A DNA stretch of 36,699 bases from a virus, in the IMG/VR virus record IMGVR_UViG_3300010885_046868, positions 1 through 36,699 of that record; one strand, 5' to 3'. The translations under genes and the position numbers were made by a program. Under the pieces are notes generated by a model. That model worked only from the letters and a program-made list of their open reading frames with translations. It had not been told where the DNA came from and searched no databases. This document shows positions 1 to 36,699 of the stretch, piece by piece. The stretch's first letter is position 1, and each line of letters begins with the position of its first letter.

Positions 1-60
1 CCGCCCCCGTTTTTGGGGGAAGGGGGGGGAACCTTTAAGGAGGGGGGGGATGGGGGGCTC
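1..60. other. G-rich non-coding tract
   Basis: The first 60 bases hold several runs of five to eight G on the plus strand, and a short CCCCC/GGGGG hairpin with a T-rich loop near base 4. No gene is seen in bases 1-241. The tract is followed by TTATTAG and ATCATTAC elements and then a promoter, so it resembles, with strand reversed, the C-rich islands found from 18.6 to 24.4 kb. The G runs could form a quadruplex. Long homopolymers are also a common place for sequencing errors. Confidence 0.5.
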
Positions 61-162
61 AGGAATCTGGGGATCTGGGCCAATATCTTGTTATTAGTTA
101 CATAGGTGGGGGGCTGGTCAAATCATTACAAAAGCGTGCTCGCCGTTGCATTGTGCTTCAGG

Positions 163-191
163 TTGACGCAGCGATTCCGACCTGTTAGGAT
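163..191 (+). promoter_or_regulatory. Sigma-70-like promoter TTGACG-17-TAGGAT
   Basis: The -35 is TTGACG at 163-168 and the -10 is TAGGAT at 186-191, with a 17-base spacer. Transcription should start near 198, about 44 bases before the ATG at 242. It has the same hexamers as the promoters in the rightward block, but no clear hairpin follows it. Confidence 0.65.
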
Positions 192-241
192 GCGATTTCC
201 TCGGGGGGGGTAAGGGCGACGGATGAAGGGGTGACGGGCCA

Positions 242-589
242 ATGGATACTGAATTGAAAATCATCGAGAACCAAGAGCCACGATGTGTGCACAGCGCAAT
301 CGATGCGGTTCACGAGGGAAAGCTTTACCAGTTTGGAATGAAGCAAGATCCAAAAGATTGCATGAACTGCTCATGGTTTTCTCTGGCGGAAGAAATTCGA
401 GTAACCGAATCATGGCAGATGGTGCAAATGATTACCGACGACGAAGCTGACGAAGAGAAGCGCTACATCGCTGAAATGTTCCCTGACGGACTAAGTTCGG
501 TCCGAGGAGTTGGGGAGAATCCAGCCAGAGCTCTTCGATCCCTACAGGGCGAGCTTACTGATTTTTGGAAGGATCAGGAGAGCCAATAA
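242..589 (+). CDS. Hypothetical acidic protein, 115 aa
   Basis: I do not recognise this protein. It is acidic, with an N-terminal half holding three Cys (residues about 15, 40, 43) and an acidic stretch DDEADEEKR near residue 65. The C-terminal half looks helical. The start is the first ATG after the promoter at 163-191, with AAGGGG upstream as a weak ribosome site. Its last 35 bases overlap, tail to tail, the end of the leftward zinc-ribbon gene at 555-782. Function is unknown. Confidence 0.7.
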   Translation: MDTELKIIENQEPRCVHSAIDAVHEGKLYQFGMKQDPKDCMNCSWFSLAEEIRVTESWQMVQMITDDEADEEKRYIAEMFPDGLSSVRGVGENPARALRSLQGELTDFWKDQESQ

Positions 590-782
590 ATATATCGGTC
601 TGCTGAGGAATCTTTTCTTGCCAGGCCCATCCGGAACCCTTGTAAGCAATCTTAGGACTAGAAAATATAAGCCACATCTCAACATCGCATTTTTCGCACA
701 TGACCTTGCTGTCGTCGGCCATAGGGCGAACAACCTCTTTAATCACGTCGCACTTCTCGCATTTAAAGTCGTATGATGCCAT
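555..782 (-). CDS. FmdB-like zinc-ribbon protein, 75 aa
   Basis: The protein opens with the pattern of the FmdB/CxxC-CxxC-SSSS family: MASYDFKCEKC at residues 1-11, then a second CEKC at about 29-32, so one four-Cys zinc ribbon. After it comes a short tail (SSPKIAYKGSGW) that also fits the family, where the ribbon is followed by a flexible segment. Family members are small putative regulators with no settled biochemical role. The gene lies 4 bases after the RlpA-like gene, so the two are probably one leftward unit. Confidence 0.75.
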   Translation of the reverse strand: MASYDFKCEKCDVIKEVVRPMADDSKVMCEKCDVEMWLIFSSPKIAYKGSGWAWQEKIPQQTDIFIGSPDPSKNQ

Positions 783-786
783 TACA

Positions 787-1365
787 CTAATCCTTTATTA
801 CTTCTATCGTTACGCGCATTACCCCGAGCCCAAGGTCCACGCCAAGCGCGGCCCATACATCTGGTGAGAGGTCAACGACGCGAGTATCGGTTTTGCTGGA
901 AGCTCGTCCCTGGCATCCGCACCAGTCAGTTGCAATAATAATAACAGACTTCCCGGTCTTTTTAGAAGTGATAAGGAACCTAGGGCGATCCGAGGACTTT
1001 GCCATTTCAGTCCAAGTGCTAACCCCCCACTTAATATTTTCTCCGGCCAGCTCCTCAATCATGGCTCGCAGTGCCGGGCCTGCCGCCGCGTAAAACACAA
1101 CAGGCTTACCCCACTCGCTCTTCCTGGTGTACCATGCGCCATTCTTGCTTGCGTCATACCACGTGGCCAATCCTTGTATCTTCTTGATAGTTGGTGGTGG
1201 TAGCTCAGTCCTCCAGTTGTCCCTGGCGTAATTTGGGGCAACATACGGCGTGCTAGTTACAAGGCTTATCGGCCTAATAATTGGGAAGAGGAGAACAAGA
1301 GACACGGCCAACGCAACCGCAGTTGTCCAAAGTCGATCATAGGCTGGTGTTGCCGGTCGCTTCAT
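787..1365 (-). CDS. RlpA-like double-psi beta-barrel protein, membrane anchored, 192 aa
   Basis: The start used is ATG 1365, because GGAGG lies 5 bases before it; an upstream ATG at 1398 has no such site. Residues about 13-32 form one hydrophobic helix (signal anchor). Residues about 70-190 match the RlpA-like double-psi barrel: GLATWYDAS at the start, a Cys-Gly-Cys in DWCGC, and the closing DLSPDVWAALGVDLGLG...V pattern. In RlpA and expansin-like proteins this barrel binds or cleaves peptidoglycan. Here a cell-wall role, such as entry or lysis, is an inference; the catalytic Asp and His were not verified. It heads a pair with the FmdB-like gene. Confidence 0.7.
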   Translation of the reverse strand: MKRPATPAYDRLWTTAVALAVSLVLLFPIIRPISLVTSTPYVAPNYARDNWRTELPPPTIKKIQGLATWYDASKNGAWYTRKSEWGKPVVFYAAAGPALRAMIEELAGENIKWGVSTWTEMAKSSDRPRFLITSKKTGKSVIIIATDWCGCQGRASSKTDTRVVDLSPDVWAALGVDLGLGVMRVTIEVIKD

Positions 1366-1402
1366 TGCTACCTCCGCAGACACCATAACCAACGCCATAT
1401 TG

Positions 1403-1723
1403 TTAGTCTATACTGTTATTATTTGACTTTGACTCAAATGCGGCGCCAGCTGTGCTCTTTTCCGCACGTTGATGATTGTATTTTGATATCTCGACAGTTG
1501 CAATTGAGATGGCGGAGTAGAGGGAGTTTGATCTCCCGTAGGCTATTGCGACGTACCTGTCATCGGGGTCTTTCTCCTTGTCCGGGTCGGAGATTACAGT
1601 CACGCCCCAGTGGCTAGAGGCGCGTTCAATTGTCCAGATTTGCTGGTCTTTCGTCAGCGAAGCCTGGAGTCTGGTTAGGGCATTGTCTATTGACTTATTC
1701 TTTTCTTGCTTAAACTTATACAT
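1403..1723 (-). CDS. Hypothetical protein, 106 aa
   Basis: No family is recognised. The protein is mixed charged and has no Cys and no membrane segment. ATG 1723 is preceded by AAAGGAGGGG with 5 bases to the start codon, a very strong ribosome site. It reads away from the ParB-like gene at 1840, so the 116 bases between them must carry promoters in both directions. It lies 37 bases before the RlpA-like start and may be cotranscribed with it. Confidence 0.7.
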   Translation of the reverse strand: MYKFKQEKNKSIDNALTRLQASLTKDQQIWTIERASSHWGVTVISDPDKEKDPDDRYVAIAYGRSNSLYSAISIATVEISKYNHQRAEKSTAGAAFESKSNNNSID

Positions 1724-1839
1724 TGCAACCCCTCCTTTGCGCTCACAATCTGTTTGCCGGTTGTATGTCTAGTCAGCTTCGGCTAATCTGTTTCTCATGC
1801 GAGCATACCACATGCGCGCGCCCTATGCCTGGAGGACTA

Positions 1840-2088
1840 ATGGATATCAAAATGGAGTCAATAGACAGCCTGGCACACCATCCCGAAAATCCTCGGGAAG
1901 GTGATATTGGGGCTATCGTCACGAGCATCAAAAAGAATGGCTGGTTTGGTGTTGTCGTTGCACAGAAGTCGAGCGGCTATATCCTTGCCGGAAATCATCG
2001 CATTGAGGCCGCAAAGATTTGTGGCATTAAGAAGTGCCAGTGTACTGGGTTGATTGCGATAACGAGCGCGCTAGGGCCATTCTTCTAG
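1840..2088 (+). CDS. ParB/Srx-like nuclease domain protein, N-terminal part (frame broken)
   Basis: GGAGG at 1831-1835 sets the ATG at 1840. Residues 1-66 follow the ParB-like fold seen in many phage proteins: an opening of the type IDSLAHHPENPRE, then IVTSIKKNGWFGVVVA, then the signature GYILAGNHRIEAAKICGIKK. After the KK pair near 2034 this frame goes on for only 18 residues of unrelated sequence and stops. The rest of the domain is open in the next frame from 2034. The simplest reading is one missing base near 2034. Phage ParB-like proteins often sit beside methyltransferase or packaging genes; no such partner is adjacent here. Confidence 0.65.
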   Translation: MDIKMESIDSLAHHPENPREGDIGAIVTSIKKNGWFGVVVAQKSSGYILAGNHRIEAAKICGIKKCQCTGLIAITSALGPFF

Positions 2089-2297
2089 CGGACAACAAGA
2101 CGGCCGACCTAGCGAGCTGGAACGACCACACGTTGCTTGAGTTGCTTCAGGAGGCGGACGCGAACGACTACCTGCTCGACACCGCATTTGATCAGGACGA
2201 CATCCAGAAGCTCCTGCAGAAGCTTAATAGCAACGAGGGGGACGAGGGGGAGCTTTGCCCAACGTGTGGCGCCAAGAAGAAAAGGGGCAAGTCATGA
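2034..2297 (+). CDS. ParB-like protein, C-terminal part in the next frame
   Basis: From GTG 2034 this frame gives VPVYWVDCDNERARAILLAD, which continues the ParB-like domain exactly where the frame starting at 1840 loses it. An expected ILLADNKTADLASWND motif and a helical region follow, and a CPTCG at the C-terminus suggests half of a zinc site. The GTG is unlikely to be a genuine start because it lies inside the domain and has no ribosome site. The stop overlaps the ATG of the next gene (2294), so the gene pair was once translationally coupled. Confidence 0.6.
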   Translation: MPVYWVDCDNERARAILLADNKTADLASWNDHTLLELLQEADANDYLLDTAFDQDDIQKLLQKLNSNEGDEGELCPTCGAKKKRGKS

Positions 2298-2770
2298 GGT
2301 GGTATAACGAACTCCCGTTTGAGCTGGTCGTACCAATTGACATGCCTAAATCTTCCCTGGCCCCGTGGAAGAGGTCGCTTCAGCTTATCGCCCGAGCAAA
2401 AGGTGAATTTAATATCAAGGTAAAGACTGTCAGAATTCATCATCATGACCCGGAACGAACCCGCTACGGACACTACCATCCAATGGGATACACCTACTCA
2501 GACGATGCAGAAATGGTATTGTGCGCGAAGGACATTGACACGGCCCTTCATGAGATGGCACATATCTGGTCAAACGAGAACCACACGCAGAAGTGGGCGT
2601 CAAAGTATATTCGGCTAGCTCAGGAGTACATGAACACGAAAGAGCTAGATGCAGCCATTCGGCACTCCGCAGAAAATTACAAATGCGTCAAAGAGCGAGC
2701 AAGGCGCATGGGAATCATTCGCATGAAGCGCCGCAAGGTACGGCAGCATTATTGCGCCGGGAGGTATTAA
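2294..2770 (+). CDS. Putative zinc metalloprotease-like protein (HEMAH), 158 aa
   Basis: Residues 86-90 read HEMAH inside TALHEMAHIW, the HExxH zinc-protease signature with the usual hydrophobic and aromatic neighbours. This is the layout of short SprT- or WSS1-like and other phage HExxH proteins. A third ligand is not certain: candidates are the His in ENHTQKW just after the motif and later His residues. The C-terminus is very basic (RMKRRKVR), compatible with nucleic acid binding. The ATG overlaps the stop of the ParB-like frame (ATGA), which fixes the start. Substrate unknown. Confidence 0.6.
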   Translation: MRWYNELPFELVVPIDMPKSSLAPWKRSLQLIARAKGEFNIKVKTVRIHHHDPERTRYGHYHPMGYTYSDDAEMVLCAKDIDTALHEMAHIWSNENHTQKWASKYIRLAQEYMNTKELDAAIRHSAENYKCVKERARRMGIIRMKRRKVRQHYCAGRY

Positions 2771-2850
2771 TGGTCGAGGCAATTATTTGGATAATGATTT
2801 GCGCGTTTGCCTTGATCATTGGATCAGTCTTATACACAGAGGATTGGTAG
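2770..2850 (+). CDS. Small membrane protein, 26 aa
   Basis: The ATG at 2770 shares its A with the TAA stop of the metalloprotease-like gene (TAATG), so translation is probably coupled. The product is MVEAIIWIMICAFALIIGS followed by VLYTEDW, essentially one transmembrane helix with a short charged tail. Its last 6 bases overlap the CCA end of the tRNA on the other strand. Unknown function; too short for homology calls. Confidence 0.5.
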   Translation: MVEAIIWIMICAFALIIGSVLYTEDW

Positions 2851-2921
2851 GGGGACCTGGACTCGAACCAGGGACCGCCGAGATATAAGCTCGGTGCTCT
2901 AACCGACTGAGCTATCCCCCC
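2845..2921 (-). tRNA. tRNA-Ile (anticodon UAU), CCA encoded
   Basis: Read on the minus strand the sequence folds as a full cloverleaf: acceptor GGGGGGA paired with TCCCCCT, D arm GCTC-AGTCGGTTA-GAGC, anticodon stem CCGAG/CTCGG with loop CTTATAT, variable region CGGTC, T arm CCTGG-TTCGAGT-CCAGG, discriminator A and encoded CCA. The anticodon TAT (2885-2887) reads AUA codons, giving isoleucine. AUA is rare in GC-rich hosts, a usual reason for phages to carry this tRNA. Small coding frames run into it from both sides. Confidence 0.92.
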
Positions 2922-3075
2922 TCGGTCCAGATTGGTCAATCACCGCCTGAATGCACGGGGCGCAAATGAATTTAGCGTCAGGCGGAAGGGTGCCATAGTC
3001 CCAGACTCGGCTAATCACGCCGCAATGCGAGCAGACCCCCAAGTGGCTCTCGGGCGTCTTTTGCAAGCTTCGCAC
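2899..3075 (-). CDS. Small zinc-ribbon protein, 58 aa, GTG start
   Basis: This frame starts at GTG 3075, six bases after the GGAAAG at the end of the preceding gene, and carries VCSHCG and then ICAPC about 25 residues later, a compact four-Cys zinc ribbon. It begins just after the TAA of the 3079-3225 gene in the same frame, so read-through would fuse the two. The frame runs 23 bases into the tRNA before stopping, so the last residues may be an accident of an old tRNA insertion. Confidence 0.45.
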   Translation of the reverse strand: MRSLQKTPESHLGVCSHCGVISRVWDYGTLPPDAKFICAPCIQAVIDQSGPRGDSSVG

Positions 3076-3078
3076 GGA

Positions 3079-3225
3079 TTACTTTCCGCGCCGGTCCTTG
3101 ACACGTATCGTGCGCTTTGTCTTCGCGTAAGCGGTCCTGCTGGAAGAAGAATTACGACGTCGGAATTCCCCAATAGCAGAGATGAAAATTGCCAATAAAG
3201 CGATTCCTAGGAAAATAAAACCCAT
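3079..3225 (-). CDS. Small single-pass membrane protein, 48 aa
   Basis: The start ATG 3225 follows GGAGGG by 3-4 bases. Residues about 2-18 (GFIFLGIALLAIFISAIG) form one membrane helix, followed by a strongly basic tail with a Ser run (RRRNSSSSR) and more Arg/Lys. That layout puts the tail inside the cell by the positive-inside rule. It belongs to the leftward run of small genes. Unknown function. Confidence 0.55.
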   Translation of the reverse strand: MGFIFLGIALLAIFISAIGEFRRRNSSSSRTAYAKTKRTIRVKDRRGK

Positions 3226-3236
3226 AAACCCTCCAT

Positions 3237-3323
3237 CTACACCAGGCCTACAAACGAGGCTAGTACCCAAAGTATACCACCAATCACGGTGGTGATAATC
3301 AGATCAATTGCGACTCTACTCAT
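3237..3323 (-). CDS. Small membrane protein, 28 aa
   Basis: The ATG at 3323 overlaps the TAG stop of the preceding gene (ATGAGTAG), a coupled start. The product (MSRVAIDLIITTVIGGILWV and a further eight residues) is one hydrophobic helix with almost no tail. It is one of several tiny membrane proteins in this phage. Confidence 0.5.
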   Translation of the reverse strand: MSRVAIDLIITTVIGGILWVLASFVGLV

Positions 3324-3522
3324 CGTCACAGCCGCCAGCACACCAGTCGCTTCCGCAACCCGGGCACAAACCTTTCTCACGGGCTGATTGCTGCAGTTCG
3401 TATACATTATTCTTTACATCGTCAAGAAAACCATTGCAACAAGAGCACGCGGAATATCTTGTTCCGTAGGCGCTATCCGGACAGTCAACGTGGATATGGC
3501 CATCAAGGTGTTGGTGTTTCAT
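3316..3522 (-). CDS. Cys/His-rich small protein, 68 aa
   Basis: The start ATG 3522 follows AAGGAG by 6 bases. The protein has His at the N-terminus (MKHQHLDGHIHVDC), then CSCC at about 26-29 and CPGCGSDWCAGGC near the end, so one or two zinc sites. The cysteine spacing does not match a family I can name. It sits in the leftward run between a 115-aa gene and a 28-aa membrane protein. Confidence 0.65.
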   Translation of the reverse strand: MKHQHLDGHIHVDCPDSAYGTRYSACSCCNGFLDDVKNNVYELQQSAREKGLCPGCGSDWCAGGCDDE

Positions 3523-3525
3523 ACG

Positions 3526-3873
3526 TTACTCCTTGTCCCTAATTTCTTCCCTTGACCTTAGCCTTACAGCAATCGCATGCGTCCCAGGAAGAGAAAGCTG
3601 TTTATCTGATTTTTCAATCAGCCCCTCTTGCACTAGCAAAGCGTAGAGATCTCCGGACCGTGTTCCGTGTGTCACCCAGAAATTTTTGGGGCCAGGGTCT
3701 TGCGGAGCGTTGAGCTGGAGCGTTAAATACGGCTCCCCGGTTTCGTCATTGATTGAGGTGCAAGTCCTATCCGACTGCACGACACGGATTTTCGTGCCAT
3801 TAAGCTCCACAACGCACGATGCGTGATAGTTGTTTTCCATATCTCTTTTCATCCTTTCTATCATTCCTATCAT
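3526..3873 (-). CDS. Hypothetical protein, 115 aa
   Basis: The start at 3873 overlaps the upstream stop as ATGA, which favours this ATG over the internal ATG codons at residues 4, 8 and 12. The middle part looks like a beta-rich fold (VVELNGTKIRVV, PYLTLQLNAP) and the end is basic and acidic by turns (RLRSREEIRDKE). It could be a winged-helix type domain (GTRSGDLYALLVQEGLI) but I cannot assign it. Confidence 0.65.
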   Translation of the reverse strand: MIGMIERMKRDMENNYHASCVVELNGTKIRVVQSDRTCTSINDETGEPYLTLQLNAPQDPGPKNFWVTHGTRSGDLYALLVQEGLIEKSDKQLSLPGTHAIAVRLRSREEIRDKE

Positions 3874-4202
3874 ATGTGCTCATGCTCGCAGCAGTTGCCT
3901 TCTGAGCAACCGATACAAGCACAGACATCGCAGGGAATCCATACCCGCTCATTAATCACCGGGTGCGGCTGGGCCTCAAGGGCATACCTTAGGGTGTCCC
4001 TCATCTCCTGATGCCACGACTGCATGCAGAGCGTCCCTTGGGAATTCCCGCACTCACATTCAGACACCATGGAAAAGAAATAAGCGGACTTTGCGTCAAG
4101 CAGGCCAGCAGTATATTTAGCATACGCTTGCTCTAGCGACAGCTCTTTTATTTCCTTTTCTGTCACGGCTACAAAATCCTCCCAACAAGCTCGTGATTCC
4201 AT
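3870..4202 (-). CDS. Cys-rich hypothetical protein, 110 aa
   Basis: Two Cys clusters are visible: CECGNSQGTLC in the middle and IPCDVCACIGCSEGNCCEHEH at the C-terminus (residues about 90-109). This suggests two zinc or metal sites. The N-terminal half is helical and acidic. Its 5' end overlaps the preceding gene by 34 bases and its stop overlaps the next start (ATGA), so it is part of a tightly coupled leftward operon. No named family. Confidence 0.65.
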   Translation of the reverse strand: MESRACWEDFVAVTEKEIKELSLEQAYAKYTAGLLDAKSAYFFSMVSECECGNSQGTLCMQSWHQEMRDTLRYALEAQPHPVINERVWIPCDVCACIGCSEGNCCEHEHI

Positions 4203-4375
4203 GAGTCACCGCATAGTCTGCATAGATATTCCGTGTCGTTACTGTACCTTCTCAGCTCAAGGTGGCACCTGATGCATACGGTTCGAACACAGGTTCCGCA
4301 CCACACGATCCTAACGCCCTCTTCAGCGCAACCACAGGAACAATAATTGTAGCCCGTTGACGTTATGCTCATCAT
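4169..4375 (-). CDS. Small zinc-finger protein, 68 aa
   Basis: The protein has a dense ladder of metal ligands: CSCGC, then CGTC, then CIRCH, then CRLCG, spaced like a treble-clef or double zinc ribbon. Two ATG codons are adjacent at the start (4375 and 4372) after AGGCGG. It may bind nucleic acid or protein. No partner can be inferred beyond the operon. Confidence 0.65.
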   Translation of the reverse strand: MMSITSTGYNYCSCGCAEEGVRIVWCGTCVRTVCIRCHLELRRYSNDTEYLCRLCGDSWNHELVGRIL

Positions 4376-4382
4376 CGACCGC

Positions 4383-4796
4383 CTACAGTGACGTTAGATG
4401 CGCGCCGGTGTAGGCAGGCAAGTCGCCGACCTCAGGCTGCGTATCTGTTTCGTGCCACGTCCAGTTCATCGCCCCAATGTCGTACCTGCCACAGCAGGGA
4501 GTTGCGGATATACGCAAAGGGGCATCGTCAACTTCTCTCCCCCCGCCAAACATTACAATTTCTCGGGTGGCCGGATCAAAGGACGCAATTTCTACCCCAT
4601 CAACCCCATACTCTGAGGCAAGGAGGTGGCTATCCGCACATATCTTCATGGCCGTAGCAAAGTCAAAGGCTGGGCATGCCCATCCATTCCAGCGGTATCC
4701 AGTCCGCACTCTCGCTGGATACGCCGACATCACACTTTCATCAATCCATACCGTTGCATCTACGCTTGCTGCTGGGTTGCAATAATCGCACGACAT
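4383..4796 (-). CDS. Hypothetical protein with CxxC ends, 137 aa
   Basis: GGAAGGGG lies 5 bases before ATG 4796. The protein begins MSCDYC and later has a TPCCGRYD segment, so the two pairs could hold one metal. The remainder is aromatic-rich and acidic (GYRWNGWACPAF, MNWTWHETDTQPEVGDLP). No family recognised. It is in the leftward run that starts at the promoter near 5548. Confidence 0.65.
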   Translation of the reverse strand: MSCDYCNPAASVDATVWIDESVMSAYPARVRTGYRWNGWACPAFDFATAMKICADSHLLASEYGVDGVEIASFDPATREIVMFGGGREVDDAPLRISATPCCGRYDIGAMNWTWHETDTQPEVGDLPAYTGAHLTSL

Positions 4797-4808
4797 AACT
4801 ACCCCTTC

Positions 4809-5009
4809 CTACTCAGTCTCTTCGCTATGTTCTTGAGTCATAAACCCAAGGCTTGTAATACTAAACCGATACGCTGTCTTGCTACGCGGCCGATGCTCTT
4901 CTCGGCAGGTCTCACATACCATGCCACCAAGCGGATGCCATGCAAGCTCGCCATGCTTCGCATTATTCGGACATGTCGCCCGAGGATTAGTTCCGCGCTT
5001 CTTTGCCAT
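4809..5009 (-). CDS. Small zinc-ribbon protein, 66 aa
   Basis: The sequence shows CPNNAKHG and, about 18 residues later, CETC, i.e. a Cys/His set of the zinc-ribbon type, with a basic N-terminus (MAKKRGTNPR) and an acidic end (SEETE). The start overlaps the end of the upstream gene by 23 bases, typical of this operon. Confidence 0.65.
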   Translation of the reverse strand: MAKKRGTNPRATCPNNAKHGELAWHPLGGMVCETCREEHRPRSKTAYRFSITSLGFMTQEHSEETE

Positions 5010-5226
5010 GCTTATCCATCTCTTCTAGGATTCCGGCAATCATCTTATCTCCGGCATCCCGTGCTTCTGCTGCAATTTCCTGATACGAGCTGTCAATGAA
5101 ATGTTCGGCCTGCTCAATCGTCCAGTCAGGCTTTACCCTCAAGATGTCTGGCACGCCCCACTTCACCACAATAGAAATAATCTGCAGCTCTTCTCGGATT
5201 TCGTCGTCGGTCATTTCTGGGCTCAT
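4987..5226 (-). CDS. Hypothetical acidic helical protein, 79 aa
   Basis: The start ATG 5226 overlaps the preceding stop as ATGA. The protein is mostly helical and acidic at the N-terminus (PEMTDDEIREELQ). A middle segment DWTIEQAEHFIDSSYQEI looks like a small helical domain. No Cys and no membrane segment. Unknown function. Confidence 0.6.
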   Translation of the reverse strand: MSPEMTDDEIREELQIISIVVKWGVPDILRVKPDWTIEQAEHFIDSSYQEIAAEARDAGDKMIAGILEEMDKHGKEARN

Positions 5227-5480
5227 TGTAGGTCAACCCAAAACTTACGGCAGGATTCGGCCAGGCTGCATGTTCCTGGGTCATGCTGGACCGGAGTAGA
5301 GACCCACTCGCCACAGTCTTCGCATGACTCGCCGCACTCAGACATATCATCAGTGTCGAAGATTGGCATGACGTGGTTACCCTCTTTGTCCAGCACCATC
5401 TCGTCGAGCTTATGGAATCTAACCCCCGCACACGATATGCAGTGGATTCCCGCTTCGTAGGTATACCCTATGACATGCAT
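5223..5480 (-). CDS. Cys-rich hypothetical protein, 85 aa; first gene of a leftward operon
   Basis: AGGAGG lies 5 bases before ATG 5480; a GTG three bases upstream is less likely. The protein has CISCAG near the N-terminus and CGESCEDCG and later Cys residues at the C-terminal half, probably zinc bound. It is the first gene after the promoter/hairpin cassette at 5486-5548, so it heads the leftward operon that ends at the tRNA. Confidence 0.65.
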   Translation of the reverse strand: MHVIGYTYEAGIHCISCAGVRFHKLDEMVLDKEGNHVMPIFDTDDMSECGESCEDCGEWVSTPVQHDPGTCSLAESCRKFWVDLQ

Positions 5481-5485
5481 CACTA

Positions 5486-5548
5486 CCTCCTGCTATCAGC
5501 GGGAATGCCCCGCCGTTGCATCATACGACCACAGTATTAGATTGTCAA
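5486..5548 (-). promoter_or_regulatory. Promoter-hairpin-SD cassette (leftward)
   Basis: On the minus strand the -35 is TTGACA (5548-5543), the spacer is 17 bases and the -10 is TATGAT (5525-5520), close to the sigma-70 consensus. A hairpin GCGGG-GCATT-CCCGC (5513-5499) starts about 7 bases after the -10, and AGGAGG (5491-5486) follows. The TGA stop of the upstream gene lies inside the -35 box. Confidence 0.8.
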
Positions 5549-5880
5549 CCTACTTTTATCGCAGCCTGCATATCCTTGACGGCCGCCCGTATCTCATGAA
5601 TTCGATAGTGCTGCTCAGAGCTTGCCTCACTTCGGCCATCAAGGTACGACTTGATGCCATCTGCTACAGCGCGCTTGCTGGCATACCCGATATGAGGGAG
5701 CACATCCCTGACTCCTCCGCCCTCACTGATGATCTGGACAAGCTTCTGTCCGCCGTATGCCCCCATCAGGTAGTAGCACCCAACCTCAGGGTAGACACGC
5801 TTCAGCTCAGGATCTCCGGCGTGGTTGAGCAAACGGATAAGCTGTTCAAGCTCCGATTTGGTCGTTTGTCTTGTGGTCAC
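5545..5880 (-). CDS. Hypothetical protein, 111 aa, GTG start
   Basis: I chose GTG 5880 because AAGGAG sits 7 bases before it; the longer frame to 5916 has no such site and would overlap the upstream gene more. The protein is helical at the start (SELEQLIRLLNHAG) and has a Gly-rich middle (GCYYLMGAYGGQKLV). No family recognised. Its TGA stop overlaps the -35 box of the next promoter. Confidence 0.6.
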   Translation of the reverse strand: MTTRQTTKSELEQLIRLLNHAGDPELKRVYPEVGCYYLMGAYGGQKLVQIISEGGGVRDVLPHIGYASKRAVADGIKSYLDGRSEASSEQHYRIHEIRAAVKDMQAAIKVG

Positions 5881-6061
5881 GCAGATACTCCTTCTCTCGC
5901 TTATTGACACAGGCATCGCACAGCGTTGCGGTTGTGCCGTTGGGGTCTAGCCATACTGCTCTGGCAACATCCAGACAGTCTAGGCACTTAAGCGCGGTCT
6001 TCGGGTTTGCCTTACTTCGAATGACGAGTGGCTGCAATTTCTGCCCTCCTTCGCTTCTCAT
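5846..6061 (-). CDS. Small zinc-ribbon protein, 71 aa
   Basis: Two CxxC pairs, CLDC and CDAC, about 23 residues apart, form a standard zinc ribbon; the C-terminal tail is basic (NKREKEYLRDHK). It overlaps the preceding gene by 50 bases and the next by 35, so the three zinc-type and unknown genes here are one unit from the promoter near 6304. Confidence 0.65.
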   Translation of the reverse strand: MRSEGGQKLQPLVIRSKANPKTALKCLDCLDVARAVWLDPNGTTATLCDACVNKREKEYLRDHKTNDQIGA

Positions 6062-6218
6062 ATGCCAACTTGCGCGTATGCTGCGCTTCCGTCATTGGCT
6101 TCCTCGGAGAGCGGAACTCCATCTCACACGCAATGCACTTGAGGCTTCCTGGCTTGCGGTAGAACTCCGTATCCGCCGGCCAGTTCTTCTGGCACACCCT
6201 ACATTTCTTCCTTGCCAT
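6012..6218 (-). CDS. Small zinc-ribbon, basic-tailed protein, 68 aa
   Basis: The start ATG 6218 is set by GGAAGGAG 5 bases upstream. The sequence MARKKCRVCQKNWPADTEFY, then CIACE, is the pattern of small phage zinc ribbons (CxxC, acidic-aromatic loop, CxxC) that are often found alone or fused to HNH nucleases. The tail is Arg/Lys-rich and helical (RKLAYEKRRRAEI), suggesting nucleic acid binding. No nuclease residues are seen. Confidence 0.7.
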   Translation of the reverse strand: MARKKCRVCQKNWPADTEFYRKPGSLKCIACEMEFRSPRKPMTEAQHTRKLAYEKRRRAEIAATRHSK

Positions 6219-6223
6219 CAACA

Positions 6224-6304
6224 CTCCTTCCTTGGTGCAGGGTGACTGGGGTACACCGATCACCCTGCATGGATGATACTAGGGCATGATAATCGGGCTG
6301 TCAA
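6224..6304 (-). promoter_or_regulatory. Promoter-hairpin-SD cassette (leftward)
   Basis: The minus-strand -35 is TTGACA (6304-6299) and the -10 is TAGTAT (6281-6276), spacer 17. A perfect 9-bp stem GCAGGGTGA/TCACCCTGC (6268-6260 and 6245-6237) follows, then GGAAGGAG before ATG 6218. The TGA stop of the upstream 213-aa gene is inside the -35 box, as in the 5548 cassette. Confidence 0.82.
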
Positions 6305-6942
6305 TCTTTTGGCTTTGGCTCATAGTTCCAGGAGTCCTGATCGCCAAGCTTCCATCTTCCTGTCTCGGCAGCAAACTCCTTGGTGCTGACCTTAAAGTCG
6401 GGCATCTTTGGCTCCTTTGCTACAAGGGCCTCATCAAGCCAAAGCACCCTGTTGTTTGGCTGCGCGGCAAATTGTCCGTTGTCTAGCCGGATGAAGTTGT
6501 AGGACTTGTGTTCGGATGGGACACGCGCCCAGTTCGCATCGATCTCATTAGGGTCGGTATGAACCATGTCAACCGTAAATAGGTAGTGCCCCTCACTCCA
6601 TGTTCCCGTTGGGGTTCGAAACTTACAGCGCATGTTCTTTAGCACGGCCTTCTCAATCACGCTGAGCTGCGGGGAGATCGCGTCCCAAAGCTGTAGGTCG
6701 CCAAGCTTAAGGTCTGGGCTTGGGGTTTGCGGCTTCCAGACAAAGGCGCTAATCGGCAGCTTGTCATAGAGCGCGCCATACTCAGGAAGGAACGCCTCAA
6801 TGTAGAGGGCGCGATGGCGGATTGCCTTGACCGTAACCCAGTAGGCAGGAGTAAACTCCCCGTGCCCATCCTGCAAGTCCCGCAGGTACTCCTTGCGTAC
6901 ATAGCAGGAGATCGGTGGAACATTGGCAATAACGTATGACAT
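6301..6942 (-). CDS. Hypothetical protein, 213 aa
   Basis: AAGGAG lies 5 bases before ATG 6942. The protein is rich in aromatic residues and Pro, with no Cys cluster and no membrane segment. A recognisable region reads WVTVKAIRHRALYIEAFLPE then LYDKLPISAFVW. It is one of the longest genes in the leftward run but I cannot place it in a family. It probably follows the membrane-protein gene at 6952-7515 in one transcript, 9 bases apart. Confidence 0.75.
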   Translation of the reverse strand: MSYVIANVPPISCYVRKEYLRDLQDGHGEFTPAYWVTVKAIRHRALYIEAFLPEYGALYDKLPISAFVWKPQTPSPDLKLGDLQLWDAISPQLSVIEKAVLKNMRCKFRTPTGTWSEGHYLFTVDMVHTDPNEIDANWARVPSEHKSYNFIRLDNGQFAAQPNNRVLWLDEALVAKEPKMPDFKVSTKEFAAETGRWKLGDQDSWNYEPKPKD

Positions 6943-6951
6943 ATCTTCTCC

Positions 6952-7515
6952 TTACAGTAAAATAACAGGGATTGTGACCATTAGGCCAATTCCCGTTAGC
7001 CAAAGAGCTGCGGCAAAGGCGACAAGGTATGAGGCGTTCTTCCTGCTCTTCATGGGCGAAGTAACCCCCAGGGCAAACAGGGCAACGGCAAAGATACCCG
7101 TAAGCACTTGCAGCCGGTTGCTGAAGTTCCCCTCGGTCTCAGATTCCGCAAGAGGCTGTTCCCCGCTGGTGTATACCTCGTTATATGGTCCGTACACTGC
7201 GTCCATATATTCAACGCAGTCTGGCAGCTGGCTTTCTGGATTTTCCTGCTGGCACGGTATCGCGTAGACGCTGAACTCATAGGAGCCGCCAAGGTCGGTG
7301 TCCCAGGTCAACAGGTCGGCCCGATACTTGACCTCTGCCGTGATCCACAGGTTGTTGGCATCAGCCATGATAAGGGCGTAGTCGGCATACGCAGCATCTG
7401 ACTGGCTGCTATGGAACGAGGCTTGAATCGCCGTCCACGCAGTAGTTGTCGAGACGAGTCCGATCAGGAGGACAACGAGGAGTTCCCCAGAAAGCTTGCG
7501 CAAAAGGTTTTCCAT
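6952..7515 (-). CDS. Membrane protein, about three transmembrane segments, 187 aa
   Basis: Hydrophobic helices lie at residues about 11-30 (LLVVLLIGLVSTTTAWTAI), 135-152 (LTGIFAVALFALGVTS) and 162-187 (SYLVAFAAALWLTGIGLMV and on). Between the first and second is an extracellular-type region of about 100 residues with two Cys (CQQENPESQLPDC) that could be a disulfide. The last two helices resemble a hairpin. Could be a superinfection-exclusion or lysis-related protein, but no motif shows this. First gene of the leftward run, next to the candidate origin. Confidence 0.7.
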   Translation of the reverse strand: MENLLRKLSGELLVVLLIGLVSTTTAWTAIQASFHSSQSDAAYADYALIMADANNLWITAEVKYRADLLTWDTDLGGSYEFSVYAIPCQQENPESQLPDCVEYMDAVYGPYNEVYTSGEQPLAESETEGNFSNRLQVLTGIFAVALFALGVTSPMKSRKNASYLVAFAAALWLTGIGLMVTIPVILL

Positions 7516-8031
7516 ATTAGACTCCGCTCTGTTATTGTGCCGGACCGATACTCACGTTCTGGCCCGTGGAATTATTTTATAAGTATACCCTATATGTGCT
7601 ATCCCGCCAGCGAGCCCGAGGCTAGGCCCGAAGACTCGTGAGAGGCTGAGTCGTGAGAGAGGGGTCGTGGTGCCGTGAGGCAGGCGCCGTACAAGCACCA
7701 TAGAGAAAGAAAGAAACTAAGAGAGAGCAGTAGAGACCAATACATTCGATCATGGGTGGCTCATGGCTGCTCCCGAGGACGTGCTTACTCCTTCTGTTCT
7801 TTTCTATCTCTCTCTGCCTCTATCTCTCCTTCTGTCACCTCCGGGCGTGACTCCGGGGATATGACCAGCTATGACCAGGGGTGGGTATTTATTTCGCTGA
7901 GTTATGAGATTGTGGTAAAAGGTGGATTTGATCGGGGAAGATACTATGTGGGTGGTGGGTTTTTGGTCATCCGAACATCGGGCGGACGCGGACACCGTTT
8001 TAACCTTCCACCAGAACCCATCAATACCCAC

Positions 8032-8040
8032 TTATCCACA
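8032..8040 (+). promoter_or_regulatory. DnaA box TTATCCACA
   Basis: This matches the TTATNCACA consensus for DnaA at all fixed positions. Only one perfect copy was seen here, so it could be chance, but it sits directly before the AT-rich repeat stretch in the only large gap at a divergence point. Confidence 0.5.
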
Positions 8041-8086
8041 CTTCTCCAAGATTGTTGACAAATCACCACAAACCTTATTCCAGCCA

Positions 8087-8128
8087 GTTATTCGAGTTAT
8101 TCATCCCGGTTATTCTGTCCAGTTATTC
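8087..8128 (+). repeat. Four GTTATTC direct repeats (iteron-like)
   Basis: GTTATTC occurs at 8087-8093, 8096-8102, 8109-8115 and 8122-8128, with start-to-start steps of 9, 13 and 13 bases; a partial TTATTC precedes them at 8075. Short regularly spaced repeats next to an AT-rich segment and a DnaA box are typical of initiator binding sites. They could also be operator sites for the divergent genes. Confidence 0.5.
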
Positions 8129-8239
8129 AGACATTATTACGGCAGTATTAAGATTCACTAACACTGCCACTGTCCGTGCGCACAGACACCCCTACCATGC
8201 CTCAACCCCGTGCGATACCCCGGGGGAGTATTGCCCTAC

Positions 8240-8302
8240 TTGACGATGTGATACCCATACCTTATGGTGGTGCTGCGCCACTTGGCGTGCTGTAGTAGGA
8301 GG
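8240..8302 (+). promoter_or_regulatory. Promoter-hairpin-SD cassette (ACTT loop)
   Basis: The -35 is TTGACG (8240-8245), spacer 17, and the -10 is TATGGT (8263-8268). A hairpin GCGCC-ACTT-GGCGT (8275-8288) starts at the predicted transcription start, then AGGAGG (8297-8302). It opens the long rightward run of small genes. Confidence 0.8.
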
Positions 8303-8306
8303 CTGT

Positions 8307-8414
8307 ATGGCAATAGGTATAGCGAAGTGCCTAGAGTGTGGCCGGGTGTTCGATCTCACGATTGAAGCTGAGGCGAACGAATGGTTCCATGGCCATGATT
8401 GTGAGGGTGAGTAG
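8307..8414 (+). CDS. Tiny zinc-finger protein, 35 aa
   Basis: AGGAGG 4 bases upstream sets the ATG at 8307. The product starts MAIGIAKCLECGRVFDL and ends WFHGHDCEGE, giving CxxC followed by HxHxxC-type ligands, a one-zinc microprotein. It is the first product of the rightward run. Unknown role. Confidence 0.6.
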   Translation: MAIGIAKCLECGRVFDLTIEAEANEWFHGHDCEGE

Positions 8415-8415
8415 G

Positions 8416-8577
8416 ATGGCGAATCCAGAGGACGATGGGTATGAGCCCTGTGCCAACTGCGGAGATGAGTGGAGCGAGACCTTAGGGGATAGCGGCCAGT
8501 CTCTCTGTGAGCAGTGCTTTAATACATGGAAGTGCGGCTGTACAACCGGCTGTGAAAGTTGTAGGGAGGATGAGTAG
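8416..8577 (+). CDS. Cys-rich zinc protein, 53 aa
   Basis: The ATG lies one base after the stop of the 35-aa gene. The protein carries CANCGDEW, then CEQC, then CGCTTGCESC, eight Cys in total, enough for two zinc sites. Unknown role. Confidence 0.6.
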   Translation: MANPEDDGYEPCANCGDEWSETLGDSGQSLCEQCFNTWKCGCTTGCESCREDE

Positions 8578-8578
8578 T

Positions 8579-8857
8579 ATGTATCTCCATGAAGAATGCC
8601 CAGCTCCAGGGGGGCGAAATAACGATGGGGTCGTTGAGGGTATCTACCTTAGCGGCTCGATCAGCGCATCCTATAATCCGGTAGGCCGTACCTTCGAATG
8701 GGATGGCTACAGTAATGGCGGGTATTCGGTCGACTCAATCGTCTGCCTTGATTGCGACGCAACTCTGTGGCAGGATGAAGACTTCGGAACGAACTTGACG
8801 CGAGTCCAGAATGGCTTGCTTCAGGGGCGGTATCCGTCAGTAGTATGGAAGGAGTAG
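8579..8857 (+). CDS. Hypothetical protein with CxDC, 92 aa
   Basis: The start at 8579 was preferred to the ATG at 8570 because GGGAGG (8564-8569) is 9 bases before it and abuts the other. The protein is beta-rich, with a Gly/Tyr-rich middle (YNPVGRTFEWDGYSNGGYSV) and CLDC near residue 65; a Cys at residue 7 could help bind metal. No family recognised. Confidence 0.65.
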   Translation: MYLHEECPAPGGRNNDGVVEGIYLSGSISASYNPVGRTFEWDGYSNGGYSVDSIVCLDCDATLWQDEDFGTNLTRVQNGLLQGRYPSVVWKE

Positions 8858-8859
8858 AC

Positions 8860-9126
8860 ATGGCAGACGGACAACGCTATAGCAATGGAATGCTTGAGGG
8901 GTTTCTCAATGGCAGGGCGCAGTTGGCAATGGGGTACATCCATGATCACCTCAAGGGGACTGCCGTGCTGACGAAGAAGGAGCTAGCCGCATGGCAGGAT
9001 GCCGTGGCGCATGCTAGTGATGCCCTGAGCGAGTACCAAGAGAACGGAGACTCCGAGAAGGTCAAGGAGCTTACTGGCCTGATGATGGATGCGACAGACA
9101 AGGCGATCTCCCTCCGCAACGCCTAG
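8860..9126 (+). CDS. Hypothetical helical protein, 88 aa
   Basis: GGAAGGAG ends 5 bases before ATG 8860. The protein is almost all helix with alternating acidic and basic residues (LTKKELAAWQDAVAHASDAL, EKVKELTGLMMDATDKAI), a possible coiled coil. No Cys. It is the last clear gene of the first transcription unit. Confidence 0.65.
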   Translation: MADGQRYSNGMLEGFLNGRAQLAMGYIHDHLKGTAVLTKKELAAWQDAVAHASDALSEYQENGDSEKVKELTGLMMDATDKAISLRNA

Positions 9127-9172
9127 TATTGCGTTGTGGTATCATGCGACAATAGGATAGGAAGGGGTAGGT

Positions 9173-9229
9173 ATGGGTGGCTTTTGGTTTTGGGTATGGT
9201 TTTTCATTGTGGCAGGATGGTTTTTTTAG
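9173..9229 (+). CDS. Aromatic membrane micropeptide, 18 aa
   Basis: Between two genes, GGAAGGGGTAGGT precedes an ATG that opens an 18-codon frame: MGGFWFWVWFFIVAGWFF. Ten of 18 residues are Trp or Phe, an unusual composition for chance. The TAG stop overlaps the ribosome site (AGGAGGGG) of the next gene, so it may act as a leader or coupled peptide. Its membrane nature is an inference from composition. Confidence 0.4.
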   Translation: MGGFWFWVWFFIVAGWFF

Positions 9230-9238
9230 GAGGGGATG

Positions 9239-9520
9239 ATGAATAGACCTTGGACTTCAGAGCAGCACGCAACATGGATCGAGGAGCGTCAACGGCTTGG
9301 TGGCCTAGCTGCCGAGTCTCACTATGTCAACACCGAGATGATTGAGCCGTTGATTGGCGCAACCATCGTTGATGCGTGGCTTGAGGTTGATACCGATACT
9401 GGGATGCTTGTTCCGGCATTCAAGATCAAGCATGCGAGCGGCAGGACATTCGTCTTTGGCGTATGGGCTGACGATGAGCAGAATAACGGCGGCAGGATTC
9501 TGTTCGCCGACATCGACTAG
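9239..9520 (+). CDS. Hypothetical protein, 93 aa
   Basis: Two ATG codons are adjacent (9236, 9239); GGAGG at 9229-9233 is better spaced for 9239. The C-terminal half looks like a small beta sheet (TIVDAWLEVDTDTGMLVPAF, RTFVFGVWADD, GRILFAD). No family recognised. Confidence 0.65.
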   Translation: MNRPWTSEQHATWIEERQRLGGLAAESHYVNTEMIEPLIGATIVDAWLEVDTDTGMLVPAFKIKHASGRTFVFGVWADDEQNNGGRILFADID

Positions 9521-9528
9521 GAGGGATC

Positions 9529-9750
9529 ATGGGAAACACGACACGACGACTCCGGAAGGACGCACGCAAGTCGGCAAAGGCCAGGGGCCATCAGCTCGGC
9601 AAGTTCAGTCCTCTCTCTGGCTCAGGGTGGAACATCAGTTCTTATTCATTATGCGTTGTGTGTGGGCGCGAGGCGGCAGTTTCCCCCACGCCCCCACCGA
9701 ACGGGATCGAAATTTCCGGTGAGGCCGTAGCACTCAACTGCGGTGATTGA
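9529..9750 (+). CDS. Small basic protein with Cys pair, 73 aa
   Basis: GGAGGG precedes ATG 9529. The first 25 residues are very basic (TTRRLRKDARKSAKARGHQL), then CVVCGRE and a lone Cys near the end suggest a partial zinc site. The shape, basic arm plus Cys pair, is compatible with nucleic acid binding. Its TGA stop is inside the -35 box of the next promoter. Confidence 0.65.
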   Translation: MGNTTRRLRKDARKSAKARGHQLGKFSPLSGSGWNISSYSLCVVCGREAAVSPTPPPNGIEISGEAVALNCGD

Positions 9751-9810
9751 CAGGATGATACTTACATACTAGGATGGCATAGCGGGGACTTCCCGCGTAG
9801 CAGTAGGAGG
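9747..9810 (+). promoter_or_regulatory. Promoter-hairpin-SD cassette (ACTT loop)
   Basis: The -35 TTGACA (9747-9752), 17-base spacer and -10 TAGGAT (9770-9775) are followed by hairpin GCGGG-GACTT-CCCGC (9782-9796) and AGGAGG (9805-9810). The TGA stop of the gene before (9748-9750) is part of the -35. Confidence 0.85.
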
Positions 9811-9815
9811 AAGTG

Positions 9816-10364
9816 ATGGAAGTCATCGAGAATGGTCAGTATCGCGCACGCATCGAGTACGACGAAGGCTACGACTTGGACATGATGGGCGACCGCATGG
9901 GAAAGTTCTACACCGGCAAGAGGGCGGCCGACCACGGCTTCCCTTCGGATGTCGTTCTCTACCCGAATAGCGACAACATCTACGAGTTCAATAAGAGTGA
10001 GTTCGCGTATTGCGCTCCAGTGTACGGACTCTCCCACTCTGGCCTGAGCATTAGCCTTGGTTCGTTTAGTGACCCTTGGGACTCGGCGATGATTGGGTTC
10101 TATGCTGTTAGCGCGTCCGAAGCTGAGGCGTGGTTCGGCAAGGACTATGTGATTGGTCAGGTCGAAGCGCAAGCGGAGGCCGAGGTCAAGGAGATGGATT
10201 CAGCGATTCGCGGCGATGTCTACTATGTGGTCATCGAGAAGAAGTCGGATTGCGGCGCGAAGGGTCATCCTGATTGGGAGTTGGCGGATTCGTGCGGCGG
10301 GTTCATCGGATACAAGTATGCGTTGGCCGAGGCCGAGTCCATGCTTGCGGTTCACGCATTATGA
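9816..10364 (+). CDS. Conserved phage protein (PWDS motif family), 182 aa
   Basis: AGGAGG 5 bases upstream sets ATG 9816. The order of motifs matches a widespread phage hypothetical family: an N-terminal RIEYDEGYD..D segment, a middle APVYGLSHSGLSISLGSFSD leading into PWDSAMIGFYAV, and a C-terminal RGDVYYVVIE...DSCGGFIG. In that family the PWDSgqvGf motif is the hallmark. No biochemical function is known to me. First gene of a two-gene unit with the Cys-rich 83-aa protein. Confidence 0.75.
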   Translation: MEVIENGQYRARIEYDEGYDLDMMGDRMGKFYTGKRAADHGFPSDVVLYPNSDNIYEFNKSEFAYCAPVYGLSHSGLSISLGSFSDPWDSAMIGFYAVSASEAEAWFGKDYVIGQVEAQAEAEVKEMDSAIRGDVYYVVIEKKSDCGAKGHPDWELADSCGGFIGYKYALAEAESMLAVHAL

Positions 10365-10612
10365 GCGGCGCAGTGGGGGCATGCTTCACTTGCCAGTCCA
10401 TACTCTTTTATGATGACGAGAAGGTCGTTGGAACTTTTAATGGAGAGCCCGATACGCGCTTCGATGTGTTAGAGCCGGAGGACTATCAGGATGGATTTCC
10501 TGAAGGCTACTCTCTCTACTGCCTCGACTGCGCTCCGTGCGAGTGTGGCGACCATGAACTCTTTGCCCCACACCGAGCTGTGGAGATTGACAAGCAGAAC
10601 AATACCCCCTAG
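10361..10612 (+). CDS. Zinc-ribbon protein, 83 aa
   Basis: The start overlaps the previous stop as ATGA. The protein has CFTCQ near the N-terminus and CLDCAPCECGDH in the C-terminal half, so a ribbon closed over about 45 residues. Its TAG stop (10610-10612) forms the first three bases of the -10 box of the next promoter. Confidence 0.68.
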   Translation: MSGAVGACFTCQSILFYDDEKVVGTFNGEPDTRFDVLEPEDYQDGFPEGYSLYCLDCAPCECGDHELFAPHRAVEIDKQNNTP

Positions 10613-10649
10613 CATCGTAGATGCCGCACTTGCGGTATAGGCAAGGAGG
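10587..10649 (+). promoter_or_regulatory. Promoter-hairpin-SD cassette (ACTT loop)
   Basis: The -35 TTGACA (10587-10592) and -10 TAGCAT (10610-10615) with 17-base spacer lie inside the end of the 83-aa gene. Hairpin TGCCGC-ACTT-GCGGTA (10622-10637) begins 7 bases after the -10; AAGGAGG follows. Confidence 0.85.
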
Positions 10650-10654
10650 AAGTG

Positions 10655-11047
10655 ATGACGAACAAGTGGGAACTGATTCACGATGAGGAACTATCACCAG
10701 ACAGGACGCTGGCGGTCTATCTAAGTCGCTACGAGAGCGGCGACTCAAGGATCGTCTTTGAGAGCAACATTCAGGGGCTTCGCATTAGATACTATGCGTT
10801 CGCTCAGGATGCCATCGAAGACACCTGTCCGCTGGCCGACATCTGCTATGGAGAGAATAGCCTTCGATGGGAAGCTCACGAGCAGGATGCGTTCATGGAT
10901 TTGGTGTGCGACTTTATCCCTGTTGATGGCCCGATCACATGCGCTCATGACGGAACATGCGAAGAGCGATTCCATGAGGCGCAGGTAGCACTTGAGAATG
11001 AGGAGAAGGACGACTGCGCTTCATGCCAGAAGCTGGTGGTGTCGTGA
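10655..11047 (+). CDS. Hypothetical acidic protein with C-terminal Cys, 130 aa
   Basis: ATG 10655 is chosen over the preceding GTG by spacing from AGGAGG. The N-terminal half is a likely beta fold (TLAVYLSRYESGDSRIVFES), while the C-terminal half holds Cys residues in pairs (CAHDGTCEERFHE, CASC). No family recognised. Confidence 0.65.
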   Translation: MTNKWELIHDEELSPDRTLAVYLSRYESGDSRIVFESNIQGLRIRYYAFAQDAIEDTCPLADICYGENSLRWEAHEQDAFMDLVCDFIPVDGPITCAHDGTCEERFHEAQVALENEEKDDCASCQKLVVS

Positions 11048-11220
11048 TGACCAAGCCATACATGATCGTCCTGAGAATAGACATTGACGAACGAGCAGAC
11101 CATCCACTAAACTGGGACTGGACAAGCCTATTGGACTTGCCTAACAGCGGCGGGGTTCAGGTTCTCGTCGCCCAAGAAATCACTGACCTGAACGATAAGG
11201 AGGAGAACGACAATGCCTAA
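11047..11220 (+). CDS. Hypothetical protein, 57 aa
   Basis: The ATG overlaps the previous stop by one base (TGATG), so this internal start was chosen over an upstream in-frame one. The protein is short and acidic, with an N-terminal strand (YMIVLRIDID) and an acidic tail (LNDKEENDNA). It overlaps the next start by 8 bases. Unknown function. Confidence 0.55.
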   Translation: MTKPYMIVLRIDIDERADHPLNWDWTSLLDLPNSGGVQVLVAQEITDLNDKEENDNA

Positions 11221-12007
11221 CTGGTGCGTGAACAAACTAAACATCACCGGCAACACAAAGGACATTGCGGCCTTGATCAAGCAGGTAGCAGGAACGGACG
11301 GCAATGAAGATCAGAGAGTCTTGGACTTCTCCAAGATCGTGCCGCCTCCGACAAGCAAGTTCTACACAATCAACGAAGGTCAGAATGATTTCCAATGCGG
11401 CTGTAAGAAGGAGTTCATCACCACGAAGGTCGCTGAGGGCGAGCCGTTTACCGAAGGCTTTGTTTCGCACGAAGGATACTGGGCGGTGAACGGCGTGGCG
11501 GTTGAGAAGATGATTCTTGGCAACGGCACAATCAAGGACGAAGTTGGAGCCGCCTTCGGTGGGGTTGAGGTGTGCCCAGAGCATAAGGTTCCGCAGAACT
11601 CATCGCACCCTGACTGGTGGTACAACTGGAATGTTGCCAACTGGGGCACGAAGTGGAATGCGAGTGGGCCACACTTGGAGCGCGTGAAGGACACGCACAT
11701 CACCTATCACTTTGATACGGCATGGGCTCCGCCGACGGAGGTTGTTGCGGCTCTGGCCGAGCAGTATCCAACCTTGTCGTTTGAGTTCTCTTGCTGTGAG
11801 GCTGGCATGGGCTTTGCCGGGCGGCTCATCTACACTGGCGGCATGCTGCTCTCTGACGAGACCTACGACATGTCCGACCTCCCAGAAGAGGCGTGGCTGA
11901 CCGACGAAGATGGTCATAGGTCGTACGAGCGGGACTATGATAAGGTTCCAGCAACCGCGTTCGAGCGGTTCTGTGAAGAAGAGTTTGGCGGAGTAGTAGG
12001 AGGCTGA
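11213..12007 (+). CDS. Api92-like / DUF1281-type protein, 264 aa
   Basis: AAGGAGG upstream sets ATG 11213. The protein begins MPNWCVNKLNITG and later has WYNWNVANWGTKWNASG and YHFDTAWAPPTEVVAALAEQ, which are the marks of the DUF1281/Api92-like ferredoxin-fold family found on phages and plasmids. An additional insert with CGCKKEF and a separate Cys (VCPEH) might bind metal. The family has no known function. It is the largest gene of the rightward run. Confidence 0.8.
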   Translation: MPNWCVNKLNITGNTKDIAALIKQVAGTDGNEDQRVLDFSKIVPPPTSKFYTINEGQNDFQCGCKKEFITTKVAEGEPFTEGFVSHEGYWAVNGVAVEKMILGNGTIKDEVGAAFGGVEVCPEHKVPQNSSHPDWWYNWNVANWGTKWNASGPHLERVKDTHITYHFDTAWAPPTEVVAALAEQYPTLSFEFSCCEAGMGFAGRLIYTGGMLLSDETYDMSDLPEEAWLTDEDGHRSYERDYDKVPATAFERFCEEEFGGVVGG

Positions 12008-12009
12008 TG

Positions 12010-12372
12010 ATGGCAGAGGCAGCGTTTAGGGATTACATCGACGGCAATACCATTGACGACATTGTTGCCGCTGGGGAGACCTTCGTCTACGGAGAGGTGT
12101 ACCCGAAGCTCTCTGGCGTGATCGCTCGCAATGGGCTCTATGAAGCACTGGCCGGCTCATCGGAGGGCTTCGAGGATGAGTCCATAGACATCTTCATGAA
12201 CGGCGATGCGTTCCGCTCGCATGAGCGACACGGCAACATCGTGATTGGTTGGGTGGAAGGAATGCGCGGAGCGAACATTGCCATCTTCGGATACGACGAG
12301 GCCGCGAAGGAATACATCGACGAGCTTCGGAAGAGCGCAGAAGAAGCTGGGATAACCTACTTCGAAGACTAG
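12010..12372 (+). CDS. Hypothetical acidic protein, 120 aa
   Basis: ATG 12010 fits the GGAGG at 11999-12003 better than ATG 12007. The protein looks like a mixed alpha/beta domain (NIVIGWVEGMRGANIAIFGY) with an acidic C-terminal helix (KEYIDELRKSAEEAG). No Cys. It meets the leftward 83-aa gene tail to tail with a 4-base overlap. Confidence 0.65.
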   Translation: MAEAAFRDYIDGNTIDDIVAAGETFVYGEVYPKLSGVIARNGLYEALAGSSEGFEDESIDIFMNGDAFRSHERHGNIVIGWVEGMRGANIAIFGYDEAAKEYIDELRKSAEEAGITYFED

Positions 12373-12620
12373 TTCGCTAGGCCTGATCCGGGAATAACCT
12401 CTGGCATGTCTTCTGGGTCGGGAGACTCAAACCCCTCTGGGGTGTTGATCCAACGCACGCTGAACTCTATGTCTTCTGCCTCGGTGTCGTACTGCTCTGC
12501 GTCCCGGCCAATGGCCGCTAGGACTGCTATCGGGTTGAGGGCGATCTCGTAGAACCCAGCACTCGAAGTAATGTGCCAAGTATTAGGTTGTCCAGGTCTA
12601 TAGACAACGAAGTATTCCAT
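12369..12620 (-). CDS. Hypothetical protein, 83 aa, isolated on the minus strand
   Basis: This is the only leftward gene I accept inside the rightward run. ATG 12620 was chosen over 12656 for lack of any ribosome site there, though the site before 12620 (GGGGGAC) is also weak. The protein has an N-terminal strand set (MEYFVVYRPGQPNTWHITS) and an acidic, Pro-rich tail. No family is recognised; it could be a spurious frame. Confidence 0.45.
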   Translation of the reverse strand: MEYFVVYRPGQPNTWHITSSAGFYEIALNPIAVLAAIGRDAEQYDTEAEDIEFSVRWINTPEGFESPDPEDMPEVIPGSGLAN

Positions 12621-12673
12621 GAGTGGATTGTCCCCCGCACCCCAACACATCACCATAGTCTAGTGATCTGCTG

Positions 12674-12744
12674 TTGACGCAGCGATCTCGTTCGCTTACA
12701 ATCGTGGTACGAGCTGGGCGTTTCCCAGTTGTGGTTAGGAAGGA
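12674..12744 (+). promoter_or_regulatory. Promoter-hairpin-SD cassette
   Basis: The -35 TTGACG (12674-12679), 17 bases, -10 TACAAT (12697-12702), hairpin CTGGG-CGTTT-CCCAG (12714-12728) and AGGAAGGA (12737-12744) precede ATG 12750. The loop differs from ACTT. Confidence 0.8.
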
Positions 12745-12749
12745 TTAGT

Positions 12750-13202
12750 ATGGAAACGGTTCGCAATCAGGAGATGTACAATGAGTACTTCTCCGGACAA
12801 ACACTTCAGGAAGTAGCTGATAAGTACAACTTGACTCGTCAACGAGTTCAGCAAATCGTCAAGAAGATGGGGCCATCTCGTCCCCGCGTTTCGAACGGCG
12901 GTCGACATCGTAAGTTTGATTACAAGGTCATCGCTCAGTATGTGGAAGAGAACAAGTCGACGGTTCATGCGACGGCCAATCACTTTGGCTGCTCTATTAC
13001 CACCATCATGAATGCCCTGTATGCCGAAGGAGTCGAGCCGACCAAGAAGCAGAGGTTTACCTCGCTGGTCGTTCAGGACATCGTGACCCGCTATCTTGCC
13101 GGCGAAAAGCTTCGCGTCATCGGCGAGTCATACAATACAAGTGCTCAGTACATCAACACTGTGCTGCGCCGTGCCGGAGCTGTTGCCAAGCGTCGTAAGT
13201 AA
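12750..13202 (+). CDS. Multi-HTH DNA-binding protein, sigma-region-4-like, 150 aa
   Basis: Residues about 12-40 (SGQTLQEVADKYNLTRQRV, then QQIVKK) match the helix-turn-helix of sigma-70 region 4.2, which normally reads TLEEVG..LGVTRERVRQIE. Two further HTH-like segments follow: residues about 65-90 (VHATANHFGCSITTIMNAL) and about 115-145 (GEKLRVIGESYNTSAQYI). The sigma core-binding regions are missing, so it should act as a small regulator or a phage region-4 analogue rather than a full sigma factor. Transcribed with the 89-aa gene after it. Confidence 0.7.
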   Translation: METVRNQEMYNEYFSGQTLQEVADKYNLTRQRVQQIVKKMGPSRPRVSNGGRHRKFDYKVIAQYVEENKSTVHATANHFGCSITTIMNALYAEGVEPTKKQRFTSLVVQDIVTRYLAGEKLRVIGESYNTSAQYINTVLRRAGAVAKRRK

Positions 13203-13472
13203 ATGGAAGAGCAGCAGAAGCCACTCATCACTGCGGAAGACGCTAAGGCCTTTACGAAGTATCGCAAGGCCTATGAGCGGCATGCTGGGTATTGTCGCAG
13301 GGTTCGCCAGTACGCGAGAATGAATCGGGCGTTTCTTCTCAGTGCTGGATGGCTAGACTGGGCGTTTGAAGAAGCCGGTAAGCCGTTCATTTACGAAAGT
13401 CGATTGCCAGTGTGGACAGAGGAGCAGCTCGTTGCTCTCCAGACTGAGTACGACAGGAAGCAACAGAGATGA
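13203..13472 (+). CDS. Hypothetical basic helical protein, 89 aa
   Basis: The ATG follows directly on the stop of the HTH gene (TAAATG), implying coupling. The protein is helical and basic (FTKYRKAYERHAGYCRRVRQ). It could be a partner of the HTH protein; no family is recognised. Confidence 0.65.
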   Translation: MEEQQKPLITAEDAKAFTKYRKAYERHAGYCRRVRQYARMNRAFLLSAGWLDWAFEEAGKPFIYESRLPVWTEEQLVALQTEYDRKQQR

Positions 13473-13482
13473 AAATAGGGGC

Positions 13483-13550
13483 TTGACAGGCCTTCGGCAG
13501 GGCTGCTAGTGTGGCCTTGCCGATACTTGTCGGTAGGAAGTGTTAGGAGG
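13483..13550 (+). promoter_or_regulatory. Promoter-hairpin-SD cassette (ACTT loop)
   Basis: The -35 TTGACA (13483-13488), an 18-base spacer, -10 TAGTGT (13507-13512), hairpin TGCCGAT-ACTT-GTCGGTA (13518-13535) and TAGGAGG (13544-13550) precede ATG 13555. Confidence 0.8.
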
Positions 13551-13554
13551 AAGT

Positions 13555-14004
13555 ATGGGGTACGACATCTTTTCGCTGCTGCCCAATCGTGAGGCTGCGG
13601 CCGAGCACGCCAAGAAGTATCGCTCAATGTGGATTGAGCCAGACGGCTCGTATGCTGAGAAGGCTCCCGATACGCTCTATTTCCGGCTGAACATTTGGGG
13701 TATGCCAATGCTCCGCGAGTTCCACGAGGCTATCGGGTTTGATGAGGTCAATGAGTGCCTCTACGACAATAGCGGCGATGTCATCAAGAGCTACCAGTGC
13801 CGAGGCCTATCAGAAATGATTGCCAAGATGAGCGACGATGAGATCATTGCCGAGATGAGCGTCATCATCAAGGGGAACGCATACGCCTCCGACGCAGACA
13901 AGGCTGACCCATCCGAGGAGGCTAAGAGTTGGCTAGGCCTTATCCGAGAGTGGCAAGACTTCCTTGCTGCGTGCGCCGAACTGAAAGGGTGCGAAGTCCT
14001 ATGA
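13555..14004 (+). CDS. Hypothetical phage protein, 149 aa
   Basis: AGGAGGAAGT leads straight to ATG 13555. The N-terminal region MGYDIFSLLPN and the segment TLYFRLNIWGMPMLREF resemble small phage proteins of the type MGxDxYxL...YFRxNxWxM, but I cannot name a family. The second half is helical and acidic. Coupled by ATGA to the tiny membrane protein after it. Confidence 0.7.
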   Translation: MGYDIFSLLPNREAAAEHAKKYRSMWIEPDGSYAEKAPDTLYFRLNIWGMPMLREFHEAIGFDEVNECLYDNSGDVIKSYQCRGLSEMIAKMSDDEIIAEMSVIIKGNAYASDADKADPSEEAKSWLGLIREWQDFLAACAELKGCEVL

Positions 14005-14087
14005 TCGAAGTATTCTGGGGCGCAATCATCGGGCTGTGCCTATTGACGCTATCATTAGTTAGCGAGCGTAAGGAGGAGGAAGTATGA
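14001..14087 (+). CDS. Small membrane protein, 28 aa
   Basis: The ATG overlaps the stop before (ATGA) and its own stop overlaps the next start (ATGA), so three genes are chained. Residues 4-20 (VFWGAIIGLCLLTLSLV) are one membrane helix; the tail SERKEEEV is charged. The AGGAGGAAGT at its end doubles as the next gene's ribosome site. Confidence 0.5.
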   Translation: MIEVFWGAIIGLCLLTLSLVSERKEEEV

Positions 14088-14353
14088 CGGACTTGACTAT
14101 CACCTATCACCAAGACCCAGGCCACGGATGGTTTGAGGTCAAGCGTGAGCTGCTGACGGCTCTGGGGATTCAGCACCTCATCACTTCGTTCTCGTTTGAG
14201 AAGGGTGATCGAGTATTCTTAGAGGAGGATCAAGACGCTGGCCTATTGGTGCGCTCGCTTGGGGAGCTTGGTATCAAATACTCCACCGTGCCACGCCACA
14301 CCGATAACGACCATTGGATTAGGGGGCTTGACCGATACCAATACAAGCCATAA
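14084..14353 (+). CDS. Hypothetical protein, 89 aa
   Basis: The start overlaps the tiny membrane gene as ATGA and has GGAGGAGGAAGT upstream. The protein has a small alpha/beta look (HGWFEVKRELLTALGIQ, DRVFLEEDQDAGLLVRSLGE). Its TAA stop (14351-14353) forms the first three bases of the next -10 box. Unknown function. Confidence 0.65.
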   Translation: MTDLTITYHQDPGHGWFEVKRELLTALGIQHLITSFSFEKGDRVFLEEDQDAGLLVRSLGELGIKYSTVPRHTDNDHWIRGLDRYQYKP

Positions 14354-14391
14354 GATTGCCTTGCGGCACTTGCCGTAGAGGAATAAGGAGG
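14328..14391 (+). promoter_or_regulatory. Promoter-hairpin-SD cassette (ACTT loop)
   Basis: The -35 TTGACC (14328-14333) and -10 TAAGAT (14351-14356) with 17-base spacer lie over the end of the 89-aa gene. Hairpin TGCGGC-ACTT-GCCGTA (14362-14377) and AAGGAGG follow. Confidence 0.85.
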
Positions 14392-14398
14392 AAGCTAG

Positions 14399-14743
14399 AT
14401 GAGAAAGTACATTGACTTCTGGGATAACCTAGACGACTTGTTGATTCGACTTCATACCGACACGGAGGCCTATGCGATGGGGCCAGAGAAGCTTGGCCGG
14501 TGGTGCTGTAATACTTGTTCTGGTGCGGAGATCAGCTTGATGGCTGAATCCGATAATGTTAGCGATCCTATTATGTTTTACTATCACGACCAGAATAGGG
14601 ACGACGATGTAGACGAGTGCCATCTGGGATGGTCAGGCGGTCAGCGCGCACTCGACCTCATCAAGCACTATTGCGAGTATTACGCATTGGTGGTAGAGTT
14701 GCCTGAGAACGAGAGCACAAAGATTCTCGTCAAGTATCAGTAG
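14399..14743 (+). CDS. DUF6891-like protein, 114 aa
   Basis: The segment WCCNTCSGAEISLMAES, then IMFYYHDQNRDDD, then LGWSGGQRALDLI matches the general plan of DUF6891 proteins (CCqsCGhaE, fyHeQD, and a final alpha/beta part). The two CC/C cysteines may bind zinc. The family occurs in Actinobacteria and phages and has no known function. The assignment rests on memory of the motif order. Confidence 0.55.
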   Translation: MRKYIDFWDNLDDLLIRLHTDTEAYAMGPEKLGRWCCNTCSGAEISLMAESDNVSDPIMFYYHDQNRDDDVDECHLGWSGGQRALDLIKHYCEYYALVVELPENESTKILVKYQ

Positions 14744-14751
14744 GAGGAACA

Positions 14752-15222
14752 ATGGGATACTACGTTAGCGGTAGCGGGGATGTACGAATCGCCAAAGAGA
14801 AGTTGGAGGCCGCATACGAGGCCTTGATGAATCTCAACGATGTTCCTAGCGAAGCAAAGAACGGAGGGTCGTTTAGCGGAGGAGGCCGTACGGCCTCGTG
14901 GTTCTCTTGGATGCCAGAAGACCTCAGGACGATACCGGACGCTAAGGCCGTATTTGATCGTCTTGGTTTTGATACCAAGTATGAGGATGATGGCGGCTTG
15001 TTGGTGATGTCGTACGACAACAAGACAGGCCAAGAGGGTGTGTTCTTTGCCGCAGTAGCTCCGTTCATCACGGCTGAGAGCGAGTTCTATTGGACAGGTG
15101 AGGATGGTATCCAATACAAGTGGGAGTTCAGGGATGGCAAGATGATCTGGCTTGATGGTCAGGTGATCTACGCGCACGCGAGGCCATACGGCTTGGAGCA
15201 AGCCCTTCGTGAGTATGCTTGA
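14752..15222 (+). CDS. Conserved phage hypothetical protein, 156 aa
   Basis: TAGGAGG before ATG 14752. The plan MGYYVSGSGDVRIAKEKLEA...FSWM...VFDRLGFDTKYEDDGGLLVM...APFITAESEFYWTGEDG...WEFRDGKM resembles a common phage protein family that starts MGTRVDGSI and ends with a GEDG.WRy.F segment. The role of that family is unknown to me. The stop TGA is inside the next -35 box. Confidence 0.65.
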   Translation: MGYYVSGSGDVRIAKEKLEAAYEALMNLNDVPSEAKNGGSFSGGGRTASWFSWMPEDLRTIPDAKAVFDRLGFDTKYEDDGGLLVMSYDNKTGQEGVFFAAVAPFITAESEFYWTGEDGIQYKWEFRDGKMIWLDGQVIYAHARPYGLEQALREYA

Positions 15223-15299
15223 CGCGGACTAACAAGTCTGCGACAATGCGTAAAGAGAGTTCATCGTTGGCGCAGCCGACGGCTCTCAGCAACAGGAGG
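15219..15299 (+). promoter_or_regulatory. Promoter-hairpin-SD cassette
   Basis: The -35 TTGACG (15219-15224) contains the stop of the gene before. The spacer is 17 and the -10 is GACAAT (15242-15247). A 7-bp stem CGTTGGC-GCA-GCCGACG (15265-15281) lies further from the -10 than usual, and AGGAGG (15294-15299) follows. Confidence 0.75.
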
Positions 15300-15308
15300 A
15301 AGCGAACA

Positions 15309-15815
15309 ATGAGGAAGCGTAAGGGAAACTCTATTGCCGAGTCTGGCTTGTGGAACGCCTACGAGTACAAGATGGAGCGCACAATGATTAGCGACAAGGC
15401 CGCGTCTATTCGCGTGGAATCGCCGCGTGAGTTGGCAAGCGTGTTCCGTGAGTTTGCCGATAAGGAGATGAGCGAATCGCTGTTCGTCGTATCGGTTGGC
15501 GGCAGGAACAATGTGCTTGGTATCCACCGAATCTATCAGGGGACGGCAGTAGGAACTTCGGTTTCTATCGGAGAGATTCTCCGCTCCGCACTTCTGATGG
15601 GGGCGGTAGGATTCGCACTCGTTCACAATCACCCTTCTGGCGATGAGGTAGCGTCAGACGAGGATGTGAACCTGACGAGAGATGTTGAGTTGGGAGCCAA
15701 GTTGATGGACTTGATTTTTCTTGACCACATTGTCGTAGGTGGTGGGGGTTCGTTTACTTCCATCAGGTCGCAGAAGCCAGACCTGTTCTTGAGGCCAGCA
15801 GACAAGAGCAACTAA
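15309..15815 (+). CDS. RadC-like JAMM/MPN domain protein, 168 aa
   Basis: ATG 15309 follows AGGAGG by 9 bases; an upstream in-frame start at 15219 overlaps the promoter and is rejected. Residues about 55-160 match the RadC C-terminal domain: LFVVSVGGRNNVLGIHRIY, then EILRSALLMGAVGFALVHNH with PSGD following (the HxHPSGD metal-binding motif), then LGAKLMDLIFLDHIVVGG. The N-terminal helix-hairpin-helix of chromosomal RadC is missing; instead there is a short basic region (MRKRKGN). RadC-type proteins are common on mobile elements and their exact role is unsettled. It has a strong terminator after it. Confidence 0.85.
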   Translation: MRKRKGNSIAESGLWNAYEYKMERTMISDKAASIRVESPRELASVFREFADKEMSESLFVVSVGGRNNVLGIHRIYQGTAVGTSVSIGEILRSALLMGAVGFALVHNHPSGDEVASDEDVNLTRDVELGAKLMDLIFLDHIVVGGGGSFTSIRSQKPDLFLRPADKSN

Positions 15816-15857
15816 ATACGTCGGGTCGGTGGTTCCTCCCACCTTCTCGGCCTAACG

Positions 15858-15895
15858 CCCCTTCGGTGGTTCCTCCCACCGGAGGGGTTCTCTTT
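15858..15895 (+). terminator. Rho-independent-type terminator after the radC-like gene
   Basis: A 12-bp stem CCCCTTCGGTGG/CCACCGGAGGGG with one G-T pair is followed by TTCTCTTTG. The inner GGTGGTTCCTCCCACC also occurs once more just before it (15828-15843), so there are two copies of the smaller hairpin. Confidence 0.75.
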
Positions 15896-15971
15896 GCCCG
15901 CAGCTCTATTCGACCTTCTGGCCACGCCCGCATAGTTTAGATTCCTTATCATTACCTTATCCAAATATTAC

Positions 15972-16002
15972 TTGACTAGGTGATACCCCATACCCCATAA
16001 TG
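15972..16002 (+). promoter_or_regulatory. Possible promoter of the candidate RNA
   Basis: TTGACT (15972-15977) and CATAAT (15997-16002) are 19 bases apart, which is longer than in the other cassettes; a CCCCATACCCC tract fills the spacer. Weak call, supported by the position before the structured stretch. Confidence 0.35.
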
Positions 16003-16004
16003 GA

Positions 16005-16235
16005 CTGACTACCGGAGCCGCGGCTCAATGGTAGAGGTGGAGCGTTAGACGAGAGAGCAGTTGCCCCGACCATATTGGGGGAAAGAGATTCATGCGAGGC
16101 GACAGCGCCGCTGCTGAAATGGCGGGGTTGTAGGAACGGAATACCGGCTATTAGGGGAAGGCCTCCCTAGCGGCTAGGACTCTCGACCGATCAGGAGGTC
16201 TGGTGAGCGACGGCTCGTCAGGCCTCCTTCTCTAT
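16005..16235 (+). ncRNA. Candidate structured non-coding RNA, about 230 nt
   Basis: This stretch has no plausible gene but is rich in paired segments: GAGCCGCGGCTC near its start (16015-16026), CCCC/GGGG enclosing GACCATATT (16064-16080), CCCTAG/CTAGG near 16163-16178, and a 16-bp stem with GACG loop (16193-16228) at the end that looks like a terminator with a weak T tail. The first part, GGCTCAATGGTAGAG, is like a tRNA D arm, but no T arm was found. I cannot assign it to a known RNA class. Confidence 0.4.
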
Positions 16236-16261
16236 GTCGTAGGAGCTTTGAGAATAGGGGC

Positions 16262-16327
16262 TTGACGGCGCGAATCGTTAGGTGTAGTTTGGTGATGTCG
16301 GGAGTTCCCGATGGATAGCACAGGAGG
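16262..16327 (+). promoter_or_regulatory. Promoter-hairpin-SD cassette (AGTT loop)
   Basis: The -35 TTGACG (16262-16267), 17 bases, -10 TAGTTT (16285-16290), hairpin TCGGG-AGTT-CCCGA (16298-16311) and AGGAGG (16322-16327) precede ATG 16332. Confidence 0.85.
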
Positions 16328-16331
16328 AAGT

Positions 16332-16613
16332 ATGGACGAGCAGACGACTATCGAACACATTGAGGAGTGTGAGTCCAGCTTGGGCGCACCACACGGCACG
16401 CCGAAGCTCCGCACCTACAAGTATGGCTGGAACGGCTACGAGAACGCCTATGAGGGTTCCGAGTGGCTGTGCGATGAGTGCTATGAAGCGATGAGTCAGG
16501 TTGATGGAGCCGATGAGGTCGTCGCGTATGTATGCTTTGAGTGCGGTAAAGTTGCGGTCGGTGAGGCGGCCGCTTTGTGCCGCGAGTGCGAGAAAGAGGT
16601 GTTTGGTGAGTAG
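16332..16613 (+). CDS. Zinc-ribbon protein, 93 aa
   Basis: AGGAGGAAGT leads to ATG 16332. The protein has an N-terminal acidic part and then CDEC, CFECG and CREC, six Cys, enough for a zinc ribbon plus extra ligands. No family named. Its end overlaps the next start by 8 bases. Confidence 0.68.
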   Translation: MDEQTTIEHIEECESSLGAPHGTPKLRTYKYGWNGYENAYEGSEWLCDECYEAMSQVDGADEVVAYVCFECGKVAVGEAAALCRECEKEVFGE

Positions 16614-16956
16614 GCAAGACGCGGCTTTCTTTACGCACACGCACGACGCAGAGGTTCTGTGGAGGCCAGAGGGCAGCAACCCAAAGGAAGTGCGCGTGTA
16701 CCGAAATGGTGAAATGAGAATCAACTACACGGAGCCGTCAGGTGAAAACGTAGTCCTTCGGTATACAGATGACCTAGACGGAAAGGGACTTGATACCGAC
16801 GAGAAGCTGCGCGCAGCAGAGGAGTCTGGCCTGATCGAGTGGATAAATAACGCTTGGTTCGAGGTTGCGTGGGTTGATAATGAGGACGGAGAGATTGTTG
16901 ATGGAATAGATGAGGCCATTGAGTATGCCAAGAAACTATTGGAGGAGGAAGTATGA
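16606..16956 (+). CDS. Hypothetical acidic protein, 116 aa, GTG start
   Basis: The GTG at 16606 follows AGAGG and overlaps the end of the zinc-ribbon gene; no ATG fits better. The protein is acidic, with beta segments (EVRVYRNGEMRINYTEPSG) and a C-terminal acidic helix. No family recognised. The stop overlaps the next start as ATGA. Confidence 0.6.
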   Translation: MSRQDAAFFTHTHDAEVLWRPEGSNPKEVRVYRNGEMRINYTEPSGENVVLRYTDDLDGKGLDTDEKLRAAEESGLIEWINNAWFEVAWVDNEDGEIVDGIDEAIEYAKKLLEEEV

Positions 16957-17105
16957 GTAGGAACGCTTGTATCTGGTGCGGAACTGAGGTTGAGGACGAC
17001 CGGCAGTACGAGTTCGCTATCTGCGCGGAGTGCTATGCTGACGCGGCACACGCTTCACAGGCCGAAGTAAGGATTGAGGAGATGAGAGATAATGGCGACA
17101 TTTAG
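16953..17105 (+). CDS. Small zinc-ribbon protein, 50 aa
   Basis: ATGA coupling and GGAGGAGGAAGT support this short frame. It reads MSRNACIWCGTEVEDDRQYE, then AICAEC and an acidic helix: a CxxC-CxxC zinc ribbon of 50 residues. It overlaps the next gene by 14 bases. Confidence 0.6.
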   Translation: MSRNACIWCGTEVEDDRQYEFAICAECYADAAHASQAEVRIEEMRDNGDI

Positions 17106-17319
17106 TTTCTACGAGTTCACGGAGGAGGAGGTCATCGGCTTTGTTCGCGCCCTAGTGCGCGGCGGGGACTTTGCTATTGGGCTTCCGTCAGACGAGGCCA
17201 TACAGCGCGCTATCGACATCATTGACGAGCCGCATAAGTGGTCGCGTGAGATGACGGCGTGGCGAGCTTCTGGTTCACCAGAGGCCTATACCTACCAGCC
17301 AGAGGGCTTGACGGACTAA
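17092..17319 (+). CDS. Hypothetical protein, 75 aa
   Basis: ATG 17092 overlaps the end of the 50-aa gene. The protein is a small alpha/beta or helical domain (TEEEVIGFVRALVRGGDFAI). No family recognised. Its stop codon lies between the -35 and -10 of the next promoter. Confidence 0.6.
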   Translation: MATFSFYEFTEEEVIGFVRALVRGGDFAIGLPSDEAIQRAIDIIDEPHKWSREMTAWRASGSPEAYTYQPEGLTD

Positions 17320-17373
17320 TAGGCTGGGTGTAAGGTGATGGTATCGGGGCTTCCCGATAAACGTAGAGAGGAG
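17308..17373 (+). promoter_or_regulatory. Promoter-hairpin-SD cassette (GCTT loop)
   Basis: The -35 TTGACG (17308-17313), 17 bases, -10 TAAGGT (17331-17336), hairpin ATCGGG-GCTT-CCCGAT (17343-17358) and AGAGAGGAG (17365-17373) precede ATG 17380. Confidence 0.83.
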
Positions 17374-17379
17374 TACGAG

Positions 17380-17622
17380 ATGGACGAAGGGTTTGAGCAA
17401 TCGGTCGAGATTCCGTTCAGCAAGTTCTATGTTGCGGTTGCGCGCAGGGTTGAGTCCAAGTGTGGCATGACTCCTGACGACCTGCCGGATATTGACTTCC
17501 GAGCGTTCTATTTGGAGCGCGGCACGATTGAGGAGTACCGAGCAGCAATCGCGGAGTGCGTGTACGCCGTACTCGAAGGCGCAGGGTATCCCTTCGCAGA
17601 TGAGGACGAGTACTACTCATGA
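17380..17622 (+). CDS. Hypothetical acidic protein, 80 aa
   Basis: ATG 17380 lies 6 bases after the ribosome site; the longer frame from 17335 would start inside the leader. The protein has a helical central part (FSKFYVAVARRVESKCG, YRAAIAECVYAVLEGAG) and an acidic end. Unknown. Coupled to the next gene by ATGA. Confidence 0.65.
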   Translation: MDEGFEQSVEIPFSKFYVAVARRVESKCGMTPDDLPDIDFRAFYLERGTIEEYRAAIAECVYAVLEGAGYPFADEDEYYS

Positions 17623-17831
17623 CTTCGATTTCTCGCAAGAGTGGCCGCTCGTGGAGTCAGTTCTCAGCTCGTACAAAGGCCGAGTACCTTCGGGAGTCGG
17701 CAGCGTGGGAGCGTGAGCAGCGGCGTAGGCTATACATCAAGGGTGCGGTAGTAGCGGTTGCGTTTGCGGCCTTCGTACTCTTGGTGCTAGGATTCGGCGG
17801 CACGACCGATTTCGTGCCAGATATGAGATAG
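17619..17831 (+). CDS. Single-pass membrane protein, 70 aa
   Basis: The first 40 residues are basic and Ser-rich (ISRKSGRSWSQFSARTKAEY, WEREQRRRLY), followed by one membrane helix at about 42-60 (GAVVAVAFAAFVLLVLGFG) and a short tail. By the positive-inside rule the N-terminus is in the cytoplasm. Start by ATGA overlap. Confidence 0.65.
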   Translation: MTSISRKSGRSWSQFSARTKAEYLRESAAWEREQRRRLYIKGAVVAVAFAAFVLLVLGFGGTTDFVPDMR

Positions 17832-17839
17832 GAGGAACT

Positions 17840-18106
17840 ATGCGAGGCGAGGAACTATACGAACTTAGGGACGCTGGCTATCTGAAAGTCGAGCTGCGCG
17901 AAGGCCTGTGGGTCGCCCTGATGAGTGAGGACGGCGTGAACTTCGGCGGTACGCTCTGGAAGAAGTCGGCCTCTGATGGGTTCGACTATTCTGAGGGCTG
18001 TACTGCCGGCTATCCTGTGTTTGGATTCGGTATGACTTCGGACGAGGCCGCTCGACAGGTGGCCTTGTATATCGCTATGGAGTCGGGCGCTGAGGCCTTG
18101 CTCTAA
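17840..18106 (+). CDS. Hypothetical protein, 88 aa
   Basis: TAGGAGG precedes ATG 17840. The sequence LYELRDAGYLKVELREGLWV, ALMSEDGVNFGGTLWKKS is likely a small beta domain, with a helix at the end (SDEAARQVALYIAMES). No family recognised. Third gene of this unit. Confidence 0.65.
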   Translation: MRGEELYELRDAGYLKVELREGLWVALMSEDGVNFGGTLWKKSASDGFDYSEGCTAGYPVFGFGMTSDEAARQVALYIAMESGAEALL

Positions 18107-18109
18107 CGC

Positions 18110-18174
18110 TTGACGCGCAGAACGTAGTAGGCTATTGTTCATGAGTCGGGACTTCCCGATCTAGCACAAGGAGG
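18110..18174 (+). promoter_or_regulatory. Promoter-hairpin-SD cassette (ACTT loop)
   Basis: The -35 TTGACG (18110-18115), 17 bases, -10 TATTGT (18133-18138), hairpin TCGGG-ACTT-CCCGA (18146-18159) and AAGGAGG (18168-18174) precede ATG 18180. The -35 lies 3 bases after the stop of the gene before. Confidence 0.85.
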
Positions 18175-18179
18175 AGCAC

Positions 18180-18545
18180 ATGAGCGGGTACGCAGTAAAG
18201 GTTGAGTCGGGCAAGGTGTCCGTAGTAGATCGCGGCGAAGGCCTCTCTGGTCTATACGCTGCGACCGATTGCCAGATGATCGAGATAGCAGCCACCGGCA
18301 AGATCGCTGGCGTTCCTGTTGCGATTGTCTGCGACGAGGAAGGCCTCCTGAAGGCCGAGCCAAAAATGAACCTGACCGCGTGTGATGTTGTCGCAGTAGC
18401 AACTGAGAGCGCGCCGATGTATCTATTCGGCGGCGGCCTTGCTGGTACGGTGTCGATCGTTCACGACGACCAGCTCCGCGGGTTCACCGCTGACGAGCGC
18501 GACAAGATCGTCGGCATACTCCAAGATGGCGGCTTCCCGATGTAG
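18180..18545 (+). CDS. DUF3846-like protein, 121 aa
   Basis: The middle IEIAATGKIAGVPVAIVCDE, EGLLKAEPKMNLTA and the later PMYLFGGGLAGTVSIV follow the DUF3846 plan, in which a CDEEGlLkglp.N segment is followed by a GtvfivG-type strand. The family is common on phages and plasmids with no known function. Single-gene unit, ended by a strong terminator at 18567. Confidence 0.6.
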   Translation: MSGYAVKVESGKVSVVDRGEGLSGLYAATDCQMIEIAATGKIAGVPVAIVCDEEGLLKAEPKMNLTACDVVAVATESAPMYLFGGGLAGTVSIVHDDQLRGFTADERDKIVGILQDGGFPM

Positions 18546-18566
18546 TCGGGGCTGCTCAATGTCTAC

Positions 18567-18607
18567 GAGGCCGTCGGTGTCTGTGCCACCGGCGGCCTCA
18601 CTTTATC
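18567..18607 (+). terminator. Terminator after the DUF3846-like gene
   Basis: A 13-bp stem GAGGCCGTCGGTG/CACCGGCGGCCTC with loop TCTGTGC (18567-18599) is followed by ACTTTAT. Stem is strong; the T tail is short. Confidence 0.65.
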
Positions 18608-18715
18608 CGCTCATCATTAGGCCATCATTATCAGGCCGCTATTATCAGACCCCCTACCATAGCCCCCCCCCATACCCCACACCCCATCGCTACCGGTAGG
18701 CCGTGCGCTAGGTCG
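18600..18715 (+). repeat. Intergenic island: CATCATTA repeats and C-tracts
   Basis: TCATCATTAGG, CCATCATTATCAGG and GCTATTATCAG lie in steps of about 12-15 bases, followed by CCCCCTACC, a run of nine C, and ACCCCACACCCC. No gene fits. This is the first of a series of such islands in front of promoters. Confidence 0.6.
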
Positions 18716-18726
18716 AAACTAGGGGC

Positions 18727-18796
18727 TTGACTTCCGACGCAGACCTGCTACCTTCTATGAGTTGGCACTTGCTAACAGCACAGGCACAGGAGGAGG
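18727..18796 (+). promoter_or_regulatory. Promoter-hairpin-SD cassette (ACTT loop)
   Basis: The -35 TTGACT (18727-18732), a 16-base spacer, -10 TACCTT (18749-18754), hairpin GTTGGC-ACTT-GCTAAC (18761-18776) and AGGAGGAGG (18788-18796) precede ATG 18802. Confidence 0.78.
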
Positions 18797-18801
18797 AACA
18801 G

Positions 18802-19233
18802 ATGAAAGACCTGACGACACCAGCGCAGAAGTGGCTGCGGGAGTTTCTCGGAACACAGGCCGTAGGGACTTGCCCTACTTGCCGACAGGCTCTACCAGAA
18901 GGCTCGTGCTTTCGGGCGTTCGTTCGCTACGGCGACGGCGATGACCTTGTGGCCTACACCAAGACTCGCGGTGAGGCTCTTGCCGTCCTGATCGGTTGGC
19001 GCGATGACGAGTGTGGCGATTCGTTCTGGGCTGATCGAGCAGACACTTGGAGCACCCTAAGCGTCGCGCAAGCGGTTGCTTTGGAGCACGCACCGGACGC
19101 TCTGGTCGTTGCTGCCAATGCTGACGAGAAGGTCTACGATGAACTCTTGGCCGCAGTCGAGTATGACTTCATCGGAACGCCAATGGTTGGCGCTGTCTGG
19201 GTAGACGATCTTACGGCCTACTCAGGCAAGTAG
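18802..19233 (+). CDS. Hypothetical protein with CPTC, 143 aa
   Basis: ATG 18802 is set by AGGAGGAGG 5 bases upstream; the longer frame would include the promoter. The protein has GTCPTCRQ near residue 26 and a lone Cys afterwards, then a mixed alpha/beta domain (AVALEHAPDALVVAANADEK). No family recognised. Single-gene unit between two islands. Confidence 0.65.
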   Translation: MKDLTTPAQKWLREFLGTQAVGTCPTCRQALPEGSCFRAFVRYGDGDDLVAYTKTRGEALAVLIGWRDDECGDSFWADRADTWSTLSVAQAVALEHAPDALVVAANADEKVYDELLAAVEYDFIGTPMVGAVWVDDLTAYSGK

Positions 19234-19250
19234 TCCTCTCCGTTTTCTAC

Positions 19251-19291
19251 GAGGCCACTCTCCATCTGTGCGGAGGGTGGCCTCTCTCTTT
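19251..19291 (+). terminator. Terminator
   Basis: A stem GAGGCCACTCTCC/GGAGGGTGGCCTC (19251-19284), with an ATCTGTGC loop and one possible bulge, is followed by TCTCTTTG. It matches the terminator at 18567 in its GAGGCC base and CTGTGC loop, so the two are related. Confidence 0.68.
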
Positions 19292-19304
19292 GCCCTGAGC
19301 TTTA

Positions 19305-19415
19305 CGCGGTCATCATTAGGCCTTCATTATGCGCCCGCTATTACGCGACCCCATACCCCATTTCCCCAGACCCCCAGACCCCAGCGTTGCGCGCTCCGCA
19401 ACACTCGCCATAGGG
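19305..19415 (+). repeat. Intergenic island: CATCATTA repeats and C-tracts
   Basis: GCGGTCATCATTAGGCC, CTTCATTATGCG and GCTATTACGCG are followed by ACCCCATACCCCATTTCCCC. No gene seen. Then comes the GGGGGCTTGAC promoter. Confidence 0.6.
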
Positions 19416-19418
19416 GGC

Positions 19419-19492
19419 TTGACTTCTGGGCTTGGTGGGTCTACCTTCTAAGAGTCAAGCGGCTCTGCTCCGCAGGACGAGCACAGAGGAGG
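19419..19492 (+). promoter_or_regulatory. Promoter-hairpin-SD cassette (AAGC loop)
   Basis: The -35 TTGACT (19419-19424), 17 bases, -10 TACCTT (19442-19447), hairpin GAGTC-AAGC-GGCTC (19452-19465) and AGAGGAGG (19485-19492) precede ATG 19498. Confidence 0.78.
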
Positions 19493-19497
19493 ACACG

Positions 19498-19959
19498 ATG
19501 AAGGGTATGACCTACGAGAAGGCACGCGAGGCGTGCCAGAAGGCCGGCGGTATGTTCGCCGTGTGGACGGCGTGGTCTGCGCCAACCACTCCAAAGCAGT
19601 TCGATACTCGCAAGAAGGACGCTGCTAGCCGTGAGGCCAAGCACAAGGCCATCGGGCGAGTCCAGACTTCGGGCGAGCAAGTCGTAGACGAGAAGGGGCG
19701 CGTATCGTTCCTGTTCCGCGCTGCTGGCCAGATCAACCGCGACATACACCCAGAGGGCGTATACCTGACGAAGGCTGGCGATCCGATGGTGGACATCGTG
19801 ATCTCCGCGCCTACGGAGTACGGCTACACGACGGCCTGTAAGTATTCGGGAGTGGTCGGCTCTGCCTGTGAGCACCGCCGTCCGTTCCACGCGCACCGCT
19901 CGATCAACCTCACACGGCTCGTGTCGTGGCTCATCGCAGGAGAGGAGCAGGTCGGGTAG
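19498..19959 (+). CDS. Hypothetical protein, 153 aa, paralogue of the gene at 23847
   Basis: This protein and the one at 23847-24299 are clearly paralogues. They share MTYEKAREACQKAGGMF versus MTFAAARAAAAKSGGMF, the AGQ..RDxHPEGVYL segment, the exact PTEYGYTTAC, and the closing RPFHAHRxINLTRLVxWxIA. A conserved C-x8-C plus HAHR might bind zinc (C in TTAC, SACE; His in FHAHR). Family not recognised. Both copies stand alone after a promoter-hairpin cassette and before a terminator. Confidence 0.75.
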   Translation: MKGMTYEKAREACQKAGGMFAVWTAWSAPTTPKQFDTRKKDAASREAKHKAIGRVQTSGEQVVDEKGRVSFLFRAAGQINRDIHPEGVYLTKAGDPMVDIVISAPTEYGYTTACKYSGVVGSACEHRRPFHAHRSINLTRLVSWLIAGEEQVG

Positions 19960-19982
19960 GTTCGGCCTCTCCACTTCGAGCG

Positions 19983-20020
19983 CACCTCGTCGGGCTTCGG
20001 CTCGGCGGGGTGTGTTTTTT
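19983..20020 (+). terminator. Terminator with TTCG loop
   Basis: A 13-bp stem (19983-19995 with 20000-20012, some G-T pairs) closed by TTCG is followed by TGTTTTTT. Classic rho-independent form. Confidence 0.9.
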
Positions 20021-20029
20021 GTAAAAGCT

Positions 20030-20240
20030 TTACGCGGTCATCATTAGCGCGCTATTAGATCGACCCCCTACCCCGCCCCCCTACCCCCACTCCCCCCTGC
20101 TATTGGTTCGGCTTCCTGTTCTGTCGAGCTGCTATTCATCAGGTCATCATTAGGCGGCTATTACTTGACCCCCCATACAATCCCCACTCCCCCCTTACCC
20201 CATTGTTGGCTCGGTCGAGTGCTACCGCTCTGGCTCGTCC
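20030..20240 (+). repeat. Double intergenic island: CATCATTA repeats and C-tracts
   Basis: Two copies of the island lie in tandem: GCGGTCATCATTAGCGCG with CTATTAGATCG and C-tracts at 20064-20097, then CAGGTCATCATTAGGCGG with CTATTACTTGAC and C-tracts at 20169-20212. On the minus strand the tracts are five or more G-runs in a row, a strong quadruplex candidate. No gene seen in 20021-20247. Confidence 0.62.
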
Positions 20241-20247
20241 TGAGGGC

Positions 20248-20319
20248 TTGACGCATTGACCACTGCCGGTAATACTTGACTGGTCGGGTGGCTATGATCC
20301 GCTCGGCTAGCACAGGAGG
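20248..20319 (+). promoter_or_regulatory. Promoter-hairpin-SD cassette (long stem)
   Basis: The -35 TTGACG (20248-20253), a 16-base spacer and -10 TAATAC (20270-20275) are followed by an 11-bp stem (20281-20291 with 20299-20309, three G-T pairs, loop CTATGAT) and AGGAGG. Two further TTGAC copies (20256, 20276) overlap, so the exact promoter is uncertain. Confidence 0.7.
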
Positions 20320-20324
20320 TCTCT

Positions 20325-20714
20325 ATGTTTAGGTTCTATGTATTCGTGAGGCGCGTGGTCGATGGGATCGAGGACGCCGTAGGCGACACGCTGACCGCTG
20401 CCGGCCCTGACTGGGCGTACGACAAGACGGAGGCTGTCGCTACCGACGGCGGCTATCCTGAGCCGATGGCTCACTCGGTCGCTCGTGGTATGACCCAGGC
20501 TGCGTATGCGCTGCTCGGTGGTCTGGACTTCTTTGTCCAAGAGTACGACGCGGAGGATGTCGCAGCAGGGTCGCTGACCCCAGAGGATAAGGAGATGGCG
20601 GCGGCTATCGCTATGGGCCTCCTCCCTTCTGACGGCTCGGTAGCCTTCGTCTCTGGTCTGGTCAATCGAGCAGACTCCAAGCCCTTCTGGTTCGTGGTCG
20701 CCGTTCACGACTAG
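20325..20714 (+). CDS. Hypothetical protein, 129 aa
   Basis: AGGAGG sets ATG 20325. The protein starts with a strand of aromatic and basic residues (MFRFYVFVRRVVDGIEDAVG) and has a helical acidic middle (SLTPEDKEMAAAIAMGLLPS), then a hydrophobic strand (FWFVVAVHD) at the end. No family recognised. Single-gene unit with a strong terminator. Confidence 0.68.
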   Translation: MFRFYVFVRRVVDGIEDAVGDTLTAAGPDWAYDKTEAVATDGGYPEPMAHSVARGMTQAAYALLGGLDFFVQEYDAEDVAAGSLTPEDKEMAAAIAMGLLPSDGSVAFVSGLVNRADSKPFWFVVAVHD

Positions 20715-20738
20715 CCGTACCGGTTGCGGTCATCAGAG

Positions 20739-20773
20739 CCGCCCTCACCCTTCGGGGTGGGGGTGGTTTTTTT
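20739..20773 (+). terminator. Terminator with TTCG loop
   Basis: A 12-bp stem (20739-20750 with 20755-20766) with TTCG loop is followed by seven T. Strong rho-independent terminator. Confidence 0.92.
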
Positions 20774-20880
20774 CTTGGGCTATTATCAGGTGGCTATTAC
20801 GACACCCCTACGACCCCATACCCCACTCCCCCTTACCCCTGCTGCTGTGGCTCGGCTGTTCCAGCGTCCAGCTCGACTGC
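20774..20880 (+). repeat. Intergenic island: CTATTA repeats and C-tracts
   Basis: GGGCTATTATCAGG and TGGCTATTACGAC precede ACCCCTACGACCCC and CCCCACTCCCCCTTACCCC. No gene seen. Confidence 0.58.
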
Positions 20881-20885
20881 TGCTA

Positions 20886-20961
20886 TTGACTTGACCGCGC
20901 CCGGCCGTATAGACTCATGGAAGTCGGGGGAGTAGGCACAGACCCCTCCCGACGTAGGAGG
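20886..20961 (+). promoter_or_regulatory. Promoter-hairpin-SD cassette (long stem)
   Basis: TTGACT (20886-20891) with TATAGA (20908-20913, spacer 16) or TAGACT (20910-20915, spacer 18) is followed by a long hairpin with GTCGGGGG/CCCTCCCGAC arms (20933-20953) and TAGGAGG (20955-20961), then ATG 20967. Confidence 0.7.
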
Positions 20962-20966
20962 TCAAG

Positions 20967-21281
20967 ATGACCGAGGAAAAGACGGCGAGCCTCTGGCTCG
21001 TTGAGGTGATTTGGGAGGGCGAGAATCGCCGCTCTTGGTACAACAACCAGACCGACGCCGACGCGGCGGTGATTGCGCTGGCTTCGGAGTTGGCGGCGTA
21101 CAATGCCGACACCGCTGAGGACGCATGCGAGTTTCTGCTTGATGACGACCGCTCGGCGTGGGTTGATTGCCAAGAGGTCAGGACTTCTGGGGTTTGCCCT
21201 CAGTGCGACGCGATGGCTGGGTGGTCTGGCGACTACTGCGAGCCGTGCGGCTACTATTTCGGAAACCAACTGAACGACTAA
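20967..21281 (+). CDS. Protein with C-terminal zinc ribbon, 104 aa
   Basis: The N-terminal 65 residues form a likely beta/helix domain (LWLVEVIWEGENRRSWYNNQ, DADAAVIALASELAAY). The end carries CPQCDAMAGWSGDYCEPCG, a compact zinc ribbon. No family recognised. Single-gene unit. Confidence 0.7.
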   Translation: MTEEKTASLWLVEVIWEGENRRSWYNNQTDADAAVIALASELAAYNADTAEDACEFLLDDDRSAWVDCQEVRTSGVCPQCDAMAGWSGDYCEPCGYYFGNQLND

Positions 21282-21307
21282 CGCGGCCGGGCGAAGGCAA
21301 CAGGAAG

Positions 21308-21334
21308 CCGTCCCCTTCGGGGGGCGGTTTTTTG
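21308..21334 (+). terminator. Terminator with TTCG loop
   Basis: An 8-bp stem CCGTCCCC-TTCG-GGGGGCGG is followed by six T. Strong. Confidence 0.9.
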
Positions 21335-21545
21335 TTAGTCCTATTAGGTGGAATCATTACCCCTTGACCCCATTACCCCGCACCCCCCTTCACCCCATCA
21401 TTTCGGTCGGGTTCCGCTACGGCCGGTCGGAGTCAATAGTCGCAGCTCATCATTAGCAGTCATCATCATCAGTCATTATCATCAGGCTATTAGACAACCC
21501 CTCACCCCAGATTTGGATTTCCCCTTACCCCATCTGGTCGTTGCG
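21335..21545 (+). repeat. Double intergenic island: ATCATTA repeats and C-tracts
   Basis: First CCTATTAGG, GAATCATTACC and a C-tract (21359-21397), then a denser set CTCATCATTAGCAG, TCATCATCATCAG, TCATTATCATCAGG, CTATTAGAC and CCCCTCACCCC with CCCCTTACCCC. No gene is supported here; a rightward frame of 161 codons across 21348-21833 looks like chance. Confidence 0.6.
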
Positions 21546-21572
21546 TCTGGTGCGCGATCTGCTGGGTGGGGC

Positions 21573-21644
21573 TTGACGTTGCCCGCACTTCGAACTAGTC
21601 TGGTGAGGTCGCAGGTTGGCACAGACCCGAAGCGACACAGGAGG
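21573..21644 (+). promoter_or_regulatory. Promoter-hairpin-SD cassette (long stem)
   Basis: The -35 TTGACG (21573-21578), 17 bases, -10 TAGTCT (21596-21601), then GTCGC/GCGAC arms (21608-21612, 21632-21636) around an inner GGTT/GACC stem, and CAGGAGG (21638-21644), before ATG 21649. Confidence 0.75.
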
Positions 21645-21648
21645 TCAA

Positions 21649-22143
21649 ATGTTCTCAGAAACGAACCTAGAACGGCTCGTCGAGGTACGGGCAGCGATCA
21701 AGGCGACGATGGACTCCCTCACCGAGAAGGAGTCCGCCACAGCAGCAGAGGGAAACACAGACCCCGGGGGCGCTGGTCATCTTGTCGTCGTCCCTGCTGC
21801 GTTCTGGAACGACCACACCAGCCGAGACCTTGACGCGGTGTCGGTCGAGGTGCGGTCATCAAGCGCGGAGTGGGGACTCTATGATGACGGCTCCTATGTC
21901 GTCCTGACGATGACTGACGACTCGCTGGCTGAGTTGATGTCTGACTCGGCGCACTACTCCTCGTCGTTTGATGAGGAGGACTACGGCGCACTCATGGAGT
22001 CGGCACGCCGTACCTTCCTCTCGCTCTTGATTCAGTCGGAGGCGGCGCGGAGCCTGTTGGACTCGCGCCCTTCCTACGACAACCTGCGATGGGCGCTGGG
22101 CTTGGGGCGACCAGGCACCGCCATCATCACTGGTGCGGCATGA
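21649..22143 (+). CDS. Hypothetical protein, 164 aa
   Basis: ATG 21649 is set by AGGAGG. The protein has a helical N-terminus (LERLVEVRAAIKATMDSLTE), a Gly-rich link, then a mixed domain (GHLVVVPAAFWNDHTSRDLD, SYVVLTMTDDSLAELM) and a helical end. No family recognised. Coupled to the Cys-rich gene by ATGA. Confidence 0.65.
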   Translation: MFSETNLERLVEVRAAIKATMDSLTEKESATAAEGNTDPGGAGHLVVVPAAFWNDHTSRDLDAVSVEVRSSSAEWGLYDDGSYVVLTMTDDSLAELMSDSAHYSSSFDEEDYGALMESARRTFLSLLIQSEAARSLLDSRPSYDNLRWALGLGRPGTAIITGAA

Positions 22144-22373
22144 CTGCCGCTGACCGCACTTCGACCTGCTCCGATTGCGAGCAGGTGCTAGGCGACTCGG
22201 CATGGTACGCCGACAACAACGGCGGACTCGGGCTGCTGATGTATTGCGACGGCTGCGAGGAGCGAAGGGCTGAACGCTATGGTTGCGCTCTCATCATCGC
22301 GGAGGGTTGCGGTTGCGTTCCGAGTGGCGCTGACTGCGCCTGTGGTTGCGGGGGCTCTGGCTTGCTCCGCTGA
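22140..22373 (+). CDS. Cys-rich protein, 77 aa
   Basis: ATG 22140 overlaps the previous stop. The protein has CSDC, CDGCEERRAERYGC and CGCVPSGADCACGCGG, about twelve Cys, which can hold two or three zinc atoms. No family recognised. Confidence 0.65.
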   Translation: MTAADRTSTCSDCEQVLGDSAWYADNNGGLGLLMYCDGCEERRAERYGCALIIAEGCGCVPSGADCACGCGGSGLLR

Positions 22374-22393
22374 CCGCACCTCGACCTAAGGCT

Positions 22394-22428
22394 CGCCCTC
22401 ACTCCTTCGGGAGTGGGGGCGATTCTTT
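22394..22428 (+). terminator. Terminator with TTCG loop
   Basis: A 12-bp stem (22394-22405 with 22410-22421) with a TTCG loop is followed by ATTCTTTA. Strong stem, moderate T tail. Confidence 0.82.
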
Positions 22429-22800
22429 ACCCTCAACACCGGCAGCGGTCATCAGTCCATTCATACGGCCATCATCGGGCAACGCCTACCCCGACCCCCC
22501 TACCCCTGACCCCGCACGCTAGGTCGAGCCTCGGTCAATGGGTTCGTCATTGTTGGGCTCATCTATCAGGTCGTTCATCAGGGGTGTGCTGATACCCCCT
22601 CACCCCAGTTCGTCGCTCTCCGTTGTTCCTACGGGGTCGTTTTTCTGGCGCGCAGCTGCTAACCCCGGGGTTCACGCTCACTCAGGAATGATCGAGCCAC
22701 AGTCATCAGTCGTCATTCATCAGTCATCATTCATGACCTACTCCATACCCCTATCCCCATTTCCCCTTACCCCGACTGCTAGGGCTAGTGCTGATGGGGG
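22429..22800 (+). repeat. Long non-coding island: CATCA repeats and C-tracts
   Basis: About 370 bases hold three groups of the repeats: GCGGTCATCAGTCC, GGCCATCATCGGGC then CCCCGACCCCCCTACCCC (22489-22517); CTATCAGG, TTCATCAGG then ACCCCCTCACCCC; and CAGTCATCAGTCG, TCATTCATCAG, TCATCATTCATGACC then CCATACCCCTATCCCC (22743-22773). A 100-codon frame at 22538-22840 lies in low-complexity DNA and is rejected. Confidence 0.6.
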
Positions 22801-22843
22801 CTGTCTAGCGGCGAGCTTTCGCGTTGCGCCTGGTGCGTAGTGC

Positions 22844-22913
22844 TTGCGCTTTCCTGCTGATGTGTTTAGACTCTAACTATCAGCGGCAATGCTTCGCTGA
22901 TAGCACAGGAGGG
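22844..22913 (+). promoter_or_regulatory. Promoter-hairpin-SD cassette (9-bp stem)
   Basis: TTGCGC (22844-22849), 17 bases, TAGACT (22867-22872), a perfect stem CTATCAGCG/CGCTGATAG (22877-22885, 22895-22903) and AGGAGGG precede ATG 22918. The -35 departs from TTGAC. Confidence 0.75.
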
Positions 22914-22917
22914 AACT

Positions 22918-23430
22918 ATGAACGGCAAGGGCAAAACCGGCGTACGGGCAGCAGTCGCACGAGCCAACGCATTGGCTCAGTACCCAGAGAATCCAACGGC
23001 GGTGATGATCCGACCGATTGAGAGCCTCTATGGTCAGGTGTTCGCAGAGCCGACGAGCGCTATGCTCTCGGTCTTTCTTGCGCCTCGCGTTGAGATCGCA
23101 TTGGAGCAGGGCGACCTCTGGCGGCAGCCTGTGAAGGTTGTACGCAAGGTGAACGAGTCAGAGATGACCTTCACCGCCGTCCTCATCGGTAAGGCGGCAC
23201 CCCAGAACGAGGCGATCCTCTGGCAGGGTGGCAACGCCCCAATGATGGGGTGGCTCCCTCTGGATGTCGCAGACTTCGCTGATGATCACGATGTGGCGTG
23301 GTGGATCGCGTCCTGCTACGACGCTTCTAGCGGGGACGCTTATGCGCTCCATCGTCAGGCAGTCCGCAACATTACGGCAAAGGCGCGTGCCGCCTACGAG
23401 ACCCAGAACGGAGAGTCCGCTCCCTTCTGA
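22918..23430 (+). CDS. Hypothetical protein, 170 aa
   Basis: AGGAGGG sets ATG 22918. The protein begins with a basic helix (KGKTGVRAAVARANALAQYP), then a beta-rich part (VKVVRKVNESEMTFTAVLIG) and a segment with many Trp (MGWLPLDVADFADDHDVAWW). No family recognised. Single-gene unit with a terminator. Confidence 0.68.
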   Translation: MNGKGKTGVRAAVARANALAQYPENPTAVMIRPIESLYGQVFAEPTSAMLSVFLAPRVEIALEQGDLWRQPVKVVRKVNESEMTFTAVLIGKAAPQNEAILWQGGNAPMMGWLPLDVADFADDHDVAWWIASCYDASSGDAYALHRQAVRNITAKARAAYETQNGESAPF

Positions 23431-23453
23431 TCGTTGCCGGAGTCAGGGCAACG

Positions 23454-23483
23454 GAGCCGATCCCTTCGGGGGTCGGCTCTTTT
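23454..23483 (+). terminator. Terminator with TTCG loop
   Basis: An 11-bp stem GAGCCGATCCC-TTCG-GGGGTCGGCTC (23454-23479) is followed by TTTTG. Confidence 0.88.
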
Positions 23484-23770
23484 GTTAGGTCATCATCAGT
23501 TCATCATCAGTGGCAAGTCGTTCCCCTTACCCCTTACCCCTAGCCGTTGGTCGTTCCCATCGAGCCTCGGTCAATGCGCGGCGAGTCCTCCTGATGTGGT
23601 CAGCGCCGGAGCTGGGTCAATAGATTCACCTAGTAGCTATCATCGGCAACCTATTAGGTCAGTCATCAGTATCAGTTATCAGGCGCACCCCTTACCCCCC
23701 CCCTTACCCCGCACGCATAGGGGCGTACCGGAGGACGGGCATCCACTAGGGGATACCCTGCGCCTACCCC
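23484..23770 (+). repeat. Intergenic island: CATCA repeats and C-tracts
   Basis: AGGTCATCATCAG and TTCATCATCAG lead to CCCCTTACCCCTTACCCC (23522-23540), then a second set CTATCATCGG, CTATTAGG, GTCATCAG, GTTATCAGG leads to ACCCCTTACCCCCCCCCTTACCCC (23687-23710). No gene seen. Confidence 0.6.
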
Positions 23771-23840
23771 TTGCGTAGGTCTGGGATGTGGTAGGCTTAG
23801 GGTGTCGGCAGGAGATACCAGCCGACTAGCACAGAGGAGG
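23771..23840 (+). promoter_or_regulatory. Promoter-hairpin-SD cassette (weak -35)
   Basis: TTGCGT (23771-23776) and TAGGCT (23792-23797) are only 15 bases apart, so the promoter call is weak. A stem GTCGGC/GCCGAC (23804-23809, 23821-23826) and AGAGGAGG follow in the usual order, before ATG 23847. Confidence 0.6.
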
Positions 23841-23846
23841 AACAGG

Positions 23847-24299
23847 ATGAAGGCAGGGATGACCTTCGCAGCCGCAAGAGCGGCAGCAGCAAAGAGCGGC
23901 GGGATGTTCGTCTCGCTGTTGGCGTGGAGCGCGCCGACCTCGGAGGCAGTCCGGGGGAAGCGCGCCGAGGTGGCTGCGTCAAAGCAAGCCGAACACCGCC
24001 CCATCGGGCGCGTAAAGGTTGAGGCTGTCGCCGAGAACGGCGTGGTGCTGTTCCGTACTGCTGGTCAGGTGTGCCGAGATGTCCACCCAGAAGGCGTGTA
24101 CCTCAACAAGAAGGGCGAGCCTTGCGTTGGTATCGTCATCGGAGCGCCGACCGAGTACGGCTACACAACCGCGTGCCCATACGCAGGGAAGGAAGGGAGC
24201 GCATGCGAAATGCGCCGACCCTTCCACGCGCACCGCACCATCAACCTCACGCGCTTGGTGGCGTGGGTGATTGCGGGGGAGGAGCAGCCGCTCGGCTGA
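23847..24299 (+). CDS. Hypothetical protein, 150 aa, paralogue of the gene at 19498
   Basis: ATG 23847 is set by AGAGGAGG; the longer frame would start in the leader. It aligns end to end with the 153-aa protein at 19498, sharing GGMF, IGRV, RDVHPEGVYL, APTEYGYTTAC and RPFHAHRTINLTRLVAWVIA. Fixed Cys and His residues in the last third suggest a metal site or disulfide. It ends the rightward run and is followed by a 14-bp terminator. Confidence 0.75.
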   Translation: MKAGMTFAAARAAAAKSGGMFVSLLAWSAPTSEAVRGKRAEVAASKQAEHRPIGRVKVEAVAENGVVLFRTAGQVCRDVHPEGVYLNKKGEPCVGIVIGAPTEYGYTTACPYAGKEGSACEMRRPFHAHRTINLTRLVAWVIAGEEQPLG

Positions 24300-24315
24300 A
24301 CCGCGCCAGAGTTCT

Positions 24316-24355
24316 GAGGAGCCTCCGCCTAGTGGCGGGGGCTCCTCTCTTTTCT
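24316..24355 (+). terminator. Strong terminator ending the rightward run
   Basis: A 14-bp stem GAGGAGCCTCCGCC-TAGT-GGCGGGGGCTCCTC (24316-24347) is followed by TCTTTTC. Confidence 0.88.
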
Positions 24356-24399
24356 GAGCTGGACGAGTGGCATGCCAGAGGTTGCCCACCCATCGATTT

Positions 24400-24520
24400 T
24401 GCTGGCCAGTCATGCCCCCCTGATATGCCCCAACCCCTCATATTCCCCCGTTGCCCCCACCCCGGTATGCGTGCGCTACGTACGCACCAACATTGCACCA
24501 CTCCGTAGCCTTTCAACCCC
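24400..24520. other. C-rich non-coding stretch
   Basis: Bases 24413-24462 hold runs such as GCCCCCCTG, CCCCAACCCC, TTCCCCCG and TGCCCCCACCCC. No repeat of CATCATTA is present. No gene seen in 24356-24580; a terminator for the opposing run lies at 24539. Confidence 0.45.
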
Positions 24521-24538
24521 CTTCGTCCCAATAAAAAA

Positions 24539-24572
24539 GCCTAGGCACAAGGCCCAGGCGCTATTTTTTTTT
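24539..24572. terminator. Bidirectional terminator between converging runs
   Basis: An 8-bp stem GCCTAGGC/GCCCAGGC (24539-24546, 24552-24559) has six A before it and nine T after it, so it can end transcription from both sides. It sits where the rightward and leftward runs meet. Confidence 0.88.
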
Positions 24573-24580
24573 ACAGAAAA

Positions 24581-24979
24581 TTATCTACGAGCGAGCGAGA
24601 TCCTTCGGCATGCCCTGCACTCTCTCCGGCCCCGTGGAGTCCTGTAGGTGTTCTCGTCCGTCCACTCATGCTTCCTTCTGCAGTGTGTGATACGTCCAGT
24701 AGCTGCAAGACCACGGCGGATATTGACCGTGCGCGTCACAGGCTCCAGGTGTATCACATTGACGCACTTACGCACCCTACAGAGGTGGTCAATCTCCAGG
24801 CCCTTGGGGATAGGCCCGACCTCAAAGGTATACGCCCACCTGTGTGCACGGAATCGCTTCCCTTCGTGCATGAATCCACCGTATCCGTCTGGGTCAAGAG
24901 TACCGGTCCATTCATGGCAGCCCGTGAGGTCATTCACATACACATGTTTTCGGAAACGTATCGCCGATTCTAAATGCAT
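24581..24979 (-). CDS. HNH endonuclease, 132 aa
   Basis: The protein follows the HNH_3 plan: CHEWTGTLDPDGYGGFMHEG at about 21-40, then KRFRAHRWAYTFEVGPIPKG, then the core LEIDHLCRVRKCVNVIHLEP (His in IDH, Asn in KCVN, His in IHLEP). A C-terminal zinc part CRRKHEWT...RECRAC follows, common in phage homing-type HNH proteins. Free-standing HNH genes of this type are usually homing endonucleases. No strong ribosome site is seen; ATG 24979 is the best start. Last gene of the leftward run. Confidence 0.88.
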   Translation of the reverse strand: MHLESAIRFRKHVYVNDLTGCHEWTGTLDPDGYGGFMHEGKRFRAHRWAYTFEVGPIPKGLEIDHLCRVRKCVNVIHLEPVTRTVNIRRGLAATGRITHCRRKHEWTDENTYRTPRGRRECRACRRISLARR

Positions 24980-25094
24980 ATCTACGATGTGTACACGGAA
25001 TGCACGTTTATCTGGGGCCCGGCCGCGGCGCTAGACCCCTCCAATATGCCCCTAGGAGCCACGGAGAGCGACGCAGGATGGGGAGCTACTGTCA

Positions 25095-25406
25095 TTACGC
25101 CCCGATACGTCGAATCATGTCCTCTGCCGTGATAAATCCATTGAAGGATTTTGGCGAGGAGGTTGCCCCATTGGTGTAGATAACACAGGGGACGCTCTTG
25201 ATACCGTACTCTTTAACAAGGCGTGGATGCTCGTCAACGTTGACCTTAATGATATTAATGTTAGGACGAATCACCTTGAGCTTTTCCAGCTCTACATTGA
25301 TGGCGACGCACGGTCGGCACCATGGAGCCCAGAAATCAACAATGGTTGGTCCCTTTGCCATCTCTTGTGTGAGGGTTGCTGTCGTCATTTCAATTACTTG
25401 TGTCAT
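25095..25406 (-). CDS. Thioredoxin, 103 aa
   Basis: AAGGAG lies 7 bases before ATG 25406, so the 37 extra upstream codons are rejected. The protein has the thioredoxin plan: TIVDFWAPWCRPC (active site WCRPC, the usual form is WCGPC), then LEKLKVIRPNINIIKVNVDE, and the cis-Pro in GIKSVPCVIY. An extra Cys follows the cis-Pro. Phage thioredoxins can reduce ribonucleotide reductase or act as polymerase processivity factors; no such partner is in this window. Confidence 0.9.
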   Translation of the reverse strand: MTQVIEMTTATLTQEMAKGPTIVDFWAPWCRPCVAINVELEKLKVIRPNINIIKVNVDEHPRLVKEYGIKSVPCVIYTNGATSSPKSFNGFITAEDMIRRIGA

Positions 25407-25425
25407 GCGGGTCTCCTTAGGGATG

Positions 25426-25455
25426 GCAAGAGGGGGCTGGATCGCTCCAACCCCC
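25426..25455 (-). promoter_or_regulatory. Hairpin in the leader of the thioredoxin gene
   Basis: On the minus strand GAGGGGG-TTGG...CCAG-CCCCCTC forms a stem of about ten pairs (one bulge) shortly before the AAGGAG of the thioredoxin gene. No T tract follows on that strand, so it may be a leader structure rather than a terminator. Bases 25407-25541 hold no other feature that I can support. Confidence 0.45.
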
Positions 25456-25541
25456 TCAGGATTGATTGGTGGTTCCTCAACCCGACAGAGACAAGAATCT
25501 TTTAAAAACTGTGACATTTCGGAATGAGGCCGTTTATCCTA

Positions 25542-25763
25542 TCAATTAACGTTGCGGGATGCAATACCACGACGAGAGCGCAACGATGTTATATCGTCCA
25601 CCGGATCACCAATTTTCTCCGCAATCTTCGCCATCGTGTTAACAAGTTCGGAAATCACTGGCAAAACCTTTCGCAGTAGCTTTTCACGGTCCACACCGGA
25701 ATCCATCGTCTGTAGCTTCTTTAGATCTTCTGCAATCTCCTGCAAATCATAATTCTTTGGCAT
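25542..25763 (-). CDS. Hypothetical helical protein, 73 aa
   Basis: The ATG at 25763 overlaps the SSB stop (TAATG), so it is coupled to ssb. The protein is helical and charged (LQEIAEDLKKLQTMDSGVDR, KLLRKVLPVISELVNTMAKI), with a basic end (LRSRRGIASR). It might be an SSB or replisome partner, inferred from position only. Confidence 0.7.
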   Translation of the reverse strand: MPKNYDLQEIAEDLKKLQTMDSGVDREKLLRKVLPVISELVNTMAKIAEKIGDPVDDITSLRSRRGIASRNVN

Positions 25764-26155
25764 TAGAACGGAAGCTCTTCAAGCGACTGCTGCATATCTG
25801 CACGAGAGGAGCTTGCTTGCACCTCTGCATCACCCTGCTTCTTCGAGCGGCTCAGCACCTGAATGTACTTTGCTGTGATGGAGATTTCGGTATGCTCCAC
25901 ATCGTTCTTATCGTTCCACGAGCTGATTTCTGGTGTGCCTTCAATCCAGATAAGGTCACCCTTCTGGACAATCTTATCGGCTAGCTCGGCTCGTCCGTCC
26001 CAACACGTGACCGGATACCACGTCGACTTCTCTTCACCATTTGCATCTTTTCCGCCATGAACGGCGACATTGAAGTTTGCTACCGGTCGGCCCTTCTGCG
26101 TTGCGCGAACAACTGGGCGAGCACCTACATATCCTATCAACTGTACCTTAATCAT
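25763..26155 (-). CDS. ssb: Single-stranded DNA-binding protein, 130 aa
   Basis: The OB fold plan is clear: MIKVQLIGYVGARPVVRATQ, then GRPVANFNVAVHGGKDANGE, then STWYPVTCWDGRAELADKIV, QKGDLIWIEGTPEISSW and an ITAKYIQVL strand. The last residues LEELPF are the acidic tip that recruits partner proteins in bacterial SSB (usual DDDIPF). Its 5' end overlaps the RusA-like gene by 8 bases. It protects ssDNA in replication and in the annealing pathway coded upstream. Confidence 0.93.
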   Translation of the reverse strand: MIKVQLIGYVGARPVVRATQKGRPVANFNVAVHGGKDANGEEKSTWYPVTCWDGRAELADKIVQKGDLIWIEGTPEISSWNDKNDVEHTEISITAKYIQVLSRSKKQGDAEVQASSSRADMQQSLEELPF

Positions 26156-26522
26156 CTTCTACTACCTCACTAATTCTAAGTACGAGTTTTTCTTCTTCGC
26201 ACTTCTTCTTCAGGGCCCACACACGCGGCATGAACCGTGCATCATTAACTCCGATACCCAACGCAATTGCATCAAGTGTCAGTTTTAGAATGTTGTCTGC
26301 ATCGATGCCACGCTTCACGTAGATCCACACATCAACGACGAGCATTGTATCACGACCGCACTCCCATTGTTGCTCCGCCTTTGCGGCTGAAGCAATAACG
26401 GAAACGATCTTCTTCCACTGCTTGGCATCTCGTGTCATGTAGATATACGATTTTCGTGCGCGATACGCAGCATTCCAGCTTGGCGGACGACCGTGAATCG
26501 TCAGCTCAAGCGCATCGGCCAC
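26148..26522 (-). CDS. RusA-like Holliday junction resolvase, 124 aa
   Basis: The stretch RGIDADNILKLTLDAIALGI followed by GVNDARF has the RusA signature DxDN..K..LDAL.g...DD, in which the acidic residues bind metal; the last pair is ND here. The N-terminal GRPPSWNAAYRA also fits. RusA resolves Holliday junctions, helping phage recombination and packaging. The gene directly follows the DnaC-like gene with one base between. Confidence 0.85.
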   Translation of the reverse strand: MADALELTIHGRPPSWNAAYRARKSYIYMTRDAKQWKKIVSVIASAAKAEQQWECGRDTMLVVDVWIYVKRGIDADNILKLTLDAIALGIGVNDARFMPRVWALKKKCEEEKLVLRISEVVEDD

Positions 26523-27218
26523 TTATTTAGCCGACTTTCTCAATCCTGGACGTAAATCTTTCCCCGAAACCTCAACAACAGTGCACGTTTCCAGCAACCT
26601 GGAGACCGTTGCGCCGTATCCTAGGTCGTACAACTCGTTGACTGACCTATTTGATGTGACAATCGTTGGGAGCATGGCCGAATACCGGCTCTCAACAAGC
26701 ACATAGAGGCGTTCAGTCGCCCAATCGGTAGCTTTCTCCTTGCCAAAATCGTCAAGGACCACTAATGGAGCTCTCTTGCAACTGTACTGGAAGTCATCTT
26801 GGGCCTCAGCATCATCAAATTTGAACGATGTGCGGATAGCGTCAAGAAAAATCGGTACATTGAAGAACTTTGCCCCTGCTAGGCCTTCCTGAATACGCTG
26901 ATTCAGCGCAGCTGCGGCTAAATAGGTCTTCCCAGTGCCGGGAGTTCCCAACAAGAAGAACCCCTGGTCCAATAGTGGCTTATCGGCCCACTCACGAACG
27001 ACCTTTCCAGCGCGTGATTCCCTAATATCAGGAAGCAACGACGCAAGCGAGGCGTTCTGGTAGCGAATCGGCACGCCCGACTGATTAATTCTCTGGTAGG
27101 CGACCTCTGGGGTCGGCACCATTGAGACTCCCTTGACTTGGCCATTGGACATAATCGTCACAAAGTCCAAATCGGGGATGATTGACGAAACTTTCTCGAA
27201 CTTACTACTTTTCGACAT
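26523..27218 (-). CDS. DnaC/IstB-like AAA+ helicase loader, 231 aa
   Basis: Walker A is GTPGTGKTYL (residues about 90-99) and Walker B is LVVLDDFG (about 153-160), followed by a sensor region TIVTSNRSVNELYDLGYGAT and an Arg finger type VSRLLE. This is the DnaC/IstB layout that loads replicative helicase. ATG 27218 is preferred; it overlaps the previous gene by 14 bases, though GGAGG is 12 bases away, and ATG 27254 is an alternative. A replicative helicase is not in the window, so the host's may be used. Confidence 0.85.
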   Translation of the reverse strand: MSKSSKFEKVSSIIPDLDFVTIMSNGQVKGVSMVPTPEVAYQRINQSGVPIRYQNASLASLLPDIRESRAGKVVREWADKPLLDQGFFLLGTPGTGKTYLAAAALNQRIQEGLAGAKFFNVPIFLDAIRTSFKFDDAEAQDDFQYSCKRAPLVVLDDFGKEKATDWATERLYVLVESRYSAMLPTIVTSNRSVNELYDLGYGATVSRLLETCTVVEVSGKDLRPGLRKSAK

Positions 27219-27507
27219 ACTGATCGTAGTCCTCCTTACGGCTGCTAACGTCATCTGACCACTTCCTTGTCATTGACAGCTTCTTTACATACGCAAACGG
27301 GTCGCCGCTAACATCGCGGATCGCCGCTTCGCAAATTGCCGACATCAGCGCGGGGATTCCACCCGGAAATGATGCCATCAACTGCGCAATGCGCCCATAA
27401 TCACTTCGCTTCATCTCTTTTCCTGTGACCTCCGTGAAGAAGTCACCGATCTTTCCTTGTCTATTGCTTGAGTGCTCAATTTCTACGCGCCACTGCGCCA
27501 GTGTCAT
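27205..27507 (-). CDS. DnaD-like / replisome organiser-type protein, 100 aa
   Basis: ATG 27507 overlaps the exonuclease stop as ATGA, which rules out the longer frame. The sequence FFTEVTGKEMKRSDYGRIAQ, LMASFPGGIPALMSAICEAA then GDPFAYVKKL resembles the DnaD/DnaB_2 C-terminal domain, where a final YI..IL motif contacts DNA. The place just before a DnaC-like loader, as in many phages, supports a role in initiation. The similarity is moderate and there is no N-terminal winged helix. Confidence 0.5.
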   Translation of the reverse strand: MTLAQWRVEIEHSSNRQGKIGDFFTEVTGKEMKRSDYGRIAQLMASFPGGIPALMSAICEAAIRDVSGDPFAYVKKLSMTRKWSDDVSSRKEDYDQYVEK

Positions 27508-28385
27508 CGTCCGAGCTTGTCCAGCGTGCTGTTCCTGACTCCTGGTAGCATTTCCAGCATCCTTTTTTGCGTGTCCGGTAGCTTTTGTGGATGAGATTCC
27601 CATTGGTTGCACAATCTCCTATATTCACATGTTGCGTGCACAAATGCGGTCGGATTAGGGTAAATTGCGCCCTTTTCTCGCGCATCAATGATTGCACGGA
27701 CCGTAACGTAGAGCTGGTCGATGTCATCCTGCGTTCGTGTCGTAATCCGTCGCTCAACATTCGGACCCTTTGAGTGCTTGGAGACAATGTTGAACGTGAC
27801 CTTTGGGTCGTGACCAAGATTCTGACGTATTGCGTTCACATAAGCGGTTGCCTGGGCATCTCCGTGCTCTCGCCCGGCCTCCCACTTGCGATCCGCCGTC
27901 TTGTGCTCTACGACATCATTCTCTTTGGTCACCATGTCGAGCACCGACTTGAGCTGGATTGGCAACTTGCCAAGCCTGCTGTGTTCGATGTCAGACATAA
28001 AGGTCCGCTCAACAGAACTTGCAATCCAGTCGTCGCCTTCTAGGAGCGCCGCCTTGAGCATGTCCTCACCCAATGCGCTTTCGCTGATTGGGTTCTTCTC
28101 CTTCTCCTGGGTCCAATCGATCGTTGCCGACTCCTTAGCGTATGTCGACTTGAACGCATCAATTGCAGGGGTGAGGTCACCGCTCTTTTTGCCGCCGGCA
28201 AACGGCTCGTACCAACTTGCCAGTCCGGCATGCACCGATGTACCGAGCGCAAAGAAACTTGTCTGCTTGCTCGTCCATAGGCCCATTCCGTACCGGTACC
28301 ACCAGCGCAGCGGACACGCCATAAACTCGCGGATCTCGCTGACGCTGATGTGCTTCTTTTCTAGCGTACTGTCTGGTAGTTGCAT
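27504..28385 (-). CDS. RecB/Cas4-family PD-(D/E)xK exonuclease, 293 aa
   Basis: The N-terminal part HISVSEIREFMACPLRWWYR is the opening of PDDEXK_1 nucleases; then FALGTSVHAGLASWYEPF. The catalytic core is SVLDMVTKENDVVEHKTA (Asp and E-x-K), followed by a helix with QATAYVNAIR. Cys residues at the N-terminus (ACP) and in CEYRRLC near residue 260 may be remains of the Cas4/AddB iron-sulfur cluster; a fourth Cys was not found. It is next to the annealing-type protein, so the two form a phage recombination pair. Confidence 0.82.
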   Translation of the reverse strand: MQLPDSTLEKKHISVSEIREFMACPLRWWYRYGMGLWTSKQTSFFALGTSVHAGLASWYEPFAGGKKSGDLTPAIDAFKSTYAKESATIDWTQEKEKNPISESALGEDMLKAALLEGDDWIASSVERTFMSDIEHSRLGKLPIQLKSVLDMVTKENDVVEHKTADRKWEAGREHGDAQATAYVNAIRQNLGHDPKVTFNIVSKHSKGPNVERRITTRTQDDIDQLYVTVRAIIDAREKGAIYPNPTAFVHATCEYRRLCNQWESHPQKLPDTQKRMLEMLPGVRNSTLDKLGR

Positions 28386-28993
28386 CAGGCGAAGTCAGCT
28401 TTGCGCGCGTTGTAGAACACTGCTAGCCACTTCTTTGCATCAGCACCGAGCTTTGAAGAGGCGATCTGCTGGGCAACGGTATTGAGGTCCGTAATGGACG
28501 ACGATCCGTTGATAGCCTCTCGCCAGTCGATCAACTCGTCTGTTGGCTCAAATACTTCAGCCGCGGCCCGAAGGATCTCTTCGTCCTTGGACTTTATGAC
28601 TTCACGCTTAACAACGGTATCCCCGCCCTTGGCGCGAATCTCGTCTCCTGAGGCAATCCGCTTGGACGGAAGGCCTGCCATTACCAGCGCTCGGCCAACA
28701 GCGGACGTTTCGCAGTTCTCAATCTCTGAGCCGCGAGTGTACGGTGTTGCTCCTGGGATCTGCATGGCGCTATGACCGGTACCTGCCGGTCGGTCGTCAA
28801 TAAACCCAAGCTCATCCTCTGGTCCGGAATCTCCCTTCGCCCCGCGATAGGCTCGGGCCTCAATGACTACGCGCTTCTCATTGTGCTCAATGATGCGTGT
28901 CTCAATTCGTCCGTTTGGATACGCCTCGTACCATGCACGAATGCGTTCTGCGACATCAACGTAATCCTTTAGTGCGCTCTTATCGAATGCCAT
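28385..28993 (-). CDS. Putative ssDNA annealing/recombination protein, 202 aa
   Basis: AAGGAG sits 6 bases before ATG 28993. The segment PYTRGSEIENCETSAVGRAL followed by VMAGLPS matches a phage family whose hallmark is ENcETSAiGRALa.aG, found beside exonucleases and thought to be an annealing or recombination mediator (ERF/Rad52-like group). The N-terminal part RIRAWYEAYPNGRIETRIIE also fits that family. The remainder is helical and acidic. The pairing with the RecB-like gene, one base overlap, supports the call. The exact subfamily is not certain. Confidence 0.65.
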   Translation of the reverse strand: MAFDKSALKDYVDVAERIRAWYEAYPNGRIETRIIEHNEKRVVIEARAYRGAKGDSGPEDELGFIDDRPAGTGHSAMQIPGATPYTRGSEIENCETSAVGRALVMAGLPSKRIASGDEIRAKGGDTVVKREVIKSKDEEILRAAAEVFEPTDELIDWREAINGSSSITDLNTVAQQIASSKLGADAKKWLAVFYNARKADFA

Positions 28994-29008
28994 TACTAAC
29001 TCCTTCTC

Positions 29009-29254
29009 TTACTTATGTCCGAAAAGCTCGGACTCACTTAACCCCAGGTATTCTGCCAACCGCTTCCGCATCTCTGCGGTCATCGGAGCATGGCCATACT
29101 GCACCTGGTTCAGATAGCCATATGATACACCAAGGTGCATAGCGACCCAACGTCGCTTCACCCCAGACTCCTTAATTAAACGCCATACCTTGGCGTTCTC
29201 TTCTCGCTGCTGATCCCGCAGCTCTTTATTAGCGATACCGCTCTGCTTACTCAA
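29009..29254 (-). CDS. XRE/Cro-family HTH regulator, 81 aa
   Basis: Residues about 22-70 (VWRLIKESGVKRRWVAMHLG, VSYGYLNQVQYGHAPMTAEM, RKRLAEYLGLSES) are a standard Cro/C1-type helix-turn-helix of five helices. It has no dimerisation domain beyond this. It stands inside the early leftward operon, so it could be a Cro-like or local repressor. It overlaps the gene before by 8 bases. Confidence 0.8.
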   Translation of the reverse strand: MSKQSGIANKELRDQQREENAKVWRLIKESGVKRRWVAMHLGVSYGYLNQVQYGHAPMTAEMRKRLAEYLGLSESELFGHK

Positions 29255-29531
29255 GTTGCCCCTCCGAAGTTGGTAGCGCTGGGGTTACGCCCGTCTTGAC
29301 CCACTCTTCAATGGCACACGTTGCACCCTCGCAAATAAGCCACCATGTTTCTGGGTCGGTTCCGGCAAATTCCCCGTTGCGCATTTCGTCGCGGATGCTG
29401 GCCCACAACTCTGGTGCCATTGCCTCTCGCAACTCTAGGTCTAGTGCGTCTTCAACCATTGTACTAATAATCAATGACGCCGATTTTACGCCTTGCTCGA
29501 CGCTTTGAGGATCGATATGTCCGTCACTCAT
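29247..29531 (-). CDS. Hypothetical acidic protein, 94 aa
   Basis: The protein is acidic and helical (LIISTMVEDALDLELREAMA, ELWASIRDEMRNGEFAGTDP), with one Cys pair residue set (CEGATC). It overlaps both neighbours by 8 bases, so it is translated in a chain. No family recognised. Confidence 0.65.
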   Translation of the reverse strand: MSDGHIDPQSVEQGVKSASLIISTMVEDALDLELREAMAPELWASIRDEMRNGEFAGTDPETWWLICEGATCAIEEWVKTGVTPALPTSEGQLE

Positions 29532-29772
29532 GGAGCTCTCTCCCTGTTGGCGGAGCTTCGTCGTATCCTTCGATCACGTCGTCAAGTATTCCGCCATTAT
29601 TCCTAAGGATGTGATTCATGCACTCAGTGTGCACGCCTGTCCCAGCAGAAAAGATTTTGATTTCTCCTAGGGGCAAGAAGTTTCCACGCTTTATTCGCGT
29701 CGTTGATCGATTAGGGCAGCCCTGATAGGAGCACCCTCCATCGCCCGGGTACGTTATCGCTGGATTACGCAT
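29524..29772 (-). CDS. Cys/His-containing hypothetical protein, 82 aa
   Basis: CSYQGCPNR near the N-terminus and VHTECMNH in the middle suggest one zinc site (two Cys, one Cys, His). The rest is acidic. Overlaps both neighbours by 8 bases. Unknown function. Confidence 0.62.
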   Translation of the reverse strand: MRNPAITYPGDGGCSYQGCPNRSTTRIKRGNFLPLGEIKIFSAGTGVHTECMNHILRNNGGILDDVIEGYDEAPPTGRELHE

Positions 29773-30058
29773 TGATCCCCTCCAAATACTTCCTGAGCAG
29801 TGGCTTCCACGTTCTGGATGCCTCTGTTTTTACACGATGGTGGTATCCACACAGTACCACCAAGTTTCCAAGTGAGCTGGGCCCACGTTTTCCAAACCCT
29901 GCGTTATCAACGTGATCTAACTCAAGGGATACGGTTGACCCAGAGCCAAACTGGCTTCCGCACGGCTTTGGCATTCCGACGAGTGGGCCGACGCACGTTT
30001 TATCGCGCTTCATCACTGCAAATCGGAGCTCTGGAGTTACCGGGTCCTTGTGTGACAT
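29765..30058 (-). CDS. HNH endonuclease domain protein, 97 aa
   Basis: A compact HNH: RFAVMKRDKTCVGPLVG, then VSLELDHVDNAG (His of the DH pair), SSLGNLVVLCGYHHRVKT (Asn and final His). The Cys residues at about 22, 34 and 70 probably hold a structural zinc. Homing or restriction-type nuclease roles are both possible; phage terminase-associated HNH is another option. The promoter lies so close that the mRNA would be leaderless. Confidence 0.78.
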   Translation of the reverse strand: MSHKDPVTPELRFAVMKRDKTCVGPLVGMPKPCGSQFGSGSTVSLELDHVDNAGFGKRGPSSLGNLVVLCGYHHRVKTEASRTWKPLLRKYLEGINA

Positions 30059-30064
30059 AACAAG

Positions 30065-30093
30065 ATTCTATCACATCAGATTTCGAGGTGCAA
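30065..30093 (-). promoter_or_regulatory. Promoter giving a nearly leaderless mRNA
   Basis: On the minus strand TTGCAC (30093-30088), 17 bases and TAGAAT (30070-30065) end only 6 bases before ATG 30058, so the predicted transcript starts at or next to the ATG. No ribosome site exists upstream. Confidence 0.6.
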
Positions 30094-31224
30094 CCTCATG
30101 TTTTCTACGATCCTGAGGCCAATCCACTCTGCCACGAGGCTGGCGACTCCGTTTCCGCATGCATCAGCCCGTACTGTTTCATTAGTTCTGTCAAGTAACG
30201 GGTGCTCCATGCACGCGCCGCTCTGGACTAGGTGTTGACCGAAAACACCAGAGGATGAAAAGGCCGTAAGGGTGCTATATGAGCCGTCCTCAGTCCATCG
30301 CTCAAAGAACCCATTGTTCTGGCTTCTCTCTATCTTGCGGAACAATCGAAGCTCGGGTCCGTTTGAATTTGGAAGGGCTACGATTTTGTGCGCTTGGCGT
30401 GTAGACGTCGGAATCCTCTCACCAGCGTGTGCCCGTCCGGCCACCCCATCAGCCGCTCCATTTCTAGCGTAGTCAACCTTCGCAAAATCAAGCGAGGCTG
30501 GTCGATAGTTTCCTGGATCTTCTGGTACAGGTCCGGCGTAAAGCCGATCTTCGGACCAGCTGGCGTGCTCACGACCGAGCGCCCAAGGTAGTTCTGGGCC
30601 TCCTCTCGTGTCAAGAAGAACCTCGCCGGCACGAGCGGTTCCAAGATGTCCAAGAAGGAAGTCTCTACGGCGCGGCTGCGGCACTGGGCGCCGTCGCCCA
30701 TGCAGTTCACAGCTTCCGGCGCTCGACGCATCAATAGTTCTCCACGAAACGCCATACCCGAGTTCATCCATTTCCTGGAGGAGTCTCCCCATGTCCCTGC
30801 CCTTGTTTGAGGTGAGGAGTCCGGGGACGTTTTCGAGGAGGACCCACTCTGGCCCGAAGGACTCGACGAGATTGAGGAACGAGAACGCGAGGACCGAGCG
30901 ATCACCAGTAAACCCCCTGCGCTTTCCTGCTGAGCTTAAGTCTTGGCATGGGAACCCAGCCGACCATAGAGTAGCATTTTGCCATGCCTCTCCCGTGCGT
31001 TCAGTGCCAATGGATGTGATGTCTCCGAGATTCTTTAGGTGAGGCCACCTTGCCGCAAGAACAGCTGACTGGTAGCCAGCATTTTCACACAGGGCAACAG
31101 TTGACCATCCTGCCGCCTCTAGTCCAAGGTCGATACCGCCAACCCCACTAAATGTGGAGAAGTGGCTAAGGCTTTTTGCGTCTCTTGGACTTTTTCGGAT
31201 GCTCATCATCAGGCAGTTTAGCAC
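30076..31224 (-). CDS. DNA cytosine-5 methyltransferase, frame-split
   Basis: Motifs of C5 methyltransferases occur in this frame: motif I FSTFSGVGGIDLGLEAAGW (about 22-40), the catalytic PCQ (92-94) inside GFPCQDLS, ENV (131-133), and a QPRRRDFLLGHLG segment like motif VIII. The end DACGNGVASLVAEWIGLRI resembles motif X. Between them, the expected RLT.lE.ERLMGWPDGHT segment is missing in this frame but present in another (30378-30905). The start is uncertain: ATG 31224 or 31209, both overlapping the small gene at 31166. It would modify host or phage DNA; specificity cannot be read. Confidence 0.7.
   Translation of the reverse strand: MLNCLMMSIRKSPRDAKSLSHFSTFSGVGGIDLGLEAAGWSTVALCENAGYQSAVLAARWPHLKNLGDITSIGTERTGEAWQNATLWSAGFPCQDLSSAGKRRGFTGDRSVLAFSFLNLVESFGPEWVLLENVPGLLTSNKGRDMGRLLQEMDELGYGVSWRTIDASSAGSCELHGRRRPVPQPRRRDFLLGHLGTARAGEVLLDTRGGPELPWALGREHASWSEDRLYAGPVPEDPGNYRPASLDFAKVDYARNGAADGVAGRAHAGERIPTSTRQAHKIVALPNSNGPELRLFRKIERSQNNGFFERWTEDGSYSTLTAFSSSGVFGQHLVQSGACMEHPLLDRTNETVRADACGNGVASLVAEWIGLRIVENMRLHLEI
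30378..30750 (-). other. Methyltransferase C-terminal segment in the alternative frame
   Basis: In the frame shifted by one base relative to the 30076-31224 gene, the protein reads TSFLDILEPLVPARFFLTRE, then QPRLILRRLTTLEMERLMGW and PDGHT, after which it stops. These are recognised parts of C5 methyltransferases that follow motif VIII. The shift into this frame is +1 near 30740 and back by -1 near 30400 if one protein is to be read. It may be an indel pair, an assembly error, or a genuine second overlapping gene. Confidence 0.55.
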
Positions 31225-31309
31225 TTTGCTGTGGGATGTCCCCTGCCTTGCGTAGCGCCCTACACGGCATGCAGAAGCAGGGCTGTGAGTGGTATAGCTT
31301 CTCTGCCAT
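31166..31309 (-). CDS. Small Cys protein with basic tail, 47 aa
   Basis: The ATG at 31309 shares a base with the portal stop (TAATG), so it is coupled to the portal gene. It reads MAEKLYHSQPCFCMPCRALR, then a basic end KKSKRRKKP. The CxCxxC set may bind metal. It overlaps the methyltransferase start by about 59 bases. Confidence 0.5.
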   Translation of the reverse strand: MAEKLYHSQPCFCMPCRALRKAGDIPQQSAKLPDDEHPKKSKRRKKP

Positions 31310-33465
31310 TACCGCTTCTCGCGGGCTTCAACCTGTCGCATGATCTTGTTTGCCCAGCTTTGACCCGGGTTCCCGCCCCAGAGGGCCCAGGCAATGCGGC
31401 CAGCAGATGGGTAGCCGTCTTCGCCCTGATTGAATCCCTCGCCCTGCTTGTCAACCTCGTGTCTGGCAAGGAATGCACGCATCTTGCGAACACGCGGGAT
31501 TGTCATTTTTCCGCTAATCAGCATGTTGGCAGTAGCCTGACCTGGCCCGATGCCGCCACGGCCAAACTCTTTTCGCCAAGCGAGACCACGTGTCGCCTCG
31601 GCCTTCACAGCAGCTGGGACACCTAGGTTGATTCCAGAATAATCTGTTGCAGCGTAATTCTTTGAAATATCCTCTGGGCCGTGAACATTTTGCGCCCCGG
31701 CTGCCTGATAAGCCTCGCGGACCGCTGGGTCATTCTCAATTGCTTCAACAACAGGACCGTGATCCTTGAGAATATGAGAAATCCTATCTCTCTTGAATTG
31801 CAGGCCTGCCCCGGCCGGGAAATCAGATAGGTAAAGCTCGTCATGTGGTACGTCATTCTCTTCAAGCCAAGCGCGAGTTTCGTCAAGGCGCTTGATAGAT
31901 CGTGCGCTAACAATAAATATTCGGTGGTTATCTGACTTTTGCTGCAGGTAGCTGACTACTGCTTCATTTTCTTCGTCGCTTCCATCTTGGGTTGTAAGGG
32001 TTCCATCAATGTCGCACACAATGATTTGATCCCCGGCAGCTTTAGCAGTCTGCGACTGTGGAGCATTAGCCGGTGCATTGTCCGGAACTATGTCCTCGCC
32101 CTGCTCTGGTGACGGGGTTCCCTGCGGGTTATTTCCTGTCGGAGGAGTATCTTGCGGCTCAACCTCGCCCTTGGAAATAATGTTCTCAAGGTATTTCATG
32201 TACACCGACATTGGCATGTAGCCCTGCGGTGATGGGAGCCAAATCTCTTCCCCTATATCGCCAATACCGTCTTGGCCTCGCTCTCGCAGGGCATCATTAA
32301 GGCGAAGCCACGGAAGGCCGGCAAGTGAGGCCTTGTAGTAGTCGGCCATTTCTGCTTGGTCCTGCATCCCCATTCCGGTAAATGAGAATCGAAGGTTTTC
32401 ATCGTAGCGCCAGACGATTTCTCTGGTCATAAACTCAGCAATAAGCTCCATTAGCGGCTTGATACCGTTGTCCTGCGTAAACTTTGCCGCAACCTGTGAA
32501 GAGCTTCGGTTCATGTCAAACCCAATGCCGATATCCTGCGGCTGGACCGCAAACACGGCGCAAATCTTTCGGGCAAGGTATACCTGCCACTCCATGAATT
32601 GCATGTCGCGGTTGCTTGAGGCCAAAGGCATCCACTGCATACCCTTGCCACCGCCAGTAATTGCTATCTGGCTTCGACCGGCAATCTCTGCGTCCCAATA
32701 TGCCCGGAATGCGTCTACCTGATCTGCGCGGACGCCCTCACCAAGGTGCAAAACTCCGGGAGGTGCGGCGGCCATAACGGCCTTTGCATTGTATGCGGCT
32801 GCGGCAAGGTCGGCCTCGATCGTTTCAGCCAGAACCTCAAGCGGAGAAAGTCCGAGTGGCGTATAGGTCACCGGGTTTGAGATAATAACTAGCAGCTCGT
32901 GGTTTAGGTATCGCGCAATTTCCCTGCCGTCATCGGCAAACTCATAGTAGCGGGGCGCGTTCGGGTCAGTTCCGTCCCAGCCAGAATCAAAGACAATCTT
33001 CGATGCATCCTTTGCATGAAGCGATGCCACCGGGCGGTTGTAAGAACCTATCCGCCCGCCGTTCGTCGCCTCTACCTCGATGACGCCCTGATCCAAGACC
33101 AGAATGTCTTCGATGACCGGCTCCATCAGAGAGCGCCAGGAATCCATTCGCTCATTAGGCCTGCGCAACAGCTCCTTGATTTGGGCGATCTTCTTTGTGT
33201 TTGGATTAGTTTCAGAGTCTATTCCAATGATGTCCCACTTGGCCTGGCTGATTTGAGTCCTGCGAAGATTGATGGCAGCGCGAATCCATGGGTTTGTCCT
33301 CGACCAGCGACGAAGCTGCTGTGTGCTGCGCTTTGCATGATGGGTAACGCCAGCAACGCCTCGAGCATAAGGCGCGGAGTCATACTCCGGGGTGGTGGAA
33401 ATTGCGTTCGTTACTACTTCTCCGCGACCAAATAGTCGGCTAAAGAGTGAGCGGCCCTCTGCCAT
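31309..33465 (-). CDS. Portal protein fused to a HAD phosphatase domain and a C-terminal domain, 718 aa
   Basis: Residues about 1-440 are an HK97-like portal: RTNPWIRAAINLRRTQISQA, then LLRRPNERMDSWRSLMEPVI, and a wing region EWQVYLARKICAVFAVQPQD with FTQDNGIKPLMELI. After a Pro/Gln/Gly linker, residues about 477-600 form a HAD-type phosphatase: IIVCDIDGTLTTQ (DxDGT), IFIVSARS and FKRDRISHIL then ENDPAVREAY, as in polynucleotide 3'-phosphatases. Residues about 614-718 are a further domain with GLAWRKEFGRGGIG...FLARHEVDKQGEGFNQ...PSAGRIAWALWGG. GGAAGG precedes ATG 33465. The extra domains would decorate the portal ring. Confidence 0.85.
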   Translation of the reverse strand: MAEGRSLFSRLFGRGEVVTNAISTTPEYDSAPYARGVAGVTHHAKRSTQQLRRWSRTNPWIRAAINLRRTQISQAKWDIIGIDSETNPNTKKIAQIKELLRRPNERMDSWRSLMEPVIEDILVLDQGVIEVEATNGGRIGSYNRPVASLHAKDASKIVFDSGWDGTDPNAPRYYEFADDGREIARYLNHELLVIISNPVTYTPLGLSPLEVLAETIEADLAAAAYNAKAVMAAAPPGVLHLGEGVRADQVDAFRAYWDAEIAGRSQIAITGGGKGMQWMPLASSNRDMQFMEWQVYLARKICAVFAVQPQDIGIGFDMNRSSSQVAAKFTQDNGIKPLMELIAEFMTREIVWRYDENLRFSFTGMGMQDQAEMADYYKASLAGLPWLRLNDALRERGQDGIGDIGEEIWLPSPQGYMPMSVYMKYLENIISKGEVEPQDTPPTGNNPQGTPSPEQGEDIVPDNAPANAPQSQTAKAAGDQIIVCDIDGTLTTQDGSDEENEAVVSYLQQKSDNHRIFIVSARSIKRLDETRAWLEENDVPHDELYLSDFPAGAGLQFKRDRISHILKDHGPVVEAIENDPAVREAYQAAGAQNVHGPEDISKNYAATDYSGINLGVPAAVKAEATRGLAWRKEFGRGGIGPGQATANMLISGKMTIPRVRKMRAFLARHEVDKQGEGFNQGEDGYPSAGRIAWALWGGNPGQSWANKIMRQVEAREKR

Positions 33466-33468
33466 GTA

Positions 33469-33690
33469 TTACCTTCCTGACTTGCTGCGCTTCACGGCTG
33501 ACCAGAAAATGTCATCAGTCATGCGTCGGTTAATAATGTCCTGCATTTGTACTTTTGTGCAAGAGACGACCCGTCTACCACCTCGATATCCTACAGTATG
33601 GGCCAACAGGTACCTACCCCACCACGACGGAACAACGGTGGTGCCGTCCTCAAATTCTACCTCAATTGTGTTCTCAATGCCGGGGATCAC
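33469..33690 (-). CDS. Hypothetical protein, 73 aa
   Basis: The protein begins with a strand set (MIPGIENTIEVEFEDGTTVV) and the rest is basic (GRRVVSCTKVQMQDIINRRM). It is coupled to the gene before by ATGA and lies 3 bases before the portal. Possibly a head-assembly helper, inferred from place only. Confidence 0.68.
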   Translation of the reverse strand: MIPGIENTIEVEFEDGTTVVPSWWGRYLLAHTVGYRGGRRVVSCTKVQMQDIINRRMTDDIFWSAVKRSKSGR

Positions 33691-34112
33691 TCAGCTACGT
33701 CCTCTTCAATCCCGTCCATTGCATCTTGGTCCTTAAACATTTGCTCAATATCAAGCTGGTGCTTTCTTTGCTGCGGAACTGATCTGCGGGCCTTGTGCAA
33801 GTCTTGATAGCACCACTTGCAAACATTATACCTCTTCTGGCCCTTCGCCCTTGGGACCATTGGCTCTGGGGTTAGCTCAGTAATAAGATGCTGTCCATCT
33901 GGTCCGGCCATAATGCCGCAAGAGGCGCACTGCGGATGGGAGCGTTTCAGTTTCTGGTAGGTGTCCAAAACCGGGGTGATTGTCTTGTGAAGGCGGATCA
34001 GAGCAGACGCAAGTTCGCGCACCTCCTTACCGCGTTCCCGTATTTCAGAACAAAGGGTGCAGCTGGATGCGTCCTCCTCTAGTCCCAAATGGGCATAATG
34101 CTCGTCACTCAT
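33687..34112 (-). CDS. Zinc-finger protein, 141 aa
   Basis: The protein has CTLC near residue 19, CASCG at about 63-67 and VCKWC at about 97-101; the latter two make a zinc ribbon with a long insert. The remainder is basic and helical. It could be a divergent HNH or a terminase small-subunit-like DNA-binding protein, but neither is shown. First gene of the leftward run, divergent from the prohead protease. Confidence 0.65.
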   Translation of the reverse strand: MSDEHYAHLGLEEDASSCTLCSEIRERGKEVRELASALIRLHKTITPVLDTYQKLKRSHPQCASCGIMAGPDGQHLITELTPEPMVPRAKGQKRYNVCKWCYQDLHKARRSVPQQRKHQLDIEQMFKDQDAMDGIEEDVAE

Positions 34113-34275
34113 ATGTAAATGGTAGCAGTAAACACCAATGACAGGATAAAAAGGTTATTGTAGAATGTCCACGTATTGTCCGTGTGATGCTTTGTTTGGT
34201 AAAGAATCCTAAACATTCGTCATTACATTTCTTGTATCGCGGTGTTACCTTACGATATCAGAGATTATTATTGTA
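34113..34275. other. Divergent non-coding gap between structural genes
   Basis: About 160 bases before the protease promoter hold AT-rich sequence with ATTACATTTC and TTTGTTTGG. A leftward promoter for the 34112 gene should be here; a weak -10 TACCAT lies close to the ATG, but no good -35 is seen. Confidence 0.4.
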
Positions 34276-34323
34276 TTGACGCAGATGTCGTCGGACATCA
34301 ATATGTCCGGGTACCTAGGGAGG
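34276..34323 (+). promoter_or_regulatory. Promoter and SD of the prohead protease gene
   Basis: The -35 TTGACG (34276-34281), 17 bases and -10 CAATAT (34299-34304) are followed by AGGGAGG (34317-34323) and, 5 bases on, GTG 34329. This arrangement makes any longer start (34242) impossible for this transcript. Confidence 0.7.
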
Positions 34324-34328
34324 TCATT

Positions 34329-36059
34329 GTGGATTTTAAAGTCTTTACAAACGCCTTAAAGGCGTATGAGGGGCCAAACGGCGACCTCTTCGTAACGGGA
34401 ACTACTTCATCAACAATCCGAGACCTGCATGGCGATGAGATGACACTCAACGCTATTGAAACCATGGCTAACACAGCCAAGCAGAACATGACAATCTTTC
34501 TTAACCACAATTACAATGTTCCGCAAGACCTCTTCGGCTCGGTAAAAGATGCTCGAGTCGTAAAGCGATACGATGTCGAGTCAAATTCCGAAGTCTACGA
34601 TCTTGACATTGACGTCTTGGTGTGCAAAGAGGACGAAAACCCAGAAGCCATGCGCGCCTTCAAGGCCATCAAGCGCGGCGTGAAGCTTGGCTTGTCCATT
34701 GGAGCTCGGGTTGACCGCGTTTCAAAGAAGAAGGACGCCAGGACTGGCGACGATACATACGTTATTGACGCTGTTAAGCTGATGGAGGCATCCGTAGTTG
34801 GCATTCCGGCCAATCAGCGCTCATACCTTCAGAATGCCCTCAAGAGCCTAAAGGCTGCTGAGCAGTCCGGCGAACTTGTGGTTAACCATAAGGCCGCAAC
34901 GGATTTGTCCGAGGGCGACTTTGTATCCTGGGGCTCCAGCGGCGGAACGGCGCGCGGCAGAATTGAGCACGTCATGCGCGAGGGAACTCTTGGGGTTCCT
35001 GATTCTGATTTTAAAATTGAGGCTACCCCAGAAGATCCAGCTGCACTTATTAGAATCTGGAGCAGGTCTAACGACGAGTGGGCAGAGACCGACAAGTTGG
35101 TTGGCCACAAGTGCTCTACTCTTCGAAAGATTGACTCGCTTAAGGGCATCTTTGACCTTGAGGAGTCGACAGAGATTGACTCCGGCCCAGCAGTTTCGAT
35201 TGACGCTGCGGGGATCGTTGATGGATATGAGCAAAAGGGGGATGTGGATAGTTCCGCTAATTCCTTGCTCGCTGAAGGAGAAATTATCGTGGGAGACGCT
35301 GAAAAGGCTACTCGGGTGACCGTCACCGTCACGCAAAGTGACGATAAGGAGACAAAGAAGCCCGAGGCCAGTGAAAATATCCAAGATGAGGCCGTATCGG
35401 CTGCATCTGACGTTTCTAAGTCCGAGCAGGAGAGCCCCGTTGAGGCAGAGACGGCAGTTGATGTTGCCCCAGAGGCAGATCCAGCTGTCGAGGCTCCTGT
35501 CGAGGCTCCTGTCGAGGCCCCTGTTGACGAGCCCGTAGAGGCCCCTGTCGAGGAGCCAGTTGTGGAAGAGGTAAATGCCTCACATGAGGCCCTTCAGGCC
35601 CTTGGCGCAGTGCTCGTCCGCGCAAGCGCTGGTGAGCGCGCGCACATTTTGTCTAAGGTTGCTGAATTCGCTGACGGCGAAACTGCAACTGTGGCTGAGG
35701 CAGAGGTTGCCGAAGCCGTTGTCACCGAGGGTGAGCCTGTCGCCGATGAGGCACAGGAGGTCGCCCAGGAAATTGTTGAGGCCAATGGCCTTGATGAGGT
35801 AACTGCCATCGCTAAATCTGCGCTGGATGCAGCCTTTGCGGCACAGCAGGAGGTCAGCTTGATTAAGTCACAGCTTACCGAACTGATTGCCCAGAAGGCC
35901 AAGGTCGAGTCTGATCTTGCGAAGGCGCTTGATGTCGTTGGTCGACTGATGGATCTTCCGTCTGGTCGAAAGGCGTACTCAAGTGCATCGAATAGTTCAG
36001 GGACGAAGGCCCCATGGCTTTCTCCCGTAATTCAGCGAATGCTGGACAGCCAGGAGTAA
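34329..36059 (+). CDS. Prohead protease (S78, HK97 type) with TUDOR-like insert and scaffold-like tail, 576 aa
   Basis: GTG 34329 has AGGGAGG 5 bases upstream and a promoter before it. Residues about 1-185 are an HK97-type prohead protease: His in FLNHNYNVPQDLFGSV (His60), Ser in LGLSIGAR (Ser123) and LMEASVVGIPANQRSY. Residues about 190-275 (LSEGDFVSWGSSGGTARGRI, DPAALIRIW, LVGHKCSTLRKI) match a DUF2945/TUDOR-like domain. A low-complexity acidic region with repeated VEAP units (about 384-412) leads to a long helical C-terminus that could be a scaffold segment cut away by the protease. Confidence 0.85.
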   Translation: MDFKVFTNALKAYEGPNGDLFVTGTTSSTIRDLHGDEMTLNAIETMANTAKQNMTIFLNHNYNVPQDLFGSVKDARVVKRYDVESNSEVYDLDIDVLVCKEDENPEAMRAFKAIKRGVKLGLSIGARVDRVSKKKDARTGDDTYVIDAVKLMEASVVGIPANQRSYLQNALKSLKAAEQSGELVVNHKAATDLSEGDFVSWGSSGGTARGRIEHVMREGTLGVPDSDFKIEATPEDPAALIRIWSRSNDEWAETDKLVGHKCSTLRKIDSLKGIFDLEESTEIDSGPAVSIDAAGIVDGYEQKGDVDSSANSLLAEGEIIVGDAEKATRVTVTVTQSDDKETKKPEASENIQDEAVSAASDVSKSEQESPVEAETAVDVAPEADPAVEAPVEAPVEAPVDEPVEAPVEEPVVEEVNASHEALQALGAVLVRASAGERAHILSKVAEFADGETATVAEAEVAEAVVTEGEPVADEAQEVAQEIVEANGLDEVTAIAKSALDAAFAAQQEVSLIKSQLTELIAQKAKVESDLAKALDVVGRLMDLPSGRKAYSSASNSSGTKAPWLSPVIQRMLDSQE

Positions 36060-36063
36060 AAAA

Positions 36064-36699
36064 ATGAGTGAACTTAACGAAAAGTTGCAGGAAGTGCAGA
36101 AGGGTCTGGATGACCTTGGCGCTGCCCCGCACCTTGTTGGCCGTGTTGCCGACGAGAGTATTGATGTAGCCGAGGCCTATGCAACTCAGCGCGAACTTCG
36201 CAAGAAGTTCTCGAAGATGAGCCGCACAGAGCTTGGCGAAATGCTTGACATCCAGGCAGCCCGCGAAGGCGGGAAGCAGGCTTCTTCGGACGTTCTTAAC
36301 CGCCTTGCGGTTGCGAACCCAAACATTGCCAAGCTTCTTGACTCGACGGGCGGCACGGCTCTTATCCGACAGGACCTTGAGCCAATTCTTTACGCTTTGT
36401 TCGTAAAGAAGTTCCCATTCTTTGAGCGCCTGCGCAAGGAGCCGGCAAACGGCCTCGTGCACGCATTCAATCAGCAGTCAGCCTATGGCGATGCAGTCTT
36501 CCAGACGGAGACCGGCACCGTTACAGACGACACGAACACCTATGCGCGACAGACGACCAACGTGGCCGTCCTCGCAACCCGCCGTGGTATCACCCTGAAG
36601 TCGCAGTTTGCGATTACCCAGGGCGGCGCTCCGGGGCAGCAGGGCCTTTCGACTGAGCTTGAGGGTGGCGTAACCGCTATCGCCAAGAAGCTTCAGAAG
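36064..36699 (+). CDS. Major capsid protein (partial, runs off the window)
   Basis: ATG 36064 is 5 bases after the protease stop. The frame stays open to the window end (212 codons). The N-terminal 100 residues are helical and charged (KLQEVQKGLDDLG, MSRTELGEMLDIQAA), like the delta domain of HK97-type capsid proteins. Then STGGTALIRQDLEPILYALF and FFERLRKEPANG, AYGDAVFQTETGTV and RRGITLKSQFAITQGGAP follow the usual order of the fold. The place after a protease supports the call. The missing part should hold the rest of the A and P domains. Confidence 0.85.
   Translation, partial: MSELNEKLQEVQKGLDDLGAAPHLVGRVADESIDVAEAYATQRELRKKFSKMSRTELGEMLDIQAAREGGKQASSDVLNRLAVANPNIAKLLDSTGGTALIRQDLEPILYALFVKKFPFFERLRKEPANGLVHAFNQQSAYGDAVFQTETGTVTDDTNTYARQTTNVAVLATRRGITLKSQFAITQGGAPGQQGLSTELEGGVTAIAKKLQK

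Follow-up and report, generated by a model that had tools for sequence, protein, structure and literature searches.

The DNA analysed here (the window) comprises positions 1 to 36,699 of IMG/VR virus record IMGVR_UViG_3300010885_046868. ORF analysis of the window identifies a minus-strand reading frame at 31309-33465 that begins with ATG and encodes 718 amino acids. A preliminary description, made from the sequence itself, had proposed that this protein is a portal extended by a HAD phosphatase domain and a further C-terminal domain. Profile matches to PF04860, to phrog_415 and Hydrolase_3, and to phrog_2859, together with full-length homologues, confirm that an HK97-type portal, a HAD-fold domain and a helical C-terminal domain are joined in one protein, and the profile boundaries (HAD about residues 480-600, C-terminal domain residues 615-718) agree with the ranges first proposed.

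The portal fold occupies residues 60-394 (32284-33288, minus strand), where PF04860 (Phage_portal) scores 131.5 bits (cutoff 39.1; E = 5.1e-38) and phrog_2662 matches with E = 9e-50, which identifies it as an HK97-type portal. A Pro/Gln/Asn-rich linker follows (residues 428-479; 32029-32184, minus strand); in the family alignment its length varies, and a P-x-M-x-P-N-Q-like element recurs ahead of the HAD. No in-frame ATG, GTG or TTG occurs at residues 432-619 of the window protein, ruling out a free HAD made from an internal start, and profile searches found no P-loop kinase domain across the 718 residues.

Head genes surround the fusion. A small conserved ORF lies just upstream of the portal gene (33469-33690, minus strand), preceded by a conserved Cys-rich ORF (33687-34112, minus strand). 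Divergent from the portal is an S78-type head maturation protease (34242-36059, plus strand; PF04586, E = 1e-6) with an Hva1_TUDOR-like domain (PF11160, E = 7e-5, just below cutoff), and then the major capsid protein (MCP; 36064-36699, plus strand; phrog_752, E = 7e-7), which is cut by the window end. Based on tblastn synteny, the order and orientation of MCP and protease on one side and of Cys-rich ORF, small ORF and portal on the other are constant in all 22 fused loci checked.

By sequence and modelled fold, the middle domain (residues about 480-600; 31666-32028, minus strand) is a small, capless member of the HAD superfamily with intact motifs. Motif alignment places motif I (DIDGT) at residues 485-489 (31999-32013), motif II (VSARS) at 519-523 (31897-31911), the motif III lysine (FKRDR) at 557-561 (31783-31797) and motif IV (IENDP) at 576-580 (31726-31740), all on the minus strand. 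All four catalytic motifs are present, with D485/D487, S520, R522, K558 and E577/D579 retained; both motif I aspartates had already been noted in the preliminary description. The curated cutoff of Hydrolase_3 (PF08282) is exceeded, and phrog_415, named 'polynucleotide kinase', matches with E = 6e-11 when the full protein is searched and 4.5e-12 for the HAD by itself. The second-best Pfam match of the isolated HAD is LNS2 (PF24694, E = 4e-5, below cutoff), while HAD_PNKP (PF25109) reaches 19.3 bits against a cutoff of 27.6.

We modelled residues 470-718 with AlphaFold2 using 49 family sequences, which gave an alternating beta/alpha HAD domain followed by a five-helix C-terminal domain (mean pLDDT 79.9). 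The HAD portion is an alpha/beta Rossmannoid fold with pLDDT mostly about 80-94. Its top Foldseek matches in the PDB are the Nir2 LNS2 domain (9jtz and 9jz1, E = 1.6e-4) and T4 Pnkp, both with probability 1.00, followed by lipin-type phosphatases; the isolated T4 Pnkp phosphatase domain (5uj0) gives a TMt of 0.69. A profile of intact HADs searched against the PDB retrieved bacterial Pnkp1 (4xrp, E = 1.1e-6) and T4 Pnkp (E = 0.009). Matches to Pfam and PHROG profiles and the AlphaFold2 fold thus rule out an ordinary linker in the C-terminal half, an objection that the preliminary description had raised against its own reading.

Pnkp-type 3'-phosphatases (the T4 Pnkp C-terminal domain and bacterial Pnkp1) share with the window HAD the capless fold, DxDGT, [ST]xR, a lysine and a C-terminal acidic motif, and together with LNS2 they are its best neighbours in sequence and fold. 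LNS2 domains of Nir2 and PITM1-3 and the lipin-type HADs, although the top structural matches, differ by their eukaryotic lipid-binding context and fall below the Pfam cutoff. The Arg of the GRxPYD segment is essential in T4 Pnkp. In alignments with phage PNKs (DatBoi and Mollymur PNK) this segment is missing from the HAD, and END or DND stands where those enzymes have DDR; the domain therefore resembles the Pnkp 3'-phosphatases but cannot be counted among them. It further differs from Pnkp in having no kinase domain, in being fused to a portal and in being predicted to be catalytically dead in several relatives. The comparison with polynucleotide phosphatase/kinase made in the preliminary description thus stands for nearest relationship, whereas canonical membership is ruled out by the HAD_PNKP score, the missing GRxPYD segment and END in the place of DDR.

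The C-terminal helical domain (RHEVDK...GRIAWALWGG, residues 615-718; 31312-31623, minus strand) matches phrog_2859, which has no assigned function, over residues 615-716 (E = 1.7e-20 in the whole protein, 5e-22 alone); neither Pfam nor NCBIfam has a match there. In family alignments it is nearly invariant and is the most conserved part outside the portal fold. The same domain type recurs in other head proteins: it lies on the N-terminal parts of protease-MCP fusions in Synechococcus phage S-CBS3 and Roseobacter phage CRP-811, is carried by the phiPsal1 protease, and follows the portal part in HRTV-4 gp30. In these four it adjoins the portal or protease with no HAD between, unlike in the window. 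In phage PaBG it stands alone, as it does on a Novosphingobium plasmid, there beside a DUF2945 gene. We infer that this nearly invariant domain is the structural or anchoring part of the module, a likelier anchor than the HAD. As a separate observation, the window's head protease carries a TUDOR-like domain, and the C-terminal domain type neighbours TUDOR/DUF2945 domains in other phages and on the Novosphingobium plasmid; since they lie side by side in these settings, the two seem to travel together.

The fusion is widespread in a group of uncultured tailed phages. A scan of IMG/VR viral contigs with the window protein yielded 80 retained loci with identities down to 53%, and nearly all complete loci among them align with the full 718 residues in a single frame (53-79% identity). 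A second scan with a distant member as query added further loci, and 128 full-length ORFs collapsed to 65 distinct sequences. Because the full-length architecture is kept in dozens of distinct homologues, the fusion is neither a chance or frameshift product nor an assembly artefact, and the concern that it might be absent from relatives did not hold. One contig carries a lone in-frame stop between the HAD and the C-terminal domain (L042:2973-5144). UniProt entry A0A6J5R7M5, also in BFVD, has the same layout in 722 amino acids and derives from an uncultured Caudovirales phage; it is 73% identical to the C-terminal half of the window protein over 247 columns (TMq 0.91) and is evidently the same protein, under the purely automatic name 'HAD_like domain containing protein'. 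We found no portal-HAD fusion in isolate phages and no publication on one in the open-access literature searched.

The nearest unfused portal lies in an Anaerolinea metagenome-assembled genome (MAG) (L082:7902-9338). It has 478 amino acids and contains neither the HAD nor the C-terminal domain. Its portal core is 56% identical, its MCP and protease neighbours are about 55% identical, and the conserved Cys-rich ORF is also found beside it. No further unfused relatives were found in 177 genomes of the same class, and a query with the unfused protein returned 27 matches in IMG/VR viral contigs, mostly (in the subset inspected) loci already known to be fused. The wide full-length conservation and this unfused portal together indicate that the fusion is old in the lineage but not inherent to the portal. 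The Anaerolinea locus is a prophage-like region with a MuF-like ORF after the portal, which suggests that some phages of the group may infect Chloroflexota.

The catalytic residues are retained unevenly across the family. Motif I is intact in the window clade (13 of 13 rows), the L049 clade and L045/L046; it is altered in L030 (DIQG) and L039/L040 (EIDG), and the residue after DxD is changed in L025, L028, L032 and L036. The L062 clade (GIEAL) no longer has it, and neither do most members of the L064/L079/L100 group (EPEAI, DAEAL, NAESV); the forms across the family range from DIDGT through DIQGT and EIDGA to GIEAL, EPEAI and NAESV. Even in clade L016-L040, where the motif is mostly intact, residues next to the nucleophile have changed in some members (DIDGA, DIDGI, DIDET). 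On a tree built from the portal part, the DxD pair was lost in two large clades and two twigs, where the fold, purifying selection and an almost unchanging C-terminal domain persist; at least 5 changes of state are required, and well-supported branches force 4 of these, although intragenic recombination and some dS values near saturation weaken such counts.

Within the fusion protein the HAD evolves fastest, averaging 78% identity in the window clade. In pairs with intact DxDGT, its dN/dS is mostly 0.04-0.11; the portal gives 0.01-0.07 and the C-terminal domain about 0.02-0.11. The decayed HAD of the L062 clade keeps its reading frame and, at a dN/dS of about 0.05, remains under purifying selection; estimates reach 0.2 in the L064/L079 group. 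A model of a decayed HAD is still Rossmannoid (pLDDT 86.5), and the T4 Pnkp phosphatase and Nir2 are among its best matches, with Foldseek E values above 0.001. No other phrog_415 match was found in 23 family records of up to 91 kb, some of them perhaps fragments, and none at all in the possibly incomplete records of decayed lineages, so the search for a separate compensating phosphatase gene there was negative.

Portal genes of several pairs (L005/L008, L064/L076, L107/L108 and L010/L012) show strong intragenic mosaicism, in which nearly identical segments adjoin others of 65-80% nucleotide identity; this suggests that homologous recombination within portal genes is frequent. In L005/L008 the portal part is 96% identical at the nucleotide level and the HAD 73%, which suggested a specially swapped HAD cassette. 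We do not claim such a swap, because the mosaicism spans the whole gene in both directions and a single portal-HAD clade cannot be rejected in the HAD tree (p-AU 0.24). GC3 is slightly lower in the HAD across the family (0.54 versus 0.59) and is uninformative as a mark of recent acquisition.

HAD domains also occur on other, probably interior head proteins. The C-terminal half of L049, used as a query, retrieved L164, an unrelated phage whose terminase and portal are different and whose head protease is of the S49 type. Between protease and MCP this phage encodes a scaffold-like protein (L164:3998-4876), a putative scaffold by its position and coiled-coil character, which begins with a HAD of 41% identity. 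Relatives of this phage keep the scaffold HAD with all motifs intact (L166-L171), while near relatives encode the same scaffold-like protein without it (L178-L182); no isolate phage with a scaffold HAD was found. Between the window and the more distant members, HAD identity is 23-36%, yet D485, D487, G488, T489, R522, K558 and N578 are invariant across portal and scaffold HADs and D579 is nearly so, all of these positions belonging to the catalytic motifs. Several BFVD fold matches of the HAD are entries named prohead protease; A0A6J5R419, A0A6J5MQJ8 and A0A6J5NAI8 are candidate HAD-protease fusions. The simplest reading suggested by these cases is that HAD domains were repeatedly attached to interior head proteins, and the presence of one on an unrelated scaffold-like protein suggests that phages generally tend to place HADs inside the prohead.

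The closest precedent is a set of portal or MuF domains fused to PBECR, 2H phosphoesterase or InPase, which were proposed to be injected and were described alongside polyvalent proteins (Iyer et al. 2017, PMC5512222). The portal-HAD fusion is a variant of these: in both, a terminase-portal phage encodes a portal or head-morphogenesis domain joined to a compact enzyme domain, and the window protein likewise has an enzyme-type domain covalently fused to the portal. The substrates of InPase and 2H are, too, phosphate esters or anhydrides. No HAD fusion was found in the text of that paper, and the window protein differs in adding a highly conserved third, head-associated domain and in having an enzyme domain that decays repeatedly.

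In the established topology of portals, the C-terminus forms a crown facing the capsid interior. With this topology, up to 12 copies of the HAD and C-terminal domain would sit inside the head at the vertex where DNA enters and exits, the C-terminal domain serving as the structural or anchoring element of the module and the HAD as an optional phosphatase. Capless HADs typically act on large substrates, and the substrate here may be a phosphorylated macromolecule or a nucleotide, either inside the head or met by the exiting DNA. Judging by motif conservation, the HAD probably works as a phosphatase in the window lineage; elsewhere the catalytic residues are gone and the fold would persist as a structural element only. 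As the active site is kept in some lineages and lost in others, the HAD seems to add an optional function to the DNA gate without being one of its core components, and its activity appears unneeded for portal assembly or packaging as such. We put the probability that the HAD is an accessory phosphatase carried on the portal inside the head, active in the window lineage and degenerate in others, at roughly 55%. If active, about 12 phosphatase copies would stand at the sole vertex passed by all phage DNA, adding enzymatic activity to a part usually viewed as a passive ring. The series from intact to dead HADs, along with the unfused relative, offers natural material for testing what portal-borne enzymes do.

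The repeated loss of the catalytic aspartate while fold and selection persist could also mean that the HAD was recruited purely as a portal crown or spacer, an enzyme nowhere in the family, its motifs being leftovers; the far stronger conservation of the flanking domains fits this as well. We consider it rather unlikely, given that motif residues are invariant among intact HADs from two separate fusion contexts despite their low identity, and that DxDGT is kept throughout the window clade despite the modest average HAD identity there. The preliminary description had favoured a polynucleotide 3'-phosphatase healing DNA ends at the packaging vertex, and the nearest families are indeed Pnkp-type (phrog_415, Pnkp1 and T4 Pnkp). 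As stated, that proposal is unsupported and quite improbable: the HAD_PNKP score, the absent GRxPYD segment, END in place of DDR and the lack of a kinase domain count against it, and the lipid-binding Nir2 LNS2 domain fits the fold equally well. DNA-end processing cannot be general, because several lineages no longer have the two catalytic aspartates and a search of their possibly incomplete records found no phrog_415 gene in their stead, which indicates that the activity is dispensable there; repair of DNA ends at the vertex is a speculative idea.

An effector role is likewise unlikely, though not far-fetched. The HAD, with or without the C-terminal domain, would be released, for example by the prohead protease, enter the host with the DNA and dephosphorylate a substrate made by the host or its defences, as polyvalent-protein effectors do. 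The enzyme fusions of Iyer et al. (PMC5512222) are a precedent, the scaffold candidate and the prohead-protease-named fold matches place HADs on interior head proteins, and lineage-specific decay fits a host-dependent accessory function. Conservation is greatest in the most C-terminal domain and not in the HAD, the cleavage site is only hypothetical, and scaffold proteins normally depart or are degraded before ejection, all of which speak against release. A broader proposal, which we offer tentatively and hold to be doubtful, is that a mobile HAD phosphatase rides on the portal, the putative scaffold and probably the prohead protease; it would be carried in the virion, act at the DNA portal or upon entry against phosphorylated substrates made by the host or its defences, and degrade into a pseudoenzyme once it is no longer required in the host.

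Elsewhere in the window, the minus-strand ORF at 6301-6942 matches phrog_3704, named 'ferredoxin', with E = 1e-88; its translation contains no iron-sulphur cysteine cluster, and the name looks doubtful for this protein.
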